Assembly: GCF_015624505.1 (NCBI RefSeq) | Contig: NZ_CP061379.1 | Coordinates: 5,394,001 to 5,458,000 of the forward strand | Direction of reading: 5' to 3' | DNA: 64,000 bases | Source of the DNA: Bradyrhizobium commune | Lineage (GTDB): Bacteria; Pseudomonadota; Alphaproteobacteria; Rhizobiales; Xanthobacteraceae | Part shown: in pieces, positions 1 to 64,000 of the stretch | Position numbering within the stretch: position 1 is the stretch's first letter | How the letters are laid out: the number at the start of each line of letters is the position of its first letter | Notes under the pieces: generated by a model | The model's database searches: none | The model's input: only the letters and a program-made list of their open reading frames with translations | What the model was told of the DNA's origin: nothing | Translations under genes and position numbers: made by a program

Positions 1-767
1 AGTACCGCAAGATGCTGCTGGCCTGGAAGGACCAGGGCATTCTCACGCTTGCCGGATACATCCTGGGCTTTCCGGCCGATACGCCTGCATCGATCCGCAA
101 TGATATTGAGATCATCAAGCGCGAGCTGCCGATCGACATCCTCGAGTTCTTCTGTCTGACGCCGTTGCCGGGGTCGGAAGACCACAAGAATCTCTGGACC
201 GCCCAGGTTCCGATGGATCCAGATCTCAACAATTACGACCTCGAGCATGTCTGCGCCGCGCATTCCCGCATGTCGGAAGACGAGTGGAAAGCGATCTATT
301 CGGAGGCCTGGGCAATATATTACACGCCAGAGCACATGAGGACGCTGCTGCTCCGGGGCGCGGCGACCGGCGTCAGTCTAGGTAGCCTGGTGAAGCTGCT
401 AGCGACGTTCTCGCTGAGCCAGAAGCTCGAGAATGTCCATCCGCTGCAATGGGGGGTCATTCGCCTGCGCCATCCCTCCGAGCGACGTCCGGGTCTTCCA
501 GCCGAGAGCGCCTTCTGGTTCTGGCCAAGGCTGACGATCGAGATCGCATACAAGATGGCAATTGCGACTGCTGCGCTGTCACGTCTTGCGTTCCAGAGCA
601 TCAAAATCTCCCGTGACCCCAATCGGCTCAAATACATGGATCAGGCCTTGTCGCGCGCCAGCGACGATGACGAAGACTCACTCCAGCTGCTGACGCAAAC
701 TGCAAGCGCAAAGCAATCCGCAGCCCATCAGAAGAAGGTCTTCAATCTCACGCATGGCGTGGGGTAA
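1..767 (+). CDS. Radical SAM protein, C-terminal part (5' end outside window)
   Basis: The reading frame is open from the first base, so this is the tail of a longer gene; the first in-window Met (position 12) is not a real start. The visible 254 residues begin in the last strands of a radical SAM barrel: a GYILGFP segment followed by DTPASI and then LTPLPGSEDH, the pattern seen late in B12-binding/radical SAM enzymes. The remainder is a mostly helical C-terminal domain with no motif I can name. The CxxxCxxC cluster and any cobalamin-binding domain would lie upstream of the window. The next gene is on the opposite strand, so the two converge. Family assignment is fairly safe; the reaction is unknown. 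Confidence 0.75.
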   Translation, partial: YRKMLLAWKDQGILTLAGYILGFPADTPASIRNDIEIIKRELPIDILEFFCLTPLPGSEDHKNLWTAQVPMDPDLNNYDLEHVCAAHSRMSEDEWKAIYSEAWAIYYTPEHMRTLLLRGAATGVSLGSLVKLLATFSLSQKLENVHPLQWGVIRLRHPSERRPGLPAESAFWFWPRLTIEIAYKMAIATAALSRLAFQSIKISRDPNRLKYMDQALSRASDDDEDSLQLLTQTASAKQSAAHQKKVFNLTHGVG

Positions 768-818
768 TTTCACGCGCCAGGGGATGCCTGATGCGGGACG
801 TGATTGCCTGACACAGGA

Positions 819-1898
819 CTACAACGCCCCCAGCACCGCCTTCGCAATATCCGCCGTACCGTTGCTGCCGCCAAGCTCCATCGGCTTGAGGCCGCCGGCA
901 TAGACCCGGTCCACCGCGCGCTCGATTCTTTCGCCGGCCTCCGCCGCGCTCTCGACGCCGTGCTTGTCGGCGAGCCAGTCCAGCATCATCGCCGCCGACA
1001 GGATCATGCCGGTGGGATTGGCCTTGCCCTGCCCCATGATATCGGGGGCGGTGCCGTGGCAGGGCTGGAACACGGCGTATTTGTCGCCGATGTCGGCCGA
1101 CGGCGCCATGCCGAGGCCGCCGATCAGGCTCGCGGTGATGTCGGAGACGATATCGCCGAACATGTTCTCCATCACCATCACGTCGAAATCCCAGGGGCGC
1201 TTGACCAGCATCGCCGAGCAGGCGTCGACATAGAGCCGGTCGGTCTTCACCTCGGGATGCTTCTTCGCGATCTCGTCGAAGATGCCGCGGAAGAAGGCAA
1301 AGGCCTTGAACACGTTGGCCTTGTCGACACAGGCGAGGCTGCCCGGCTTGCCGCGCGCCTTGCGCCGCTCGGCGAGGCGAAACGAGAACTCGAACAGGCG
1401 CTCGGAGGTTTTTCGCGTGATCACCATGGTCTCGCGCGCATCCTCATGGGTGACGACGCCCTTGCCCATCGAGGCGAACAGGCCTTCGGTGGACTCGCGG
1501 ATCACGACGAGATCGATGCCGCGCTGGTCGGCGCCGACGATCGGGCTCGGCACGCCCGGGATCAGCCGCGCCGGGCGCACGCCGGCATAGAGATCGAAGA
1601 TGAAGCGCAACTCGATCTGCGGCGCGATCTCGGTGTTGTCGGGGTAGCGCACCGATGGCAGGCCGCAGGCCCCGAGCAGGATCGCGTCCGCCTCCTCGCA
1701 GAGCTTGATCGTCGAATCCGGCATCGATTTGCCGGTGGCGAGATAATTGTTGGCGCCAGCGGGCGCCTCGGTGAAGCGGAAGCGCAGATCCGACTTCGCC
1801 TCGATCTTGCGCAGGACCTCGACGGCCGGCGCCATGACCTCGGGACCGATGCCGTCGCCGGCGAGCACGGCGATGTGGAAAGCGTTGTTTGCGGACAT
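819..1898 (-). CDS. Isocitrate/isopropylmalate dehydrogenase family protein
   Basis: This 359-residue protein is a metal- and NAD(P)-dependent beta-decarboxylating dehydrogenase. It opens with the family signature VLAGDGIGPEV, carries the catalytic VIRESTEGLFAS region and the Lys-containing DKANVFK segment, and has the metal-ligand and cofactor stretches NMFGDIVSD and HGTAPDIMGQGKANP. Length is that of LeuB/tartrate dehydrogenase relatives. Bradyrhizobia have several paralogues, and a second one lies at 43327-44388; neither sits with leuC/leuD, so a catabolic 2-hydroxy acid (tartrate- or malate-like) is as likely as leucine synthesis. The gene is separated from the upstream alcohol dehydrogenase on the same strand by a palindromic repeat, which argues against tight co-transcription. 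Confidence 0.85.
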   Translation of the reverse strand: MSANNAFHIAVLAGDGIGPEVMAPAVEVLRKIEAKSDLRFRFTEAPAGANNYLATGKSMPDSTIKLCEEADAILLGACGLPSVRYPDNTEIAPQIELRFIFDLYAGVRPARLIPGVPSPIVGADQRGIDLVVIRESTEGLFASMGKGVVTHEDARETMVITRKTSERLFEFSFRLAERRKARGKPGSLACVDKANVFKAFAFFRGIFDEIAKKHPEVKTDRLYVDACSAMLVKRPWDFDVMVMENMFGDIVSDITASLIGGLGMAPSADIGDKYAVFQPCHGTAPDIMGQGKANPTGMILSAAMMLDWLADKHGVESAAEAGERIERAVDRVYAGGLKPMELGGSNGTADIAKAVLGAL

Positions 1899-1929
1899 GA
1901 GGGAGCCTCAGGGAAGGAGCAAGCCAAGT

Positions 1930-2017
1930 CGTCATTGCGAGCGGAGCGAAGCAATCCAGAACTGGATCTATGGAGCCATTCTGGATTGCTTCGTCGCAAG
2001 AGCTCCTCGCAATGACG
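1930..2017. repeat. Palindromic intergenic repeat, family A
   Basis: An 88-bp imperfect palindrome. It begins CGTCATTGCGAGCGGAGCGA, continues GCAATCCAGA, and ends with the inverse (TCTGGATTGCTTCG ... CTCGCAATGACG). The same element recurs at 5979-6123. Such REP/BIME-like elements are abundant between genes in Bradyrhizobium and Rhodopseudomonas. It lies between two same-strand genes and could form an RNA hairpin in a read-through transcript. Confidence 0.9.
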
Positions 2018-2033
2018 GAGGAGAGAGCGGACC

Positions 2034-3101
2034 TTACGGCGTCAGCACCGTGCGCCCGACCACCGCGCCCTGCTGCAACTGCACCAGCGCGTCGTTGGCC
2101 CTGTCGAGCGGCGCCGTCGTCACCGGGATCGGTGGCACCTTCTTCGTCCGGACGAGGTCGAGCAGCTCCTGTGTCTCGCGCAAATTGCCGACATAGCTGC
2201 CCTGGATCGTCACCGCCTTGATCGGGATCAGCGGCAGCGCCCAGGTCGCCCCACCGCCGAACAGACCGACGATGACGAGCTTGCCGCCCTTGGTCAGGCA
2301 ATCAAAGCCAAGCTGGGTGGTGGCAGCATTGCCGACGAGGTCGATCACGGCGCGGATCGGGCCACCCGCTTTCTTTGCCAGTTGCTCCAGCGCATCCGGC
2401 GCCTTGGGATCGATGGTTGCGAGCGCGCCGGCCTTCTCGGCTGCCTCGCGCTTTCTGGCGTCGATGTCGAGCATGATCGCGCCCTTGCCGCCCATGGCTT
2501 TCAACAGCGACAACGCCATCAGGCCGAGCCCACCGGCGCCGAACATCACGATCGGCGTGTCGAAATGTTGCTCGACCTTCTTCAGCGCGCTGTAGGTGGT
2601 GACGCCCGAGCAGGCATAGGGTGCGGCCGACGCGGGATCGAGGCCCTTCAGGTTGAGCAGATAGCGCGGATGCGGCACCAGCATGTGGTCGGAATAGCCG
2701 CCGTCGCAATAGACGCCGAGCGAGCGCGGGGTCAGGCACATGTTCTCGTCGCCGCCATGGCAGGTCGCGCATTTGCCGCAGCCGATCCAGGGATAGACCA
2801 GGCCGACGTCGCCGAGCTTGAGGCCGGCCTGATCGGTCGGCTTCACGTCCGGTCCGAAGGCGAGGACCTCGCCGACGGTCTCATGGCCCATGGTCAGCGG
2901 CAGATTGATGCCGCGGTCTTTCAGCGACAGCGGCTTGCGGCCGTGGCCGAGATCATAGCCGCCTTCCCAGATGTGGAGATCGCTATGGCAGACGCCGGCG
3001 GCCTTGACCTTGATCAGCACCTGCGTGCCCGACGGCTGCGGCGTCGCCTCGTCGAACTCCTTCAGCGGCGCCTTGAAATCGGCGACCTTGAAACTCTTCA
3101 T
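2034..3101 (-). CDS. Zinc-dependent alcohol dehydrogenase
   Basis: This 355-residue medium-chain dehydrogenase/reductase oxidises alcohols to aldehydes with NAD(P). The catalytic zinc ligands are visible in GVCHSDLH and MGHETVGEV, and the structural zinc site is the four-cysteine run CGKCATCHGGDENMC. The Rossmann motif is FGAGGLGLMAL, followed by an acidic residue in LDIDARK that suggests NAD preference. The C-terminal part (KAVTIQGSYVGNLRETQELL) resembles the AdhP/AdhA group of broad-range alcohol dehydrogenases. It starts at an ATG with GGAGGA just upstream, on the same strand as the CoA-transferase before it (67-bp gap), so the two may be co-transcribed. The physiological substrate cannot be read from sequence. 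Confidence 0.9.
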   Translation of the reverse strand: MKSFKVADFKAPLKEFDEATPQPSGTQVLIKVKAAGVCHSDLHIWEGGYDLGHGRKPLSLKDRGINLPLTMGHETVGEVLAFGPDVKPTDQAGLKLGDVGLVYPWIGCGKCATCHGGDENMCLTPRSLGVYCDGGYSDHMLVPHPRYLLNLKGLDPASAAPYACSGVTTYSALKKVEQHFDTPIVMFGAGGLGLMALSLLKAMGGKGAIMLDIDARKREAAEKAGALATIDPKAPDALEQLAKKAGGPIRAVIDLVGNAATTQLGFDCLTKGGKLVIVGLFGGGATWALPLIPIKAVTIQGSYVGNLRETQELLDLVRTKKVPPIPVTTAPLDRANDALVQLQQGAVVGRTVLTP

Positions 3102-3168
3102 CGGCGTCCTCCCGGATGCTTTTTGTCGTCATCACCATGCCACGGGCAGCGGGACGAGACAAACCTGT

Positions 3169-4341
3169 CTAGTCGGCGCCGGTCGACGATGGGAGGCCGA
3201 CCTCGTCGCGCAATTCGCGTGTGTGCTCGCCGAGCACGGCCATGGTCTGGCCCGGCGTGGTGTCGGCGCCGCTCATCCGGAACGGCAAATTGAGCACCCG
3301 GAACGAGCCGCCCTCGTCCTTCACCTCGGAGAGCGCCCGGCGATGCGTGAGCTGCGGATCGGCCAGGGCCTCGGCGATGGTGCGATAGGCCGAGGCCGGA
3401 ACGCCGGCGGCGCCGAGCGCAACAAGACATGCCGCGGTCGTGAGCCGCTTTGACCAGGCCTCGACGCCGTCCATCATGTCCGCCCAGTTCTCGCGCCGCG
3501 CGGCATAGGTGGCGAAGCGCGGATCCGCGATCCATTCGCCGCGGCCGATCACGCCCATCAGACCCTGGAACGTCTTCTCGCTGGCCACCGTGATCATGAC
3601 ATAGCCGTTCGCCGTCTCGGTCGGGCCAAACATCGGCCGCGGCGGCGGCTTCACCGCGAATTGCGAGCTCTGCAACTCGATCACCGTCAGGGTCAGCATC
3701 GATTCGAGCATGGAGACGTCGATGTGCTGGCCGAGCCCGGTCGCGGTGCGCTGATAGAGCGCGGACGCAATCGCGCCAAACCCGTAGGTGCCGGTGACGA
3801 CGTCGGCCTGGTAGATGCCGCAATAGTCGGGACGGTTGCGGCCGGGCTGGTAGGCGAGATGCGCCATGTCGTAGCCGGAGGCAGCATGAATCACCGGCGC
3901 GTAGGCCGGCAGCTCGGCCGACGGGCCGCTCTGGCCATAGCCGGAGATCGAGCAGTAGATCAGCCGGGGATTGAGCGGGCGCAGGCTGTCGTCGTCGAGG
4001 CGCAGCCGCCGCATCACGCCGGGACGAAAATTCTCGACCAGGATATCGGCGGTCGCAACCAGCCGGCGCACCGCCTCCTTGCCGTCCTCGGATTTCAGGT
4101 CGAGCACGACGCTCTTCTTGCCGACATTGAGCTGGCCGAACACGGTGCTGCATCCCTTGCGCAGCGGTGGCCGGGTCCGCATCGTCTCGCCGCCGTCGGT
4201 CTCGATCTTGATGACCTCGGCGCCCATGTCGGCGAGCATCCGCGCGCAATGGGGACCGGCGATGGTCGTCGAAAAATCCAGGACCCTGAGGCCCGCGAAG
4301 GCCTTTGTCGTCGTCCCCTCATGCTTATCTGATAGCTGCAT
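3169..4341 (-). CDS. Class III CoA-transferase (CaiB/BaiF family)
   Basis: This 390-residue protein is a family III CoA-transferase, which moves CoA between carboxylic acids. Typical features are the N-terminal GLRVLDFSTTIAGPHCARML, then GAEVIKIE, the conserved LVENFRPG segment containing the region of the catalytic Asp, and YCSISGYGQSGP. I chose the ATG at 4341 because AAGGA lies 6 nt before it; an upstream GTG at 4368 would add nine residues but has no ribosome site. It is divergent from glgA. The downstream alcohol dehydrogenase suggests a small catabolic unit, but the acyl substrate is unknown. Confidence 0.88.
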   Translation of the reverse strand: MQLSDKHEGTTTKAFAGLRVLDFSTTIAGPHCARMLADMGAEVIKIETDGGETMRTRPPLRKGCSTVFGQLNVGKKSVVLDLKSEDGKEAVRRLVATADILVENFRPGVMRRLRLDDDSLRPLNPRLIYCSISGYGQSGPSAELPAYAPVIHAASGYDMAHLAYQPGRNRPDYCGIYQADVVTGTYGFGAIASALYQRTATGLGQHIDVSMLESMLTLTVIELQSSQFAVKPPPRPMFGPTETANGYVMITVASEKTFQGLMGVIGRGEWIADPRFATYAARRENWADMMDGVEAWSKRLTTAACLVALGAAGVPASAYRTIAEALADPQLTHRRALSEVKDEGGSFRVLNLPFRMSGADTTPGQTMAVLGEHTRELRDEVGLPSSTGAD

Positions 4342-4371
4342 GCGTGTCCTTCCGAGTCCTTGAGTCACTTA

Positions 4372-4396
4372 GGAACAATCAATGTTCTCTGTTGTT
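4372..4396 (+). promoter_or_regulatory. Possible EcfG-type promoter for glgA
   Basis: GGAAC at 4372-4376 is followed after 16 bases by TGTT at 4393-4396. The alphaproteobacterial general-stress sigma factor EcfG recognises GGAAC-N16/17-CGTT, so this site has one mismatch, in the -10. It faces glgA, with about 135 nt to the start. One such match could be chance; it gains some weight from the two similar sites near 33 kb beside other glycan genes. Confidence 0.35.
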
Positions 4397-4538
4397 GGTG
4401 CGTCGACCCTAGATGGCGGCGGCCGAGTAGGAAAGTCTTTACCGAACCGACGCATCTGTTGAGTGGCTTGAGAAATCTCGGGGCAACTGGACCCTTTCTT
4501 GCATAGCAGCAATCGGGATCGGCAGAGGGCGACTGTTC

Positions 4539-5954
4539 TTGAGGGTCTTATTTGTTACGACAGAGATGGACGACTTCGTCCGCGTCGGCGGACTTGGCGC
4601 CGTTTCCGCTGCCCTCCCCCGAGCCCTTCGCCCCTTCGCAGATATCCGGATCATGCTGCCCGGCTATCGCGACATCATCGAGCAACTCACGCATATTCAG
4701 ATCGTTGGACGCTGCCCGGCATTCGCGGAGATGCCGGCCTGCTCGCTCGGCCGGGCCGCAACCAAGGATGGCCTGCCGGTCTATGTGCTGCTGTGCTCAC
4801 AACTCTACGACCGTCCCGGCAATCCTTACGGCGATGAGTCAGGGCGCGACTGGCCCGACAACGACATCCGCTTCGCGCGCTTTGCTTCGGCAGCCGCTGA
4901 GCTTGCGATGGGCAAGCTGGACAAGAATTGGGCAGCAGACCTGATCCATGCCAATGACTGGCAGGCCTCGCTCGTGCCGGCGTACCTCGCCTGGCGCGGC
5001 AGCAAGCTGCCGTCGATCCTGACCATCCACAATCTCGCCTATCAGGGTCTCTTCCCGAAGGACTCGCTGCGGCGGATCGGCGCACCCGAGAGCGCCTTCC
5101 ACATCGACGGCGTCGAGTTCTACGACCAGGTCTCCTTCCTCAAGGCAGGTATCGTCTACGCCTCGCACCTCACCACCGTCAGCGGCACCTATGCCCGCGA
5201 GATCACCACGACCGAGTTCGGCTGCGGCCTCGAGGGACTCTTGCGTCTGCGCTCGGATGCGTCCGAGCTCACCGGCATCCTGAATGGCATCGACGAGAGC
5301 TGGGACCCGCGCTCCTGCGCCCAGCTCGCCCAGCAATTCGGCGCCGGCGACTGGGTCGGCAAGAAGGCCAATGCGGACTATGTGCGCAAGCAGTTTGGCC
5401 TCGCGGTCTCGCGCGGGCCGATGTTCGGCATCGTCGCCCGCCTCGTGCACCAGAAGGGCATCGACCTCGTTCTTGCGGCGGCCGACGAGATCATCGATGC
5501 CGGCGGGCAGATCGTGGTCACCGGCTCCGGCGAGCCGGCGCTCGAGCTCGCCCTGATCGACGCGCATCGCCGCCGCCCCGACGCGATCGGGGTCGCGATC
5601 GGCTTTAACGACGCCCAGGCGCGGCGCATCTTCGCCGGCAGCGATTTCACATTGATGCCGTCGCGCTTCGAGCCGTGCGGCCTCAGCCAGATGTACGCCC
5701 AGCGTTTCGGCTCGCTGCCGATCGGCCACCAGACCGGCGGGCTTGCCGAAACCATCAGCGACGGCGAGACCGGCTTCCTGTTCTCAAAGCCCTCGCACGA
5801 ATCCTTCCTCGGCGGCGTCCGCCGGGCCTTCGAGGCGTTCATGGCGCAGGACCAGCTCGACACCATGCGCCGCAGCGCGATGGGGCGGTCGTTCTCCTGG
5901 AGCATCTCGGCCGGAAGCTACAGTGCGCTGTACAGGAAGCTGGCGTCGGTGTGA
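4539..5954 (+). CDS. glgA: Glycogen synthase (ADP-glucose type, GT5)
   Basis: This 471-residue glycosyltransferase of family GT5 transfers glucose from ADP-glucose to a growing alpha-1,4-glucan. The N-terminal half carries the GGL loop and HANDWQASLVPAYL, and TIHNLAYQG follows. The C-terminal half carries GIVARLVHQKGIDLV and the acceptor/nucleotide segment SRFEPCGLSQMYA followed by QTGGLAETI. The start is a TTG at 4539 (RVLFVTTEMDD follows) with AGAGGG upstream. The family's KTGGL motif reads RVGGL here, with Arg15 in place of the ADP-glucose-contacting Lys15 of the E. coli enzyme. No glgB, glgC or glgP is adjacent. Length is normal for the family. Confidence 0.88.
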   Translation: MRVLFVTTEMDDFVRVGGLGAVSAALPRALRPFADIRIMLPGYRDIIEQLTHIQIVGRCPAFAEMPACSLGRAATKDGLPVYVLLCSQLYDRPGNPYGDESGRDWPDNDIRFARFASAAAELAMGKLDKNWAADLIHANDWQASLVPAYLAWRGSKLPSILTIHNLAYQGLFPKDSLRRIGAPESAFHIDGVEFYDQVSFLKAGIVYASHLTTVSGTYAREITTTEFGCGLEGLLRLRSDASELTGILNGIDESWDPRSCAQLAQQFGAGDWVGKKANADYVRKQFGLAVSRGPMFGIVARLVHQKGIDLVLAAADEIIDAGGQIVVTGSGEPALELALIDAHRRRPDAIGVAIGFNDAQARRIFAGSDFTLMPSRFEPCGLSQMYAQRFGSLPIGHQTGGLAETISDGETGFLFSKPSHESFLGGVRRAFEAFMAQDQLDTMRRSAMGRSFSWSISAGSYSALYRKLASV

Positions 5955-5978
5955 GGCCAAGCCGCCTCTATGCGCCCC

Positions 5979-6123
5979 GTCATTGCGAGCGCACGTCTCT
6001 CACCACCGTCATTGCGAGGAGCTCGCGACAAAATTGCGAAGCGATTTTGCGCTGATGCGACGAAGCAATCCAGAATCCCTCCGCGGCAAGATTCTGGATT
6101 GCTTCGCTACGCTCGCAATGACG
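5979..6123. repeat. Palindromic intergenic repeat, family A (extended copy)
   Basis: A 145-bp copy of the element at 1930-2017. CGTCATTGCGAG appears twice on the left (5979 and 6008), and GCAATCCAGAAT pairs with ATTCTGGATTGC before the closing GCTCGCAATGACG. It sits between the convergent glgA and MpaB-like genes, where it could act as a two-way transcription barrier. Confidence 0.9.
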
Positions 6124-6150
6124 ATGCGGACAAAGCGAGCCCCCTCACCG

Positions 6151-7101
6151 TCACCCCTTTCCGCGCTGATCCATTTGTGGCCGTCCGATCCAGAGCCGGT
6201 TGAGACCGCGCGTCATCCAGTCGGGCTGCAGCTCACCGCGCAGCCGCGCCTGCGCTTCCTGATAGGGACTGGCATAGCGCAGACGGTTGGGCAGTTTCGG
6301 ATAGACGCGCCTGATCCATCTCAGCGCGTTGTCGGCTGCGCTCATGTCGCGCGTGTCAAGTTCAAGTCCGAAGCCGGCCCGTAATTGCTCCGGCAACAGG
6401 CTTGCTGTGAGCGCGCGATACCATCGCGGCGGCCGCAGCCAGGGGCGCGCGCCTGCGAAGATCTGCGTCGCGATCTCGCGCGCCGCGGGGCTTACGGTCA
6501 GCGTGTCCGATTGTGCCATCGCGGCAGTGTAGGCCGCAAAATCCGTCCAGTCCGCCGCCAGGTCATCGCCCGTCAACCCGAACAAGGCGCCGAACAGCCG
6601 GCTCTCGGTCCAGTAACGCTGGCGTTCGTCCGCCGCGAGCTGCGGCAGCACCAGATCATGCGCCACCAGGGCGGACTCGACCAGCGTGGCGTGAACCCAG
6701 CGCAGCGACGGGATGTCGTTGGCGCAGTAGCGCGAGCCTGCCGCGAACGGGCCGACGGTGTCGGGCATCGCACCGACGATCATGGTGTGACGCCGGTGCA
6801 GCTGCCGGGATGCGAGCAGCGCCCGGTCGAGCGAGCCGAACACCATGGCAAAGACGATGTCGAAGGTGCGGCGAAAGCGGCCGATCGGATCGGCGAAGGT
6901 CGTGGAGTGCTCGGCGATGGCGGCCGCGACCCAGGGATGCGCGAGCTGAAGCAACAGCGCGCGGCCGGCGCCGAGAAAGATGATGGCCTCCCGGTCGATC
7001 CGCCAGGTCAGCGAGTCCGGACCGAACACACCTGCAACCGGCCCTGCGGCCCCGGCCCGGACAAGATCGAGGGCAGACTCCAGATCGCTCTCTGACACCA
7101 A
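6151..7101 (-). CDS. MpaB/DUF2236 family oxygenase-like protein
   Basis: The protein belongs to the DUF2236 (MpaB/latex-clearing-protein-like) family, helical proteins of which some bind heme b and act as oxygenases. Visible family marks are the early REAIIFLGAGRALLLQLAHP stretch, AEHSTTF and the central RRHTMIVG segment with its histidine, then WVHATLVES. I place the start at the TTG at 7101 (316 residues) or the adjacent GTG at 7098, because GAAAGG lies upstream and homology begins just after. A GTG at 7233 would give 360 residues, but that start lies only 17 bp from the divergent LysR gene and leaves no room for promoters. The substrate is unknown. Confidence 0.75.
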   Translation of the reverse strand: MVSESDLESALDLVRAGAAGPVAGVFGPDSLTWRIDREAIIFLGAGRALLLQLAHPWVAAAIAEHSTTFADPIGRFRRTFDIVFAMVFGSLDRALLASRQLHRRHTMIVGAMPDTVGPFAAGSRYCANDIPSLRWVHATLVESALVAHDLVLPQLAADERQRYWTESRLFGALFGLTGDDLAADWTDFAAYTAAMAQSDTLTVSPAAREIATQIFAGARPWLRPPRWYRALTASLLPEQLRAGFGLELDTRDMSAADNALRWIRRVYPKLPNRLRYASPYQEAQARLRGELQPDWMTRGLNRLWIGRPQMDQRGKG

Positions 7102-7250
7102 TTTGCTACGCCTTTCGATCGCAACGGAGGGCCGACGATCCGCAAGGCCTGTGGCAATTCGATGAAGCGCGCGTAACAACGGCCGCTTCCCCGACGAATA
7201 TCTTCGCAAGTCGTCAGGGCCGTTCCGGCCCACTGCGGTGAGCGGATTTC

Positions 7251-8174
7251 ATGGAGCTGCATCAGGTTCGGTATTTCCTCGCCGTCTGCGAGGAGCGCAA
7301 TTTTACGCGCGCGGCGAATAAGTGCCATGTCACGCAGCCCTCTCTCACCCGCGCCATCAAGCTGCTGGAAGCCGAGTTCGGCGGACTTCTGTTCCACCGG
7401 CTCCGGCCGAGCGCCGCTCTGACCGAGCTCGGCAAGGTCGTGCAGCCCTATCTTCAATCGATCTGGGACCAGGCAGCGGCCGCACGGACCGAGGCGAGGG
7501 CCTTCGTCGCCGCAAGGCCAAGGCAGCTGAAGCTCGCAATCATGTGCACGATCGCGCCAAAGCTGCTGATTCGCCTGTTCGAACGCTTCAGGGCAGCGCA
7601 TCCCGACATCCGGCTCGAGCTGATCGACGGCACAGCCGTCTCGGTCGAGGAGCGCCTCATCATGTCCGAAACCGAAGCCGCGATCTATTGCCGCCCAGAC
7701 CGCCCGCCGGATCCGCGCCTGCACCGCCTGCCGCTGTTTCGCGAGCAGATGATGATCGTGCTGCCGCAGAGCCACCGGCTCGCGGATCGCCGTGCCATTC
7801 GCGTCGACGATCTCCAGGGCGAACCCTACGTCGAACGCTCGGCCTGCGAGTTCAACGGCGTGGTCGACGACGTCTTCATCGCGCGCGGCGTCGATTGCGA
7901 CACCGTCTATCGCAGCGATCGCGACGACTGGGTGCTCGCCATGATCGCGAGCGGATTCGGATTCGGCTTCTTTCCGCGCTACTCGATCGAGCACTCAGGC
8001 GTCGTCGCCGTGCCGATGGTCGATCCGGAGTTCTTCCGCGACGTCAGCCTGATGACGGTGAAGGGCCGCCCGCACTCGCCGGCGGTCGGCGCGTTCCTGC
8101 ACGAAGCGATGCGCTCGGTCTGGCCGGACGGCACGCCGGCCGCGGTGCAGACCTACAGGCACTCGCGCGACTAA
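7251..8174 (+). CDS. LysR-family transcriptional regulator
   Basis: This 307-residue regulator has the N-terminal winged helix-turn-helix of the LysR family (MELHQVRYFLAVCEERNFTR, then AANKCHVTQPSLTRAIKLLE, residues 1-60) followed by the periplasmic-binding-protein-like effector domain. It is divergent from the DUF2236 gene, the classic arrangement for a LysR target. It ends 3 bp from the stop of the convergent patatin gene. It is clearly related to the second LysR at 10404-11291 in the DNA-binding part (HQVRYFLAV, NFTRAA, VTQPSLTRAIK), so the pair may be old paralogues. No effector can be inferred. Confidence 0.9.
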   Translation: MELHQVRYFLAVCEERNFTRAANKCHVTQPSLTRAIKLLEAEFGGLLFHRLRPSAALTELGKVVQPYLQSIWDQAAAARTEARAFVAARPRQLKLAIMCTIAPKLLIRLFERFRAAHPDIRLELIDGTAVSVEERLIMSETEAAIYCRPDRPPDPRLHRLPLFREQMMIVLPQSHRLADRRAIRVDDLQGEPYVERSACEFNGVVDDVFIARGVDCDTVYRSDRDDWVLAMIASGFGFGFFPRYSIEHSGVVAVPMVDPEFFRDVSLMTVKGRPHSPAVGAFLHEAMRSVWPDGTPAAVQTYRHSRD

Positions 8175-8177
8175 CTC

Positions 8178-9320
8178 CTACTCTGCCGCGATCGGCATCT
8201 CGTCCATATGCTCGTGCAGCACCACGCCTGACAGCGGATCGAATTCGCCAACCCACGGCTTTCGCGCCAGCACCGACTTGGTGTGCAAATAGCCGGCGTC
8301 CCAGCGCCGCTTGATTCCGCGCGGGCTGAAATCGATGTCCTTGGTGTGGGTCTCGCGATCGAGCTGTGGCGCCAGCAGCCGCACCACATGCATGCGGGTC
8401 GAGCAGCCGTAGGCGATCAACTCCCTCACAGCAGGATCGCTGCGCTCGCTCTCCGACAATCGCGCCGCAAGCTGGTTGATGACATGGCGCAGGCGATGGG
8501 CCTGCTGCTGCCGCGCAATCTGGCTCGCGATGCGGCTGGAATATTGCACGTCCTTGTGACGGTTGAAGACCTCCGCCATCGTCATCGGCTCGGCACCGAT
8601 GGGATTCCACAGATGCACGGAGAAGATCAGCGAATCCCTGCGCGGGTTGTCGTCGAACACGGCTTCGGTCGGCGTGTTCGACAGGATGCCGCCGTCCCAA
8701 TAGAGATCGCCGTCGATACGCACCGCCGGAAAGGCCGGCGGCAGCGCGCCCGAAGCCATCACATGCTTCGCCGTCAGCGCGCCGTCGCGGCTGTCGAAAT
8801 AGCGCATCTGACTGGTGCCGACATGCGCCGCGCCGACGGTGAGGCGCGGCGCGCAGCGATTGGCCAGATCGAAATCGACGAGCTCGAGCAGCGTCTTCTC
8901 CAGCGGCGCGGTCGAATAGAAGCCGGCGTTGTCGGCACCAAGCGGATAGGAATCGCCCGCATGCGCCAACGGATTTGGCCGGAAGAAGCCGGCAACGCCA
9001 TGCGTGACGGTCGACCAATAGGCCAGCTTCTCGTTGAAGCCGGGAAACGCGGTCGGCACATTCCAGGCCGGCTTCTGCTCCATCCGCTTCCAGAATTCCC
9101 GCAGCCGCGCGACCCGATGCTCCGGCGCATTGCCGGCGATCAGGCTGGCGTTGATGGCGCCGATCGAGGTGCCGATGACCCAGTCCGGCTCGATGCCCGC
9201 CTCGTGCAGCGCCTGGTAGACGCCGGCCTGGTACGAGCCAAGCGCACCGCCGCCCTGGAGCACCAGCACGACCTGGCCCGGCAGGTTGCTGCTCTGTGTG
9301 TTGTTCTGGGTGCCGCTCAT
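8178..9320 (-). CDS. Patatin-like phospholipase
   Basis: This 380-residue protein is a patatin-like acyl hydrolase with the full Ser-Asp dyad: oxyanion loop LQGGGALGSYQAG near residue 27, nucleophile elbow GTSIGAIN and the aspartate in YWDGGILSNTP. A C-terminal DUF3734-type extension (from about residue 260) is present, as in the rhizobial group found beside 3-hydroxybutyrate dehydrogenase. The ATG at 9320 has AGGAG seven bases upstream; upstream in-frame starts lack a ribosome site. It lies 70 bp after bdhA on the same strand, so the two probably form an operon. The association suggests a role in polyhydroxybutyrate granule or lipid turnover, which is inference. Confidence 0.88.
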   Translation of the reverse strand: MSGTQNNTQSSNLPGQVVLVLQGGGALGSYQAGVYQALHEAGIEPDWVIGTSIGAINASLIAGNAPEHRVARLREFWKRMEQKPAWNVPTAFPGFNEKLAYWSTVTHGVAGFFRPNPLAHAGDSYPLGADNAGFYSTAPLEKTLLELVDFDLANRCAPRLTVGAAHVGTSQMRYFDSRDGALTAKHVMASGALPPAFPAVRIDGDLYWDGGILSNTPTEAVFDDNPRRDSLIFSVHLWNPIGAEPMTMAEVFNRHKDVQYSSRIASQIARQQQAHRLRHVINQLAARLSESERSDPAVRELIAYGCSTRMHVVRLLAPQLDRETHTKDIDFSPRGIKRRWDAGYLHTKSVLARKPWVGEFDPLSGVVLHEHMDEMPIAAE

Positions 9321-9390
9321 GGTTCGCTCCTGATCAGCCTGCACTGCCTGGATATTCGCTGCCGGCAGCGACTTGTTACGCCGGCTCATG

Positions 9391-10215
9391 TTAATGCGCG
9401 GTCCAGCCGCCGTCGACCGGCAGCGCGACGCCGGTGATCGACGCGGCCGCGTCGGTCGACAGGAACACCGCCAGCGCGCCGAGCTCCTCGACCGTGACAA
9501 AGCGCTTGTTCGGCTGCTGGGCAAGCAGCACGTCGCGGATCACCTGGTCGCGCGAGATACCGTGGGCCCTGGCTTGCCCGTCGATCTGCGCCTCGACCAG
9601 CGGGGTATGGACATAGCCGGGGCAGATCGCGTTGCATGTGATCCCGTCCTCGGCCGTCTCCAGCGCCGTCACCTTCGTGAGGCCGACGATGCCATGCTTG
9701 GCCGTGACATAGGCCGCCTTGAACGGCGAGCCGACCAGGCCGTGCGTGGAAGAAATGTTGATGATCCGGCCAAAGCCGTTCCGGCGCATCGCCGGCAGCG
9801 CGAGCCGCGTGGTGTGGAAGGCGGACGACAGATTGATCGCGAGGATCTGGTCCCATCTCTCGACCGGAAACTGGTCAAGCGGCGCGACATGCTGGATGCC
9901 GGCATTGTTGACGAGGATGTCGAGCCGGCCGGATTGCGCCACCGTCGCCGCGATCATCTCTGCGATCGACTTCGGCCGCGTCATGTCCGCCGGCGAGTAG
10001 CTCGCCTTGACGCCGAACTCGGCCTCGACGGCCTCTCGCGTCCTGCCGATCTCAGCGGCGACGCCGAGCCCGTTGAACACGATATCGGCACCAGAAGCGG
10101 CCAGCGCTCGCGCAATGCCGAGACCGATGCCGCTGGTCGAACCGGTGACCAGCGCCACTTTCCCGGCCAGGACACGTGACGAAACGGAGGTTTGCGTCTT
10201 GACGGGGATGTTCAT
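9391..10215 (-). CDS. bdhA: 3-hydroxybutyrate dehydrogenase
   Basis: This 274-residue short-chain dehydrogenase oxidises D-3-hydroxybutyrate to acetoacetate with NAD, the step that follows polyhydroxybutyrate depolymerisation. It has the cofactor motif TGSTSGIGLGIA, the NNAG motif in ILVNNAGIQHVAPL, the catalytic Ser in NISSTHGLVGSP and Tyr-Lys in AAYVTAKHG. The QHVAPLDQFP segment, the LLAQQPNKRFVTVEE region and the VDGGWTAH end are typical of BdhA rather than generic SDRs. It is transcribed divergently from the LysR gene at 10404, with a LysR-type box in the shared 188-bp gap, and is followed by the patatin gene. Confidence 0.92.
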   Translation of the reverse strand: MNIPVKTQTSVSSRVLAGKVALVTGSTSGIGLGIARALAASGADIVFNGLGVAAEIGRTREAVEAEFGVKASYSPADMTRPKSIAEMIAATVAQSGRLDILVNNAGIQHVAPLDQFPVERWDQILAINLSSAFHTTRLALPAMRRNGFGRIINISSTHGLVGSPFKAAYVTAKHGIVGLTKVTALETAEDGITCNAICPGYVHTPLVEAQIDGQARAHGISRDQVIRDVLLAQQPNKRFVTVEELGALAVFLSTDAAASITGVALPVDGGWTAH

Positions 10216-10321
10216 GATCCAATCCTTCTCTCGCGATGGCCGGCCCGACGCCGCACCGTGTCTGCGGCGAAATGTGCGGGATCATCCGGTCTCGCGGAAA
10301 TGCCGGTTGGCTTCCGAATCC

Positions 10322-10336
10322 ATACGCCGGCGCTAT
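10322..10336. promoter_or_regulatory. LysR-type box in the bdhA/LysR intergenic region
   Basis: ATAC-N7-CTAT contains the T-N11-A core of LysR operators. It differs by one base from the two ATAG-N7-CTAT boxes at 12139-12155 and 12164-12178. It lies 68 bp before the LysR start and 107 bp before the bdhA start, a normal place for an autoregulatory site. That the neighbouring LysR binds it is inference. Confidence 0.45.
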
Positions 10337-10403
10337 CGCCTGCGGGATGTCATTCCCGGCCCCGATCGGCTAGATTTCGGTCGATCCTGCCGGGAGCCGA
10401 TCC

Positions 10404-11291
10404 ATGGAAATGCACCAGGTCCGCTATTTCCTCGCGGTGGCGCAGCTGTTGAATTTCACCCGCGCCGCCGAGGAGTGCAACGTGACGCAGCCCTCGCTGA
10501 CGCGCGCGATCAAGCAGCTCGAGGCCGAGCTCGGCGGCGATCTGTTTCGCCGCGAGCGGCCGGCTGCGCAGCTGACCGAGCTCGGCCAGCGCATGCATCC
10601 ACTCTTGAAGCAGTGCTACGACGCCGCTGTCGGCGCACGCTCGCTCGCCTCCTCGTTCAGGAGCGGCGAGATCGGCGCGCTGCGCATCGCGCTGACGCAT
10701 TCGATCGATCTGGCGCTGCTGATTCCCCATCTCAACGAGATCCGGCGGCAGTTCAACCGGCTCGAATTCCGCTTCCTGCGCGGGACGAGCCGCGAGGTTG
10801 GCGAGTTCCTGAAGAAGGGCGAGGCCGAGCTCGGCATCGCCGCCGAGATCGATGAGGCCTGGGATCGGCTCGACACCTGGCCGCTGTTCACCGAGGCGTT
10901 CGATCTGGTCGTCAGCCGAGAGCATCGCCTGGCCGGCCACGGCACGATCGAGCCGGACGACCTGCGCGCGGAGCAATTGCTCGGCCGCAATTATTGCGAA
11001 CATGCCAAGCGCATCTCCGCGAGCCTGCGCGAGCACGGCATCGACGTCGACCACGGCCACGAGATCTCGAGCGAGCGCGACCTGATCGAGCTGGTCGAGG
11101 CCGATATCGGCATCGCCATGATGCCGCGCACTTCGCCGGTGCCGGACAGCCTGAAGCGCGCCGCGGTCACAGGCCTCGACGCACGCCGCACCGTCAGCCT
11201 TTACGGCGTCGCCGGCCGGCAGCGCACGGCGGTGGCCAACGCCGTGATGCGGATGCTGCGCGGGGCGGACTGGCGGGAGATTGCGGGGTAG
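10404..11291 (+). CDS. LysR-family transcriptional regulator
   Basis: This 295-residue LysR regulator has a clear helix-turn-helix (EMHQVRYFLAVAQLLNFTRA, then CNVTQPSLTRAIKQLEAELG) and an effector-binding domain from about residue 90. It is divergent from the bdhA-patatin pair, so regulation of 3-hydroxybutyrate use is the simplest guess. The intergenic box ATAC-N7-CTAT is matched by a pair of ATAG-N7-CTAT boxes before the cupin gene, so this regulator may also act there. It is convergent with the peroxiredoxin gene, 16 bp apart. Confidence 0.9.
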   Translation: MEMHQVRYFLAVAQLLNFTRAAEECNVTQPSLTRAIKQLEAELGGDLFRRERPAAQLTELGQRMHPLLKQCYDAAVGARSLASSFRSGEIGALRIALTHSIDLALLIPHLNEIRRQFNRLEFRFLRGTSREVGEFLKKGEAELGIAAEIDEAWDRLDTWPLFTEAFDLVVSREHRLAGHGTIEPDDLRAEQLLGRNYCEHAKRISASLREHGIDVDHGHEISSERDLIELVEADIGIAMMPRTSPVPDSLKRAAVTGLDARRTVSLYGVAGRQRTAVANAVMRMLRGADWREIAG

Positions 11292-11307
11292 TTATCCCGC
11301 TCGGGAT

Positions 11308-12024
11308 TCACTGGTCCCCACTCGCGCCTTCCAGCGCCGCGAGCAGATCGTCGATCTCCATGCGCTTGCGAAAGTCCGGATCGACGAAGCGCGCCTTCAC
11401 GATCCCGTCGCGGCCGACCACGAAGACGGCGGGGATCGGCAGCATCCAGCCATCATTGCCGTGAAATTTTGCCATATCCTGATAGGACAGCAGCTGCTGG
11501 ATCTCGTTGCCGAGCCAGATCGCAAGATTGAGCGACAGCGCATAGCCGTTGTCGAGGTCGGTCAGGATCGGAAAACGCGCGTCGGCGTCGTCCTTGAGGT
11601 GTTCGGTAAATTGCTGGGTCTCCGGCATGATCGCAACGATTTGCGCGCCCGTCTCCCTGATGCGCGCGCCGGCCTGGGCCACCGCCCGCATGTTGAGACG
11701 GCAATAGGGGCACCAGTGTCCGCGGAAGAACATCACCGCCACCGGGCCCTGCTCCAGCAGCGCGGACAGCGCGACCAGACGCCCGGCCTCGTCGGGCAAC
11801 ACGAACGGCGGCATCGCATCGCCCGGACGCGGCGCAGTCTCGCCGCCGCCGTTGCCGTTCAATCGCGTCACCAGCCGATCGACTGCCTCGCCATAGGCTG
11901 GGAACACCTCGCGACTGGCATCGGCGTAGGCGCGGAGCTGCTCGTTCAGCGTCCCTTCCATGTCGCGGCAGCGCTGGAAGGCGAGCCTGAGACGTTCGGC
12001 ATCTTCTGGCGAAAGGTCTGTCAT
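11308..12024 (-). CDS. Peroxiredoxin-like (AhpC/TSA) protein
   Basis: This 238-residue protein has a thioredoxin-fold AhpC/TSA domain from about residue 70, with the active-site segment FFRGHWCPYCRLNMRA (CxxC with tryptophan and proline) and the conserved PAVFVVGRDGIVKARFVDPD near the end. It should reduce peroxides or act as a thiol oxidoreductase. An N-terminal helical extension of about 65 residues (DLSPEDAERLRLAFQRCRD) is usual in this rhizobial subgroup. The ATG at 12024 has GGAG six bases upstream; an earlier TTG at 12039 is less likely. It is divergent from the cupin gene across a 256-bp region with two LysR-type boxes. No signal peptide was seen, so it is probably cytoplasmic. Confidence 0.83.
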   Translation of the reverse strand: MTDLSPEDAERLRLAFQRCRDMEGTLNEQLRAYADASREVFPAYGEAVDRLVTRLNGNGGGETAPRPGDAMPPFVLPDEAGRLVALSALLEQGPVAVMFFRGHWCPYCRLNMRAVAQAGARIRETGAQIVAIMPETQQFTEHLKDDADARFPILTDLDNGYALSLNLAIWLGNEIQQLLSYQDMAKFHGNDGWMLPIPAVFVVGRDGIVKARFVDPDFRKRMEIDDLLAALEGASGDQ

Positions 12025-12137
12025 CTCCGGCTCCGGCAAGAGTTCGCATTATTTTGACGTTCCGTCCCTCATGCAAGGGGTGAGAACGATCCAACGCCCG
12101 ATCCCGAGGCTGCGGAAATGCCGATGCCCAATCGGTT

Positions 12138-12178
12138 CGATAGCTCTCGCCTATCGCGCGGCCATAGCATGGCGCTAT
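12138..12178. promoter_or_regulatory. Tandem LysR-type boxes between peroxiredoxin and cupin genes
   Basis: Two inverted repeats of the form ATAG-N7-CTAT lie 24 bp apart centre to centre: CGATAG-N7-CTATCG at 12138-12156 and ATAG-N7-CTAT at 12164-12178. Each has the T-N11-A spacing of LysR recognition and activation sites. They lie about 100-145 bp before the cupin start and a similar distance from the divergent peroxiredoxin start, so either or both could be the target. The regulator is not identified; the LysR at 10404 is a candidate because a near-identical box lies before it. Confidence 0.6.
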
Positions 12179-12280
12179 CGCACCGAAAGCGAAACGGCAT
12201 TTCAGAACAGGCGCGGTCTCGCAGATGCTCCTGCCATAGCCCGCAACCGGCGAGGTTGCGGCCAACCCAGGAGACGTCCC

Positions 12281-12763
12281 ATGCTCAAGCACTCACCATT
12301 GTCGCGCCTGATCTGGCCGGGCCTTGCCATCGCCGGCGCGCTGGCGCTGTCGGCGCAGCCGGTGCTCGCGGGCGAATGCCCGGCCGACAAGATCAAGCCG
12401 AATGCGCATCAGATGGTCGACTACAAGCCGGTCGGCGTCACCGACACAACGCTCGGCGCCATCGATCTCGGCAAGCAGCCGGCGCATATCGAAGGCCGCG
12501 AGCTGCGCTTCCGCAAGCTCACCATCGAGCCCGGCGGCATCGTGCCCTGGCACAGCCATGACGACCGCCCGGCCCTGATCTTCGTGCAGCAGGGCGAGAT
12601 CGTCGAATACGCCTCCAACTGCGTCGATCCGATCGTGCACAAGGCAGGCGACATCCGCCCCGAGGTGTTCGGCACCTCGCACTGGTGGAAGAACCTCGGC
12701 AAGGAGACGGTCATCCTCTACGTCGGCGACGTTCGCAAGGATCCGAACGACCACAACATGTAA
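12281..12763 (+). CDS. Exported cupin-domain protein
   Basis: This 160-residue protein has a cleavable signal peptide (hydrophobic residues 10-28, ending SAQPVLAGE) and one cupin barrel. The metal-binding motif is visible as PGGIVPWHSHDDRP with its histidines, followed by the second cupin motif around GDIRPEVFGTSHWW. It is therefore a periplasmic small beta-barrel that may bind a metal or a small ligand. The ATG at 12281 has AGGAG eight bases upstream. It precedes an MFS transporter on the same strand, with two strong hairpins in the 104-bp gap. The function is unknown; partner, sensor and isomerase roles are all possible for this fold. Confidence 0.8.
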   Translation: MLKHSPLSRLIWPGLAIAGALALSAQPVLAGECPADKIKPNAHQMVDYKPVGVTDTTLGAIDLGKQPAHIEGRELRFRKLTIEPGGIVPWHSHDDRPALIFVQQGEIVEYASNCVDPIVHKAGDIRPEVFGTSHWWKNLGKETVILYVGDVRKDPNDHNM

Positions 12764-12791
12764 CGCGTGCGCTCGATCCCAGCGCACGCGT
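12763..12791 (+). terminator. Perfect 11-bp hairpin directly after the cupin stop
   Basis: ACGCGTGCGCT (12763-12773), a 7-base loop and AGCGCACGCGT (12781-12791) form a perfect stem beginning at the last base of the cupin stop codon. There is no T tract after it, so it is either a weak terminator or a transcript-end stabiliser that would favour cupin mRNA over the MFS gene. Confidence 0.55.
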
Positions 12792-12799
12792 TGCCGGGT

Positions 12800-12843
12800 G
12801 TGGCGCCCGGAGCCCCCATGCTGCCCGGCGTGCCGGGCGCCAC
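12800..12843 (+). terminator. Second perfect 11-bp hairpin before the MFS gene
   Basis: GTGGCGCCCGG (12800-12810) pairs with CCGGGCGCCAC (12833-12843) around a 22-base loop. It follows the first hairpin by 8 bases and ends 24 bases before the MFS start. No U-run is present. Confidence 0.45.
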
Positions 12844-12867
12844 ATTCGTCACCGCAGAGGCGATGCC

Positions 12868-14070
12868 ATGACCGATCTTTCCGCGCCGATCAAATCCGCG
12901 ATGATGCCGATGGATGCGCATTCCCCCGGTCTCGCGTTTCGTTCGCTCGTCATCGGCCTGACCGCGTTCCTGACCGTCGTCGACCTCTTCGCGACGCAGG
13001 CGATCCTGCCCTCGCTGACGCGCCATTATGGCGTCACGCCTGCGGCGATGGGCTTTGCCGTCAATGCCTCCACCTTCGGCATGGCGACAGCCAGCCTCGT
13101 CGTCGGCTTCTTCAGCCCGCACATCAACCGGCGCACCGGCATCCTGATCAGCCTGTTGGCGCTGGCGATCCCCACCAGCCTGCTGGCATCGGCGCCAAAC
13201 CTCACCGTCTTCACCGCCTTGCGGGTCGCGCAGGGCCTGTGCATGGCGTCCGCCTTCGCGCTGACGCTCGCTTATCTCGGCGAGCAATGCAGCGCCATGG
13301 ATTCCGGCGGCGCCTTTGCCGCCTATATCACTGGCAATGTCGCGAGCAACCTCATTGGCCGGCTGATCTCGGCAGCGGTTGCCGACAGCCTCGGCCTCGC
13401 CTGGAATTTTTACATCTTCGCAGCCCTCAATCTCGTGGGCGCGGTGCTGGTCTATTTCACCATCCAGCGCGTGCAACCGATGCATGCGATGATGCCGGCG
13501 GGATCGCCGCTGGAAGCCACGATTGCGCATTGGCGCAATCCGCGGCTGCGCGCCGCTTTCGGCATCGGCTTCTGCATCCTGTTCGCCTTTATCGGCACTT
13601 TTACGTTCGTCAATTTCGTGCTGGTCCGGCCGCCGCTGTCGCTCGGCATGATGGACCTCGGCTTCGTTTATTTCGTGTTCCTGCCGTCGGTCGTCACGAC
13701 ATTGCTGGCAGGCAAGGTGGCCTCGCGCCTCGGGACGCGGCCGACGCTCTGGGGTTCGCTCGCCGTCGCCGGGCTCGGCTTGCCGCTGATGCTGGCGCCG
13801 CATCTTGGCGAAGTCCTCGCCGGCATGGTGCTGGTCGGTGTCGGCACCTTCTTCGCACAGGCCGCCGCCACCGGCTTCATCGGACAGGCGGCCACCGACA
13901 ATCGCGGCATCGCCAGCGGCACCTATCTCGCCTGCTATTTCTGCGGCGGGCTGATCGGCACAGCCGTGCTCGGCCGCCTGTTCGATGCTTACGGCTGGCA
14001 CGCCTGTGTCGCCGGGGTCGGCGCAGCCCTTGCCGCGGCGGCGCTGCTGACGTTCAGTCTGAAGCGCTAG
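12868..14070 (+). CDS. MFS transporter
   Basis: This 400-residue inner-membrane protein has about twelve hydrophobic segments and belongs to the major facilitator superfamily. The first helix pair contains LTAFLTVVDLFATQAILPSL followed by LTRHYGVTPAAMGFAVNAST, a pattern like that of the DHA1/YnfM-type drug exporters. The start is the ATG at 12868 with AGAGG upstream. It lies downstream of the cupin gene on the same strand and overlaps the convergent fixS gene by four bases at their stops. The substrate is unknown. Confidence 0.85.
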   Translation: MTDLSAPIKSAMMPMDAHSPGLAFRSLVIGLTAFLTVVDLFATQAILPSLTRHYGVTPAAMGFAVNASTFGMATASLVVGFFSPHINRRTGILISLLALAIPTSLLASAPNLTVFTALRVAQGLCMASAFALTLAYLGEQCSAMDSGGAFAAYITGNVASNLIGRLISAAVADSLGLAWNFYIFAALNLVGAVLVYFTIQRVQPMHAMMPAGSPLEATIAHWRNPRLRAAFGIGFCILFAFIGTFTFVNFVLVRPPLSLGMMDLGFVYFVFLPSVVTTLLAGKVASRLGTRPTLWGSLAVAGLGLPLMLAPHLGEVLAGMVLVGVGTFFAQAAATGFIGQAATDNRGIASGTYLACYFCGGLIGTAVLGRLFDAYGWHACVAGVGAALAAAALLTFSLKR

Positions 14071-14237
14071 CGCTTCGGTTGCGCTTCCTGCGGCGGCGAA
14101 TCCTCATCGGCAATGGCCCGCCAGGCCGCGCCGTCGAGATCGTCATACTGGCCGCTGCGGAGCGACCAGAGGAAGGCGACGAGGCCGGCAAGCCCGAGCA
14201 TCAGCGCCAGCGGAACCAGGATGAGCAGGATCTCCAT
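14067..14237 (-). CDS. fixS: cbb3 oxidase maturation protein FixS/CcoS
   Basis: This 56-residue protein has one N-terminal membrane helix (MEILLILVPLALMLGLAGLV) and a short soluble tail with SGQYDDLDGAAWRAIADED. The SGQYDDLDG segment is the hallmark of CcoS, which is needed to insert cofactors into the catalytic subunit of cbb3 oxidase. Its ATG overlaps the fixI stop (ATGA), so translation is coupled, and it is the last gene of fixGHIS. It is shorter than the usual ORF cut-off. Its stop codon overlaps the stop of the opposing MFS gene. Confidence 0.93.
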   Translation of the reverse strand: MEILLILVPLALMLGLAGLVAFLWSLRSGQYDDLDGAAWRAIADEDSPPQEAQPKR

Positions 14238-16426
14238 CACGCAATCTCCCGCGTGCGGCTGCGCGCGCGCAGCGAATTCAGCATGACCAGGATCGACGAT
14301 CCGCTCATGGCGGCCGCCGCAATCAGGGGCGTCGCGACGCCGCTGATCGCGACCGGCACCGCGAGCACATTGTAGCCGATCGCGAGCCAGAGGTTTTGCC
14401 GCATCAGGTGCAGCGCCTTGCGCGCGGAATCGATGGCGGCAACGACCGGGGCCAGAGGCCGACCGAGAAAGACGAGATCGGCGGTGGCCTGGCTGAGATG
14501 CGCGGCCGAGATCGGCGATATCGAGACATGGGCGGCCGCCAGCGACGGTGCGTCGTTCATGCCGTCGCCGACCATCAGCACCTTGGCGCCGCGCCGCTTC
14601 AATTCCTCGATGCGCGCGATCTTGTCGGCCGGCGTCACGCCGGCGCGCCATTCCGGGATGCCCAGCGCATGGGCCACGGCGATGACCGCCGGCTCGCGGT
14701 CGCCGGAGAGAATTTCGATGCCGATGTTGCGCGCCTTCAGCGCCGCGATCACGGCCTGCGCATCCGGACGCAGACCCTGGCGCACCGAGAGAATGACTTT
14801 TTCGTCGCCCCTGCTGAAGGCCACAACGGAGGCTTCGGGATCGAGACCTGTGCTGCCGACCAGTGCCTCGGCGCCGCAGAAGGACCGCCGGCCGAGACGG
14901 ATCTCGACGCCGTCCACCGCCGCGCGCACGCCCTGCCCGGCTTCCTCGACCGCGCCGACGATCGGCGAGTTTGCGCTTGCGGCCTGCGCGACCGCTGCGG
15001 CGACCCGGTGATGGCTCGACAGGGCGAGGCGGCCAGCGAGCTCAAAGATATCAGCGGGAATATCGGCCGCATTCGTCACTTCGAGGTCAGGCAGCGTCAG
15101 CGTGCCGGTCTTGTCGAAAATAATGTGGTCGATTTCCGCCAACCGCTCGATCGCATCGCCCGAATTGAGCAGCACGCCCGCCCTGAACATCGCGCCCGAG
15201 GCCACCGTCTGTACAGTGGGGATCGCAAGCCCAAGCGCACAGGGACAGGTGATGATCAGCACGGCGACGCCGGTCACGATGGCATCGTGCCAGCTTGCGC
15301 CGAGCAGGACCCAGCCGATAGCGGTGATCAGCGCCGTCGCATGCACCAGCGGCGCGTAGAGCCGCGAGGCACGGTCGGCGAGCCGCATGTAGCGCGAGCG
15401 GGCCTGGAGCGCATTGTCGAGAAGCCGCGTGATCTCGGCGAGCAGCGTCGCCTCCGACGCGGCCGAGACGCGCACCCGCAGCGTGCCGGAGATGTTCATC
15501 GAGCCCGCATAGACTGGCGTGCCCTGCGCCGCCGTGACATAGAGCGTCTCGCCGGTGATCAGGCTCTGGTCGATCTCGGATCGCCCCTCGATCACGGTGC
15601 CGTCGACCGCGCAGCACTCGCCGGGCCGCAGCAGCACGATGTCGCCGGGACGGATCGCAGCCACCGGCACCTGCGAGATCTCGTCGGGCCCGACGAACTT
15701 CGCCGCCGTGTCCGCCTTCAGCGCCGCGAGATTGCCGGCAACCGCGCGCGTCCGCCGCCGCATGTTCTGGTCGAGGAAGCGGCCGACCAAGAGGAAGGTC
15801 AGCAGCATGATCGCCGCGTCGAAATAGGCGTGCTCGGCGTGCTTGATGGTCTCGACCACGGACATGCCGAGCGCAAGACATACGCCGATCGAGATCGGCA
15901 CGTCCATGTTGGTGGTCTTGTTCGACAACGCGCGCCAGGCCGAGCGGAAGAACGGCCGGCCGGCATAGGCCGCCGCCGGCAGCGCGATCAGCGCCGACAG
16001 CCAGTGAAAGAAGTCGCGCTGCTCCGGCAGCATGTCCGAGACGTTGCCCGACCACACCGGGATCGACAGCATCATCACGTTCATGGTGGCAAAGGCCGCG
16101 ACGCCGAGGCAGCGCAGCAGGAAGCGCGATTCCGCGACCTCGGTCGCCTCCGCACTTTCGGTCTCGTATGGATAGGCCTTGTAGCCGAGCTCTTCTAGCC
16201 GATCGATGAAGTTGCTGGGATCGAGCGTGCCCTGCTTCCATTCCAGTGCAACGCGCCGGTCGGTGAGGTTCACGCGCGCCAGCGTGACATCAGGAATGGC
16301 GGAGAGCCCGCGCTCGATCTTGGCCATGCAGCCGGCGCAGTGAACGCCCTCGACCGCGAGATCGATGTGCTGGAGGCCATCGCCTGCGGCCCGGACGTAG
16401 TGCGAGAAATCGCGCGTGAACTGCAT
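14237..16426 (-). CDS. fixI: Copper-transporting P1B-type ATPase FixI/CcoI
   Basis: This 729-residue P-type ATPase moves copper for cbb3 oxidase assembly. It has an N-terminal heavy-metal domain with GVHCAGCM, the intramembrane CPC motif (ITCPCALGLAIPT), the phosphorylation site FDKTGTLTLPD and the hinge GDGMNDAPSLA. Two N-terminal helix pairs and the later membrane helices fit the P1B group. The C-terminal region carries VSISPISAAHLSQATADLV, as in CcoI. The ATG at 16426 follows the fixH stop by 11 bases; longer readings upstream run into fixH. It overlaps fixS by the ATGA junction. It is expected to be controlled by FixK2 with the rest of the operon. Confidence 0.95.
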   Translation of the reverse strand: MQFTRDFSHYVRAAGDGLQHIDLAVEGVHCAGCMAKIERGLSAIPDVTLARVNLTDRRVALEWKQGTLDPSNFIDRLEELGYKAYPYETESAEATEVAESRFLLRCLGVAAFATMNVMMLSIPVWSGNVSDMLPEQRDFFHWLSALIALPAAAYAGRPFFRSAWRALSNKTTNMDVPISIGVCLALGMSVVETIKHAEHAYFDAAIMLLTFLLVGRFLDQNMRRRTRAVAGNLAALKADTAAKFVGPDEISQVPVAAIRPGDIVLLRPGECCAVDGTVIEGRSEIDQSLITGETLYVTAAQGTPVYAGSMNISGTLRVRVSAASEATLLAEITRLLDNALQARSRYMRLADRASRLYAPLVHATALITAIGWVLLGASWHDAIVTGVAVLIITCPCALGLAIPTVQTVASGAMFRAGVLLNSGDAIERLAEIDHIIFDKTGTLTLPDLEVTNAADIPADIFELAGRLALSSHHRVAAAVAQAASANSPIVGAVEEAGQGVRAAVDGVEIRLGRRSFCGAEALVGSTGLDPEASVVAFSRGDEKVILSVRQGLRPDAQAVIAALKARNIGIEILSGDREPAVIAVAHALGIPEWRAGVTPADKIARIEELKRRGAKVLMVGDGMNDAPSLAAAHVSISPISAAHLSQATADLVFLGRPLAPVVAAIDSARKALHLMRQNLWLAIGYNVLAVPVAISGVATPLIAAAAMSGSSILVMLNSLRARSRTREIA

Positions 16427-16437
16427 GATATATTCTC

Positions 16438-16923
16438 TCAGTTCAGGATCACGCGGTTGCGCGAGAGAAACACGCGTTCGCCCTTCGCATCGCCCTCGAT
16501 CACCAGATCCCACTGGCCCGGCGCGACGGACGCCGCGCTGCCGCGATAGATGCCGATGCCGGCCTCCGCGAGCTCGACCGCAAGGTCGGCGCGCTTATCG
16601 GTCGGCCGCTCCAGCCGGCCGCCAAATTTCAACCCGGTCACGGGCCGGCCCGCCGCGTCACGCGCCTCGACCTGGAGCACGGCATCGCCATCCGCGCGCC
16701 GCTCGATATGAGCGCTGACCTGCCATCTGCGTGCGGCCTGGTCCTGCGCCGCCGAGATCTCGCGGTCATAGGCGAGGCCTGCGGCATAGGGGCTGTCGAC
16801 GTCGGTGCCCGGCAGCGTCGCGATCGCAAGCTTCATCATGGTGACATTGACGCCAATGACGACGCCGAAGAAGGCGACCAGCATCAGGAACACTTTCGTT
16901 CCGGTCAGCGGCTTGGTGGCCAT
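16438..16923 (-). CDS. fixH: cbb3 oxidase assembly protein FixH
   Basis: This 161-residue protein has one N-terminal membrane helix (KVFLMLVAFFGVVIGVNVTM) and a periplasmic domain with SPYAAGLAYDREISAAQ, which is typical of FixH. The C-terminal part with PGQWDLVIEGD resembles the CcoH beta-domain. FixH/CcoH is required for cbb3 maturation and stays associated with the oxidase. The ATG at 16923 has CAGGAG upstream, 15 bases after the fixG stop; fixI follows after 11 bases. Confidence 0.93.
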   Translation of the reverse strand: MATKPLTGTKVFLMLVAFFGVVIGVNVTMMKLAIATLPGTDVDSPYAAGLAYDREISAAQDQAARRWQVSAHIERRADGDAVLQVEARDAAGRPVTGLKFGGRLERPTDKRADLAVELAEAGIGIYRGSAASVAPGQWDLVIEGDAKGERVFLSRNRVILN

Positions 16924-16938
16924 GGCGGTCTCCTGGTG

Positions 16939-18405
16939 TTACGGCGCGACGAAATTGTCGGTGGCACTGGCGACTTCGCCGAGGCCGATATCGGTGACGT
17001 GGAAGCGTACCGGGATCGACTTCTCCGGATTGCCGTCCGCGGGCGCCGTGACGAGCAGCCGCAGCTCGCTGGTCGAATCGCGCGGGATCACGATCATCGG
17101 CCGGTCCGGCGTCACGGAATCGATGCCGACGACATGGACCGTCGCGTTGACCGGCCCATTCGCATCGATCGCGATGACGCGGTCGTAGCCGCTCTTGTTG
17201 AGAAGCCGGACGGTATAGGCGTTGCGGATCGAGCCGTCGCTGAGCCTGACCGCAACCGGGTTGCGGTCGTGCAGCACGTTGACGTCGAGCAGGCTGCGGG
17301 TCGCGAGCGTATAGAGCATGATGCCGCCGACGGCCGCGATGATCGCGCTGTAGACGATGGTGCGCGGACGGACGATGCGATAGATCGGCGCCCGTCCCTC
17401 CTGGCGGCGCTGGATGTTGATGTCGTTGTCGTAGCCGATCAGCCGCTTCGGCCGGCCGATCCTGGTCATGACGTTGTCGCAGGCATCGATGCAGAGCCCG
17501 CACTGGATGCATTCGAGCTGCGGTCCGTTGCGGATGTCGATGCCGGTCGGGCAGACCGCGACGCATTGATAGCAATCGATGCAGTCGCCGACCTGCTCGC
17601 CGTGAGCGCGCAGCTCGGCGGCCTTCTTCACCGAGGTGCGCTTCTCGCCGCGGTCGTAGCGGTAGGTGACGTTGAGCGCCCATTCGTCGGTGAGCGCGGC
17701 CTGGATCCGCGGCCAGGGGCACATATAGGTGCAGACCTGCTCGCGCAGGTAGCCGGCGAGCACGAAGGTGGTCGCAGTGAGGATGCCGATCCAGATATAG
17801 GCGACCATCGGCGCCTGGAAGGTCAGGAGCTGCTTCACCAGCGTCGGCGCGTCGCTGAAATAGAGCACCCAGGCGCCGCCGGCCCACCAGGCGATCAGAA
17901 GCCAGATGAAATTCTTGAGCACGATCTCGGAGACGCGCCTGAGCGTCAGCGCGCCGGCCGACTTGTCCTTCATCATGCGATCGCGGCGGTCGCCTTCGAC
18001 AAAGCGCTCGACGGCGTAGAACAGATCGGTCCACACCGTCTGCGGGCAGAGATAGCCGCACCAGATGCGTCCGCCGACCGAGTTCATCAGGAACAGGACG
18101 ACGGCAGCGACGATCAACAGGCCGGTGAAGTAATAGACCTCCTGCGGCCACAGCTCGATGAAGAAGAAATAGAAGCGGCTGTTGGGGAGATCGATCAGCA
18201 CCGCCTGGCTGGGCGCGCCAAGGCCACGGTTCCAGCGCACGAAGGGCAGGAAATAGTAGACGCCAAGGCAAAAGGCCATCAGGCCCCATTTGATCCGGCG
18301 GAAGGTGCCGTGGACGCTCTGGGGATAGACCTTCTTGCGGGCGGCATAGAGCGGCCCGTAATCGTCGTCCGATGTGAGCTCGTTCGGGTTCACGGCCTTG
18401 TTCAT
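16939..18405 (-). CDS. fixG: cbb3 oxidase accessory ferredoxin FixG/CcoG
   Basis: This 488-residue membrane protein has about five helices and two [4Fe-4S] clusters. The cluster motifs are CIDCYQCVAVCPTG and CIQCGLCIDACDNVM at roughly residues 275-320. The C-terminal Ig-like periplasmic domain begins near residue 370. FixG/CcoG reduces copper for delivery to the oxidase. It is the first gene of fixGHIS and has its own FixK-type box about 64 bases upstream of the ATG, so it can be transcribed independently of fixNOQP. Confidence 0.95.
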   Translation of the reverse strand: MNKAVNPNELTSDDDYGPLYAARKKVYPQSVHGTFRRIKWGLMAFCLGVYYFLPFVRWNRGLGAPSQAVLIDLPNSRFYFFFIELWPQEVYYFTGLLIVAAVVLFLMNSVGGRIWCGYLCPQTVWTDLFYAVERFVEGDRRDRMMKDKSAGALTLRRVSEIVLKNFIWLLIAWWAGGAWVLYFSDAPTLVKQLLTFQAPMVAYIWIGILTATTFVLAGYLREQVCTYMCPWPRIQAALTDEWALNVTYRYDRGEKRTSVKKAAELRAHGEQVGDCIDCYQCVAVCPTGIDIRNGPQLECIQCGLCIDACDNVMTRIGRPKRLIGYDNDINIQRRQEGRAPIYRIVRPRTIVYSAIIAAVGGIMLYTLATRSLLDVNVLHDRNPVAVRLSDGSIRNAYTVRLLNKSGYDRVIAIDANGPVNATVHVVGIDSVTPDRPMIVIPRDSTSELRLLVTAPADGNPEKSIPVRFHVTDIGLGEVASATDNFVAP

Positions 18406-18462
18406 CGCTCAAAGACGTCTCGAAAGGTGCGATCAAACCTAGACCCGGCGCCGCAGCGTCGA

Positions 18463-18476
18463 TTGATCCAGCTCAA
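18463..18476 (-). promoter_or_regulatory. FixK2 box for fixGHIS
   Basis: TTGATCCAGCTCAA matches the FNR/FixK consensus TTGAT-N4-ATCAA at nine of ten fixed positions and the TTGA-N6-TCAA core perfectly. Its centre is 64-65 nt before the fixG ATG, almost the same distance as the boxes before fixN and the stress-protein gene. Confidence 0.8.
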
Positions 18477-18478
18477 GC

Positions 18479-18500
18479 GGGGGCGCCTTTATGCGCCCCC
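18479..18500 (-). terminator. Hairpin between fixP and fixGHIS
   Basis: GGGGGCGC and GCGCCCCC form an 8-bp perfect stem with a 6-base loop, placed 19 bases after the fixP stop and just before the fixGHIS FixK box. There is no clear U-run. It could attenuate read-through from fixNOQP into fixG. Confidence 0.45.
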
Positions 18501-18518
18501 ACCGGTCGTCCGGATCGG

Positions 18519-19394
18519 CTATTTTCCGCCGCCCAGCGAGTGGACGTAGACCGCCATGGCCTTGATGGTGGCGGGATCGAGCCGCCCTTCCCAGGCCGGC
18601 ATGACGCCGGCGCGGCCCTGGCTGATGGTCTCGATCAGGGTTGCCTCGTCGGAGCCATAGAGCCAGATCTTGTCGGTCAGGTTCGGGGCGCCGAGTTCCG
18701 GGTTGCCCTTGCCGCCGTCGCCATGGCAGGCGACGCAATTGTCCGCGAAGATCTTCTCGCCCTTGGCGGCGTCAAAACCCTTGCCGGTCGACAGCCCCGA
18801 CAGCGACCGCACGTAGTTCGCGACCGTGACGATCTCGTCGGGCTTCAGCACACCGTCCTTGCCGAAGGCCAGCATCTGGCCCTCATGCGCCTTGGCGTGT
18901 CCGGAGCGCGCGCCGAACTGGATGGTCTGCATGATCTGGTCGAGCGTGCCGCCCCACAGCCAGTCGTCGTCGTTCAGGTTCGGGAAGCCCTTGGCGCCGG
19001 CGGCGCCGCTGCCGTGACACGGCGCGCAATTATCGCCGAACACGGTCCTGCCCCTGGCACGTGCGAACGCCAGCAACGCCGGGTCCTTCTCGATGTCGGC
19101 GAGCGAGGTCGCACCCAGCGCCACCATCTTCTCGCCGCGGGCCGTTTCGAGATTGGCGAGCTCCACCGCGAGGTTGGCGCGCGAGGAGTAGCCAAGCACG
19201 CCGCGGGTATTACTGGAGATCAACGGCCAGGCCGGATAGACGATCCAGTAGCCGATCGCCCAGACGATGGTGAGGTAGAAGGTGATAACCCACCAGCGCG
19301 GCAGCGGCGTGTTGAGCTCCTTGATGCCGTCCCACTCATGTCCGGTCGTGGACCTGCCGGAGACGGGGTCGAATTCGCCTTGATGATCGGTCAT
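18519..19394 (-). CDS. fixP: cbb3 oxidase subunit III, diheme cytochrome c FixP/CcoP
   Basis: This 291-residue subunit has an N-terminal membrane helix (WWVITFYLTIVWAIGYWIVY) preceded by the HEWDGIKELNTPLP segment found in all CcoP proteins. Two c-type heme sites follow, DNCAPCHGSG and DNCVACHGDG, each in a separate cytochrome domain, with later methionines as axial ligands. It passes electrons from the bc1/cytochrome c pool to FixO and FixN. GGAGGAG lies before the ATG, partly in the end of fixQ. It is the last gene of fixNOQP. Confidence 0.96.
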   Translation of the reverse strand: MTDHQGEFDPVSGRSTTGHEWDGIKELNTPLPRWWVITFYLTIVWAIGYWIVYPAWPLISSNTRGVLGYSSRANLAVELANLETARGEKMVALGATSLADIEKDPALLAFARARGRTVFGDNCAPCHGSGAAGAKGFPNLNDDDWLWGGTLDQIMQTIQFGARSGHAKAHEGQMLAFGKDGVLKPDEIVTVANYVRSLSGLSTGKGFDAAKGEKIFADNCVACHGDGGKGNPELGAPNLTDKIWLYGSDEATLIETISQGRAGVMPAWEGRLDPATIKAMAVYVHSLGGGK

Positions 19395-19400
19395 GATCTC

Positions 19401-19565
19401 TTACTCCTCCCGCAACGGCAGTTGTGCCGCTTCGTCGAACGCGGCCTTGTTGCGGGGCCAGAATGCATAGGCGATGATCGCGAGAAAGATCGCGACGAAC
19501 ACCGGCGTCCAGATCGTGGTGACGAGACTGGAGGCGAGATTGTCGAGTGTCAGGATGGCTTTCAT
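19401..19565 (-). CDS. fixQ: cbb3 oxidase small subunit FixQ/CcoQ
   Basis: This 54-residue protein has one membrane helix (TTIWTPVFVAIFLAIIAYAF) followed by the family's WPRNKAAFDEAAQLPL tail. It stabilises the interaction of FixP with the core oxidase. It lies between fixO (13-base gap) and fixP (6-base gap), exactly where ccoQ is expected, and ends LREE. It is below the usual ORF length cut-off. Confidence 0.95.
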   Translation of the reverse strand: MKAILTLDNLASSLVTTIWTPVFVAIFLAIIAYAFWPRNKAAFDEAAQLPLREE

Positions 19566-19578
19566 CGGTGATGCCTTC

Positions 19579-20313
19579 TCAGCGAAGATTGGCTTTCTCG
19601 TTGTAGAGCTTGAAGTCGACCAGCGTGCCGAGCATCTGCAAGTAGGCGATCAGCGCGTCCATCTCGGTCGGCGTCCCGGTCTTGCCGTCGAAATTGCGCA
19701 CGACGGCCTTGGCGTAGCGCTTGGCGAAAGCGTCGGCGCCGGCATTGTCCGGATCGGCCTGGGCCTTCAGATCGGCGCCGGCATTGGCGATCTGGTCGTC
19801 GGTGTAGGGCACGCCGACGGCGCGCAGCGTGCGCATGTGGTCGGCGATCGTGTCCGGATCGACCTCGGTCTGGCTGAGGAACGGATAGCCCGGCATCACC
19901 GATTGCGGCACGATTGCGCGCGGGTTGGTCAGATGCGTCACGTGCCAGTCGTCGGAATATTTGGCGCCGACGCGGGCCAGGTCCGGACCGGTGCGCTTCG
20001 AGCCCCATTGGAACGGGTGGTCGAACATGCTCTCGGCGGCGAGCGAGAAGTGGCCGTAGCGTTCGACCTCGTCGCGCAGGGGACGGATCATCTGCGAATG
20101 GCAGAGATAGCAGCCTTCGCGGACATAGACGTTGCGGCCGGCAAGCTCCAGTGGCGTGTACGGCCTGACGCCGTCGACCACTTCGATCGTGCTCTTGAGG
20201 TAGAACAGCGGGGTGATCTCGACGAGACCGCCGATCGCGATCACCAGCAGAATACCGACGACCAGGATGATCGAGTTCTTTTCGAAGACTTGATGGCGTG
20301 TCCAGAACGACAT
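19579..20313 (-). CDS. fixO: cbb3 oxidase subunit II, cytochrome c FixO/CcoO
   Basis: This 244-residue monoheme subunit has an N-terminal anchor ([20 protein letters not shown]) followed by the [10 protein letters not shown] segment typical of CcoO. The heme site is [15 protein letters not shown] near residues 65-78, and the axial methionine is likely in VMPGYPFL. It receives electrons from FixP and passes them to FixN. It begins 10 bases after the fixN stop. Confidence 0.96.
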
Positions 20314-20323
20314 GGAAAGCTCC

Positions 20324-21973
20324 TCATTCCGCCGGCTGAAGCGCGACGGGCATCTGGACTTCCTGCTCGCCGGTGCGAACGGTCATCCAGAGATTGTAGG
20401 CCATGATCAGCGAGCCGATCAGGAACAGCCCGCCGCCGGCGGCGCGGATGATGTAGAAGGGATGCATCGCCTCGACGGTCTCGATGAAGGAATATTCGAG
20501 GAAGCCGAGCGAAGTGTAGGCGCGCCACATCAGGCCCTGGAGGATGCCGGACACCCACATCGCGGAGATGTAGAGAACGATGCCGAGCGTCGCGATCCAG
20601 AAGTGCCAGTTGACGAGCTTGAGGCTGTAGAGGCCTTTGCGATTCCAGGCCCACGGCACCAGGCAGTAGAGCGCGCCGAAGGAGACGAAGCCGACCCAGC
20701 CGAGCGCGCCGGAATGCACGTGGCCGATGGTCCAGTCCGTGTAATGGCTGAGCGAGTTGACCACCTTGATCGACATCATCGGCCCCTCGAAGGTCGACAT
20801 GCCGTAGAAGGCAACCGAGACGACCAGCATGCGCAGCACGGGGTCGGTGCGCAGCTTGTCCCAGGCGCCCGACAGCGTCATCAAGCCGTTGATCATGCCG
20901 CCCCAGGACGGCATCCACAGCATGATCGAGAAGGTCATGCCGAGCGTCTGCGTCCAGTCCGGCAGCGCCGTGTAGTGCAGGTGATGCGGGCCGGCCCAGA
21001 TGTAGAGGAAGATCAGCGCCCAGAAATGGATGATCGAGAGCCGGTAGGAATAGATCGGCCGCTCGGCGCGCTTGGGAATGAAATAGTACATGATGGCGAG
21101 GAAGCCGGCGGTCAGGAAGAAGCCGACCGCGTTATGGCCGTACCACCATTGGAACATCGCATCCTGGATGCCGCCCCAGGCGACATAGGACTTGGAGCCG
21201 AACACGGACACCGGAAGCGCGGGATTGTTGCCGAGATGCAGCACCGCGATCGTCACGATGAAGGCGAGATAGAACCAGTTCGCGACGAAGATGTGCGGCT
21301 CCTTGCGCTTGATCACGGTGGCAAGGAACACGAGCAGATAGGTGACCCAGACGATGGTGAGCCAGAGATCGGCATACCATTCCGGTTCGGCATATTCCTT
21401 CGACTGGGTGACGCCGAGCAGATAGCCGGTGCCGGCGACCAGGATGAAATAATTGTAGCCGAGCACGACGAACCAGGGCGCGAGATCGCCGGCGAGGCGC
21501 ACGCGGCACGACTTCTGCACCACATAGAAGGACGACGCGATCAGCACGTTGCCGCCGAATGCAAAGATCACCGCGGAGGTGTGCAGTGGGCGCAGGCGGC
21601 CAAAGCTGGTCCAGGGCAAATCGAAGTTCAGCGCGGGCCACGCCAGCTGGGAGGCGATGATGAGCCCGACGAGGAAGCCCGCGATGCCCCAGAACATCGC
21701 CATGACCGAGGAGAACTTGATCGGACCCATGTTGTAGTTGGGACGGCCGTTGATCTCCGCCGGCGGCAGCGCCGCCGGACGTTCGAAGTAGCGATTGACG
21801 ATGAAGAAAACCGCAGCAAGGCTCGCCGCTGCGCTGAGCGCAGCGTGGAAGGCGAAGGGTGCATCGAGCGCCTTGGCCGAGGCGATCACGCAGAGGAAGG
21901 CGGCGACCGCGAACGCAAGCGCCAGTCCGCTTTCACCTGATGTCATGGATTTGGAGATGGAGGGCTGGCTCAT
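20324..21973 (-). CDS. fixN: cbb3 oxidase catalytic subunit I FixN/CcoN
   Basis: This 549-residue heme-copper oxidase catalytic subunit has about twelve to fourteen membrane helices. The low-spin heme histidine lies in [17 protein letters not shown]. The copper B histidines are in [19 protein letters not shown] [15 protein letters not shown], with the [10 protein letters not shown] pair after it. The Tyr of YGHNAV is where cbb3 enzymes carry their helix VII cross-linked tyrosine equivalent. It reduces oxygen with very high affinity, supporting micro-oxic growth and, in symbionts, nitrogen fixation. It is the first gene of fixNOQP, with a perfect FixK2 box 66 nt upstream. Confidence 0.96.
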
Positions 21974-22032
21974 CGCGGATTCTCTCTCGAAAGAAACACG
22001 GAGCCAGAAACCACATTCACGCTCGCGGGGAA

Positions 22033-22046
22033 TTGATTGAAATCAA
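22033..22046 (-). promoter_or_regulatory. FixK2 box (perfect anaerobox) for fixNOQP
   Basis: TTGATTGAAATCAA is an exact match to the FNR/FixK consensus TTGAT-N4-ATCAA. The centre lies 66 nt before the fixN ATG. For a class II site centred at -40.5, transcription would begin about 25 nt before the ATG. Confidence 0.92.
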
Positions 22047-22131
22047 GCAAGATGGATTTCTGTCAATCTGCGGCTACGGCCGATCGGCGAGCGATATCAA
22101 TCGCTTGGGCACGACCCGGCGCCGGTTGAAG

Positions 22132-22148
22132 TCTCCCCTTGCGGGAGA
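22132..22148. repeat. Short hairpin after the CBS gene, resembling family B repeat
   Basis: TCTCCCCTTGCGGGAGA forms a 6-bp hairpin just past the CBS-protein stop. It resembles one tip of the larger repeats at 34344-34489 and 36533-36671, so it may be a remnant of that family or a simple transcript end. Confidence 0.4.
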
Positions 22149-22152
22149 GAAA

Positions 22153-22578
22153 TCAGTCGCCCGCCGTCGCCTTCAGCGCCGCGATGACATCCTCGCGCGC
22201 GATGATGCCGACCAGATTCTCGACGCCGTCGAGCACGATGATGCTTCGGATGCGATGCTCGACCATGATCTGGAGCACGCGCGTCAGCCGCGTGTCGGGG
22301 CTGACATAGATGAACTCCGGCGTCATGACGTCGCCGACCTTGCGGCTCATCAGGTCGCGATAGCGCGGCAGCATCTGGCTCGGCGTGAACGCAAAGCATT
22401 TCAGGATGTCGAACTTGGTGACGATGCCGACGATCTGCCCGTCATCCTCGACCGGATAGGAGTTGAAGTCGTCCTGCTCGAACATCTCGCTGAGCGCGAG
22501 CAGGTCGAGGTCGCGCTTCGCCGTCCTGACGTCGCGCGTCATATAGCCGTCGACGGTCTGCTCAAGGAATTTGTACAC
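22153..22578 (-). CDS. CBS-domain pair protein
   Basis: This 141-residue protein consists of two CBS motifs (about residues 5-65 and 75-140): FLEQTVDGYMTRDVRTAKRD opens the first and MSRKVGDVMTPEFIYVSPDT the second. Such pairs bind adenosine nucleotides and act as energy sensors. I chose the GTG at 22578 because GAGGAGG lies seven bases upstream; the longer frame overlaps the stress-protein gene. It is 34 bases behind that gene on the same strand, so the two form an operon that should share the FixK-type box at 23505. Genes of this type lie at the same place in other Bradyrhizobium fix loci. Confidence 0.88.
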   Translation of the reverse strand: MYKFLEQTVDGYMTRDVRTAKRDLDLLALSEMFEQDDFNSYPVEDDGQIVGIVTKFDILKCFAFTPSQMLPRYRDLMSRKVGDVMTPEFIYVSPDTRLTRVLQIMVEHRIRSIIVLDGVENLVGIIAREDVIAALKATAGD

Positions 22579-22612
22579 GGCGCGTCCTCCTCGACTAGCC
22601 TCGAGCCGGCGG

Positions 22613-23446
22613 TCAGTGCGCCAGCAGCACGCAGCGGGCGGATTGTGTGACCAGGTACTGCGTGACGCCACCAAGGATCAGCTCGCGGAAGCGCGAGTGA
22701 CCGTAGGCACCCGCGACGATCAGGCCGGCCCCGACGTCGCCTGCGACCCTCTCCAATTGCACGGCGGCGGTTTCGTCTCCCGCGGCGTCCGGGACGCGCG
22801 CGGTCGCAGTGACGCCGTGGCGGGCGAGCCAGGCGGCGACATCGCTCACGCGCGCCATCGCGGCCGGACGGTCGTCGCCCGCTTCCGGAATCTCGACGAT
22901 GGCGACATCCTTTGCCTTGCGAAGCAGCGGCAGCGCGGTGGCAACTGCCCGTCGCGCCTCGGGCGTATGCTTCCAGGCCACGAGCACGCTGCGCAGGTCG
23001 AGCCATCTGACCTTGTCGGGCACGGCCAGCAGCGGCCGGCCCGCCTGCATCACCAGATCCTTGGGGCTTACAAGCGAAAACGCGTCGGAGAAGGCCGGGC
23101 TCTCTCCGCCGCTGACGACGATGTCGGCGCAGCGCGCCTGCGCGAGGACGAATCGTGCGGGAAAATCCGTGGCGCTGCGCCATTCCGCGCGCCCGCCGCG
23201 GGTCCTGGTCGCGGCACGGAATTCCGCCTCCAGATCGGCAAGGCACCTCTTGACGGACGCCTCCTCCTGATCGATCAGACGCTGGGCCGCGGCACCATCG
23301 GTGAAATAAAGCGGCGAGGCGAACTTCGCCGCGGCGACCCCGACGAGTGCAGCTTCGAATCGTTCGGCGAGCTCGCCTGCGACCTGAAGACGCGCATCGT
23401 TGGGCTGATCGAGCGCAAGGCTGACCATCACGGTCGCATATGTCAT
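22613..23446 (-). CDS. Universal stress protein family protein (tandem Usp)
   Basis: This 277-residue protein has a Usp fold at the N-terminus (ATVMVSLALDQPNDARLQVA) and a second at the C-terminus, ending with the ATP-binding-like stretch GAYGHSRFRELILGGVTQYL (G-x2-G-x9-G-S/T type). The ATG at 23446 has GGAGAAG upstream; the earlier TTG does not. Usp proteins accompany low-oxygen regulons in many bacteria. An imperfect FixK box lies 65 nt upstream, and the gene leads a two-gene unit with the CBS protein, divergent from fixL. Confidence 0.87.
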   Translation of the reverse strand: MTYATVMVSLALDQPNDARLQVAGELAERFEAALVGVAAAKFASPLYFTDGAAAQRLIDQEEASVKRCLADLEAEFRAATRTRGGRAEWRSATDFPARFVLAQARCADIVVSGGESPAFSDAFSLVSPKDLVMQAGRPLLAVPDKVRWLDLRSVLVAWKHTPEARRAVATALPLLRKAKDVAIVEIPEAGDDRPAAMARVSDVAAWLARHGVTATARVPDAAGDETAAVQLERVAGDVGAGLIVAGAYGHSRFRELILGGVTQYLVTQSARCVLLAH

Positions 23447-23504
23447 CAGGCTTCTCCGCTGCAATGAATTGCCGCGGAATCTAGCTCCACCGATGCGAAG
23501 CGGG

Positions 23505-23518
23505 ATGAGCTAGATCAA
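23505..23518 (-). promoter_or_regulatory. Probable FixK2 box for the Usp-CBS operon
   Basis: Read on the minus strand, TTGATCTAGCTCAT matches TTGAT-N4-ATCAA at eight of ten fixed positions. The centre is 65 nt before the Usp start, the same spacing as the fixN and fixG boxes, which argues that it is functional despite the mismatches. Confidence 0.6.
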
Positions 23519-23652
23519 ATTGCCCGGCGCCAGGCTGCGGGAAATCCGCCAATGGAATCAGACATCCGAACTTGCCTCCGGGCCGCCCTTGGGCGAAATT
23601 GCCGGCACGTTCGGAAGCACCGCGCCCGCCGCAATCGAGAAGGACCAGCAGC

Positions 23653-25170
23653 TTGTCGCCGACCCGTGTGACGCATCCGCAAGACGACGGTCGCGGCGAG
23701 CATTTCCGGGTCCGGATCGAGGGGTTCGGCGTCGGCACCTGGGACCTCGACCTCAAGACGCGGGAGCTGGACTGGTCGGACACCGCAGGCACCCTGCTCG
23801 GGGTCGCGCGCGGCGAGCCCGCGAGCTACGATCTGTTCCTGTCGCGTCTCGAGCCCAAGGACCGCGAGCGGGTCGAGACCGCGATCAAGCGCGTCTCCGA
23901 ACGCGGTGGCGGCTTCGACGTGTCGTTCAGGATCGCGGGCGCCTCGGACAAGGGGCGATGGATCCGCGCCCGTGCCGGCGTCATCCGCGACGAGGCCGGC
24001 GCCGCTCGTCATCTCAGCGGCATCTTTCTCGACATCGACGAGGAGAAGCAGGTCGAGGAAGCCCTGCGAACGCGCGAAACTCACCTGCGCTCGATCCTCC
24101 ACACCATTCCGGATGCCATGATCGTCATCGACGGCCATGGCACAATCCAGCTGTTCAGCACCGCGGCCGAGCGCCTGTTCGGCTGGTCCGAGCACGAAGC
24201 GATCGGCCAGAACGTCGCGATCCTGATGCCGGAGCCGGACCGCTCGCGTCATGACAATTACATCGCCCGCTATCGCACCACCAACGACCCGCACATCATC
24301 GGCATCGGCCGCATCGTCACCGGCAGGCGCCGCGACGGCACCACCTTCCCGATGCATCTGTCGATCGGCGAGATGCAGTCCGGCGGCGAGCCCTATTTCA
24401 CCGGCTTCGTCCGCGATCTCACCGAGCATCAGCAGACCCAGGCACGGCTCCAGGAATTGCAATCCGAGCTCGTCCACGTCTCGCGGCTGACCGCGATGGG
24501 CGAGATGGCCTCCGCGCTCGCCCACGAGATCAACCAGCCGCTGGCGGCGATCAGCAACTACATGAAGGGATCGCGGCGATTGCTCGCCGGCAGCACCGAT
24601 CCGAACACGCCGAAGATCGAGAGCGCGCTGGATCGCGCGGCCGAGCAGGCGCTGCGCGCCGGCCAGATCATCCGGCGCCTGCGCGACTTCGTCGCCCGCG
24701 GCGAATCCGAGAAGCGCGTCGAGAGCCTGTCAAAACTGATCGAGGAAGCCGGCGCGCTCGGGCTGGCCGGTGCGCGCGAGCAGAACGTGCAGCTCCGCTT
24801 CAGTCTCGATCCCGGCGCCGACCTCGTCCTCGCCGACCGGGTGCAGATCCAGCAGGTGCTGGTCAACCTGTTTCGTAACGCGCTGGAAGCGATGGCGCAG
24901 ACACCGCGGCGCGAGCTCGTCGTCGTCAACGAGCGCATCGGTGACGACATGATCGAGGTCGAAGTCTCCGACACCGGCTCCGGCTTCCAGGACGACGTGA
25001 TTCCAAACCTGTTCCAGACCTTCTTCACCACCAAAGACACCGGCATGGGCGTGGGACTGTCCATCAGCCGCTCGATCATCGAGGCTCACGGCGGGCGCAT
25101 GTGGGCCGAGAGCAACGCATCGGGCGGGGCGACATTCCGCTTCACCTTACCGGCAGCCGACGAGAACTGA
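23653..25170 (+). CDS. fixL: Oxygen-sensing histidine kinase FixL
   Basis: FixL senses oxygen through heme in a PAS domain and phosphorylates FixJ when oxygen is low. I place the start at the TTG at 23653 (GAAGGA eight bases upstream), which gives 505 residues, the known length of Bradyrhizobium FixL. An earlier TTG at 23572 would add 27 unconserved residues. With this start the proximal heme ligand is His200 (RSRHDNY), the distal signalling Arg is Arg220 (IGIGRIVTG) and the phosphorylated His is His291 (ALAHEINQPLA). The N-terminal region is a second, heme-less PAS domain (about 15-135). The kinase has N, G1 and G2 motifs (NLFRNALEAM, DTGSGF, GMGVGLSI). fixJ follows after 3 bases. Confidence 0.96.
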   Translation: MSPTRVTHPQDDGRGEHFRVRIEGFGVGTWDLDLKTRELDWSDTAGTLLGVARGEPASYDLFLSRLEPKDRERVETAIKRVSERGGGFDVSFRIAGASDKGRWIRARAGVIRDEAGAARHLSGIFLDIDEEKQVEEALRTRETHLRSILHTIPDAMIVIDGHGTIQLFSTAAERLFGWSEHEAIGQNVAILMPEPDRSRHDNYIARYRTTNDPHIIGIGRIVTGRRRDGTTFPMHLSIGEMQSGGEPYFTGFVRDLTEHQQTQARLQELQSELVHVSRLTAMGEMASALAHEINQPLAAISNYMKGSRRLLAGSTDPNTPKIESALDRAAEQALRAGQIIRRLRDFVARGESEKRVESLSKLIEEAGALGLAGAREQNVQLRFSLDPGADLVLADRVQIQQVLVNLFRNALEAMAQTPRRELVVVNERIGDDMIEVEVSDTGSGFQDDVIPNLFQTFFTTKDTGMGVGLSISRSIIEAHGGRMWAESNASGGATFRFTLPAADEN

Positions 25171-25173
25171 TCA

Positions 25174-25791
25174 ATGACGACCAAGGGACATGTCTACGTC
25201 ATCGACGACGACGCGGCGATGCGGGACTCGCTGAACTTCCTGCTGGATTCTTCGGGCTTCGGCGTCACGCTGTTCGACAGCGCGCAGGTCTTCCTCCACG
25301 CCCTGCCCGGCCTCGCCTTCGGCTGCGTCGTCTCCGACGTGCGCATGCCCGGTATCGACGGGATCGAGCTTCTGAAGCGCATGAAGGCGCAGCACTCACC
25401 GTTTCCGATCCTGATCATGACCGGCCATGGCGACGTCCCGCTCGCGGTCGAAGCGATGAAGCTAGGGGCCGTCGACTTCCTCGAAAAGCCGTTCGAGGAC
25501 GACCGCCTCACCACCATGATCGAATCCGCCATCCGCCAGGCCGAGCCCGCGGCCAGAAGCGAGGCCGTCGCCCAGGACATCGCCGCGCGTGTCGCTTCGC
25601 TAAGCCCGCGCGAGCGCCAGGTCATGGAAGGGCTGATCGCGGGGCTCTCGAACAAGCTAATCGCCCGCGACTACGACATCAGCCCCCGCACCATCGAGGT
25701 CTACCGGGCCAATGTCATGACCAAGATGCAGGCCGCAAGCCTGTCGGAACTGGTGCGGCTTGCGATGCGGGCTGGCATGCTCAAGGATTGA
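25174..25791 (+). CDS. fixJ: Response regulator FixJ
   Basis: This 205-residue NarL/FixJ-family regulator has a receiver domain (residues 1-120) with the acidic pocket IDDD, phospho-acceptor Asp55 in VVSDVRMPGIDG and the Lys of EKPFEDD. A LuxR-type helix-turn-helix (LSPRERQVMEGLIAGLSNKL, then SPRTIEVYRANVM) follows. Phosphorylated by FixL, it activates fixK2. It is in one operon with fixL (3-base gap). Confidence 0.96.
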   Translation: MTTKGHVYVIDDDAAMRDSLNFLLDSSGFGVTLFDSAQVFLHALPGLAFGCVVSDVRMPGIDGIELLKRMKAQHSPFPILIMTGHGDVPLAVEAMKLGAVDFLEKPFEDDRLTTMIESAIRQAEPAARSEAVAQDIAARVASLSPRERQVMEGLIAGLSNKLIARDYDISPRTIEVYRANVMTKMQAASLSELVRLAMRAGMLKD

Positions 25792-25814
25792 GGCAAGTCG
25801 ATTTGAGGCAAGTC
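25788..25814. repeat. Short direct repeat after fixJ
   Basis: TTGAGGCAAGTC occurs twice with a 15-bp period (25788-25799 and 25803-25814), and a third partial AAGTCAAG follows. The first copy includes the fixJ stop codon. It lies in the 58-bp gap before the receiver gene and may be a slippage product. Confidence 0.6.
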
Positions 25815-25849
25815 AAGTTGCGCCACGCGGGCTGTGTTAGCCAAGTCGG

Positions 25850-26272
25850 ATGATCGAGATCGGCTCGCGCCAAGAGCGGCTGCCAATGGCACCATCCGCA
25901 CAGCCCATCGTCTATGTGGTCGACGACGATGCCGCCGTGCTCGGATCCCTGCGCTTCCTGCTGGAAACCGACGGCTTTGCCGTGCGGACGTTCCGGAACG
26001 CGACCGCGCTGCTCAATGCCGCCAACCCGCCCGGCGCGGATTGTTACGTGATCGACTACAAGATGCCCGATATCAACGGCATCGAACTCGCCGGCCGCCT
26101 GCGCCAGTCCGACAGCGACACCCCTGTGATCCTGATCACCGGTTACCCAGACGGGAACATCTCAGCCCGGGCGGCCGCAGCGGGCGTGAAAGACGTGATT
26201 TTAAAGCCGCTTCTGGACGAAAGCCTGGCGAAGTGCATCCGCCACGCCATCCGAAACCGTCGCGGCAACTGA
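25850..26272 (+). CDS. Single-domain response regulator (FixJ-type receiver)
   Basis: This 140-residue protein is a receiver domain alone, with YVVDDDAAVLGSLRFLL at the start, phospho-acceptor Asp in YVIDYKMPDINGIEL and the conserved Lys in VILKPLLDE. There is no output domain. It resembles the FixJ receiver and could be a phosphate sink or a partner for FixL or another kinase. Bradyrhizobium fix loci carry such a gene between fixJ and fixK2. The start may be the ATG at 25850 (no clear ribosome site) or the ATG at 25886 (128 residues, AAGAG upstream, receiver begins directly after). Confidence 0.88.
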   Translation: MIEIGSRQERLPMAPSAQPIVYVVDDDAAVLGSLRFLLETDGFAVRTFRNATALLNAANPPGADCYVIDYKMPDINGIELAGRLRQSDSDTPVILITGYPDGNISARAAAAGVKDVILKPLLDESLAKCIRHAIRNRRGN

Positions 26273-26375
26273 CCTACGGGATTCTACGTAAGGCAACCCC
26301 CTTAAGATATCACGCGAAATTTTCGAAGCGCCGGATACCGCGTAGGAATGCGTCATCACAACGGAGATGACGCAG
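26273..26375 (+). promoter_or_regulatory. fixK2 upstream region
   Basis: This 103-bp gap should hold the FixJ-activated fixK2 promoter. It contains TACGTA at 26285-26290 in CTACGTAAGGC and an A/T-rich segment (AAGATATCACGCGAAATTTTCG). No FixK box was found in it. FixJ site placement cannot be decided by eye. Confidence 0.45.
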
Positions 26376-27074
26376 ATGCTGACCCAGACGCTCAACACCC
26401 AGGCGATCAACACGCAAGTTCGTGGCAAGATTGCCCCTACCCATCCCGTCTCCGACCAGTTTTGCGCGATCGCCGGCCATGTCGGCCTCGCCGCCACCGA
26501 GTTCGCCTACCGCAAGGACGAGGAGATCTACGGCGAGGACGAGGCGGCCGAATATGTCTACCAGGTCGTCTCCGGCGCGGTGCGCAGCTACAAGCTGCTC
26601 TCCGACGGCCGCCGCCAGATCGGCGCCTTCCACCTTCCCGGCGACGTGTTCGGCCTTGAATCCGGTACCACCCATCGCCTTGCGGCCGAAGCCATCATCG
26701 ACACCAATGTGCGGCTGGTGAAGCGCGCCAGCCTCGATAAGGCCGCCGGCACCGATGTGCAGGTCGCTCGCAAGCTCTGGGCCATGACGGCGAACGAGCT
26801 GCGTCACGCCGAGGACCACATGCTGCTCTTGGGCCGCAAGACCGCGATGGAGCGCGTTGCGACCTTCCTGCTCGAAATGGACCGCCGCCTCGCGGTTGCC
26901 GGCATGATGGCGCTGCCGATGTGCCGCCGCGACATCGGCGACTATCTCGGCCTGACGCTCGAGACCGTGTCGCGCGCGCTGTCGCAGCTTCACGCCCAGG
27001 GCATTCTGGGATTTTCCGGCGCCCGCCAGATCGTGCTGCGCAACCGCCAGCGCCTGCACAATCTTGACGCCTGA
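26376..27074 (+). CDS. fixK2: Crp/Fnr-type regulator FixK2
   Basis: FixK2 distributes the FixLJ low-oxygen signal to fixNOQP, fixGHIS and other genes. It has a cyclic-nucleotide-type beta-roll (about residues 25-125) without the N-terminal Fnr cysteine cluster, and a C-terminal helix-turn-helix with RRDIGDYLGLTLETVSRALS. Two ATGs lie close together; I chose 26376 because GGAG is nine bases upstream and it gives 232 residues with Cys183 (LPMCRRDI), the residue known to make Bradyrhizobium FixK2 sensitive to oxidation. The ATG at 26367 directly abuts GGAG. It ends next to the stop of the convergent MFS gene. Confidence 0.95.
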   Translation: MLTQTLNTQAINTQVRGKIAPTHPVSDQFCAIAGHVGLAATEFAYRKDEEIYGEDEAAEYVYQVVSGAVRSYKLLSDGRRQIGAFHLPGDVFGLESGTTHRLAAEAIIDTNVRLVKRASLDKAAGTDVQVARKLWAMTANELRHAEDHMLLLGRKTAMERVATFLLEMDRRLAVAGMMALPMCRRDIGDYLGLTLETVSRALSQLHAQGILGFSGARQIVLRNRQRLHNLDA

Positions 27075-28370
27075 TCAGGCCCTGCGCCGGGTCTCCGGCA
27101 TCACGAACAGAATGAGCAGAAGGCCTGTTGCGGCGACGCTGGCAAGGCCGACGAAGGCAGTGGCGTTGCCGAACTTGTCGCTGACATAGCCGCCGAGCGC
27201 GGTGCTCAAGGAGGCGCCGATGCCGGTCGCGGTGCCGACGATGCCCTGCGCCAGATTGAAGTGGCCGCTGCCGAAGGCGACGTCGGCCACGATCAGAGGG
27301 ATCATCACCGCGAACACCGCCGCGGTGAGGCCGTCGAACACCTGCACCATGACCAGCAGATAGGGATCGCGGACGGTTGCGAACAGCAGACCGCGGATGG
27401 TCAGCGCGCCAAAGCCGATCAACAGCAGCGGCCGGCGGCCCCACATCTGCGCCTTGCGCCCGACGGTTGGCGACAACAGCGCCACGATCGCTTGCGGCAC
27501 GACGATGCAAAAGGCCACGAGCACCGTGGCCCACTGGCTCGACCGTGCCGTCACCGCGCTTGCCATCAGCGGCATCATCGCGGCGTTGGCGAGCTGCAAC
27601 AGCAGCACGCTGAGCGCAAACACGATCAGCGGGCGCTGCCGGATCAAATGCCAGATATTGGTATCGCCGCGATCCTCCGACTCGCGCGGCATCTCGCCGT
27701 GACAGCGCGCGATGTCGACCTCTTCCTCGCGAATCCGCGACAGCGCGATCAGGGTCGGGATCGCCAGCAGGAAGGTGACGAGGAAGACCGAACGGCTCGA
27801 CAAGAGGTAGCCGGCCGTGCCCATCACGGCGGCAGCGACGCCATTGCCGAGCGAGGCGAAGCGCGCGTTGCGGCCGAGCCGCTCGCCAATCGCGAATGGA
27901 CCGACGAGGCCGAGGCTGATGGCCGCAATCGCCGGGCCCAGTACGCAGCTCGCCGCCGCATGCAACGTCGCAGCGGCGACCACCACGGGGAAGATCGGCA
28001 TCGCGGCATAAGCGAGCGCGCAGCAGCCGATGGTCGCGATCGCAAGCGCCGCGACCAGCCGCTCGGATTTTGCGGCGTCGATGATCGCCCCGCCCGGCAT
28101 TTGCCCGATCAGGGCGACGATGCCGCCGATCGACAGCACGAGGCCGATCTCGACCTGCGTCCATTTTTGCGTCGTCAGGTAAACCGCGATGAAGGGACCG
28201 AACCCGGTCTGCACGTCGGCGAGGAAGAAGATGAACCAGTCGAGGCCGCGCAGGCTCTGGCGCGACGGCGCCGGAATACCCGCAGCCGGCCGCGCGCTGG
28301 CGACTTTGGCCGGTTCAACGCGGCGATCGCGATCCTCGCCTGACGGGTTCGGCTTCCTCGACAACAGCAC
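27075..28370 (-). CDS. MFS transporter
   Basis: A 12-helix major facilitator protein, about 431 residues. The first helix region reads GLDWFIFFLADVQTGFGPFI, and VEIGLVLSIGGIVALIGQMP is typical of an efflux-type MFS group found in rhizobia. I place the start at the GTG at 28370 (GGAAGG ten bases upstream); the frame stays open to a GTG at 28397 inside the preceding gene's end, and a TTG at 28364 is also possible. It is 23 bases after the PRC-barrel gene, the last of a probable four-gene operon. The substrate is unknown. Confidence 0.82.
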   Translation of the reverse strand: MLLSRKPNPSGEDRDRRVEPAKVASARPAAGIPAPSRQSLRGLDWFIFFLADVQTGFGPFIAVYLTTQKWTQVEIGLVLSIGGIVALIGQMPGGAIIDAAKSERLVAALAIATIGCCALAYAAMPIFPVVVAAATLHAAASCVLGPAIAAISLGLVGPFAIGERLGRNARFASLGNGVAAAVMGTAGYLLSSRSVFLVTFLLAIPTLIALSRIREEEVDIARCHGEMPRESEDRGDTNIWHLIRQRPLIVFALSVLLLQLANAAMMPLMASAVTARSSQWATVLVAFCIVVPQAIVALLSPTVGRKAQMWGRRPLLLIGFGALTIRGLLFATVRDPYLLVMVQVFDGLTAAVFAVMIPLIVADVAFGSGHFNLAQGIVGTATGIGASLSTALGGYVSDKFGNATAFVGLASVAATGLLLILFVMPETRRRA

Positions 28371-28393
28371 TGGCGGCCATCCTTCCCCGCGCC

Positions 28394-28915
28394 TCACTGC
28401 ACAGCTTGCAGCGGTTGCAGGCTGCCGGACGCGCCGAGCACCACGATCGGCGCATCTTCCTTGTATTCCGGCGCGGCCGCGACCTGCGCCTTGGTCAATT
28501 CCAGCGTAATGCTGTCGGACTTGTTGGCGATCTTGCCGAACCGCATCGCGTTCCAGTCCACCACGATCTTGCGGCTGCCGACGCCGAGGAAGCCGCCGAA
28601 ATCGATCACGGCGGCGCGCACATGGCCGGTGCGGTCGACGATGATGTCGACGACGTGACCCATGTCCTCGTCGGCGGCGCTACGGACATCGCGGCCGAGC
28701 ACGCCATGGGCGTCGCTCGCGCCGATGATGGTCACCGACGGCGGCGGCGCGGCATCCTTCGGCGTGACCGGCACCACGGAAGCCGGCGGCTGCGCCGTTG
28801 CCGGCGCATTCGCCTCGTTCTGGGCCGCGGGCGGCTCGTCTGCCGCACGCGACACCGCGACTGTCAGTCCCGCCACAACCATGACACTTAGAATCAGCGA
28901 TCCGGTCGCACGCAT
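28394..28915 (-). CDS. Exported PRC-barrel domain protein
   Basis: This 173-residue protein has a signal peptide (LILSVMVVAGLTVAVSRAAD), a Pro/Ala-rich linker of about 35 residues and a PRC-barrel domain from about residue 70 (GVLGRDVRSAADEDMGHVVD, then VIDFGGFLGVGSRKIVVDW). PRC-barrel proteins of this kind are small exported stress-associated proteins in rhizobia. It lies 23 bases after the glucosidase gene and 23 bases before the MFS gene, on the same strand. The partner is unknown. Confidence 0.85.
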   Translation of the reverse strand: MRATGSLILSVMVVAGLTVAVSRAADEPPAAQNEANAPATAQPPASVVPVTPKDAAPPPSVTIIGASDAHGVLGRDVRSAADEDMGHVVDIIVDRTGHVRAAVIDFGGFLGVGSRKIVVDWNAMRFGKIANKSDSITLELTKAQVAAAPEYKEDAPIVVLGASGSLQPLQAVQ

Positions 28916-28938
28916 GGCACCCTCCTCGCCGTACGCTG

Positions 28939-31143
28939 CTAGCGCGCCAGCACGATCGACACCTGGATCTGGCCGCGCGTCCGCAGCACCTCCAGCGCCA
29001 CGTCGGAGCCGTGGCGGCTGACGCGCAGATCCACGCTGGACTCGCCCAAGCGCAGATCGCGCAAGATGATCTCGTTCAGGAACGCCGGCAGATGCGGATT
29101 GCGCAGCCGGATCTCGCCACGCGCGACGTCGAACTCGACGCCGAGCGCCGCCTCCAGCAGCGTGAACGGCGTCGCGCTGGCCCAGGCCTGCGGCGCGCAG
29201 GCGACCGGATAGAGCGTCGGACCACGCCGCTTCTCGCGGCGGAAGCCGCAGAACAGCTCCGGCAGCCGGCGCAAATCCATATAGGTCGCGGCGTCGAACA
29301 GCCCCTTGAAGACATGGGCGACCGCATGCTTGAGCCCGTAATGGGCAAGCCCGAGCGCGATCAGCGCGTTGTCGTGCGGCCAGATCGAGCCGTCATGATA
29401 GGACATCGGGTTATAGCGCACCTCGCCGCGCGCGACGGTGCGAATACCCCAGCCCGAGAAGAAATGCGGCTGCATCAGATCGGCAGCGACGAGCCGCGCA
29501 CGATCCTCTCGGACCATGCCGCTGAACAGCACCTGCCCCGCATTCGAGGTCCGCACCTTGCAGGGGCGCTTCATGCCGTCGAGCGCGAGTGCGTAGGTAC
29601 CGAGGTCCTCCAGCCAGAAGGCTTTCTCGAAACGCTCGGCCAGCGCCTTGGCGTCGGCCTCGAGCCGCCGCACCCGGTCCGGCTTGCCGAGCCGCAACGC
29701 GCAGCGCGCAGCGAGCAGCTTGGCCATGTAGACATAGCCCTGGACCTCGGCGAGCGCGATATTGCCCTCGGCGAGCCGGCCGTCGGCGTGGAAGATCGCA
29801 TCGTAGGAATCCTTCCAGCCCTGGTTGGCGAGCCCTTTTTCGGTGGCGCGCTGGTATTCGACAAAGCCGTCCTGGTCGGGATCGCCGGGACCGTCGATCC
29901 ACGCCAGTCCCGCCTCGATCGCCGGCCACAGCTCGATCAACGTCTTCTCATCGCCGGTGCGCTCGAAATAGCGTCCGGCGAGAAGCACGAACAATGCGGT
30001 CGAATCCACGCTGCCGTAATATTGCGAGAACGGCACTTCGCGCAGCGCCGCCATCTCGCCGCCGCGCATCTCGTGCAGGATTTTTCCGGGTGCAGCGTCA
30101 GCGAGCGGATCGACCGCCCTCGCCTGGAAATGCGCGAGCCGCCGCAGCACGCCCTTGGCGATGCGCGGGTCGACCCACAGCATCTGGAGCGCGGTGATCA
30201 ACCCGTCGCGGCCGAAGGTCGTCGAGTACCAGGGAATGCCGGCATAGGGATAACGCCCCTGCGGCGTCTCCGTCATCAGCATGTTGAGGTCTGCCATGGC
30301 CTGGCACAGCACCTCGTTGAAGATGTTGTTGGAGGTCTCGACGCTGGCCGCGCCCGCGGTCGACCGTCGCATTTCGCGACGATGCGCGAGCAGCCCCCGA
30401 AAGAAACGTGCGGGCTTCTGCGTCAGCGGCCGGTTGCAGGATACGGCCACGAACAGCGATTTCGCCTCGTGCGGATCGAGCTCGAGCTGCCAGCTTGCGG
30501 CATTCACCGACAGCCGCGTCGGGCGCGGGTCGAAATGCAGGCCCGTAGTGCGCTCGGCATCGTCGAGGCCGCGATAGTCGAACAGCACGTCGGTCGGCCC
30601 GAGCAATTTGCTGGTCCCGGTCCCGCGGCGCGGGCGACGCTCGCCGCGAACCTCGAACAGATCTGCGAAATCATTGTCGAACAGCAGCGTCAGCTCGAAG
30701 CTGGCCGCCCGATCGCCGTGGTTCTGCACGCCGATGCGCTGATAGGCGGCGCCGCGCCACAGGAAGATCGTGCGCACGACGTGCAGCAGATCCTTTTGCA
30801 GGACGAGACTTCCCTGACGATAGATGTCGGGGTTGGTGAGATCGACTGTCAGCGCCGAATTGTCGTCCCGCAGATTCGAGCCGAGCAGGAGCGGCTGGAG
30901 ATCGTCGAGCACGAGCTCCAGCCGCGCAAGGTAGCGCGTGTCGTGATGAAACAGGCCGTCCGGCCCGCCGGCCGAGGCACCAATGTCCCCATGACTATCG
31001 AGCACGATGAAGGTGTCGTCGTGCTTGAGCGATCGGCGCGGTCGCGCCGACGGCCCTGTCATCGGGATATAGAACGGCTGCTCCGCGACCTGTTCTGCGG
31101 TCCGCGCGACAGAGACGAACTGGGTTAGGGCTTCGGCTGCCAT
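28939..31143 (-). CDS. Glycogen-debranching-type amylo-alpha-1,6-glucosidase
   Basis: This 734-residue protein has an N-terminal glycogen-debranching domain (about 40-230, with SHGDIGASAGGPDGLFHHDT and RYLARLELVL) and a C-terminal (alpha/alpha)6-barrel glucosidase domain (about 280-700). Barrel marks include PYAGIPWYSTTFGRDGLITA and YNPMSYHDGSIWPHDNALIA, which carry likely catalytic acids (Asp in FGRDG, and an acid in the later part). The ATG at 31143 has GGGGAG seven bases upstream. It may trim alpha-1,6 branches from glycogen or a related glucan or glucosylglycerate-type compound. It is 59 bases after the ABC exporter gene; the divergent glycosyltransferase at 33246 fits a glycan role. Confidence 0.87.
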   Translation of the reverse strand: MAAEALTQFVSVARTAEQVAEQPFYIPMTGPSARPRRSLKHDDTFIVLDSHGDIGASAGGPDGLFHHDTRYLARLELVLDDLQPLLLGSNLRDDNSALTVDLTNPDIYRQGSLVLQKDLLHVVRTIFLWRGAAYQRIGVQNHGDRAASFELTLLFDNDFADLFEVRGERRPRRGTGTSKLLGPTDVLFDYRGLDDAERTTGLHFDPRPTRLSVNAASWQLELDPHEAKSLFVAVSCNRPLTQKPARFFRGLLAHRREMRRSTAGAASVETSNNIFNEVLCQAMADLNMLMTETPQGRYPYAGIPWYSTTFGRDGLITALQMLWVDPRIAKGVLRRLAHFQARAVDPLADAAPGKILHEMRGGEMAALREVPFSQYYGSVDSTALFVLLAGRYFERTGDEKTLIELWPAIEAGLAWIDGPGDPDQDGFVEYQRATEKGLANQGWKDSYDAIFHADGRLAEGNIALAEVQGYVYMAKLLAARCALRLGKPDRVRRLEADAKALAERFEKAFWLEDLGTYALALDGMKRPCKVRTSNAGQVLFSGMVREDRARLVAADLMQPHFFSGWGIRTVARGEVRYNPMSYHDGSIWPHDNALIALGLAHYGLKHAVAHVFKGLFDAATYMDLRRLPELFCGFRREKRRGPTLYPVACAPQAWASATPFTLLEAALGVEFDVARGEIRLRNPHLPAFLNEIILRDLRLGESSVDLRVSRHGSDVALEVLRTRGQIQVSIVLAR

Positions 31144-31202
31144 GCGCTGCTCCCCTGCGGCCTGTTTTTCGAACGCGACCAACGCAACCAGAACTGTTGG
31201 AT

Positions 31203-32966
31203 TTACGCGGCGAATTTTGCGAGCCGGCTCATTTCCTGCGTCACCAGCTCCCGGTACGGCCCCTGGCCCTGCATCAGGCGATCGGGCGCACCGTCCTCGA
31301 TGATCTTGCCGTTCTTCAGCACCACGACACGATCGAAATTGCGCAAGGTGGCGAGGCGGTGTGCAATCGCAATCACGGTGCGGCCGCGCATCAGCCGCGA
31401 CAGCGCCTCGCGGATCGCCTCCTCGGATTCGCTATCGAGCGCCGCAGTGGCCTCGTCGAGCAGCACGATCGGCGCATCCTTGACGAAGGCGCGCGCAATC
31501 GCGATGCGCTGACGCTGGCCGCCGGACATTTTCACACCGCGGTCGCCGACCATGGTGTCGAGCCCTTCGGGCAGACTATCGATGAAGTCGCAGCGCGCCG
31601 CAATCGCCGCGCGCAGCACTTCGTCATCCGTCGCGTTCGGCCGGCCGTAGCGGATGTTCTCGCGGATCGAGCGGTGGAACAGCGAGATGTCCTGCGGCAC
31701 GACGGAGATCGCCTCGCGCAGGCTCTGCTGCGTCACCATCGAGATATCCTGGCCATCGACGGTCACGCTGCCCTCGTCCGGATCGTAGAAGCGCTGAAGC
31801 AGCGTGAACAATGTCGACTTGCCGCCGCCGGACTGGCCGACCAGTCCGACGCGCTGTCCGGGCTGGAGGCGCAGGCTGAAGCGCTCGAAAATCTTGTCGC
31901 CGCCGGGGTAGCCAAAGGTGACGTTGTTATACGCGATGGCCGCGCCGCTCTTCACCAGCGGTTCCGCTTCGGGATGATCGCGCAATTCGTGCGGCACCAG
32001 CAATGTCGCGATCGCCTCGGTCAGCCGTGCGACATGCTGGGTGACGTCGACCAGCGCCACCGCCAGGTCGCGCGTCGCGCTCAGGATGGAGATGCCGAGC
32101 GTACAGACCAGCACGACATCGCCGGTGGTCGCCTCGCCCTGCTGCCAGAGCGTGACCGCCCAGGCCATCAGCGCGACCGTCAAGAGCACGGTCACGGCTG
32201 CATGCAACAGCCGCAGCTTTTCCAGATAGCGCAGGCTGCGGCTGCGCGCGGTAAGTTCCCGATTGACCGTGGCGTCGAACCGCTCGTGCTCGTGGCCGAT
32301 GCCACAGAAGGCGCGGACCAGCGGCATGTTGCTGATGACGTCGATCATCTCGCCGTCGACCACGGCCGCCTTGTCGGCAAAATCGTCGTGCAGCGGCTTA
32401 CCTGCCGCGGCCAGATGGAACATCGCGATCACCATGCCGCCGGCGATCACGATCAGGCCGAGTGCCATATAGGGACTGACGGTTCCAATCAGCGCGATCG
32501 CCGCAATTGTGGCGGCGCACGGCGGCAACACGTTCCAGACGAACATGTTCTCCACCGTGAACACCGCATTGGATGTGGCGGTAATGCGGCTGGTCAGCAT
32601 GCCCGGCATCCGGTCCGAGAAATAGCTCGGCGCGTGACCGGTCAGATGACGAAATATGTCACGGCGCAAATCGCCCGTGACACGAACGAACGTAAAGCTC
32701 GCCGTCCAGCTCGCGATCCGCCACAGAAAATTGTCGGCGGCGATCAGCGACATGAGCAGAACGAATGCCAGCCATACGTTGCCACCATGCGATGGTCCGG
32801 CTGACAGGCTGTCAACCAGAGATTTGACGCCGTATTGCGTGCCTACGGAGCAGGCAACGGCTGCAACCACGGCGCTCAGGATCACCAGATGCGACGCCAG
32901 TCGCCGCCTCAGATAGCGCAAGACAAAGGCAAATGGCCTGCGCGCGTATCCAGAAAGATGATCCAT
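31203..32966 (-). CDS. ABC exporter, fused membrane and ATPase domains
   Basis: This 587-residue half-transporter has six membrane helices (about 25-310) and a C-terminal ATPase with Walker A GLVGQSGGGKSTLF, signature MSGGQRQRIAIARA, Walker B PIVLLDEATAALD and the switch His in AIAHRLATL. It belongs to the MsbA/LipidA-type exporter family and would work as a dimer in the inner membrane. It leads a possible operon with the glucosidase, PRC-barrel and MFS genes, with an EcfG-like promoter about 50 bases upstream. The substrate is unknown; a glycan or glycolipid is suggested by its neighbours. Confidence 0.9.
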   Translation of the reverse strand: MDHLSGYARRPFAFVLRYLRRRLASHLVILSAVVAAVACSVGTQYGVKSLVDSLSAGPSHGGNVWLAFVLLMSLIAADNFLWRIASWTASFTFVRVTGDLRRDIFRHLTGHAPSYFSDRMPGMLTSRITATSNAVFTVENMFVWNVLPPCAATIAAIALIGTVSPYMALGLIVIAGGMVIAMFHLAAAGKPLHDDFADKAAVVDGEMIDVISNMPLVRAFCGIGHEHERFDATVNRELTARSRSLRYLEKLRLLHAAVTVLLTVALMAWAVTLWQQGEATTGDVVLVCTLGISILSATRDLAVALVDVTQHVARLTEAIATLLVPHELRDHPEAEPLVKSGAAIAYNNVTFGYPGGDKIFERFSLRLQPGQRVGLVGQSGGGKSTLFTLLQRFYDPDEGSVTVDGQDISMVTQQSLREAISVVPQDISLFHRSIRENIRYGRPNATDDEVLRAAIAARCDFIDSLPEGLDTMVGDRGVKMSGGQRQRIAIARAFVKDAPIVLLDEATAALDSESEEAIREALSRLMRGRTVIAIAHRLATLRNFDRVVVLKNGKIIEDGAPDRLMQGQGPYRELVTQEMSRLAKFAA

Positions 32967-33016
32967 GTGACTGCTGACCCCGTCGTGATGATTCCAATTG
33001 TTCTCTTAGCCGACTG

Positions 33017-33042
33017 AACATCGACCGCTTCGCCTCGGTTCC
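33017..33042 (-). promoter_or_regulatory. Possible EcfG-type promoter for the ABC-glucosidase operon
   Basis: On the minus strand GGAAC (33042-33038) is followed after 17 bases by TGTT (33020-33017), one mismatch from GGAAC-N16/17-CGTT. The -10 lies about 50 bases before the ABC gene start. Confidence 0.5.
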
Positions 33043-33145
33043 CGGGCAAGGTCATCACGACATGCGGATGCGGACGATCTGAGAAGAGGTGATGGCAGCA
33101 TCGCGACCATGCTGATGTGTGTCGAAGAAGTAACGTTCGTTGAGA

Positions 33146-33170
33146 GGAACTTCGCAACTGCGGGAACGTT
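33146..33170 (+). promoter_or_regulatory. EcfG-type promoter for the glycosyltransferase
   Basis: GGAAC at 33146-33150, a 16-base spacer and CGTT at 33167-33170 match the EcfG general-stress consensus exactly. Transcription would begin about 70 bases before the ATG at 33246. The CGTT lies in the palindrome GGGAACGTTCCC. Confidence 0.72.
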
Positions 33171-33245
33171 CCCTCCGCGGCATGCCGGTGCCGAAACACG
33201 GTAGGGGCTTTTCGACGTCCATGATCGCACAGAGGAGAAGGTGAG

Positions 33246-34316
33246 ATGCGCATCGCGCAGGTAGCTCCGTTGACGGAGGCTGTTCCACCCAAGCTGTATG
33301 GCGGCACCGAGCGGGTGGTGCATTGGTTGACGGAAGAGCTGGTTGCCCTCGGACATGACGTGACGTTGTTCGCCAGCGGCGACTCGCAGACGTCGGCAAA
33401 GCTCGACGCATTATGGCCGCGGGCGCTTCGCCTCGACGGGTCCGTGCGCGATCCCAACGCGCTGCACATGGTGCTGCTGGAGCAGGTGCGGCAGAAATGT
33501 GACGACGAGGAGTTCGACTTCCTCCACTTCCATCTCGATTATTATCCGTGGTCGCTGTTCTACCGGCAGCCGACGCCGTTCCTCACCACGCTGCACGGCC
33601 GGCTCGATCTGCCGGAGCATCAGCCGGTGTTCAACACCTTCTCCAAGATGCCGGTGATCTCGATCTCGAACGCGCAGCGGCGCCCGGTGCCGCAGGCGAA
33701 CTGGGTAAAGACAATCCACCATGGCCTGCCGGAGAATCTGCTGACGCCGAGATCCGCGAAGCAGGAATATCTCGCGGTGCTCGGCCGCATCGCGCCCGAG
33801 AAGGGCGTTGACCGCGCCATCAAGATCGCAACCCATTGCGGCATTCCGCTGAAGATCGCGGCCAAGGTGGATCGCGCCGATCGGGATTATTATGACGAGC
33901 TGATCAAGCCGATGATCGAGAACAATCCGCTGGTGGAATTCATCGGCGAGATCAGCGATCACGAGAAATCGGACTTCCTCAGCGGCGCGCTCGGACTGCT
34001 GCTGCCGATCGACTGGCCGGAGCCGTTTGGCCTGGTGATGATCGAAGCGATGGCCTGCGGCACGCCGGTCGTCGCCTTCAACCGCGGCTCGGTGCCGGAG
34101 ATCATCGACGAGGGCCTGACCGGCTTCGTGGTCGAGGATATCCTCAGTGCCGCCGGCGTCGTCAACCGCCTGCCGGAACTGAGCCGCGCCGCGATCCGCA
34201 AGCAGTTCGAAACGCGCTTCACGGCACGGCGGATGGCGCTGGATTACCTCGCAGCCTATCGCAGCCTGACCGAAGCGCAGGCGCCGCGGATCAAGCTGGT
34301 CAGCAGCGCGGAGTAA
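33246..34316 (+). CDS. Glycosyltransferase family 4 protein
   Basis: This 356-residue GT-B enzyme has the N-terminal acceptor-side loop LYGGTERVVHWLTEELVALG and a C-terminal GT4 domain with GRIAPEKGVDRAIKIA, LLPIDWPEPFGLVMIEAMA and GTPVVAFNRGSVPEII, including the E-x7-E motif. Such proteins transfer a sugar from a nucleotide donor. GAGAAGG precedes the ATG. It is divergent from the ABC-glucosidase operon and has a perfect EcfG-type promoter, so a general-stress role (compatible solute or envelope glycan) is plausible. The sugar is unknown. Confidence 0.88.
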   Translation: MRIAQVAPLTEAVPPKLYGGTERVVHWLTEELVALGHDVTLFASGDSQTSAKLDALWPRALRLDGSVRDPNALHMVLLEQVRQKCDDEEFDFLHFHLDYYPWSLFYRQPTPFLTTLHGRLDLPEHQPVFNTFSKMPVISISNAQRRPVPQANWVKTIHHGLPENLLTPRSAKQEYLAVLGRIAPEKGVDRAIKIATHCGIPLKIAAKVDRADRDYYDELIKPMIENNPLVEFIGEISDHEKSDFLSGALGLLLPIDWPEPFGLVMIEAMACGTPVVAFNRGSVPEIIDEGLTGFVVEDILSAAGVVNRLPELSRAAIRKQFETRFTARRMALDYLAAYRSLTEAQAPRIKLVSSAE

Positions 34317-34343
34317 AGATTCTGCACCGCCGCCAGTCGAAAT

Positions 34344-34489
34344 GCCCTCTCCCCTTGTGGGAGAGGGCTGCGCGAACAAAGCGGCATAGTCGCTCGGGTG
34401 AGGGGTTGCTTCCGCGTCGCAGAGAGTCTCCGCGGAAGCAGACCCCTCATCCGGCGCTTCGCGCCACCTTCTCCCACAAGGGGAGAAGG
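34344..34489. repeat. Hairpin-tipped intergenic repeat, family B, copy 1
   Basis: A 146-bp element with a hairpin at each end: CCCTCTCC/GGGAGAGGG at the left and CCTTCTCC.../GGGAGAAGG-type at the right, with TGAGGGGT and ACCCCTCA in between. Its right 48 bases (34442-34489) are the exact reverse complement of the left 48 bases of copy 2. Confidence 0.9.
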
Positions 34490-34505
34490 AAGAAGTCAAG
34501 GTGCC

Positions 34506-36437
34506 CTACACCACCACCGCCGGCTTCGGCTCGACGATCTCGAACATCCGCGGGAATTCGTCCATCAGGCCCATCAGCTCGGCGAGCTTCATCGGATTGC
34601 CGGCGAGTTTGACCTTCCCAGCCGCGACCGCTTCCGGAAAGCTCGTCAGCTTCGCGATCACCTCGTCGAGCGTCGCGCGCGCCAGTGTGAAGCTGGCATC
34701 GGCGCTTTCCGCCTGCACGCCCTCGCTATAGGTGAGCGCGGAATTCTCCAGGTTCAGCACGAACGTCTCGCCGGTATCCGAAAAGCGCCAGTTCAGCACG
34801 ATGTGCTTTCCTTCCGCCTTCGGTCCATGGAGGCGAATGCCGAGCACGTCCCAGAGCTGCTCGGTGCGCAATGCTGCCAGCGTCTCACGCGGCATCGGCG
34901 GGCGCGGCGGCGTCTTCGGCATGCCCTGGCGCAACTCCTGGGCGCCGAACAGATAGGCGTTGCGCCAGGTCGAGCTCTCGGCGGCATAGCCGAGCTGCTC
35001 CAGGGTATCGGCCAGCAGCGCGCGCGCCGCCGCATTGTCGGGCTCGGCAAAGACGAGATGGCTGAGCGCCTGCGCCACGAAGCGGAATTCGCCCTTGTCA
35101 AAATCCGCCCGCGCCCGCGCAAGGATCGCATCGGCGCCGCCCATGTACTCGACATATTTCCTGCCGGATGCCACCGGCGGCAGCGGATCGAGATTGACCG
35201 GATTGGCATCATACCAGCCGAGATATTTCTGGTAGATCGCCTTCACATTGTGCCGGATATGACCGTAATAGCCGCGGCCGTGCCAGGCGCCATCGAGGCT
35301 CTTCGGCAGTTGGATCGTCTCGGCGATCTCGGCCGCGGTCAGGCCGTGGTTCATCAGGCGGATGGTCTGGTCATGCGCGAACTTGTAGAGATCGCGTTGC
35401 TGGCGGATCATGGTGCCGATGCGCTCGCGGCCCCACACCGGCCAGTGATGCTGGCCGCACATGGCCTCCGCCTTGCCGTCCCACAGCCGCAGCGCCTCGC
35501 CCAGGTATTTTGACCAGGCCAGCGCATCGCGCACGTCGGCGCCGCGGAACGGCAGCAGATTATGGAAGTTGTGGGTGCAGTTCTCGGCGAGGTTCAGAAG
35601 CTTGTAGCGCGGCAGGAAGAAGTGCATCTCCGCCGGCGCTTCGCTGTTCGGCGCCATCTGGAATTCGAATTCGACACCGTCGATCACGCGCGTGTCGCCG
35701 GTCGCCATGATCAGGTCGGTCGGACGCAACAGCGCGACCGAGCCGGCCGCCATCGACTTGCCGAGCCCGCAATCGACCTGGCCGCGCACGCCTTTCGCGA
35801 GGAACGGGCCGAACTGGTATTGCGCCCGGCGCAACATCGCCGGTCCCGCAATGATGTTCTCGGAAACGGCATGCTCCATGAACAGGTTCGGCGCGATGAT
35901 CGGCACGCGCCCGGTCGCCAACGCGTCCTCTTCCAGCACGCCGCGCGCACCGCCCCAATGATCTGTGTGGGTGTGGGTGAAGATGACGGCCGCGACCGGC
36001 CGCTGGCCGCGATGCCTGTAATAAAGGTCAAGCGCGGCCCGCGCGCCTTCGATCGAGGTGAGGGTGTCGACCACGATGACGCCGCTGTCGCCCTCGATCA
36101 GCGTCATGTTGGCAATGTCGAGCCCGCGCACCTGGTAGACACCGGGCACGACCTCGAACAGACCGTGCTGCATGTTGAGCCGCGACTGCCGCCACAGGCT
36201 CGGATTGACCGTCGGCGGCGCCTGCTCGGCGGAGAGGAAGCTGTAGGGCTCGAGGCTCCAGACCGTCCTGCCCTGCGGATGCAAAATCTTGGCGTGCTCG
36301 ATGGTGCCGAGGAAGCCGCGCGCCGCGTCGTCGAAATCCCGCGTGTCGGAAAACGGCAGCGCGTTGAGCATCGCCGTTTGCTGCGCAATGACAGACGGCG
36401 TTGCGTCCTTGGGCTCGTTGCTGGTTGCGTCGGTCAT
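34506..36437 (-). CDS. Alkyl sulfatase-like metallo-beta-lactamase hydrolase
   Basis: This 643-residue protein belongs to the SdsA1/YjcS type of zinc alkyl sulfatases, which hydrolyse alkyl sulfates such as dodecyl sulfate to the alcohol and sulfate. The metallo-beta-lactamase metal motif is IFTHTHTDHWGGARG, preceded by GVIVVDTLTS. The central dimerisation region includes AMCGQHHWPVWG, and the C-terminal SCP2-like lipid-binding domain (about 520-640) includes KAEGKHIVLNWRFSDTGETF. The ATG at 36437 has GGGAGGA upstream; an earlier ATG at 36467 does not. No signal peptide was seen. The gene is flanked by inverted copies of the family B repeat. Confidence 0.88.
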   Translation of the reverse strand: MTDATSNEPKDATPSVIAQQTAMLNALPFSDTRDFDDAARGFLGTIEHAKILHPQGRTVWSLEPYSFLSAEQAPPTVNPSLWRQSRLNMQHGLFEVVPGVYQVRGLDIANMTLIEGDSGVIVVDTLTSIEGARAALDLYYRHRGQRPVAAVIFTHTHTDHWGGARGVLEEDALATGRVPIIAPNLFMEHAVSENIIAGPAMLRRAQYQFGPFLAKGVRGQVDCGLGKSMAAGSVALLRPTDLIMATGDTRVIDGVEFEFQMAPNSEAPAEMHFFLPRYKLLNLAENCTHNFHNLLPFRGADVRDALAWSKYLGEALRLWDGKAEAMCGQHHWPVWGRERIGTMIRQQRDLYKFAHDQTIRLMNHGLTAAEIAETIQLPKSLDGAWHGRGYYGHIRHNVKAIYQKYLGWYDANPVNLDPLPPVASGRKYVEYMGGADAILARARADFDKGEFRFVAQALSHLVFAEPDNAAARALLADTLEQLGYAAESSTWRNAYLFGAQELRQGMPKTPPRPPMPRETLAALRTEQLWDVLGIRLHGPKAEGKHIVLNWRFSDTGETFVLNLENSALTYSEGVQAESADASFTLARATLDEVIAKLTSFPEAVAAGKVKLAGNPMKLAELMGLMDEFPRMFEIVEPKPAVVV

Positions 36438-36532
36438 TTGTGTGTCCTCCCGGCTCGTTGCGGGCATCTAACCGCATCTCGCGGTTGATTGCTATCGGAG
36501 GAGACGGGAGGAATAAAACGAGGGCCCTCTTC

Positions 36533-36671
36533 CCTTCTCCCCTTGTGGGAGAAGGTGGCGCGAAGCGCCGGATGAGGGGTTCTCTCCGCTCGCAAGATCG
36601 CTCGTGAGGATAGATACCCCTCACCCGGCTTCGCTATCGCGAAGCCACCCTCTCCCACAGGGGGAGAGGGT
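36533..36671. repeat. Hairpin-tipped intergenic repeat, family B, copy 2 (inverted)
   Basis: A 139-bp copy in the opposite orientation to copy 1. It begins CCTTCTCCCCTTGTGGGAGA and ends with the hairpin CCCTCTCCC...GGGAGAGGG. Bases 36533-36580 match 34442-34489 exactly as an inverted repeat. It lies between the sulfatase promoter and the TRAP permease stop. Confidence 0.9.
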
Positions 36672-36689
36672 GCACTGCCCGTGCAGCAA

Positions 36690-38738
36690 TCAGTGCATCC
36701 CGAGCAGCCGCGGCAGAAACAGCGTCAGATCGGGCCAATAGGTCACGATGACGAGGAAGCCGAGCATGGTAACGAGCCATGGCAGCACCGCCACCGCCAG
36801 ATCGGTGATGCGCATTCGCGCGATCATCGAGGCGACATAGAGGTTCAAGCCGACAGGCGGATGGCAGAGGCCGACCTCCATGTTGACGTCCATGACGATG
36901 CCGAAATGCACGAGGTCGATGCCGAGCTTCTTGGCCGCCGGCGCCAGGATCGGCGCCATGATCAGGATGATCGAGTTCGGCTCCATGAAGTTGCCGGCGA
37001 GCAGCAACAGCACGTTGACGACCAGCAGGAAGCCGACCCAGCCGAGATTCTGCGCCGCGATCCAGTCGGCCAAGGTCGCCGGCAGATTCTCGTTGGACAG
37101 CACGAAGGAGAACAGCACCGCGTTGGTGACGATGTAGAGCAGCATCGCGCTGGTGTTGGCGGCGCGCAGCAGCACCCGCGGCACGTCGGCGAACTTGATC
37201 GCCTTGTAGACGAACACCGCGATGACGAAGGAGTAGACCGCGGCCATCGCCGCCGCCTCGGTCGCGGTGAACAGGCCGCTATAGATGCCGCCGATGATGA
37301 TGACGACCAGCATCAGGCCCCAGATGCTCTCGCGGAAGGTGCGGACGGTCTCGCCCCAGCTCGCCTTCGGCAGCCGCGGATAGTCGCGGCTGCGCGCCAG
37401 CCACCAGGTGACGATGCAGAGCATCGTCGTCAGCATGATGCCGGGCAGAAGCCCCGCGACGAACAGCGCCCCGATCGAGGTATTGGTCGAGACCGCGTAG
37501 ACGATCTTCGGGATCGACGGCAGCATCAGGATGCCGAGCGAGCCCGCGACCGTGATGATGCCGGCGCCGAAGCGCATCGGATAGCCGTGGCGGACCATCT
37601 CGGGCAGCACGATGGCGCCGATTGCAGCGACCGTCGCCACGCTCGAGCCGCACACCAGCGCGAACATCGCGCAGGCGACGATGCCGGCAAGGCCGAGGCC
37701 ACCATGCCAGTGCCCGATCAGCGAGGTCGCGAAATTGATCATGCGCCGCGCGACGCCGCCATGGGTCAGGAAATTGCCGGCGAGGATGAAGAACGGGATC
37801 GCCATGATCTCGAAGCCTTCGATGCCGGTGAAGAGCTTCATCGACACGGCTTCGATCGGCACCGCGGTCAGCGTGAACAGGAACGTCATCACGGTGAGGC
37901 CGAGCGCGATCGAGACCGGAATGCCGGTCAGCATCAGCGCGATCAGCAGCGCAAACACGGTGAAGGCCCGCAACCAGTGCGGCAGCACGATAAAGCCGGT
38001 CTTCTCGCCGAGGCACAGCGCGAAGATCAGGATCGGCGCCATGATGAGGATCACGCCGAGCGGCGAGACCTTTCGCGAGGCCGCCTTGGTCGCCGCGCCG
38101 GCGGGCTGCGGATGCAGCGCCGGCGAGCCGTCGGCTTCGACACCCTCGACATGGGTCTCGTCGTGATGCGGCAGCTCGCCGGTCCAGTAATAGAACCAGG
38201 ACACCTGGAGGAAGCGGAAGCACATCAGGCCCGAGCCGAGCGGGATCGCCAGATAGACGAACCACATCGGGGCTTCCAGGTCGTTGGACTGCTGCCCGGT
38301 CTTGAACATCTCGGAAACAAACGAGGCGCCGAAGGCGGCGATCATGCCGGTGAACAGCGCGCCGCACAGCAGCGAGAACAGGATCACGTGCTTGCGCGAA
38401 TGTTCGGGCAGGCGGTTGACGAGCAGGTCGACGCCGACATGGATGCCGGTGCGCACGCCATAGGCCGCGCCGAACTTCGCCATCCAGATGAACATGTAGA
38501 TGCAGAGCTCCTGCGCCCAGGACAGATCGAGCTCGGACAGGAAGGTGAATACGGCCATCGAGATCGCCGCGAGCCAGGTCAGCCCGTGCGCGGCGGCCCA
38601 CCGCGAGAGATTGATCGATTCACCCGCGCCATAGCGGTGCACCACCGCGATGAAGATCAGGCCGGTTGCAGCCGCGATCAGCGTCGCGATCAGCCACTCT
38701 TCGAGATGGTTGAGCCCCTGGTTCAGCACGCGCAGCAA
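36690..38738 (-). CDS. TRAP transporter permease, fused small and large subunits (DctQ-DctM)
   Basis: This 682-residue inner-membrane protein fuses the four-helix DctQ-like small subunit (about 1-180) to the twelve-helix DctM-like large permease (about 230-680), joined by a charged linker (HHDETHVEGVEADGSP). The DctM part shows IPFFILAGNFLTHGGVARRM and the end FLVIVTYWPDLTLFLPRLLG. It imports an organic acid using a sodium or proton gradient. I chose the TTG at 38738 because GGGGGG lies eight bases upstream; the frame is open to a GTG at 38810, but that would translate through the hairpin after the binding-protein gene. It is 82 bases after dctP. Confidence 0.88.
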   Translation of the reverse strand: MLRVLNQGLNHLEEWLIATLIAAATGLIFIAVVHRYGAGESINLSRWAAAHGLTWLAAISMAVFTFLSELDLSWAQELCIYMFIWMAKFGAAYGVRTGIHVGVDLLVNRLPEHSRKHVILFSLLCGALFTGMIAAFGASFVSEMFKTGQQSNDLEAPMWFVYLAIPLGSGLMCFRFLQVSWFYYWTGELPHHDETHVEGVEADGSPALHPQPAGAATKAASRKVSPLGVILIMAPILIFALCLGEKTGFIVLPHWLRAFTVFALLIALMLTGIPVSIALGLTVMTFLFTLTAVPIEAVSMKLFTGIEGFEIMAIPFFILAGNFLTHGGVARRMINFATSLIGHWHGGLGLAGIVACAMFALVCGSSVATVAAIGAIVLPEMVRHGYPMRFGAGIITVAGSLGILMLPSIPKIVYAVSTNTSIGALFVAGLLPGIMLTTMLCIVTWWLARSRDYPRLPKASWGETVRTFRESIWGLMLVVIIIGGIYSGLFTATEAAAMAAVYSFVIAVFVYKAIKFADVPRVLLRAANTSAMLLYIVTNAVLFSFVLSNENLPATLADWIAAQNLGWVGFLLVVNVLLLLAGNFMEPNSIILIMAPILAPAAKKLGIDLVHFGIVMDVNMEVGLCHPPVGLNLYVASMIARMRITDLAVAVLPWLVTMLGFLVIVTYWPDLTLFLPRLLGMH

Positions 38739-38764
38739 GTCAAAGTCCCCCCTATCGATGCGAA

Positions 38765-38792
38765 ACGGTCGGGAGCGTTGACTCCCGACCGT
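38765..38792 (-). terminator. Intercistronic hairpin between dctP and dctQM
   Basis: ACGGTCGGGAG and CTCCCGACCGT form a perfect 11-bp stem with a 6-base loop, 28 bases after the dctP stop. Only TTT follows on the transcribed strand, so it is probably a partial terminator or 3'-end stabiliser that keeps binding protein in excess over permease. Confidence 0.7.
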
Positions 38793-38820
38793 TTGTTTTG
38801 TTGTTTTCACGGAGCGCGCG

Positions 38821-39822
38821 TCAGTTCATCTTGACGTCGAGTTCCTTGGCGACGAGATCGAGCACTTCCTGCCCGACCCGGCCCTTGGCCCAGGTATAAG
38901 TCGGCCGCATCGCGTCCTGCCATGCCTTGCGATCGGCGTCGCTCAGATAATGCAGCGTGGTCTTGCCCGCCTTCTTGATCTCGGCGAGCGCGTCCTCGTT
39001 CTCCTGATGCGCGATCTGGTTGGTGTAGTCGGTCGCCTCCGCCATCGCCTTGTCGAGCTGGGTGCGGATGTCGGGCGGCAGGCCGGACCAGAATTTCGAG
39101 TTGACGATGACGGCATATTGCAGATGCGCGTGATAGGACACGGTGATGTCCTTCTGCACCTCGTAGAACTTCTGCGTCAGATAGTTGGACGCGGTGTTCT
39201 CGCAGCCGTCGACCACGCCGGTCTGGAGCGCCTGATAGACTTCGGAGAACGCCATGATCTGCGGGATCGAGCCCATCAGGCGGAAATACTGGTCGGCGAT
39301 CTTCGATCCGGAGATGCGGAATTTCAGGCCCTTGAAATCCTCCGGCTTCATCAGCGGACGGTTCGACGACACCATGTGGAAGCCGTTGTCCCAATAAGCG
39401 AGCCCGGTGATGCCCTTGGCTTCGAGTTTCTGGAACAGCCATTTGCCGATCGTGCCCTTCATCGCCCTCGCATAGGTCTCGTCGTCCTTGAACAGCCAGG
39501 GCAGGTCGAGCGCCTCGAATTCCTTGATGCCGAGCGGGGCGAATTTCGCGGTCGAGGGCGCGAGCATCTGCACCGAGCCGAGCTGGAGCGCCTCGATCTC
39601 CTCCTTGTCCTTGTAGAGCGAGGAGTTCGGATAGACTTCGATCTTGACCTTGCCGTCGGTGTATTTCTCGGCGAGCTCCTTGAACTTCAGCGCGCCCTTG
39701 CCCTTCGGCGTGTCGTTGGCGACGACGTGGCTGAACTTGATGACGATCGGGGCCTGAGCCTGGACGGCAGCCGGGACCACGAGAATAGAAGCGGCCGCGA
39801 CTGCAAGAAGCAGCTTGCGCAT
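38821..39822 (-). CDS. TRAP transporter substrate-binding protein (DctP family)
   Basis: This 333-residue periplasmic binding protein has a signal peptide (MRKLLLAVAAASILVVPAAV, cleaved after VQAQA) and a DctP fold with FSHVVANDTPKGKGALKFKE and the conserved carboxylate-binding Arg region GLKFRISGSKIADQYF, followed by QTGVVDGCENTASN. This group binds C4-dicarboxylates or related organic acids. The ATG at 39822 has GGGAGG seven bases upstream. It leads the TRAP operon; the fused permease follows after a hairpin. The ligand is not known. Confidence 0.92.
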   Translation of the reverse strand: MRKLLLAVAAASILVVPAAVQAQAPIVIKFSHVVANDTPKGKGALKFKELAEKYTDGKVKIEVYPNSSLYKDKEEIEALQLGSVQMLAPSTAKFAPLGIKEFEALDLPWLFKDDETYARAMKGTIGKWLFQKLEAKGITGLAYWDNGFHMVSSNRPLMKPEDFKGLKFRISGSKIADQYFRLMGSIPQIMAFSEVYQALQTGVVDGCENTASNYLTQKFYEVQKDITVSYHAHLQYAVIVNSKFWSGLPPDIRTQLDKAMAEATDYTNQIAHQENEDALAEIKKAGKTTLHYLSDADRKAWQDAMRPTYTWAKGRVGQEVLDLVAKELDVKMN

Positions 39823-40020
39823 GACGTAACCTCCCAACAACCTCTAAAACCGGGTTCTTTTTGTTTTCCGATTTCAGTAGTGGCAGCAATCCGCTACCCG
39901 AACAACTAGACCTAAGCCCAATTTGCCGCAGCCAAGCTATCTTGATGGCCGTTGCAGACGCAACCCGGGACCCGCGCCCGCCCAGGGAGCGAGCGCTTAT
40001 GTCGCATCGCGGTCGTGCAA

Positions 40021-40791
40021 TTAACCTTTGCGCTGGGCGATCATGAACAGCCGGCGGAACGGGAAAAGCGTCTGTCCCGCCGCGTTCTTCGGATAGGCTT
40101 TTGCCACCCGCTCACCATAGGCGGCTTCGAAAGCGACCTTCTCGTCGCCCTGCAAGACGTCGAGATAGCGCGTCAGCCAGGTGCCCTTGGTCCATTCCTT
40201 GACGGGGTTCTCGCCTTCGAGAACCTGGAGATATTCGGTTTCCCAGATGTCGATATTGGACGACATCGGCGCAAGCAGATCGTGATAGAAGGCCGGCCCC
40301 TCGACCGGCGGCGGCGTCACGAGATGCTCGACCTTGGACCGCCAGGGGCCATTCAGGGCGGTCTCGCCGATCAGCACATGCGACGGCGCCAGAAAGTTGA
40401 GCGGCATTTGCACCGCAAGCATGCCGCCGGGCGCGACCTTCTCCATCACCGACGGGAAGAGTGCCGTATGATTGGGCAGCCAGTGCAGTGCGGCATTGGA
40501 ATAGATCAAATCGTAGGGCTTGGCCGGGCGCCACTGGCCGAGGTCTTCATGCGACCATTGCACCTCCGGCGCCGCCTTGCGCCCGGCTGCAACCATTTCG
40601 GCCGAACCCTCGACGCCGGTCACCACAGCCTCCGGCCAGCGCTCGCTGATCAGTTTTGTCACGTTGCCGGCGCCGGCGCCGAGATCGGCGATCTCGCGCG
40701 GGGCGAAATCCGGAATCCGCATCAACAGGTCGACCGCGGGTCGGAGCCGGTGGCCGGAGAATTTCAGATATTGCTGCGGATCCCAGACCAT
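40021..40791 (-). CDS. tam: Trans-aconitate 2-methyltransferase
   Basis: This 256-residue SAM-dependent methyltransferase has the cofactor motif IADLGAGAGNVTKLI and continues with VTGVEGSAEMVAAGRK and YDLIYSNAALHWLPNH, all close to E. coli Tam. Tam methylates trans-aconitate, removing an inhibitor of aconitase. The N-terminal VWDPQQYLKFSGHRLRPAVD and the PFRRLFMIAQR end are typical of the family. It is a lone gene, divergent from the SDR. Confidence 0.9.
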   Translation of the reverse strand: MVWDPQQYLKFSGHRLRPAVDLLMRIPDFAPREIADLGAGAGNVTKLISERWPEAVVTGVEGSAEMVAAGRKAAPEVQWSHEDLGQWRPAKPYDLIYSNAALHWLPNHTALFPSVMEKVAPGGMLAVQMPLNFLAPSHVLIGETALNGPWRSKVEHLVTPPPVEGPAFYHDLLAPMSSNIDIWETEYLQVLEGENPVKEWTKGTWLTRYLDVLQGDEKVAFEAAYGERVAKAYPKNAAGQTLFPFRRLFMIAQRKG

Positions 40792-40932
40792 CGCTCAACG
40801 CCTTTTCTTTTTTCGTATTTCCTTCGCCGAGGCTCTTGGTTACCACTGCTTGTCCCCATCGGGCAAATCACGCCGAGGGGGACAGGGCAGGAAACGAACA
40901 GCAATAAGAACCAACCAAGAGAGCGTGTGACC

Positions 40933-41676
40933 ATGGACCTCGGGCTGAAATCGAAAACCGCTGTCGTCACCGGAGCGAGCATCGGCATCGGCCGCGCCAT
41001 CGCCAAGGGCCTCGCCGCCGAAGGCGTGCGTGTCGTCGGCGTGGCGCGGCGCACCGACCTGCTGGCCGAGCTGGTGAACGAGGTCGGCGGCGGGCTGATC
41101 ACGCCGTTCGAGCAGGACGTGATGGCGAAAGACGCGGCCGAGCAGATCGCGGCCTTTGCGCTCAAAGAGCTCGGCCATGTCGACATCCTCATCAACAATG
41201 CCGGCGGCAGCCGCCCCCTTCCCGTCGATGCGCCCGACAGCAACTGGGACGAGGCGATCGCGCTGAATTTCACCAGCTATCGCCGTATCGCGCATGCGCT
41301 GCTGCCGCAGATGATCGAACGCAAATGGGGCCGCATCGTCAACATCACCGGCAAGTCCGAGCCGGAAGGCCTCAACGCCGCGTTCGCAGCGAAAGCCGCC
41401 GTGCACGCCTGGGCCAAAGGCCTGTCGCGCGAGATCGGCGAGCACGGCATCACCATCAACTGCATCCCACCCGGCCGCATCATGAGCGAACAGATCCGCC
41501 GCAACTACCCGCCGGACTATCGCGAGCGTTTTGCCGAGGAAGAAATCCCGGTCGGCTATTGGGGCGAGCCGGAAGACCTCGCCGCCCTCGCGGTGTTTCT
41601 GGCCTCACCGGTGGCGCGCTACATCACGGGGACGGTGATCCCGGTGGACGGGGGGTTGCGGCGGTATCAGTTCTGA
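40933..41676 (+). CDS. SDR-family oxidoreductase lacking the catalytic tyrosine
   Basis: This 247-residue protein has the classical SDR fold: cofactor loop TGASIGIGRAIAKGLAAEG, NNAGGSRPL and the end VIPVDGGLRRYQF. The catalytic region is unusual. Where most SDRs have Y-x-x-x-K, this one reads LNAAFAAKAAV, so the Tyr position is Ala (with Phe next to it) while the Lys is kept; the Ser strand reads NITGKSEPE. Either a different acid is used or the protein binds NAD(P) without standard redox chemistry. The ATG at 40933 follows GAGCG; a longer frame upstream overlaps the divergent tam gene. It stands alone. Confidence 0.85.
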   Translation: MDLGLKSKTAVVTGASIGIGRAIAKGLAAEGVRVVGVARRTDLLAELVNEVGGGLITPFEQDVMAKDAAEQIAAFALKELGHVDILINNAGGSRPLPVDAPDSNWDEAIALNFTSYRRIAHALLPQMIERKWGRIVNITGKSEPEGLNAAFAAKAAVHAWAKGLSREIGEHGITINCIPPGRIMSEQIRRNYPPDYRERFAEEEIPVGYWGEPEDLAALAVFLASPVARYITGTVIPVDGGLRRYQF

Positions 41677-41787
41677 GCGCCGAGAATAGATGTCGCCCGA
41701 CGCCTGGTGCGCCCCCTCGCCCAGCTCTTGCGGGCAGGGCCATCGCATATGACGTCGGCCGGCTGCCGGACAAGCTTGGCCTGCATG

Positions 41788-41906
41788 GTTCGAGACACCC
41801 GCTTTGGCGGGCTCCTCACCATGAGGGTCCGATATATCGCCACAAAACGTGACTCATCCTGAGGGCCCGCTGCAGGCGGGCGTCTCGAAGGATGGGCCGC
41901 AGACGA
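41788..41906. repeat. Bradyrhizobial intergenic repeat, family C
   Basis: An imperfect inverted repeat: TTCGAGACACCCGC, CTCACCATGAGGGTC, then CTCATCCTGAGGGCCCGC and GCGGGCGTCTCGAAGGATG. The CTCATCCTGAGG...GTCTCGAAGGATG unit is a common rhizobial intergenic repeat. It occupies most of the 285-bp gap between the SDR and the broken binding-protein gene. Confidence 0.8.
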
Positions 41907-41961
41907 GCTTCTGGCCACGTTTCTTCATATGCGATTGGCTGGCGATTGCAGGGAGAAGCCT

Positions 41962-42946
41962 CTACTCGATCACCTCGTCGGCCAGGGTCACAATGCGATC
42001 CGGCACGGTGACCCCGAGAGACCTCGCGGTCTTGAGATTGAGCACCATGACGAACTTGCTCGCCTGCTCGATCGGGAGGTCCGCCGGCTTCGCGCCGTTG
42101 AGAATCTTGGCGGCATAAATGCCGGCACGGCGGAAGTCGTCGATCAGGTCGGCCGAATAGGACATCAGCAAGCCGGCCCGTCCGCACTCGGGATAGGTGC
42201 CAACCGTAGGCTTGCCCGGAGCCGTCACCAACGGCAGGACACGAGCCATGTTGTTGTAAAGCAATGGCTCGCCCGAAACATAGAGCGCGCCGACGCCATC
42301 CCTTGCGCTCGCCGCCACCGCGCCTTCGATGTCGTCGAGGCGGGCCGAGCGGATGACGCACGATCTCGAAACCGAATTGGCCAGCGACGCTTTGCAGCGC
42401 GCTGAGTTCGGCTGTAGCCAAGATCGACGGCGTACCGATGAAACCGAGCCGCTTCAGGTCCGGCACGAGCTCCTTGAACAGGCTCATCCGCTTTTGAGTG
42501 AGGGCCTCCTCGCCGCCGATGGCGTTCATCACATTTCCGGTGGCATGGCCGCCCGGATGGACATAGCTCTCCGCAAAGCCCGCCTTGATCGGGTCCGCGG
42601 CATAGGATGTGAAGATCAGAGGCATCTCCGGCAACGCCTTGTGCGCGACCGGCGCCGCCGCCGCGGAAGCGATGATGATACGCGGATGCAATGCACCGAG
42701 CTCGAGGGCAAGCCCCGGCAGGCGATCGAGCACGCCGTCCGCGTAGCGCAATGCAAATGCGTAATGGACACCTTCCGTGAGACCCGCCTCGCGCATCCCT
42801 TTGCGGATAGCGACGATCCTGTCGTTTGCGAGCCGGACTGGCCCAGGCACCAGCACCGCAACAAGCGGCAATTCCTTTTGAGCGCGCGCCGCGAGAGGTG
42901 ACGCCAGCGCGCCACCTAGAATTCCGAGAAGCTCGCGCCGCCGCAT
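41962..42946 (-). pseudogene. Frameshifted ABC-type substrate-binding protein
   Basis: The 5' part encodes a lipoprotein-like or Tat-like start (MRRRELLGILGGALASPLAA) and a PF04392-type binding domain through FGFEIVR near 42350. The frame then shifts by one base: the downstream frame continues the same family (RSARLDDIEGAVAASARDGV, then GALYVSGEPLLYNN) to the stop at 41962 (ending RIVTLADEVIE). Rejoined, the protein would be about 327 residues, normal for the family that Bradyrhizobium carries in large numbers. The shift lies within about 42340-42360. It is either a real pseudogene or a sequencing error. No permease or ATPase is adjacent. Confidence 0.85.
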
Positions 42947-42992
42947 GTCCGCCCCCAGGCCCAATGAGCCGCATCCTACCGAATTACGCGAA

Positions 42993-43073
42993 TTACGGTG
43001 ACAGTGCACTTAATCAACCCGGACCAAAGAGCCACGAGCGCGAAACCAGTAAATAAGTGCACTGTCACCGTAA
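42993..43073. repeat. Small element with perfect 20-bp terminal inverted repeats
   Basis: TTACGGTGACAGTGCACTTA (42993-43012) is repeated as its exact reverse complement at 43054-43073, with 41 bases between. The ends resemble those of REP-type or MITE-like elements moved by an unlinked transposase. No coding capacity. It lies 46 bp upstream of the broken binding-protein gene. Confidence 0.8.
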
Positions 43074-43326
43074 CCCTGAAGCGGCACTCAGCGCCGAACC
43101 TGCTTCACCTCCAGACGCGGCTATCGCGCGTTCATGAGCAGACTTCCTGGCCTTGTGCCCCAATCACGGCCATGATCGCATCGTGCCGGTGTTTTGCCCG
43201 ACGAGTCAACGTCGGGGCAGGGAATGTCGTCGGGGCGAGGCTCGAAAAGCCCTTGCCGATCAAGCACTCTCCTACTGTGCATGGGGTTGTTTCGACGTTT
43301 TGTCTTGGGACGAGCAGCGCAGCACC
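43074..43326. other. Intergenic stretch with a further repeat fragment
   Basis: I see no gene here. At about 43171-43217 the sequence TCGTGCCGGTGTTTTGCCCG followed by ACGAGTCAACGTCGGGG resembles another common Bradyrhizobium intergenic repeat and includes a small CCGACG/CGTCGG hairpin. The rest shows no motif. Confidence 0.4.
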
Positions 43327-44388
43327 TCACTCCGCCTGCAAGATCTCCGCAATCGCCGCCCCCGCCGCGATGGTGCCGAGCCTGCCGCCGACGTCGCGCG
43401 TCGCCCTGCCCTCGCCGATCGCCCTCGCCACCGCGGCCTCGATCGCGCGCGCGGCCTCCTCGTAGCGGACCGCGCCGTTCTTCTCGCCGTGCCAGGCGAG
43501 CAGCAGGGCCGTCGACAGGATCAGCGACACCGGATTGGCGACGTCCTGTCCCGCGATGTCGGGCGCCGAGCCGTGCGCGGCCTGCGCCATGGCGTAGCGG
43601 TCGCCGACATTGAGCGAGCCGCCGAGGCCGAGGCTGCCGGAGAGTTCGGCGGTGAGATCGGACAGGATGTCGCCGAACATGTTGGTGGCGACGATGACGT
43701 CGAAGCGACCGGGGTTGCGCACCACATGCGCCATCATGGCATCGACCAGGATGTCGTCGACGCTGAGGCCGGGATAGGCCTTCGCCGCCGCGCGGCAGAT
43801 GTCCAGAAACATGCCGTCGCCGATCTTGAGCACATTGGCCTTGTGCACGATGGTGAGATGCTTGCGCCGCTTCATTGCCAATCGACAGGCGGCGTGCGCG
43901 ATGCGCTCGCAGCACAGCCGCGTGATCCGGCGCAGCGAGATCACGACATCCGGCGTGACCAGCATCTCGCCATTGCCCTGCTCCATGTTGCGATCGGCGT
44001 AGAAGCCTTCGGTGTTCTCGCGCACCACGACGAGGTCGAAATCGCCGAGCCGGCCGGGCCGCCCCGCGTAGGTCCGCGCGGGCCTGACATTGGCGTAGAG
44101 ATCGAGGCTCTTGCGAAAGTGCCGCGACGGATTGATCTCGCCATGCGCCTCGTCCTTGAAGTCGAAGGTCGCGGTCGGGCCCAGGATCAGGCCATCGGCG
44201 GCGCGGACGATGTCGAGCAGTTCTGGACGCACCGTCGTGCCGAACTGCTTGAGGCTCGCATGGCCGACCGCATGCTCCTCCAGCCGCAGATTGAGCTGGA
44301 AGCGCTCGGACGCCGCCCGCAGCACGCCCGATGTCGCGGTCGTGATCTCCGGCCCGATGCCGTCCCCCGGCAGAACGACGATTTGCAT
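43327..44388 (-). CDS. Isocitrate/isopropylmalate dehydrogenase family protein
   Basis: This 353-residue beta-decarboxylating dehydrogenase opens MQIVVLPGDGIGPEI and has the catalytic VVRENTEGFYADRN region, the Lys segment IVHKANVLKIGDGMF, the metal-ligand stretch NMFGDILSDLTAEL and HGSAPDIAGQDVANP. It is similar in length to the paralogue at 819-1898 but clearly divergent in sequence. It may act on tartrate, homoisocitrate or isopropylmalate-like acids. It is divergent from an MFS transporter, with a 170-bp shared upstream region. Confidence 0.87.
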   Translation of the reverse strand: MQIVVLPGDGIGPEITTATSGVLRAASERFQLNLRLEEHAVGHASLKQFGTTVRPELLDIVRAADGLILGPTATFDFKDEAHGEINPSRHFRKSLDLYANVRPARTYAGRPGRLGDFDLVVVRENTEGFYADRNMEQGNGEMLVTPDVVISLRRITRLCCERIAHAACRLAMKRRKHLTIVHKANVLKIGDGMFLDICRAAAKAYPGLSVDDILVDAMMAHVVRNPGRFDVIVATNMFGDILSDLTAELSGSLGLGGSLNVGDRYAMAQAAHGSAPDIAGQDVANPVSLILSTALLLAWHGEKNGAVRYEEAARAIEAAVARAIGEGRATRDVGGRLGTIAAGAAIAEILQAE

Positions 44389-44558
44389 GGTGATCCCCCA
44401 AGATTGCAGCCTCTGGCGCGATCATACGCCAGCGCGCAGGCTGATCGCCCGACCTCCGCGCATACAAAGCATGCATGCATGAGCCTGTGGAAGCAGCCTT
44501 CGGCGTAGTACATGCCAAAAGTCCCCCTCGAGCCACGCCGCCGGAGAAAGCGCAGGCA

Positions 44559-45935
44559 ATGACAATCACGTTACCTGCCGCCGACCAGGGCGTTGCCGAT
44601 GGCCTGCCGGACGAGCGCCGGCGCTGGGCGATTGCCGCGATCTTCACCGCGCTGGCGATGGCCTCGCTCGACACCGCGATCGCCAACATCGCCCTGCCCG
44701 CCATCGCCGCCGATCTGCATGTCAGCCCGGAGCAGTCGGTCTGGGTGGTGAACGTCTATCAGATCGCGCTGGTGGCGACGCTGTTGCCGCTCGGAGCCCT
44801 TGGTGAAATCGTCGGGCACCAGCGCATCTATCTCGGCGGCCTCGTGCTGTTCACCATCGCCTCGCTGCTCTGCGCGGTAGCCTGGTCGCTGGATAGCCTC
44901 TTGTTCGCGCGCACGCTGCAAGGCTTAGGGGCCAGCGGCATCATGAGCGTCAACACTGCGCTGGTGCGCTTCGTCTATCCCGGCCGGATGCAGGGCCGCG
45001 GTTTTGGTCACAACGCGATGGTGGTCGCAACTGCCTTCACCTTCGGCCCGTCGATTGCCTCGGCCATCCTCGCGATCGGCCCGTGGCCATGGCTGTTCGC
45101 CGTCAACATTCCCTTCGGCCTCGTTGCGATCGGCATCGGCTTTGCGATGCTGCCGAAGACGCCGAAGGCGGATCACGGCTTTGACTTCATCGGCGCCGCC
45201 CTCGCCTCGGCCTGTCTCGGCCTGTTCATCACGGGGATCGGCAGCGCCGCGCATAATCTGTCGCCGGTGCTCGTGGCGGTCGAGCTGGTCGCTGCTCTCG
45301 CGCTCGGCTTCATCCTGACCCGCCGCCATGCCGACCATCCTGCGCCGATGCTGCCGATCGACCTGTTCGCCCGGCCAATGTTCGCGCTGTCGGCGGCGAC
45401 CGCAGTCTGCTCCTTCGTCGTGCAGGGCCTCGCCTTCGTCTCGCTGCCGTTCTATTTCGAGGACGTGCTCGGCCGCTCGCAGGTCGAGACCGGCTTCTTC
45501 ATGACGCCGTGGCCGCTGGTGGTCGGCATCATGGCGCCGATCGCCGGGCGTCTGTCTGACCGCCACGCCGTCGGCCTGCTCGGCGGCATCGGGCTCGTGC
45601 TGCTTGGCATCGGCATGGCGCTGCTCGCTTTGCTCCCGGCCAATCCGGCCATCCCCGACATCATCTGGCGGATGGCGATCTGCGGCATGGGTTTTGGCTT
45701 CTTCCAGGCGCCCAACATGAAGGCGGTGATGGGAAGCGCCCCGCCGCATCGCAGCGGCAGCGCCTCGGGCATCGTGGCCACTGCGCGCCTGACGGGACAG
45801 ACGACCGGCGCGGCCCTGGCCGCGGCCTGCTTCGCCATGGTCGGCCACAACGGCGCCACCGTCGCGCTGGCGCTCGGCGCGGGCTTTGCCGCACTCGGCA
45901 GCGTGATGAGCTTTTTGCGGCTGGCGGTGAAGTAG
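44559..45935 (+). CDS. MFS drug-resistance-type transporter (DHA2-like)
   Basis: This 458-residue membrane protein has about 14 hydrophobic segments. Motifs of the DHA2 family are visible: LDTAIANIALPAIAADLHVS in the first helix and WVVNVYQIALVATLLPLGAL in the second, with RTLQGLGASGIMSVN later. It probably exports small toxic molecules by proton antiport. The ATG at 44559 has GGAGAAAG upstream; an in-frame ATG at 44475 would add 28 residues without a ribosome site. It ends 5 bases before the convergent radical SAM gene's stop. Confidence 0.88.
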   Translation: MTITLPAADQGVADGLPDERRRWAIAAIFTALAMASLDTAIANIALPAIAADLHVSPEQSVWVVNVYQIALVATLLPLGALGEIVGHQRIYLGGLVLFTIASLLCAVAWSLDSLLFARTLQGLGASGIMSVNTALVRFVYPGRMQGRGFGHNAMVVATAFTFGPSIASAILAIGPWPWLFAVNIPFGLVAIGIGFAMLPKTPKADHGFDFIGAALASACLGLFITGIGSAAHNLSPVLVAVELVAALALGFILTRRHADHPAPMLPIDLFARPMFALSAATAVCSFVVQGLAFVSLPFYFEDVLGRSQVETGFFMTPWPLVVGIMAPIAGRLSDRHAVGLLGGIGLVLLGIGMALLALLPANPAIPDIIWRMAICGMGFGFFQAPNMKAVMGSAPPHRSGSASGIVATARLTGQTTGAALAAACFAMVGHNGATVALALGAGFAALGSVMSFLRLAVK

Positions 45936-45940
45936 GATCG

Positions 45941-47560
45941 TCAGGCGAGGTGCCGGGCCGCCGTCACGTCAACGGACGCCGCCGGCATCACCGTCTCATC
46001 ATCGAGCGCCGCAAGGCGCGCATCGATGGCGTCGATGACCTTGCGGGAGAACGGCCCAAGATGCGCATAGGCCGCGATCATCTGCACCGCGATGCGCGCC
46101 GATGAGGTGTCGCGCTTGGCGCAGTTCATGAAGGTCTGCCAGAGCGGCCCACGCGCCTCCGGAATGGCCGTGACCACCTTGTGCACGGTCTCCATCGCGC
46201 CGACCCTTGAGCGAATGTCGCCTTCGGCGAGCTCACGGCGTTGCCGCGAACGGTCGAGCAGCGCCATCAACTTGTCGACGCGGCTCGCATAGGCTTGCGG
46301 GCTGTAGACGCGCTCCAGCACCGTCTTGTAGTCCGTCAAGATATCGCGCAGCGGACGGACCGGATCGAAATTGATCCCGCCGGTGCACTGGTCGCCGCCC
46401 GTCGTCGATGCCAGATCGTGGTCAGCATGCAGCCGGCCCTCCTTGGCGAGGCGCCGCGTCAGCTGCGTGTTCGGCAACGCATAGAGCAAGCCGACCATGG
46501 CGACCGGGATGGCGGCCTCCTCGATGAAATCGATCATCGCCTCCGCCATCGAGACCTTCTCGCTGTCGAAGCCCACGATGAAGCCCGCAGTGACGAGCAT
46601 GCCGGCGCCGTAGATCTTGTGGATGCTCTCGGCAATGTTGCGCCGCGTGTTCTGCTTCTTCCGCATCGCGACCAGGGTTGCGGGATCCGGACTTTCGATG
46701 CCGACGAAGATGCCAAAGAAATTGGCCGCACCCATCAGCTCCAGAAGCTCGGAATCGTCGGCGAGATTGACCGAGGCCTCGGTGGACAATTCGAAGGGAT
46801 AGCCATGGGCACGCTGCCATTCGGCAAGCCGGGGCAGGAACTGCCGCAGCGATTTCTTGTTGCCGATGAAATTGTCGTCGACGAAGTCGAGATGACCGCG
46901 ATAGCCCATCTCATAGAGCCGCTCGAGCTCGACCAACATCTGCTCATTCGTCTTGGTGCGCGGCACGCGTCCGTACAGCTCGATGATGTCGCAGAATTCG
47001 CAGGTGAACGGACAGCCGCGCGAATATTGCACACCGAGATAGAGATAGTCCTCGAACTTGAGCAGGTCGAACCGCGGCACCGGCGTCCTGGTGACGTCGG
47101 CCTGGAATTTCGGCGCGGTGAAGACGCCGGAGCGCGCACCGCTGTCCCAGGCCGCGATGAAGTCGTCGATGACACCCTCGGCCTCACCGAGCACCTGAAA
47201 GTCGGCCCGCTCATAGATGTGGGGACTGGACGTCGGGTCGGGACCGCCGACCACCACCGGCTTGCCCGCCGCGCGGCACTTTTCGATCAGGTGCAACGTA
47301 TCGGTCTGTTGCGGCAGCATTCCGCCGGTGAAGACGACGTCGGCCCAGTCGAGATCGCCGTCACCGAAAGCTTGCGTATTGCGGTCGATCAGACGGATCG
47401 TCCAGCTCTCCGGCAACATCGCCGCGACGGTGATCAGGCCCAACGGCGCCGCGGGACGCCGCACACCCATCAGCTTGCAGGACTCGCCAAAGCTCCAGAA
47501 CGATTCCGCCGTGAACAGCGGATAGAGCATCAGCACGTTGCAGGGGCTCGGCACCGTCAT
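45941..47560 (-). CDS. B12-binding-domain radical SAM protein (DUF4070 type)
   Basis: This 539-residue enzyme has an N-terminal cobalamin-binding domain (about 1-150, with PLGLITVAAMLPESW and DVVFTGGMLPQQTDTL) and a radical SAM barrel with the [4Fe-4S] motif SRGCPFTCEFCDII near residue 190. The C-terminal DUF4070 region follows about residue 370 (YALPNTQLTRRLAKEGRLHA). The hopanoid C-2 and C-3 methylases HpnP and HpnR are DUF4070 relatives, but I cannot confirm that role because no hopanoid genes are adjacent. It starts at an ATG with AGGAGT upstream. Confidence 0.87.
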   Translation of the reverse strand: MTVPSPCNVLMLYPLFTAESFWSFGESCKLMGVRRPAAPLGLITVAAMLPESWTIRLIDRNTQAFGDGDLDWADVVFTGGMLPQQTDTLHLIEKCRAAGKPVVVGGPDPTSSPHIYERADFQVLGEAEGVIDDFIAAWDSGARSGVFTAPKFQADVTRTPVPRFDLLKFEDYLYLGVQYSRGCPFTCEFCDIIELYGRVPRTKTNEQMLVELERLYEMGYRGHLDFVDDNFIGNKKSLRQFLPRLAEWQRAHGYPFELSTEASVNLADDSELLELMGAANFFGIFVGIESPDPATLVAMRKKQNTRRNIAESIHKIYGAGMLVTAGFIVGFDSEKVSMAEAMIDFIEEAAIPVAMVGLLYALPNTQLTRRLAKEGRLHADHDLASTTGGDQCTGGINFDPVRPLRDILTDYKTVLERVYSPQAYASRVDKLMALLDRSRQRRELAEGDIRSRVGAMETVHKVVTAIPEARGPLWQTFMNCAKRDTSSARIAVQMIAAYAHLGPFSRKVIDAIDARLAALDDETVMPAASVDVTAARHLA

Positions 47561-47866
47561 GGAACTCCTTCTGCCTTGCCACAGTGTATCAAAGTGTCGT
47601 CATCTTGCACCCCGGCAAAAGGGACAAACTGTCGCTCGCCCTTGGAGTCCAGACGTCGCCGCAGGCCGCGCCATTGGCGTTCAGGGAGATGGCCCGAGCC
47701 GCCACATTCCCAACGCGCGCACAACACCGCCCGATCGATAATCTTCCCGCGACCGCGGAAATCTTCGTGGCCACCCCGCAGACTCTTGATTTGAACAGTT
47801 TCAGTTTGCCGGACACATTGCGCCCCTGAGTCCATTCGGTGGATTGGGCCAATCAGGGGACTTGCG
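47561..47866. other. 306-bp intergenic region between radical SAM and Mo-hydroxylase genes
   Basis: This gap must hold the promoters of two divergent units. I see no gene, no FixK box with correct spacing (TTGATTTGAACAG at about 47787 lacks the second half-site) and no clear repeat. AGGGGACTTGCG before the iorA-like ATG provides its ribosome site. Confidence 0.5.
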
Positions 47867-48316
47867 ATGGCAAACCTAACAATCAACGGAAAAACCTTCA
47901 CGCTCGATGTCGAGCCGGATACCCCGCTGCTCTGGGCGATCCGCGAGAATGCCGGCTTGACCGGAACCAAATATGGCTGCGGCATTGCACAATGCGGCGC
48001 CTGCACGGTTCACATGGACGGCGCCGCCACCCGCTCCTGCGGCATCTCGGTCGCCGAGGCCGCGGGCAAGAAGATCACCACGATCGAAGGGCTCGCCTCC
48101 GGCGCCACGCTGCACAAGGTGCAGGAAGCCTGGATTGCGCAAGATGTTCCGCAATGCGGCTATTGCCAGAGCGGAATGATCATGGCGGTCGCGGCGCTCC
48201 TCAACGACAACCCGAAACCGACCGACGCCGATATCGACGAGGCCATCACCAATATCTGCCGCTGCGGCACCTTCCAGCAGGTGCGCGAGGCGATCCACAC
48301 GATCGCAAGCGCGTAA
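47867..48316 (+). CDS. [2Fe-2S] subunit of a molybdenum hydroxylase (IorA/CoxS type)
   Basis: This 149-residue electron-transfer subunit binds two [2Fe-2S] clusters: the plant-ferredoxin type [15 protein letters not shown] and the helical domain CGYCQSGM...CRCGTF. It is the small partner of xanthine-dehydrogenase-family enzymes such as isoquinoline 1-oxidoreductase (IorA). It lies 12 bases before the large subunit. No FAD subunit follows, as in two-subunit IorAB-type enzymes that pass electrons to a cytochrome. Confidence 0.92.
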
Positions 48317-48328
48317 GGAGCGGCCAAC

Positions 48329-50512
48329 ATGAACAAGCACGTCTCTCCCAGGATGAATCGCCGCGCCTTCGTCATCGGCAGCGCCACGCTCGGCGCCGGC
48401 CTCGCCATCGGCCTCGACATCCCCTTCGGCGGCCCCGCCGTGGTACGCGCGGCCGACGGCTCGCCCGAAATCAATGCCTGGGTCGTGGTCAGGCCCGACG
48501 ACACCGTGGTGATCCGCATCGCGCGTTCGGAGATGGGCCAGGGCACGCTGACGGGTCTTGCCCAGCTTGTCGCCGAGGAGCTTGAGTGCGACTGGACCAA
48601 GGTCACCACCGAGTTCCCCTCGCCCGGCCAGAACGTCGCCCGCAAGCGCGTCTGGGGCGAGTACTCGACTGGCGGCAGCCGCGGCATCCGCACCTCGCAG
48701 GACTATGTGCGCAAAGGCGGCGCCACCGCGCGCGCGATGCTGATCCAGGCCGCAGCCAACGAATGGAAAGTGCCGGCCTCCGAATGCACGGCCGCCAACA
48801 GCGTCATCACCCATACGGCGTCAAGCAAGACCACGACCTATGGCAAGGTCGCCGAAGCCGCGGCCAAGCTGACGCCGCCGGCCGACGTCAAGCTGAAGGA
48901 TCCCAAGGACTGGAAGCTGATCGGCAAGGGCGTGAAGCGGCTGGACACGCCGGACAAGGTCACCGGCACCACCGTTTACGGCATCGACGTCAAGCTGCCC
49001 GGCATGCTCAACGCCGCGATCAAGGATTGCCCGGTCACCGGTGGCAAGCTGAAGAGCTACGACGAGGCCAAGATCGCCGGCGTGAAGGGCGTCAAGAAAG
49101 TGGTGAAGGTCGGCGACACCGCGGTCGCGGTCGTGGCCGATACCTTCTGGCACGCCAAGAGCGCGCTCGATGCGCTGCCGATCGTCTGGGACGAAGGCGA
49201 GAATGCAAAAGTCTCAAGCGCCTCGATTGCTAAATGGCTGTCGGAAGGCCTCGACGGCGGTCCGGCCTATGTCGGCAACTCGAATGGCGACGCCAAGGCT
49301 GCGCTCGCAGGCGCGGCGAAGACGATCGAGGCCGTCTACAGCTACCCGTACCAGAACCACGCCACCATGGAGCCGCTGAACGCCACTGCGCTCTACACCG
49401 CCGACATGTGCGAGGTCTGGTGCGGCACGCAGAATGGCGAAGCAGCCTTCGCTGCGGTCCTGGAAGCCTCGGAGTTGGCGGCCGACAAATGCGACGTGCA
49501 CAAGCTGATGCTGGGCGGCGGCTTCGGCCGGCGCGGCCAGACCGACTATGTCCGTCAGGCGGTGCTGATCGCCAAGGAGATGCCGGGCACGCCGATCAAG
49601 CTGCTATGGACGCGCGAGGAGGACATGACGCACGGCCGCTATCATCCGGTCACCCAGTGCAAGATGACGGCGGGCTTCGATGCGAACGACAATCTGACCG
49701 CGTTGCACATGCGAATCTCCGGCCAGTCGATCCTGGCCAGCCTTCGACCGGATGCCATGGTCAACGGGATGGATCCGGCGACCTTCCAGGGTCTCGCGCC
49801 CAAGGGCGATGCTTCGTTCGGCTACTCGGTGCCAAATCTCCTGATCGATCATTCGATGCGCAACCCGCATATCAACCCGGGCTTCTGGCGCGGCGTGAAC
49901 GTCAATCACAATGCGCTCTATGTCGAATGCTTCATGGATGAACTGGCTCATGCGGTGAAACAGGACCCGCTCGAGTTCCGGCGCAAGCTGATGAAGGACC
50001 ATCCGAAGAATCTCGCGGTGCTCGACGCTGTCGCGGAGAAGGTCGGATGGGGCCAGCCGGCCCCGGAGGGCGTGTATCGTGGTCTCGCTCATTTCATGGG
50101 ATTCGGCAGCTATGTTGCGGCGGCCGCCGAAATCTCGGTGACAGACGGCACCAAGATCAAGGTCCACCGCATCATCGCGGCCACCGACCCCGGTTATGCC
50201 GTCAACCCGGCGCAGATCGACCGCCAGATTGCTGGCTCCTTTGTCTACGGGCTGACGGGGCTGTTCCTTGGCGGCTGCACAGTGAAGGACGGTGCCATCG
50301 AGCAGACCAACTTCGACACCTACGATTCCATGCGTATAGCGGCGATGCCGAAAGTGGAGTCGATCGTGATGCCAAGCGGCGGCTTCTGGGGCGGTGTCGG
50401 CGAGCCGACCATCTGCGTCGCCGGACCTGCTGTGCTCAACGCCTACTTTGCGGCAACGGGCAAGCGCATCCGCGCGGTGCCGCTGCGCGACCAGAACATC
50501 ACCTTCGCTTAG
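48329..50512 (+). CDS. Molybdopterin-binding large subunit of a molybdenum hydroxylase (IorB type)
   Basis: This 727-residue protein begins with a Tat signal (MNRRAFVIGSATLGAGLAIG), so the enzyme is probably exported folded with its cofactor. The molybdenum-cofactor-binding marks include MGQGTLTGLAQLVAEELECD and GGGFGRRGQTDYVRQAV, with the C-terminal PSGGFWGGVGEP segment, where family members carry a catalytic Glu (here VGEP). It is the aldehyde-oxidoreductase-like IorB group that hydroxylates N-heterocycles or aldehydes. It is directly followed by soxF (54 bases), an unusual arrangement. The substrate is not predictable. Confidence 0.9.
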   Translation: MNKHVSPRMNRRAFVIGSATLGAGLAIGLDIPFGGPAVVRAADGSPEINAWVVVRPDDTVVIRIARSEMGQGTLTGLAQLVAEELECDWTKVTTEFPSPGQNVARKRVWGEYSTGGSRGIRTSQDYVRKGGATARAMLIQAAANEWKVPASECTAANSVITHTASSKTTTYGKVAEAAAKLTPPADVKLKDPKDWKLIGKGVKRLDTPDKVTGTTVYGIDVKLPGMLNAAIKDCPVTGGKLKSYDEAKIAGVKGVKKVVKVGDTAVAVVADTFWHAKSALDALPIVWDEGENAKVSSASIAKWLSEGLDGGPAYVGNSNGDAKAALAGAAKTIEAVYSYPYQNHATMEPLNATALYTADMCEVWCGTQNGEAAFAAVLEASELAADKCDVHKLMLGGGFGRRGQTDYVRQAVLIAKEMPGTPIKLLWTREEDMTHGRYHPVTQCKMTAGFDANDNLTALHMRISGQSILASLRPDAMVNGMDPATFQGLAPKGDASFGYSVPNLLIDHSMRNPHINPGFWRGVNVNHNALYVECFMDELAHAVKQDPLEFRRKLMKDHPKNLAVLDAVAEKVGWGQPAPEGVYRGLAHFMGFGSYVAAAAEISVTDGTKIKVHRIIAATDPGYAVNPAQIDRQIAGSFVYGLTGLFLGGCTVKDGAIEQTNFDTYDSMRIAAMPKVESIVMPSGGFWGGVGEPTICVAGPAVLNAYFAATGKRIRAVPLRDQNITFA

Positions 50513-50566
50513 AATATGCGGCGGCGGCCATTACGGCCGCCGCGGCCTTTTGCCTGGATGATCCTG

Positions 50567-51841
50567 ATGACCACGCGCCCGCTGACACGGCGGACTGCCG
50601 TGTTCGGCCTCACCGCGGCGGCCGCGACATTGGCGCGGCCACAGGTCTTGCGCGCGCAATCTTCAGGCCGTGTCGTCGTGGTCGGCGGCGGCTTCGGTGG
50701 CGCAGCGTGTGCCCGGGCGCTGAAGCGTGCACAGGACAGCTTGCAGGTCATCCTGATCGAACCCAATGCGGTTTTCACCTCCTGCCCCTTCAGCAACGAA
50801 GTGATCGCGGGCCTGCGCGACATCGAAGCGCAGCGGTTTGACTACGACAAGATCGCCGCCGAGGGCGTCACCGTGATCGGCCAGGCCGTGACCACAATCG
50901 CGCCGCAGCAGCGCAGCGTCATGACGGCCGATGGGGTTGCGCTGCCCTATGACCGCCTCGTGCTGTCACCCGGCATCGACTTCCACTTTGACGCTCTTCC
51001 CGGCTACGATGAGGCCACATCGGAAAAGATGCCGCACGCCTGGAAGGCCGGCGCGCAGACGCTGTTGCTCCGCCGGCAGCTGGAAGCGATGTCGGATGGC
51101 GGCACGGTCGCCATTGCGATCCCCGCCAATCCCTCACGTTGCCCGCCCGCGCCTTACGAGCGCGCCAGCCTGATCGCGCATTATCTGAAGACGAAGAAGC
51201 CGCGCTCGAAAGTCTTGATCCTCGATGCCAAGGACAATTTTTCGCAGCAGCGATTGTTCGAGAAGGCGTGGAAGGAACTCTACGGCGACATGATCGAGCG
51301 CGTGGCGCTGTCGCAAGGCGGCCGCGTCACCTCGGTCGATCCGTCGACGAGAACCATCATCACCGAGTTCGGCAACTATACTCCCGATGTCGCCAACGTC
51401 ATTCCGCCGCAGCGGGCCGGGCATATCGCCGAGATTGCGGGTGCAACGGATGCGACGGGCTGGTGCCCGATCGATCCCGTCAGCTTCGAGTCCAAGCTCA
51501 TTTCGAACCTCCATGTCATCGGCGACGCCTGCCTCGGCGGCGGCATTCCCAAATCGGCCTCGGCCGCGAGTGCGCAAGGCAAGGCTTGCGCGGCAGCGAT
51601 CGTCAACCTGCTCGCGGGCCGTGCGCCGGAAACACCGCGCCTGACCGGCGTCTGCTACAACACGGTCGCACCCGGTTACGGCTTTTCGCTGGCCGGCAAC
51701 TACCAGCCCAAGGGCGACATCTTCACTGAAGTGGAAGGCGGCGCGACGAGCCCGGTCGATGCGCCGCGCGAGCTGCGTGCCCGCGAGGCGGAAGAGGCGG
51801 AGCGCTGGTTTCAAACCATCACGGCGGACACCTTTGGCTAG
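50567..51841 (+). CDS. soxF: Sulfide dehydrogenase-like flavoprotein SoxF/FccB
   Basis: This 424-residue protein has a Tat signal (TTRPLTRRTAVFGLTAAAAT) and the FAD motif VVVVGGGFGGAACARALKRA. It resembles the flavin subunit of flavocytochrome c sulfide dehydrogenase, with the redox cysteine segments FTSCPFSNEVIAGL and AIPANPSRCPPAPYER, and NNAC-like DACLGGGIPKSASAA near the end. It oxidises sulfide with the cytochrome c partner. I chose the ATG at 50567 (GGATG upstream) rather than those at 50516 or 50558. It overlaps soxX at its stop. Confidence 0.87.
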   Translation: MTTRPLTRRTAVFGLTAAAATLARPQVLRAQSSGRVVVVGGGFGGAACARALKRAQDSLQVILIEPNAVFTSCPFSNEVIAGLRDIEAQRFDYDKIAAEGVTVIGQAVTTIAPQQRSVMTADGVALPYDRLVLSPGIDFHFDALPGYDEATSEKMPHAWKAGAQTLLLRRQLEAMSDGGTVAIAIPANPSRCPPAPYERASLIAHYLKTKKPRSKVLILDAKDNFSQQRLFEKAWKELYGDMIERVALSQGGRVTSVDPSTRTIITEFGNYTPDVANVIPPQRAGHIAEIAGATDATGWCPIDPVSFESKLISNLHVIGDACLGGGIPKSASAASAQGKACAAAIVNLLAGRAPETPRLTGVCYNTVAPGYGFSLAGNYQPKGDIFTEVEGGATSPVDAPRELRAREAEEAERWFQTITADTFG

Positions 51842-52286
51842 ATCATCCCTCCATACCGCAGCGCTGATCGCCGCCGGCCTTGGCTTGGCTTGCGGAGCAG
51901 GAGCTGAAGAGCTCGTGCCCTACAAAATCATCGGAGACACCATCCCCGAGCCACTCACAGGCACGCCGGGCGATCCCGCGCATGGACGCGAGTTGGTGCT
52001 GGCGCGCACGACGACCTGTATCCTCTGTCATTCCGGTCCGTTCCCGGAGGTGCGGTTCCAGGGTGACCTGGCGCCCGATCTCACCGGCACCGGGAACTGG
52101 TGGTCGGCGGGCCAGTTGCGGCTTCGGCTGGTCGATGCCTCGCGCTTCAATCCGGAGACCATCATGCCATCCTATTACCGTGATGACGGGTTCGTCCGCG
52201 TGGGACGCAATTATGTCGGCAAGCCGATCTTGTCGGCCGCAGAGATCGAGGACATCGTGGCCTATCTTGCAACGCTTCGGGACTAG
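51834..52286 (+). CDS. soxX: Sulfur-oxidation cytochrome SoxX
   Basis: This 150-residue monoheme cytochrome has a signal peptide (HTAALIAAGLGLACGAGAEE), the heme site TTCILCHSGPFPEV and the axial methionine in ETIMPSYYRDDGFVRVG. The LAPDLTGTGNWWSAGQLRLR segment is typical of SoxX. I place the start at a TTG at 51834 that overlaps the soxF stop, since the longer frame lies inside soxF. SoxX pairs with SoxA (23 kDa-type dimer) to attach thiosulfate to SoxY. Confidence 0.88.
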   Translation: MARSSLHTAALIAAGLGLACGAGAEELVPYKIIGDTIPEPLTGTPGDPAHGRELVLARTTTCILCHSGPFPEVRFQGDLAPDLTGTGNWWSAGQLRLRLVDASRFNPETIMPSYYRDDGFVRVGRNYVGKPILSAAEIEDIVAYLATLRD

Positions 52287-52294
52287 GACTGTTC

Positions 52295-52762
52295 ATGCCG
52301 ACGACACGACGACAATTCTTGGGCATCGCCGGCGGCATCACCGTCGCGGGAACGATCCCCATTGTCACGCTGCGGCCGCTGGAGGCGACGCCTGCGATGC
52401 TCAACACCGCGATCCGCAACGTCGTCGGCGAAGCGCAGTTGCGCATCGGCAAGGTCAAGATCGACATTCCGCCGCTGGTCGAGAACGGCAATACGGTGCC
52501 GATGACGGTGAGCGTCGCGAGCCCGATGACCGCTGATGATTACGTCAAGAGCATCCACGTCTTCAACGAGAAGAACCCGCAACCGAACATCGGTAATTTC
52601 TATCTGAACCCCTCCTCCGGCCGGGCCCAGATCTCGACGCGGATCCGGCTCGCCGACACCCAGAAGGTGGTCGCGATCGCCCGGCTCTCCGACGACAGCT
52701 TCTGGCAGGTCGCGACGGAGGTCGTCGTGACGCTGGCCGCCTGCACCGAGGAGGTGAACTGA
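52295..52762 (+). CDS. soxY: Sulfur-carrier protein SoxY with an unusual C-terminus
   Basis: This 155-residue protein has a Tat signal (TTRRQFLGIAGGITVAGTIP) and a SoxY fold with the segment HVFNEKNPQPNIGNFYLNPS, a SoxY hallmark, and RAQISTRIRLADTQKVVAIA. Classical SoxY ends in GGCGG, whose cysteine carries sulfur; here the tail is TLAACTEEVN with Cys150, so the flanking glycines are missing. The cysteine is still on a flexible end, so function is possible. It is translationally linked to soxZ (one-base overlap). Confidence 0.9.
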   Translation: MPTTRRQFLGIAGGITVAGTIPIVTLRPLEATPAMLNTAIRNVVGEAQLRIGKVKIDIPPLVENGNTVPMTVSVASPMTADDYVKSIHVFNEKNPQPNIGNFYLNPSSGRAQISTRIRLADTQKVVAIARLSDDSFWQVATEVVVTLAACTEEVN

Positions 52763-53079
52763 TGGCCGCCCTCATCAACGTTCCAACCAAAGCCAAACGC
52801 GGCGACGTCATCGAGATCCGCACGCTGACCTCGCACATCATGGAGACCGGCTTCCGCCGCACCATGGGCGGCGCGCTGGTGCCGCGCGACATCATCACGA
52901 CCTTTACCTGCCGCTACAACGGCACCGAGATCTTTCGCGCCGATCTGTTTCCGGCGATCGCGGCCAATCCTTATTTGTCCTTCTTCACGGTCGCGAAGGA
53001 GAGCGGCAAGTTCGAGTTCGAATGGATCGGCGACAACGGCTATTCGTCCACCGCATCGGCATCGATCACGGTCGAATGA
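52762..53079 (+). CDS. soxZ: Sulfur-carrier partner SoxZ
   Basis: This 105-residue protein has the SoxZ Ig-like fold with KRGDVIEIRTLTSHIMETGF, RRTMGGALVPRDIITTFTCR and FEFEWIGDNGYSSTASASIT near the end. SoxZ forms a heterodimer with SoxY. Its ATG overlaps the soxY stop by one base and its stop overlaps the soxA start (ATGA), so the three are tightly coupled. Confidence 0.95.
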   Translation: MAALINVPTKAKRGDVIEIRTLTSHIMETGFRRTMGGALVPRDIITTFTCRYNGTEIFRADLFPAIAANPYLSFFTVAKESGKFEFEWIGDNGYSSTASASITVE

Positions 53080-53855
53080 ATATTGGGCGCGCGATAGCCG
53101 CGGCGGCATTTCTTGCAACCGCCCCTGCCCTGTTTGCCGGCGAGATCCCGCCCGAGGCGCGCCGCTCCGGCTATTCCTTCATGGGCCTCGACACGCGCGC
53201 CATGCAGGATGACGACACGTCCAATCCTGGCATGCTGTTCGTGCTCGACGGCGAGGCGCTGTGGAGGAAGAAAACAGGCAGTGCTGACAAGGCCTGCGCG
53301 GACTGCCATGGCGATGCACGCAACAGCATGAAGGGTGTCGCGGCGCGCTATCCCGCTTTTGACAAGACGGAGGGGCGTCCCGTCACGCTCGACCAACGCA
53401 TCAACCTCTGTCGCGCCAATCACCAGCAAGCCGAGCCGCTCTCCTATGAGAGCCGAGACCTGCTGGCACTGTCCGCCTTCGTCGCGCATCAATCGCGCGG
53501 CGTCGCGATCACCGCGGGAGACGATCCGCAAGCAAAGCCTTTCGTCGAGCAGGGCCGCGCGCTGTTCATGCAGCGCGAGGGCCAGCTCAATCTCGCCTGC
53601 ACCAATTGTCATGACGACAATTTCGACAAGCGTCTCGCTGGATCGCCGATCACACAGGCACAACCGACCGGCTATCCGCTCTACCGCCTCGAGTGGCAGA
53701 CGCTGGGGTCGCTCGAGCGTCGGCTGCGAAGTTGCATGACCGGTGTCCGCGCCCAGGCCTATGACTATGGCGCACCCGAGCTGGTCGCGCTCGAGCTCTA
53801 TCTGATGTCGCGGGCGCGCGGCCTGCCAATGGAAACGCCGGCCGTGCGGCCATAA
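53076..53855 (+). CDS. soxA: Diheme sulfur-oxidation cytochrome SoxA
   Basis: This 259-residue protein has a signal peptide (AIAAAAFLATAPALFAGEIP) and two heme sites, ACADCHGDARN and ACTNCHDDNFD. The RSCMTGVRAQ segment near the end holds the cysteine that becomes the persulfide heme ligand in SoxA. The INLCRANHQQ segment is also family-typical. With SoxX it joins thiosulfate to the SoxY cysteine. The ATG overlaps the soxZ stop. No soxB, soxCD or soxVW follows in the window. Confidence 0.93.
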   Translation: MNIGRAIAAAAFLATAPALFAGEIPPEARRSGYSFMGLDTRAMQDDDTSNPGMLFVLDGEALWRKKTGSADKACADCHGDARNSMKGVAARYPAFDKTEGRPVTLDQRINLCRANHQQAEPLSYESRDLLALSAFVAHQSRGVAITAGDDPQAKPFVEQGRALFMQREGQLNLACTNCHDDNFDKRLAGSPITQAQPTGYPLYRLEWQTLGSLERRLRSCMTGVRAQAYDYGAPELVALELYLMSRARGLPMETPAVRP

Positions 53856-53940
53856 TCCGCATCCCAAGATTGGGACTAGGCACGCGCCGCGCGGACGCTA
53901 CTATCCCCTCCAAACAAAACGAGTCACAGGGAGGGATACA

Positions 53941-55266
53941 ATGGCTGACCACACCATTTCGCGCCGCACGCTTCTGAAAGGGACCGCCGCAGCCGGCGCG
54001 CTCAGCCTCACCGGGGTGCCGGCGCGCGCCGAGGTCAACTGGAAGAAATATGCAGGGACCAAGCTGGAGGTAATCCTCGCCAAGGGCCCGCGCGGCGACA
54101 ATCTGCAAAAATACGTCAAGGAGTTCACCGAGCTCACGGGCATCCAGGTCGAGTCCGAGCAGATCCCGGAGCAGCAGCAGCGCCAGAAGGTCGTGATCGA
54201 GCTGACGTCGGGACGGCCGAGCTTCGACGTCGTCCATCTCAGCTATCATGTGCAGAAGCGTCAGTTCGAGAAGGCCGGCTGGCTCGCCGACATGACGCCC
54301 TACATGAAGGACCCGACGCTGACCGCGCCCGATCTCGTCGAGAGCGACTTCTCGGCTGCCGGCCTGCAATACGCCAAGAACGACAAGGGCCAGATGCTGT
54401 CGCTGCCCTGGTCGGTCGACTATTTCATCCTCTACTACAACAAGGAGCTGTTCCAGAAGAAGGGCGTCGCGGTCCCGAAGACCCTCGATGAGATGGTCGC
54501 GGCTGCCGAGAAGCTGACCGATCCGAAGGACGGCACATTCGGCTTCGTCGGCCGCGGCCTGCGCAACGCCAACATGACGCTGTGGACCAACTTCTTCCTC
54601 AACTATGGTGGCGAATTCCTCGATGCCAAGGGCAACATCCTGACCGATGGACCGGAGGCCGTTGCTGCGACCAAGCTGTATCAGACCCTGCTGACGAAGG
54701 TCGCTCCACCGGGCGTCGCCGGCTTCAACTGGATGGAGTCGATGGCCTCGTTCACGCAGGGACGTTCGGCGATGTGGATCGACGGCGTCGGCTGGGCGCC
54801 GCCGCTCGAGGATCCCGCCGCCTCGCGCGTGGTCGGCAAGGTCGGCTACACCGTCGTGCCGGCCGGACCGAAGGGGCAGTATTCGGCCACCTATGGCGAC
54901 GGCATCGGCATTGCCGCCGCGAGTAAGAACAAGGAGGCCGCCTACCTGCTCTGCCAATGGATCGTCTCGAAGCGGCAGGGCGCGCGGCTGTTGCAGGCCG
55001 GCGGCGGCGTGCCGTTCCGCAATTCGATCCTGAACGATCCGGAGGTGCAGAGCGGCGTGAAGATGCCCAAGGAGTGGCTGCAATCGGTGATCGATTCCGG
55101 CAAGATCAGCAAGCTCGGCCTGCCCGTGGTGATCCCGGTCGCCGAATTCCGCGACATCGTCGGTGCGGCGCTGACCGCAACCCTGTCCGGCGCCGATCCT
55201 GCTACCGAGTTGAAGAAGGCCAACGACCAGTACCGGCCGATCCTGGAGCGCAGCGAAAAAGCGTGA
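53941..55266 (+). CDS. Sugar ABC transporter substrate-binding protein
   Basis: This 441-residue periplasmic protein has a Tat-type signal (ISRRTLLKGTAAAGALSLTG) and a family 1 extracellular solute-binding fold. Key segments are LELTGIQVESEQIP-like FTELTGIQVESEQIPEQQQR, LSYHVQKRQFEKAGWLADMT and LPWSVDYFILYYNKELFQKK. It is the first gene of a three-gene importer unit (two permeases follow with overlapping starts). The ATG has GGGAGGG upstream. Family members bind oligosaccharides, polyols or glycerol-phosphate-like ligands. No ATPase gene is adjacent. Confidence 0.93.
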   Translation: MADHTISRRTLLKGTAAAGALSLTGVPARAEVNWKKYAGTKLEVILAKGPRGDNLQKYVKEFTELTGIQVESEQIPEQQQRQKVVIELTSGRPSFDVVHLSYHVQKRQFEKAGWLADMTPYMKDPTLTAPDLVESDFSAAGLQYAKNDKGQMLSLPWSVDYFILYYNKELFQKKGVAVPKTLDEMVAAAEKLTDPKDGTFGFVGRGLRNANMTLWTNFFLNYGGEFLDAKGNILTDGPEAVAATKLYQTLLTKVAPPGVAGFNWMESMASFTQGRSAMWIDGVGWAPPLEDPAASRVVGKVGYTVVPAGPKGQYSATYGDGIGIAAASKNKEAAYLLCQWIVSKRQGARLLQAGGGVPFRNSILNDPEVQSGVKMPKEWLQSVIDSGKISKLGLPVVIPVAEFRDIVGAALTATLSGADPATELKKANDQYRPILERSEKA

Positions 55267-56201
55267 GTGCGTTGACACAATCTGCTCCGGCCGCGGCGCG
55301 CAGCGCGACCGCGCCGGAGAATGAGTTGCGGCCGCCGTCCTACTGGCCCTTCGTGGTGCCGGCGCTCGTCGTCGTGCTCGCAATCATCATCTTCCCCTGG
55401 GTCTTCACCATCTGGATGAGCCTGAATGAGTGGAAGGTCGGCTCGCCGACCACCTTCGTCGGCTTCTCGAACTATCTGCGGCTGACGAGCGACCCGCGCT
55501 TCATCGAGGCTGTCGGCCACACGATATTCTATACGTTGCTGTCGGTACTGCTGCCGCTGGTGCTCGGCACGCTGGCGGCCGTGGTCTTTCACCAGAAATT
55601 CGCCGGCCGCGGCTTCCTGCGCGGTATCTTCATCATGCCGATGATGGCAACGCCCGTGGCAATCGCGCTGGTCTGGACCATGATGTTCCACCCGCAGCTC
55701 GGCGTGCTGAACTATCTGCTGTCGCTGGTCGGCATTCCACCACAGCTCTGGGTGTTTCATCCCGCCACCGTCATTCCCTCGCTGGTGCTGGTCGAGACCT
55801 GGCAATGGACCCCGCTGGTCATGCTCATCGTGCTCGGCGGACTCGCCGCGATCCCGACCGAGCCCTATGAGAGCGCGCAAATCGACGGTGCCAGCTTCTG
55901 GCAGGTATTTCGTTTCATCACCCTGCCGCTGATCATGCCGTTCCTGTTCATCGCCGGCATGATCCGCATGATCGATGCGGTGAAAAGTTTTGACATCATC
56001 TTCGCGATCACGCAGGGCGGACCGGGTTCGGCGTCGGAGACGATCAACATCTACCTCTACAGCGTCGCCTTCACCTACTACGACATCGGCTACGGCTCGG
56101 CGATCGCGGTCGTGTTCTTTCTCCTCATCGTCGCACTCGCTGCCGTGATGCTCTACATGCGCCAGCGCATGGTGTGGACCGAAATCGCGAAGGGCGCATG
56201 A
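55263..56201 (+). CDS. Sugar ABC transporter permease 1
   Basis: This 312-residue inner-membrane protein has six main helices and the EAA loop characteristic of binding-protein-dependent permeases (EPYESAQIDGASFWQVFRFI, then TLPLIMPF). It resembles the UgpA/MalF-type group. It starts at a GTG at 55263 that overlaps the binding-protein stop (GTGA) and is followed directly by permease 2. Confidence 0.92.
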   Translation: MSALTQSAPAAARSATAPENELRPPSYWPFVVPALVVVLAIIIFPWVFTIWMSLNEWKVGSPTTFVGFSNYLRLTSDPRFIEAVGHTIFYTLLSVLLPLVLGTLAAVVFHQKFAGRGFLRGIFIMPMMATPVAIALVWTMMFHPQLGVLNYLLSLVGIPPQLWVFHPATVIPSLVLVETWQWTPLVMLIVLGGLAAIPTEPYESAQIDGASFWQVFRFITLPLIMPFLFIAGMIRMIDAVKSFDIIFAITQGGPGSASETINIYLYSVAFTYYDIGYGSAIAVVFFLLIVALAAVMLYMRQRMVWTEIAKGA

Positions 56202-57037
56202 ACCCAAGCCCAATCAACCCACGTCAGATCATCGGCAGGATCGGCCTCTGGCTCGCGGTGTTCGCCATCGTGTCGCCGGCGATCCTGTTCTTCCTCTGGA
56301 TGGCCTCGCTCTCGCTCAAATTCGAGGTCGACAATGCCGCCTATCCGCCGGTGTTCATCCCCGAGCACATCGCATGGAAGAATTATGCCGACGTGCTCGC
56401 CTCCAACCGCTTCCTGACCTATTTCATCAACAGCCTGATCGTGACCGGCAGCGCAACCGCGCTGGCGCTGCTGGTCGGCGTACCCGCCGGCTACGGCATC
56501 GCGCGCATGGCCGCGCACAAATCTGCGATCGTGATCCTGATCGCCCGCATCACGCCGGGACTGTCTTACCTGATCCCGCTGTTCCTGCTGTTCCAGTGGC
56601 TCGGACTGCTCGGCACGCTGGTGCCGCAGATCATCATCCACCTCGTGGTGACGGTGCCGATCGTGATCTGGATCATGATCGGCTATTTCGAGACGACGCC
56701 GATGGAGCTTGAGGAAGCCGCTCTGATCGACGGCGCGACGCGATGGCAGGTGTTCCGGCACGTTGCGCTACCGATCGCAAAGCCCGGCATTGCGGTCGCC
56801 TTCATCCTCGCGGTGATCTTCTCCTGGAACAATTTTGTCTTCGGCATTGTGCTGGCAGGACGTGAGACGCGCACATTGCCGGTCGCCGTCTACAACATGA
56901 TCTCGTTCGACCAGCTGAGCTGGGGCCCGCTGGCGGCCGCCGCGCTGATCGTGACGTTCCCGGTATTGCTGCTGACGGTGCTCGCCCAGCGGCAGATCGT
57001 CGCCGGGCTCACGGCGGGGGCCGTCAAGGGTGGATAA
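56198..57037 (+). CDS. Sugar ABC transporter permease 2
   Basis: This 279-residue permease of the UgpE/MalG type has six helices and the EAA loop ELEEAALIDGATRWQVFRHV followed by ALPIAKPGIAV. Its ATG overlaps the stop of permease 1 (ATGA). It ends the importer operon; a strong terminator hairpin follows. The ATPase is presumably encoded elsewhere. Confidence 0.92.
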   Translation: MNPSPINPRQIIGRIGLWLAVFAIVSPAILFFLWMASLSLKFEVDNAAYPPVFIPEHIAWKNYADVLASNRFLTYFINSLIVTGSATALALLVGVPAGYGIARMAAHKSAIVILIARITPGLSYLIPLFLLFQWLGLLGTLVPQIIIHLVVTVPIVIWIMIGYFETTPMELEEAALIDGATRWQVFRHVALPIAKPGIAVAFILAVIFSWNNFVFGIVLAGRETRTLPVAVYNMISFDQLSWGPLAAAALIVTFPVLLLTVLAQRQIVAGLTAGAVKGG

Positions 57038-57045
57038 AAAGAAGA

Positions 57046-57078
57046 GGCCGGGCGACATGACATCGCCCGGCCGTTTTT
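57046..57078 (+). terminator. Rho-independent terminator after the sugar importer
   Basis: GGCCGGGCGA and TCGCCCGGCC form a perfect 10-bp GC-rich stem with a 7-base loop, followed by GTTTTT. It begins 8 bases after the permease 2 stop. The convergent NCS2-like gene ends 13 bases further on, so the hairpin may serve both strands, but the T tract favours the plus strand. Confidence 0.88.
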
Positions 57079-57090
57079 GCTTTGTGGAGC

Positions 57091-58743
57091 CTACTCCGCG
57101 GGTGCCGCATGCATCTCCGGATGCGCGGCATAGTGCTCGCTGGCGCCGAGCTTGCTGGCCGCGAACAGGCCAGCCGCCATCACGGCATAGGCGAAGGCGA
57201 CCGCCGGCGTCACGCCAAAGCCGCCGCCGATGCCGACGGCTTCACCGTGCATGAAGCCGAAATAGGTCAGGACCGCACCGACCAGTGCGAAGGCTGATGC
57301 CTTTTCGAAGTCCCGCTCGATGATGAAGACGCCGATCGCGCCCAGGATCAGGCCGCCCAGGATGGAACCACCGCCCATGACTTCGAGGCCGTGATAGAAC
57401 ACACCCTGCTGCGGCAGTGCGGCGATCGCTGCGGTCTTGACCGCATCGGCCTTGTCGGCGGCCATGCCGCCGACCGTTGCCGCCGCATTCATCGTCGAGC
57501 CCAGCATCGTGTCGATCTGGAGCTTGGCCCAGGCGGCAAGATGCGGTGTGAAGGCCAGCGCCACCGCGGGCGCGTGCTTCGCCGGCGTGGTCTGGAAGGC
57601 CTGCGCGGTCATCAGCATGCCGATATAGAGCAGGATCGGCGATATCGCGACGACAGGCACCAGCGCCAGCAGCACCGAGATGACGCCGAACCAGGACAGA
57701 ACCACCACCATGATGCCGGTCGCTGCCGAATAGCCAATCCGGCCGCCCATCGCTTTCCAGCCGGGATGACCGATATAGACCGCGTTGATGAAGGGATTGC
57801 CCATCAGGCAACCGATCAGGCTGACGACGCCATCGGCGGTCAGCACCCGGGTGGTCGGATATTCGTCGCCGGCAGCTTCCGCGCTCTCGACGTTGTCCAT
57901 GGCCTCGACGAGGTCATAGATGCCGAAGGGAATCGCAGTCACCAGGATGACGCCAAGATATTCGAAGCCGGAGAAGACATAGTTCGCCGCGGGGATCGGC
58001 ACCGAGAAGCCGAAATTGGCGAAGGCATCACCGACGCCCTTGATGCTCAATCCGCCAAGGCCGAGACCGAACAGGTTCGAGCCCCAGGCGATGATCATGC
58101 CGACCACGATCGCGACCAGACCGGCCGGAATGCTCTTCGGATATTTCACCCCACCGAACCAACTCACTAGGATGACGGCGAAGCAGACCAGACCGATCTG
58201 CGGTGTCATATACATCTCGAGCGCCGGACGCATCGCGATGAAGGTCAGCGAGACGCCTGCGAGCGTGCCGAGCAGCGCGGCGCGCGGGGTGATTTTCCGG
58301 ATAAAGGGCGCGATGAAGCCGCCGATCATCAGGATGAAGCTCTGGAAAAACACCCAGACCAGGCCGGCCGACCAGCCCTTCAAGGGATCGCCGGTCTTGA
58401 GCGTGACCGGAAGCATGATCACGAAGGTGACGATGAACATGTGCGGCACGCTGACGCCCGAAGGCAGCGCGCAGACATCGCTGCGGCCGGTCTTCTGCGC
58501 GAGGCGATAGGCAAGGAACGCATAGTAGAAGGTCGAGAGGCACATCATCAGCCCCAGCGCGGGCAGGATGCGGCCGAACACCAGTGAGTCCGGCATCTTC
58601 AAAACGAAGCGCAACAGGCCCGTGAGCACCAGCATGTTGACGAGGATGTTGGTGCCGAAGCCGAAAAACGCGTTCCAGTCGCCCGATGTCCATAGTGCCG
58701 GCTTGAACTCGGACTTGCCGGCCGTCCCCGTCAATGTGCTCAT
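57091..58743 (-). CDS. NCS2-like (AGZA/xanthine-uracil type) permease
   Basis: This 550-residue membrane protein has twelve or more helices and belongs to the nucleobase-transporter-like NCS2 superfamily, as judged by GFGTNILVNMLVLTGLL, LAGVSLTFIAMRPALEMYMT and the GNPFINAVYIGHPGWKAMGG segment. The signature glutamate region is uncertain. It starts at ATG 58743, ten bases after the cysteine-hydrolase gene on the same strand, so the two form an operon. That link suggests import of a nitrogen-rich small molecule (nucleobase, biuret or a carbamoyl compound). Confidence 0.82.
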   Translation of the reverse strand: MSTLTGTAGKSEFKPALWTSGDWNAFFGFGTNILVNMLVLTGLLRFVLKMPDSLVFGRILPALGLMMCLSTFYYAFLAYRLAQKTGRSDVCALPSGVSVPHMFIVTFVIMLPVTLKTGDPLKGWSAGLVWVFFQSFILMIGGFIAPFIRKITPRAALLGTLAGVSLTFIAMRPALEMYMTPQIGLVCFAVILVSWFGGVKYPKSIPAGLVAIVVGMIIAWGSNLFGLGLGGLSIKGVGDAFANFGFSVPIPAANYVFSGFEYLGVILVTAIPFGIYDLVEAMDNVESAEAAGDEYPTTRVLTADGVVSLIGCLMGNPFINAVYIGHPGWKAMGGRIGYSAATGIMVVVLSWFGVISVLLALVPVVAISPILLYIGMLMTAQAFQTTPAKHAPAVALAFTPHLAAWAKLQIDTMLGSTMNAAATVGGMAADKADAVKTAAIAALPQQGVFYHGLEVMGGGSILGGLILGAIGVFIIERDFEKASAFALVGAVLTYFGFMHGEAVGIGGGFGVTPAVAFAYAVMAAGLFAASKLGASEHYAAHPEMHAAPAE

Positions 58744-58753
58744 GGTAGCTCCC

Positions 58754-59452
58754 CTATGTGGTCGAAGTCTTCATTGCCTCCAAGACTGCGGCTGAGTCCG
58801 CGACCCAGCCGAAGATGCCGCCCTGGGCCTTGATCATCTTCAGGCCCATCTCGTGAAACTCGGGGAAGTAGGACGCGCAGCCATCGGAGATGACGACGCA
58901 GCGATAGCCGCGGTCATTGGCCTCGCGCACGGTGGTGTTGACGCACACTTCGGTGGTGACGCCGCACACCAGAAGGTTTTCGATACCGTATTTCTCCAGC
59001 ACGTCGGTGAGCTCGGTGGCGTAGAACGCGCCCTTGCCGGGCTTGTCGATCACGACTTCACTGTCGAGCGGATAGAGCTCGGGAATGATGTCGTGTCCGG
59101 CTTCGCCGCGGATCAGAATGCGGCCCATCGGGCCGGGATCGCCGATGCGAAGGCTCGGCGCGCCGCGCTCGATCTTCGCAGGCGGCGCGTCGGACAGATC
59201 AGGCAGATGTCCCTCGCGGGTGTGGACCACCAGCATGCCGGTCTCGCGCGCGGCTTGCAGCACCGCGCCGATCGGCTTCACCGCGCGCGCAAGCTGGCTG
59301 ACGTCGTTGCCGAGCGTCTCGCCGAAGCCGCCCGGCTCCATGAAATCGCGCTGCATGTCGATGATGACAAGCGCCGTGCTCGACAAGTCGAGCTCGATCG
59401 GCTCTGGCTCGGCGCTGATGACGCCCTGTGTCGGCTTGGTTGAGTTCAACAT
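58754..59452 (-). CDS. Isochorismatase-family cysteine hydrolase (biuret hydrolase-like)
   Basis: This 232-residue hydrolase has the catalytic triad of the family: Asp in [14 protein letters not shown], Lys in [13 protein letters not shown] and the nucleophile Cys in [20 protein letters not shown]. Relatives include N-carbamoylsarcosine amidase, biuret hydrolase of Rhizobium and nicotinamidase-like enzymes; the [20 protein letters not shown] stretch fits the biuret/carbamoyl group best. It leads a two-gene operon with the permease, consistent with uptake and hydrolysis of an amide. Substrate assignment is tentative. Confidence 0.88.
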
Positions 59453-59861
59453 GACGCAGGCCCCCGCGAGAACTCTCTTTGCCAGGAGTTCTGCAAGCGC
59501 CGTGCCATTGTGTACAATAGCGACCGGTCGCGCGGTGCGGAGAAATTTGCTGCGCTGTCAGGGCGTTATCGAAGGCAAACTCGGTTGCTCATTCGCTGTG
59601 CGACGACTTTACGACGTGCATTTGCTCAAGAGATGAGCGGCAAAAGCAGGACCGATTACGCTGCTTGGCTCTTTCACGTCAACGTTGCGAAAACATAACA
59701 TAACGACGTTAACGATAACGTATGTAGCGGACGTGCCGGGCTCGCAGGTTCAAGGGGCAATCACCGTCAGCGTTCAACCATGTCGGAAGCTGCAGCGGAG
59801 CTGATCCGCCGCGGCGCCGAAGCAACATGCCCAGCGCAATTCGCTGGGGAGGAGAAAGACC
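59453..59861. other. Intergenic region before the repeat-protein gene
   Basis: This 409-bp gap holds the hydrolase promoter (with the ATTGT/ACAAT palindrome) and the promoter of the repeat-protein gene. It is AT-richer than its surroundings between about 59690 and 59725, with AACATAACATAACG and the inverted repeat ACGTTA-ACGA-TAACGT at 59706-59721. GGGGAGGAG before the ATG at 59862 is a strong ribosome site. I see no gene. Confidence 0.5.
59507..59518. promoter_or_regulatory. Palindromic operator-like site before the hydrolase operon
   Basis: ATTGTGTACAAT has inverted arms ATTGT and ACAAT about 55-66 bases before the hydrolase start. TTGTNNACAA is the core recognised by many GntR-family (FCD) repressors. 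No GntR gene lies in the window, so this is a hypothesis. Confidence 0.45.
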
Positions 59862-62800
59862 ATGACTGCCACGCTGACGATTCTGGTGAATTTCAACGGC
59901 ATCAACGGCCGCTCTCCGCTGTACGGGGCACTGATCTTTGATAGCAACGGCAATTTGTTCGGCACGACATCCCGCGGCGGGGCAAATGATGACGGCACGG
60001 TGTTCGAGATCGCCAAGACCGAAGGCGGCTACGCGAGCGCCCCCACCACGTTGGTGACCTTCAACCTCAACAACGGCGCTTACCCGCAGAGCGGTCTGAT
60101 CGCCGACGCCAACGGCAACCTGTTCGGCGCGCAGATATACAATTATGGCTCGGTATTCGAGATCGTCCACAACGGCAGCGGCTACACGAGCGCACCCACC
60201 ACGCTAACCAATTTCGGCAGCTACAGTGGCTCCCCGAACAGCGAGCTGGTTGCCGATGCCAACGGCAACCTGTTTGGGACGACGTCCAACGGCGGGCCGA
60301 CTGGTTATGGGTATGGGACAGTGTTCGAGATCGTCAAGACGGGGAGCGGCTATGCCAGCGCCCCCACCACGCTGGTCACCTTCAACTTCAGCAATGGCTA
60401 CAAGCCGCTCGGCGGCCTGATCGTCGATGCCAATGGTAACCTGTTCGGCACGACGACTGACGGTGGGGCGAACTACGGCGGCGGCACGGTGTTCGAGATC
60501 GCCAAGTCGGGGAGTGGCTATGCCAGCGCCCCCACCACGCTGGTCAGCTTCCAAAATGACGGTAGCGGCTACCCGCACGGCGGCCTGATCATGGATGCCA
60601 ACGGCAACCTGTTCGGCACGACAACCGGGGACGGGACGCATGGTTATGGGACAGTGTTCGAGATCGCCAAGACCGGCAGCGGCTATGCCAGTACCCCCAC
60701 CACGCTGGTTAGCTTCGGCTCCAGCAATGGCGCCCAGCCGTTCGGAAGCCTGATCATCGATGCCAACGGCAACCTGTTCGGCACGACATCCGCCGGCGGG
60801 GCGAATGGTTATGGGACCGTGTTCAAGATCGCCAAGACCGACAGCGGCTATGCCAGCACCCCCACCACGTTGGTCGACTTCACCTCCAGCAACGGTGCCC
60901 AGCCGTTCGGAAGCTTGATTGCCGATGGCAACGGCAACCTGTTCGGCACGACCGAGTACGGCGGGGCGAACAACAACGGCACGGTGTTCGAGATTACCGG
61001 GAGCGGTTTTGTTGTTCCGCCTCTCGTCCTGACGATCACGGGTATTTCCCCTGACACCGGAGCGACCGCGAGTGATGGTCTGACCAACGCGCCGACTGTG
61101 ACGGTCAACGGCACGATTGACGTCGCGGACGCAGCGCGGACGATATCGGTCTACAACGGGACGACGCTGGTCGGCACGACCACGGCGACGGCCGATGGCC
61201 ATTGGAGCCTCGCCGGCCTGACCCTGGCGCAGGGCACCAACAACCTGACCGCGCAGGCGGGAACGGGAACATCACCCGTATTCGCTGCGACGCTCGACAC
61301 GACGCCTCCGGTCGTGTCAGTCGGCACGTCGCCGAGCAACGGAGCGGAACATCTCGGCCAGACGATTACGCTCATCCTTTCGTCCAGCGAGGCCATGCGG
61401 GTTTCGGGCGGCACGCCGACCCTGACCCTCAACGACGGAGGAACTGCGACCTATAACGCGGCCGCGACCGCGGCGCTGGGGGATCCGAGCAAACTCGCGT
61501 TCACCTACACAGTCGGCGCGTCGGACGCTCCCGTCGACGCCCTCGCTGTCGTGGACCACAACCTGAACGGCGCGACCATCACGGACCTCGCCGGCAATGC
61601 CGCTGACTATAGCGGCCTGTCCGTAAGCCTTCCCGGCCTGTCGGTCCGGCCGACCGCCGTCACGGCGGTCGTTGCCTCGCCGGGGAGCGGCGTCGAGCAG
61701 ATTGGCCAGACCATCACGCTGACGCTGGTGTTCAACCAGGACATCACCGTGTCAGGCGGCACACCGACGTTCACGCTCAACAATGGCGGGACGGCGGTCT
61801 ATGACGCGGCCGCGACCGCGGCGCTGGGCGATCCGACCAAGATGGTTCTCAGCTACACGGTTGCGGCGTCGGACTCGCCGACAAACGGCCTCGCGATCGT
61901 GGGCGGCGACCAGAACGGCGCCGTCATCGTCGATGCGGCCGGACACGGGCCGGACTTCACGGGCGCCTTCACCAGTTTCCCGGCCATCCAGGTTCAGTCG
62001 GGTGCGACGGTCGTCTCCGTGGTCGCATTACCTGCCGGCGGTGTCGAGCATGTCGGCGATACCATGACATTCACGATCGGCATGGACCGCGCCGTGACGG
62101 TCTCGGGGGGAACGCCGACGCTGAAGCTCAGCAACAGCGGGACGGCCGTTTATGATGCCGCAGCGACCGCAGCCCTCGGCGATCCAACCAAGCTGATTTT
62201 CAGCTACACGGTCGCGGCGTCGGATGGGTCGGTGAGCAGCATTAACCCCCTGTACGTCGCGTTCGGCAGCCAGAACGGCGCTGCGATCCTGGATCTCAGC
62301 GGTGCGGCCTCCGATTTCTCCGGGACGCTGACCGGATTCCCGGGCATTCAGATCGACGCGACGCCGCCGGTGACGGTGACGTCCTTCGTTGCTTCGCCCG
62401 CGAGTGCGTTCGAATTCCCCGGCAACACCGTCGTGTTCACGATGACCATGAGCGGGCCCGTCACGGTCTGGGGCGGCACACCGACGTTCACGCTCAACAA
62501 CCGCGGGACGGCGGTCTATGACGCGGCCGCGACCGCGGCGCTAGACGATCCGACCAAGCTGATATTCAAATACACCGTTCAGGCATCGGACTTGATAGCG
62601 AACGGCCTGTCCGTTGTGCGCGGCGACCAGAACGGCGCCATCATCTTCGATGCGGCGGGGCACGGTCCCGATCTTTCCGGGGCATTCACGAACTTTCCGG
62701 GCATCGCGGTTTCGACGCCGGCGACGGGAGTCATTTCAGCCTCGGCCTCGCCTTCGAGCGGAACCGAGGAGCCCGGCGATGTCATCACGCTCACTTTCAG

Positions 62801-63323
62801 CATGAGCCGGGCCGTGACCGTGACGGGCGGCACGCCGACCTTGACGCTCAACGACGGCGGGACGGCCACCTACGACGCGGCCGCGACCGCAGCGCTGGGC
62901 GATCCAACCAAGCTGGTGTTCAGTTATGCCGTCCATGCCGATTATAACGTGCACAATGTGGATTCGCTCGCTGTCGTCCAGGAGAACCAGAATGGCGCGG
63001 TCTTCGCGGACGGTAACGCGAGACCGCCGGACCTCTCTGGCTTCACGAAGCCTTTCGCGAATCTCGCAGTGAAGGTCGGCATCGACCTCACCAATGTCGC
63101 GTTCGGCGCCAGCACGACGCTCGGCTATGCCGCCAACCCGGACAACAGTGGCGGACTGCTCACGGTGAGCGACGGCACTCACAGCTCCGCGATAACCCTG
63201 CTGGGTCAGTATGCCGCGGCGGATTTCCATGCCTGGAGCGATTTCCACAGCGGCACGCTCGTCACCGATCCTGCGCTGACGGGTGCGGCAGCCGCGACGT
63301 TCCTGTCGTCGCCGCACACCTGA
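59862..63323 (+). CDS. Large GloVer-repeat and Ig-like-repeat protein
   Basis: This 1153-residue protein has three parts. Residues 1-385 are about eight GloVer-type repeats of roughly 45-50 residues (DANGNLFGTT, then GGANxxGTVFEI and YASAPTTLVTF). Residues 390-480 resemble a bacterial Ig-like domain (VNGTIDVADAARTISVYNGT). Residues 480-1070 are five repeats of about 115 residues (VTVSGGTPTLTLNDGGTA, then YDAAATAALGDPTKL and FSYTVAASD). The tail has no known domain. No signal peptide or sortase motif was seen; type I or another leaderless export is possible. Likely a surface or secreted repeat protein. The DNA of the repeats is nearly identical in places, so copy number may vary. Confidence 0.88.
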   Translation: MTATLTILVNFNGINGRSPLYGALIFDSNGNLFGTTSRGGANDDGTVFEIAKTEGGYASAPTTLVTFNLNNGAYPQSGLIADANGNLFGAQIYNYGSVFEIVHNGSGYTSAPTTLTNFGSYSGSPNSELVADANGNLFGTTSNGGPTGYGYGTVFEIVKTGSGYASAPTTLVTFNFSNGYKPLGGLIVDANGNLFGTTTDGGANYGGGTVFEIAKSGSGYASAPTTLVSFQNDGSGYPHGGLIMDANGNLFGTTTGDGTHGYGTVFEIAKTGSGYASTPTTLVSFGSSNGAQPFGSLIIDANGNLFGTTSAGGANGYGTVFKIAKTDSGYASTPTTLVDFTSSNGAQPFGSLIADGNGNLFGTTEYGGANNNGTVFEITGSGFVVPPLVLTITGISPDTGATASDGLTNAPTVTVNGTIDVADAARTISVYNGTTLVGTTTATADGHWSLAGLTLAQGTNNLTAQAGTGTSPVFAATLDTTPPVVSVGTSPSNGAEHLGQTITLILSSSEAMRVSGGTPTLTLNDGGTATYNAAATAALGDPSKLAFTYTVGASDAPVDALAVVDHNLNGATITDLAGNAADYSGLSVSLPGLSVRPTAVTAVVASPGSGVEQIGQTITLTLVFNQDITVSGGTPTFTLNNGGTAVYDAAATAALGDPTKMVLSYTVAASDSPTNGLAIVGGDQNGAVIVDAAGHGPDFTGAFTSFPAIQVQSGATVVSVVALPAGGVEHVGDTMTFTIGMDRAVTVSGGTPTLKLSNSGTAVYDAAATAALGDPTKLIFSYTVAASDGSVSSINPLYVAFGSQNGAAILDLSGAASDFSGTLTGFPGIQIDATPPVTVTSFVASPASAFEFPGNTVVFTMTMSGPVTVWGGTPTFTLNNRGTAVYDAAATAALDDPTKLIFKYTVQASDLIANGLSVVRGDQNGAIIFDAAGHGPDLSGAFTNFPGIAVSTPATGVISASASPSSGTEEPGDVITLTFSMSRAVTVTGGTPTLTLNDGGTATYDAAATAALGDPTKLVFSYAVHADYNVHNVDSLAVVQENQNGAVFADGNARPPDLSGFTKPFANLAVKVGIDLTNVAFGASTTLGYAANPDNSGGLLTVSDGTHSSAITLLGQYAAADFHAWSDFHSGTLVTDPALTGAAAATFLSSPHT

Positions 63324-63510
63324 CGCGCTTTCCGGATCGTGTGCCTGCTGTCCTCCGCGACAAGCCATGACGAGCAGGAGCGCCACGGATGCGGCCCGCG
63401 ATATTGACTTCGCCGGCCCATGCTTTTGACTGTCTCATCCCGCTTCGCAAGCCGCACCTCATACCGCGGCGCAAAATCCCCGACTGGATCAGACAACAAA
63501 GGCCCTTGAA

Positions 63511-64000
63511 ATGACGCTGATGCAGGTCGAGCTGGACGACAAATACCGGCTCGAATCGAAGCGGATCTTCCTGTCCGGTACACAAGCCTTGGTCCGCCTG
63601 CCCATGTTGCAGCGCGAACGCGACCGGCTTCAGGGGCTCAACACCGGCGGCTTCATCTCGGGCTATCGCGGCTCCCCGCTCGGCATGTACGACCACGCGC
63701 TGTGGCGCGCGAAGTCGCACCTCCAGCAACACGACATCGCCTTCGTGCCTGGCCTGAACGAGGATCTGGCGGCGACCGCGGTCTGGGGCAGCCAGCAGGT
63801 CGGGCTGTTTCCCGGCGCCAGGGTCGATGGCGTGTTCGGCATCTGGTACGGCAAGGGCCCCGGCGTCGACCGTTCCGTCGATGCGCTCAAGCACGCCAAT
63901 GCGGCCGGCACCTCGCTCAATGGCGGTGTGCTGGCGCTCGCCGGCGACGACCATGGCTGCCAGTCCTCCACGCTGGCGCATCAGAGCGAGCAGGTGTTCG
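63511..64000 (+). CDS. Indolepyruvate ferredoxin oxidoreductase, N-terminal part (3' end outside window)
   Basis: The frame is open to the window's end (163 residues visible). It begins with KYRLESKRIFLSGTQALVRL and FISGYRGSPLGMYDHALWRA and continues with the pyrophosphate-type FGIWYGKGPGVDRSVDALKH and GVLALAGDDHGCQSSTLAHQ, the opening of the fused alphaproteobacterial indolepyruvate:ferredoxin oxidoreductases (usually about 1150 residues). They convert aryl pyruvates to aryl-acetyl-CoA. The ATG at 63511 has AAAGG eight bases upstream; the ATG at 63520 is an alternative. Confidence 0.9.
   Translation, partial: MTLMQVELDDKYRLESKRIFLSGTQALVRLPMLQRERDRLQGLNTGGFISGYRGSPLGMYDHALWRAKSHLQQHDIAFVPGLNEDLAATAVWGSQQVGLFPGARVDGVFGIWYGKGPGVDRSVDALKHANAAGTSLNGGVLALAGDDHGCQSSTLAHQSEQVF

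Follow-up and report, generated by a model that had tools for sequence, protein, structure and literature searches.

A candidate Sox variant without SoxB or SoxCD that is partnered by a molybdenum hydroxylase in Bradyrhizobium commune

Seven genes at positions 47867–53855 of a 64,000-nucleotide stretch of Bradyrhizobium commune DNA (the window; contig NZ_CP061379.1, 5,394,001 to 5,458,000) encode, all on the + strand and in this order, the small and large subunits of a molybdenum (Mo) hydroxylase followed by SoxF, SoxX, SoxY, SoxZ and SoxA (Table 1). Comparison of sequences across genomes strongly supports a functional tie of the Mo enzyme to the sox genes, and we consider the chances about even that the seven genes constitute a dedicated Sox variant. 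Such a variant would need neither SoxB nor SoxCD and would have as its catalytic partner a periplasmic Mo enzyme of the xanthine oxidase family. Judged by sequence, this is a co-inherited unit that has kept the catalytic residues of SoxAX and of the Mo enzyme, with the SoxY cysteine on an altered arm. The pattern points to the Mo enzyme having replaced the usual sulfur-releasing enzyme beside this altered SoxY, in what would be a separate oxidation pathway.

The cluster is tightly packed: 12 bases separate the two Mo genes, 54 bases lie between the stop of the large-subunit gene (ending at 50512) and the ATG of soxF (50567), soxX overlaps soxF by 8 bases from its TTG start at 51834 and ends 8 bases before soxY, and the soxY/soxZ and soxZ/soxA junctions overlap by 1 and 4 bases respectively. 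Pfam and NCBIfam matches fit the assigned names of all the cluster genes. Genes for a sugar-type ABC importer come after soxA, and no FAD subunit, SoxB or SoxCD was found among the 14 products scanned (window approximately 43–58 kb). Coordinates, strands, junctions and neighbouring products thus agree with the first-pass annotation, which had described a one-directional cluster of seven genes with a 54-base gap, a Mo enzyme lacking an FAD subunit and a sugar importer downstream. A scan of 47000–54500 gave promoter and terminator counts similar to those of shuffled sequence (2 versus 1.1 and 6 versus 5.6) and no promoter-like site on the + strand, by a method that is uninformative for Bradyrhizobium; Rfam gave no match anywhere in the window at gathering thresholds.

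Table 1. Features of the Mo-sox cluster, in window coordinates.
Feature	Position	Strand	Supporting evidence
Mo hydroxylase small subunit, two [2Fe-2S] clusters (8 Cys)	47867..48316	+	Pfam Fer2, Fer2_2
Mo hydroxylase large subunit, xanthine oxidase family, IorB-like	48329..50512	+	Twin-arginine leader; Glu692 in GEP motif
soxF, flavocytochrome c sulfide dehydrogenase-type flavoprotein	50567..51841	+	Pfam FCSD_central, FCSD-flav_bind
soxX, monohaem c-type cytochrome (TTG start)	51834..52286	+	NCBIfam TIGR04485, 69.6 bits (cut-off 61)
soxY variant, SoxY-related AACIE arm protein	52295..52762	+	NCBIfam TIGR04487, 219 bits (cut-off 172)
SoxY C-terminal arm TLAACTEEVN; Cys150 the expected attachment residue (codon 52742-52744)	52730..52759	+	
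soxZ	52762..53079	+	NCBIfam TIGR04490, 82.5 bits (cut-off 76)
soxA, dihaem cytochrome, catalytic-type Cys220	53076..53855	+	NCBIfam TIGR04484, 240 bits; 1h31_A, 183 bits

The arrangement is conserved well beyond this genome. The full order of seven genes is present in 74 of 80 fetched Bradyrhizobium-type loci, the other six of which begin at a contig end, and the outer neighbours vary (a radical-SAM gene in 59 and an ABC binding protein in 54 of the 80), so the arrangement is not a product of chance. Junction lengths among these loci were taken as medians, with a few outliers (e.g. −586 from the large-subunit gene to soxF) that probably come from start-codon choice or indels. The Mo-sox order recurs across families of distant alphaproteobacteria and in Polynucleobacter, and Neorhizobium galegae and Methylobacterium plasmids carry the cassette too; these gene-order counts rest on queries other than canonical SoxA. 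The functional joining proposed in the first-pass annotation, which had suggested looking for the gene order in relatives, is strongly supported by this distribution.

Within a class-wide sample of 385 alphaproteobacterial genomes, 31 carry the Mo enzyme, as scored on the two best candidates per genome with an orthologue limit of 60% identity that was chosen after seeing a gap in the values (60%, then 51–49%, then ≤44%); two genomes (G122 and G147) enter the count through incomplete matches where a contig stops. The Mo large subunit and SoxY share one fetched stretch in 24 of the 31, SoxYZ accompanies the Mo enzyme, adjacent or not, in 30, and a Mo large subunit of at least 60% identity is present in all 21 genomes of the sample whose SoxY exceeds the TIGR04487 cut-off. 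That two unrelated modules have become neighbours by accident, or merely share regulation, is extremely improbable: the Mo gene does lie apart from the sox genes in four of the 31 genomes (L180–L183), but against this reading stands the persistence of the gene order in different families, in Polynucleobacter and on plasmids. The one Mo genome without a carrier, G066, is a complete single contig with a Mo-soxX-soxA locus (L179) devoid of soxYZ and SoxF; it is absent from the matches of the class-wide SoxY search, and a SoxZ search of it found nothing up to E = 10. A carrier is therefore not always needed.

The Mo pair has the MoCo-binding domains, conserved catalytic-type Glu692 and two [2Fe-2S] clusters that characterise the xanthine oxidase family, and the eight cysteines of the small subunit are kept in 44 of 44 Mo-locus rows. 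The best solved relative of the small subunit is 8gy3_B (166 bits), the small subunit of an aldehyde dehydrogenase from Gluconobacter; the IorAB- and aldehyde dehydrogenase-like enzymes of this type share the small FeS plus large Mo subunit organisation and a fold spanning 671 residues, and differ in that the Mo genes of the window precede sox genes. We take 8gy3 to have an electron-accepting cytochrome subunit of its own. The known substrate classes of the family are aldehydes, purines, N-heterocycles and CO; against each of the substrate-specific NCBIfam models compared, the enzyme scored far below the cut-off. Nor do neighbouring genes offer a hint of the substrate, since the most recurrent neighbour cluster besides a small cytochrome occurs in only seven of 29 loci, at scattered positions. 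From its sequence that neighbour is probably an ABC exporter. Pfam placed ten genes flanking these loci in a mixture of kinds.

This kinship raises the possibility, which we regard as somewhat doubtful, that the enzyme is a conventional periplasmic dehydrogenase of free aldehydes or N-heterocycles, with SoxX and SoxA as its cytochrome subunit and with SoxYZ and SoxF handling released sulfur separately. The closest structure, the lower divergence of the Mo subunits than of the Sox proteins (median pairwise distances of 0.36–0.38 versus 0.52–0.56 over 35 loci), and the L179 locus, where SoxAX could be the acceptor, speak for such a scheme. It leaves unexplained, however, both the near-constant presence of SoxYZ in the Mo genomes and a SoxY arm that changes with the partner enzyme (see below), and the catalytic-type cysteine of SoxA, kept even in L179, would be superfluous for mere electron transfer.

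The Sox cytochromes are those of a canonical SoxXA-SoxYZ-SoxB-SoxCD system in their motifs, and SoxX, SoxA and SoxZ all exceed their NCBIfam cut-offs: the SoxXA haem motifs and active-site cysteine are present, the CxxCH and Met111 of SoxX are kept in 41 of 41 Mo-locus rows, and C220 and both CxxCH motifs of SoxA in 44 out of 45 rows, the remaining row being gapped there; the rows comprise L179 and 44 others, each either the window or a locus that has SoxY together with the Mo enzyme. On the SoxA tree the AU test rejected a single clade of the nine SoxB-linked sequences (p 2e-11), and accounting for the Mo-linked rows takes six changes, so the history of SoxA is no simple mirror of the partner swap. 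SoxF resembles the flavoproteins of FccAB and SoxEF in its FCSD domains, and its C73, C192, C300 and C363 are kept in 25 of 25 Mo-locus rows. It differs from those systems in having no adjoining cytochrome gene in Bradyrhizobium, where there is no room for a dedicated subunit (only 54 bases precede soxF in the window), and several distant loci have no SoxF. A small monohaem, SoxE-like cytochrome is encoded just upstream of soxF in 12 of 29 loci; in nine of the 12 its gene separates soxF from the Mo gene.

The key feature of the cluster is its carrier, which departs from the canonical one. The window SoxY belongs to the TIGR04487 family, whose name refers to the carrier alone, and falls below the true-SoxY model TIGR04488 (106 bits versus a cut-off of 125). 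It keeps the SoxY cysteine, but on an xAC arm, typically AAC-[TVIL]-[ED], where canonical SoxY has GGCGG; A149 and C150 are invariant in 31 of 31 aligned sequences, and the canonical SoxY copy in the same genome ends VTVGGCGG. The first-pass annotation had named this gene soxY but had overlooked its non-canonical arm. Across loci the arm follows the partner: the Mo enzyme goes with xAC in 45 of 45 loci (six of them Bradyrhizobium, window included, and eight, L137, L144, L145, L146, L147, L190, L193 and L194, with a more distant Mo large subunit of 27–52% identity), SoxB goes with GGCGG in 11 of 11, and no locus has both enzymes. This comparison leaves aside 15 SoxY loci with neither partner within reach, namely seven with GGC-type arms (one GGCGG), one NGC-type, four xAC in split or cut loci and three fusion-like rows without an arm. 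Four more named plasmid loci fit the rule, and at least two genomes, that of the window and G646 (L165 and L166), carry both kinds of SoxY at separate sites, each with its own arm. By these sequence features the window SoxY is not of the true thiosulfate-carrier type.

The cluster was originally described as lacking soxB and soxCD, which holds for the locus but not for the genome: soxXYZAB is found at 7.44 Mb, 2 Mb away, and soxC, the sole copy over the cut-off, at 2.33 Mb, followed by a c-type cytochrome gene. An ordinary soxB-soxCD locus elsewhere, together with a separate promoter and non-conserved adjacency, had been named in advance as grounds for abandoning the proposal; this genome does have a soxB locus of the ordinary kind, and also a soxC, whereas the adjacency is conserved and neither gene is found in 25 of the 31 Mo genomes (class-wide searches, E up to 1e-100), 20 of these 25 being ≥90% complete and ≤5% contaminated. 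A tblastn search found no soxB in any of the 80 Bradyrhizobium-type loci. SoxB thus appears dispensable for the variant. The soxB of the window's genome could act in trans. We consider it quite unlikely that the cluster is an accessory locus for thiosulfate or sulfide oxidation which draws on SoxB and SoxCD from elsewhere; the distant soxXYZAB and soxC, and soxB in six of the 31 Mo genomes, would allow it, but the 25 genomes without either gene argue against it, as do an arm unlike all 11 SoxB-linked SoxY compared and, in the accessible part of one study, the requirement of B. diazoefficiens thiosulfate oxidation for only soxY1 of locus I (PMC5748708), should the soxY2 of that species correspond to the gene described here.

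In the SoxB-independent variant that we favour, SoxAX would oxidatively load SoxY, at Cys150, with a thiol or with a sulfane compound. The Mo enzyme would then oxidise this bound substrate, the simplest reaction being hydroxylation of a carbon next to the sulfur. Electrons could pass through the two [2Fe-2S] clusters to SoxX/SoxA or to the SoxE-like cytochrome of relatives, and SoxF, where present, may deal with leftover sulfide or persulfide. More specifically, we suggest tentatively that this is a third branch of Sox with neither SoxB nor SoxCD, where the Mo enzyme oxidises an organosulfur substrate that is tethered to the AAC arm. We know of no xanthine oxidase-family enzyme that acts on a protein-tethered substrate. 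Both roles first proposed for the Mo enzyme, donating electrons to the Sox cytochromes and oxidising an organosulfur compound, are possible, and L179 speaks for the former. Speaking against the variant are the carrier-less L179, the separated Mo genes, the loci without SoxF, a SoxA tree not simply split by partner, the lack of a known precedent for tethered substrates in the enzyme family and, in the window's genome, a soxB that could act in trans.

SoxYZ-type carriers have been recruited to other oxidoreductases. The quinoprotein-associated carrier TIGR04557 is one such case, differing in that SoxY and SoxZ are fused there and are separate genes accompanied by SoxAX in the window, where SoxY and SoxZ score 61.8 and 33.9 bits against its cut-off of 140. 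Other divergent SoxYZ adjoin alcohol, methanol and formate dehydrogenases, and the part of that account open to us proposes a role in carbon metabolism (PMC11237559). By analogy with glutathione-dependent formaldehyde oxidation, Cys150 might carry an aldehyde as a thiohemiacetal that the Mo enzyme converts to a thioester, the sulfur being only a handle. Such chemistry would suit an aldehyde dehydrogenase-like Mo subunit, yet it is unlikely here, as thiohemiacetals form without SoxAX or SoxF and neither would have an obvious role.

Full-text searches returned no account of a Mo-sox operon among titles and abstract openings, mostly within openly available literature, and an earlier report in subscription journals is possible; nothing in the literature searched ties TIGR04487 to a Mo enzyme. 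The accessible portion of one paper places soxF of Bradyrhizobium beside soxXYZABCD and does not mention the Mo enzyme (PMC10708946).

Genomes with soxA, soxX, soxY and soxZ are easily taken for those of thiosulfate oxidisers, and many bacteria of plants, soil and fresh water have been misread if the variant is a pathway of its own. The 'SoxY-related AACIE arm protein' family of NCBI gains a defined partner enzyme, and the arm motif predicts which enzyme acts on the carrier, a prediction that is cleanly testable. If the tethered-substrate reading is true, this would be, to our knowledge, the first member of the xanthine oxidase family shown to act on a protein-bound substrate. If the broader proposal holds, a SoxB-free branch of Sox would be widespread in alphaproteobacteria and freshwater Polynucleobacter, and Bradyrhizobium genetics would gain access to a route by which organosulfur compounds or aldehydes pass through SoxYZ.

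All seven genes that the first-pass annotation had placed in one direction, a Mo pair followed by soxF-X-Y-Z-A, are found on a single strand of the window, which occupies 5,394,001-5,458,000 of a Bradyrhizobium chromosome, in a genome consisting of a single 7.62 Mb contig. Among the 80 best of 299 named relatives, 78 carry the label Bradyrhizobium. They run in the order [2Fe-2S] small subunit and molybdopterin large subunit of a xanthine oxidase-family hydroxylase, soxF, soxX, soxY, soxZ and soxA, their names are backed by Pfam and NCBIfam, and the Mo large subunit carries a twin-arginine leader. As also described at first reading, a sugar-type ABC importer follows soxA in place of soxB; the divergent upstream gene has a DUF4070 domain. 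Gene order in relatives had been suggested as a check, and the full seven-gene order recurs in 74 of 80 fetched Bradyrhizobium-type loci, the other six beginning at a contig end. Median junctions are 11, 54, -8, 8, -1 and -4 bases, and the outer flanks vary (radical-SAM gene in 59/80 loci, ABC binding protein in 54/80).

Coordinates of the operon and of features noted in the compared loci (L numbers, fetched stretches)
Feature	Location	Remark
Mo small, Mo large, soxF-X-Y-Z-A	window 47867-53855	operon
B12-binding radical-SAM gene	window 45941-47560	divergent, upstream of operon
Canonical SoxA, window genome	L113:9003-9866	CFPN at first haem motif
Persulfide dioxygenase-like protein, window genome	L113:12691-13794	after canonical soxXYZAB
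FGE-sulfatase domain protein	L145:6945-7796	between soxZ and cytochrome-soxF-X-A part
FGE-sulfatase domain protein	L147:6924-7847	between soxZ and cytochrome-soxF-X-A part
Tandem Mo small-large pairs	L198:1-14382	genome G315
Mo large gene, N. galegae plasmid	L199:3710-5864	no annotated CDS

With TIGR04487 ('SoxY-related AACIE arm protein'), the SoxY of the operon reaches 219 bits and clears the cut-off of 172; with TIGR04488, the family of GGCGG carriers, it reaches 106 bits and stays below the cut-off of 125. Its C-terminal arm, which bears the expected attachment cysteine, ends AACTEEVN, and ACTEE plus two residues is found in 80/80 Bradyrhizobium-type loci. Judged by its sequence, this SoxY is not a true thiosulfate carrier, a feature that the first-pass annotation had not picked up. 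The proposed absence of soxB and soxCD holds for the locus but not for the genome, which has soxXYZAB at 7.44 Mb, including a canonical SoxY with a GGCGG end (160 bits against TIGR04488), and at 2.33 Mb a soxC above cut-off, with a c-type cytochrome gene next after it. The canonical SoxA looks monohaem, since CFPN replaces the first CxxCH of the Mo-linked SoxA. The persulfide dioxygenase-like protein has metallo-beta-lactamase-type and rhodanese-type matches.

Among the loci compared, SoxY arm and partner enzyme go together. The arm is [A/S/G/P]AC in 45/45 loci pairing SoxY with the Mo enzyme, where the next residue is usually T, V, I or L and the one after it E or D. It is GGCGG in 11/11 loci pairing SoxY with SoxB, and no compared locus has both enzymes. 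Two further SoxB-linked plasmid loci (L201, L203) have GGCGG arms, two Mo-linked plasmid loci have PACAE and AACLE, and at least two genomes (that of the window and G646) hold both systems, each with its matching arm. Other arms were also seen: TNGCK or TNGCR on a SoxY with soxZ and soxF in L167 (genome G576, same genus) and L202 (Rhizobium gallicum), stretches in which neither SoxB nor the Mo enzyme was matched; GGCAG or GGCVG with soxZ, soxF and a small cytochrome in L170, L173 and L174, with soxB unmatched on the stretch; and GACVE followed by a longer tail in L145 and L147, two related genomes that also encode a formylglycine-generating-enzyme-like protein.

Across a class sample of 385 alphaproteobacterial genomes, the Mo large subunit (at least 60% identity) occurs in 31, including all 21 with TIGR04487 above cut-off. 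In 24 of these 31 genomes a single fetched stretch contains both the Mo gene and SoxY; in two (G093, G071) both parts reach contig ends, in four (G091, G127, G292, G370) they are separate, and one (G066) has no SoxYZ. G292 and G370 additionally have a Mo pair of 49-51% identity adjoining SoxYZA (L194 and L144). Most sampled carriers are SoxB-free genome-wide, given that neither soxB nor soxC was found in 25/31 (soxB in 6, soxC in 5), 20 of these 25 having a completeness of 90% or more and a contamination of 5% or less; the exceptions include both Bradyrhizobium genomes of the sample (G000, G361). SoxF lies outside the core, since several loci have Mo-X-Y-Z-A without it (e.g. L118, L119, L121, L122, L125, L130, L143). 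A small monohaem cytochrome is found just upstream of soxF in 12/29 loci, and in nine of these it separates soxF from the Mo gene. Mo-X-Y-Z-A without soxF is also present in four betaproteobacterial-type genomes of one genus (L157-L160), one of which encodes the same SoxY sequence as Polynucleobacter sp. MWH-UH2A. Two plasmids, from Neorhizobium galegae (conjugative) and Methylobacterium, also carry the cassette, including SoxF and a sequence that matches the small cytochrome. The N. galegae Mo large gene is covered by two matches lying side by side, perhaps because the gene is broken there or contains sequencing errors. The G315 contig has three large-subunit matches.

In the accepted Sox model SoxAX links thiosulfate to SoxY, SoxB strips off the sulfonate, and oxidation of the sulfane falls to SoxCD (PMC5336275). 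The operon keeps the SoxAX loader intact and its carrier has a different arm; SoxB and SoxCD are absent from the locus, where a hydroxylase is present. The simplest full reading is that SoxAX would load a thiol compound onto SoxY, the carbon adjacent to sulfur would be hydroxylated while the molecule stays bound, and electrons would exit via the FeS clusters to c-type cytochromes. The parts and their conservation are observed; from them we infer loading, tethered oxidation and electron route, a mechanism we consider about equally likely to be right or wrong. A rival explanation is that the Mo enzyme acts on a free substrate with SoxAX as its electron acceptor. The best evidence for this is the G066 locus (L179), ordered Mo small, Mo large, soxX, soxA, with ~50 bases from soxX stop to soxA start and neither soxYZ nor soxF, which links the Mo enzyme more closely with SoxAX than with SoxYZ. 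G066 is one 5.44 Mb contig, 100% complete; the 385-genome search gave no SoxY match for it, and SoxZ was not found in it at E up to 10. Its SoxA retains both haem motifs and the cysteine, and near relatives with the same genus code (L123, L129) carry the full set.

The carrier variant is already recognised, as its NCBI family name attests. Earlier work describes divergent SoxY arms and proposes that they are linked to DMSO and tetrathionate reductases and to alcohol, methanol or formate dehydrogenases (PMC11237559), and in 2012 Polynucleobacter SOX genes were placed closer to Bradyrhizobium than to Cupriavidus (PMC3308952); xanthine or molybd- terms are absent from the text of both. We found no description of the operon in open-licence texts, and it appears to be an undescribed variant of Sox type whose carrier is known by name. 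The gene arrangement is genuine and conserved, and it differs from the canonical Sox cluster. Of the two soxY genes of B. diazoefficiens, only soxY1 (locus I) is required for thiosulfate oxidation (PMC5748708), which fits a different substrate for the operon, if soxY2 is the operon soxY.
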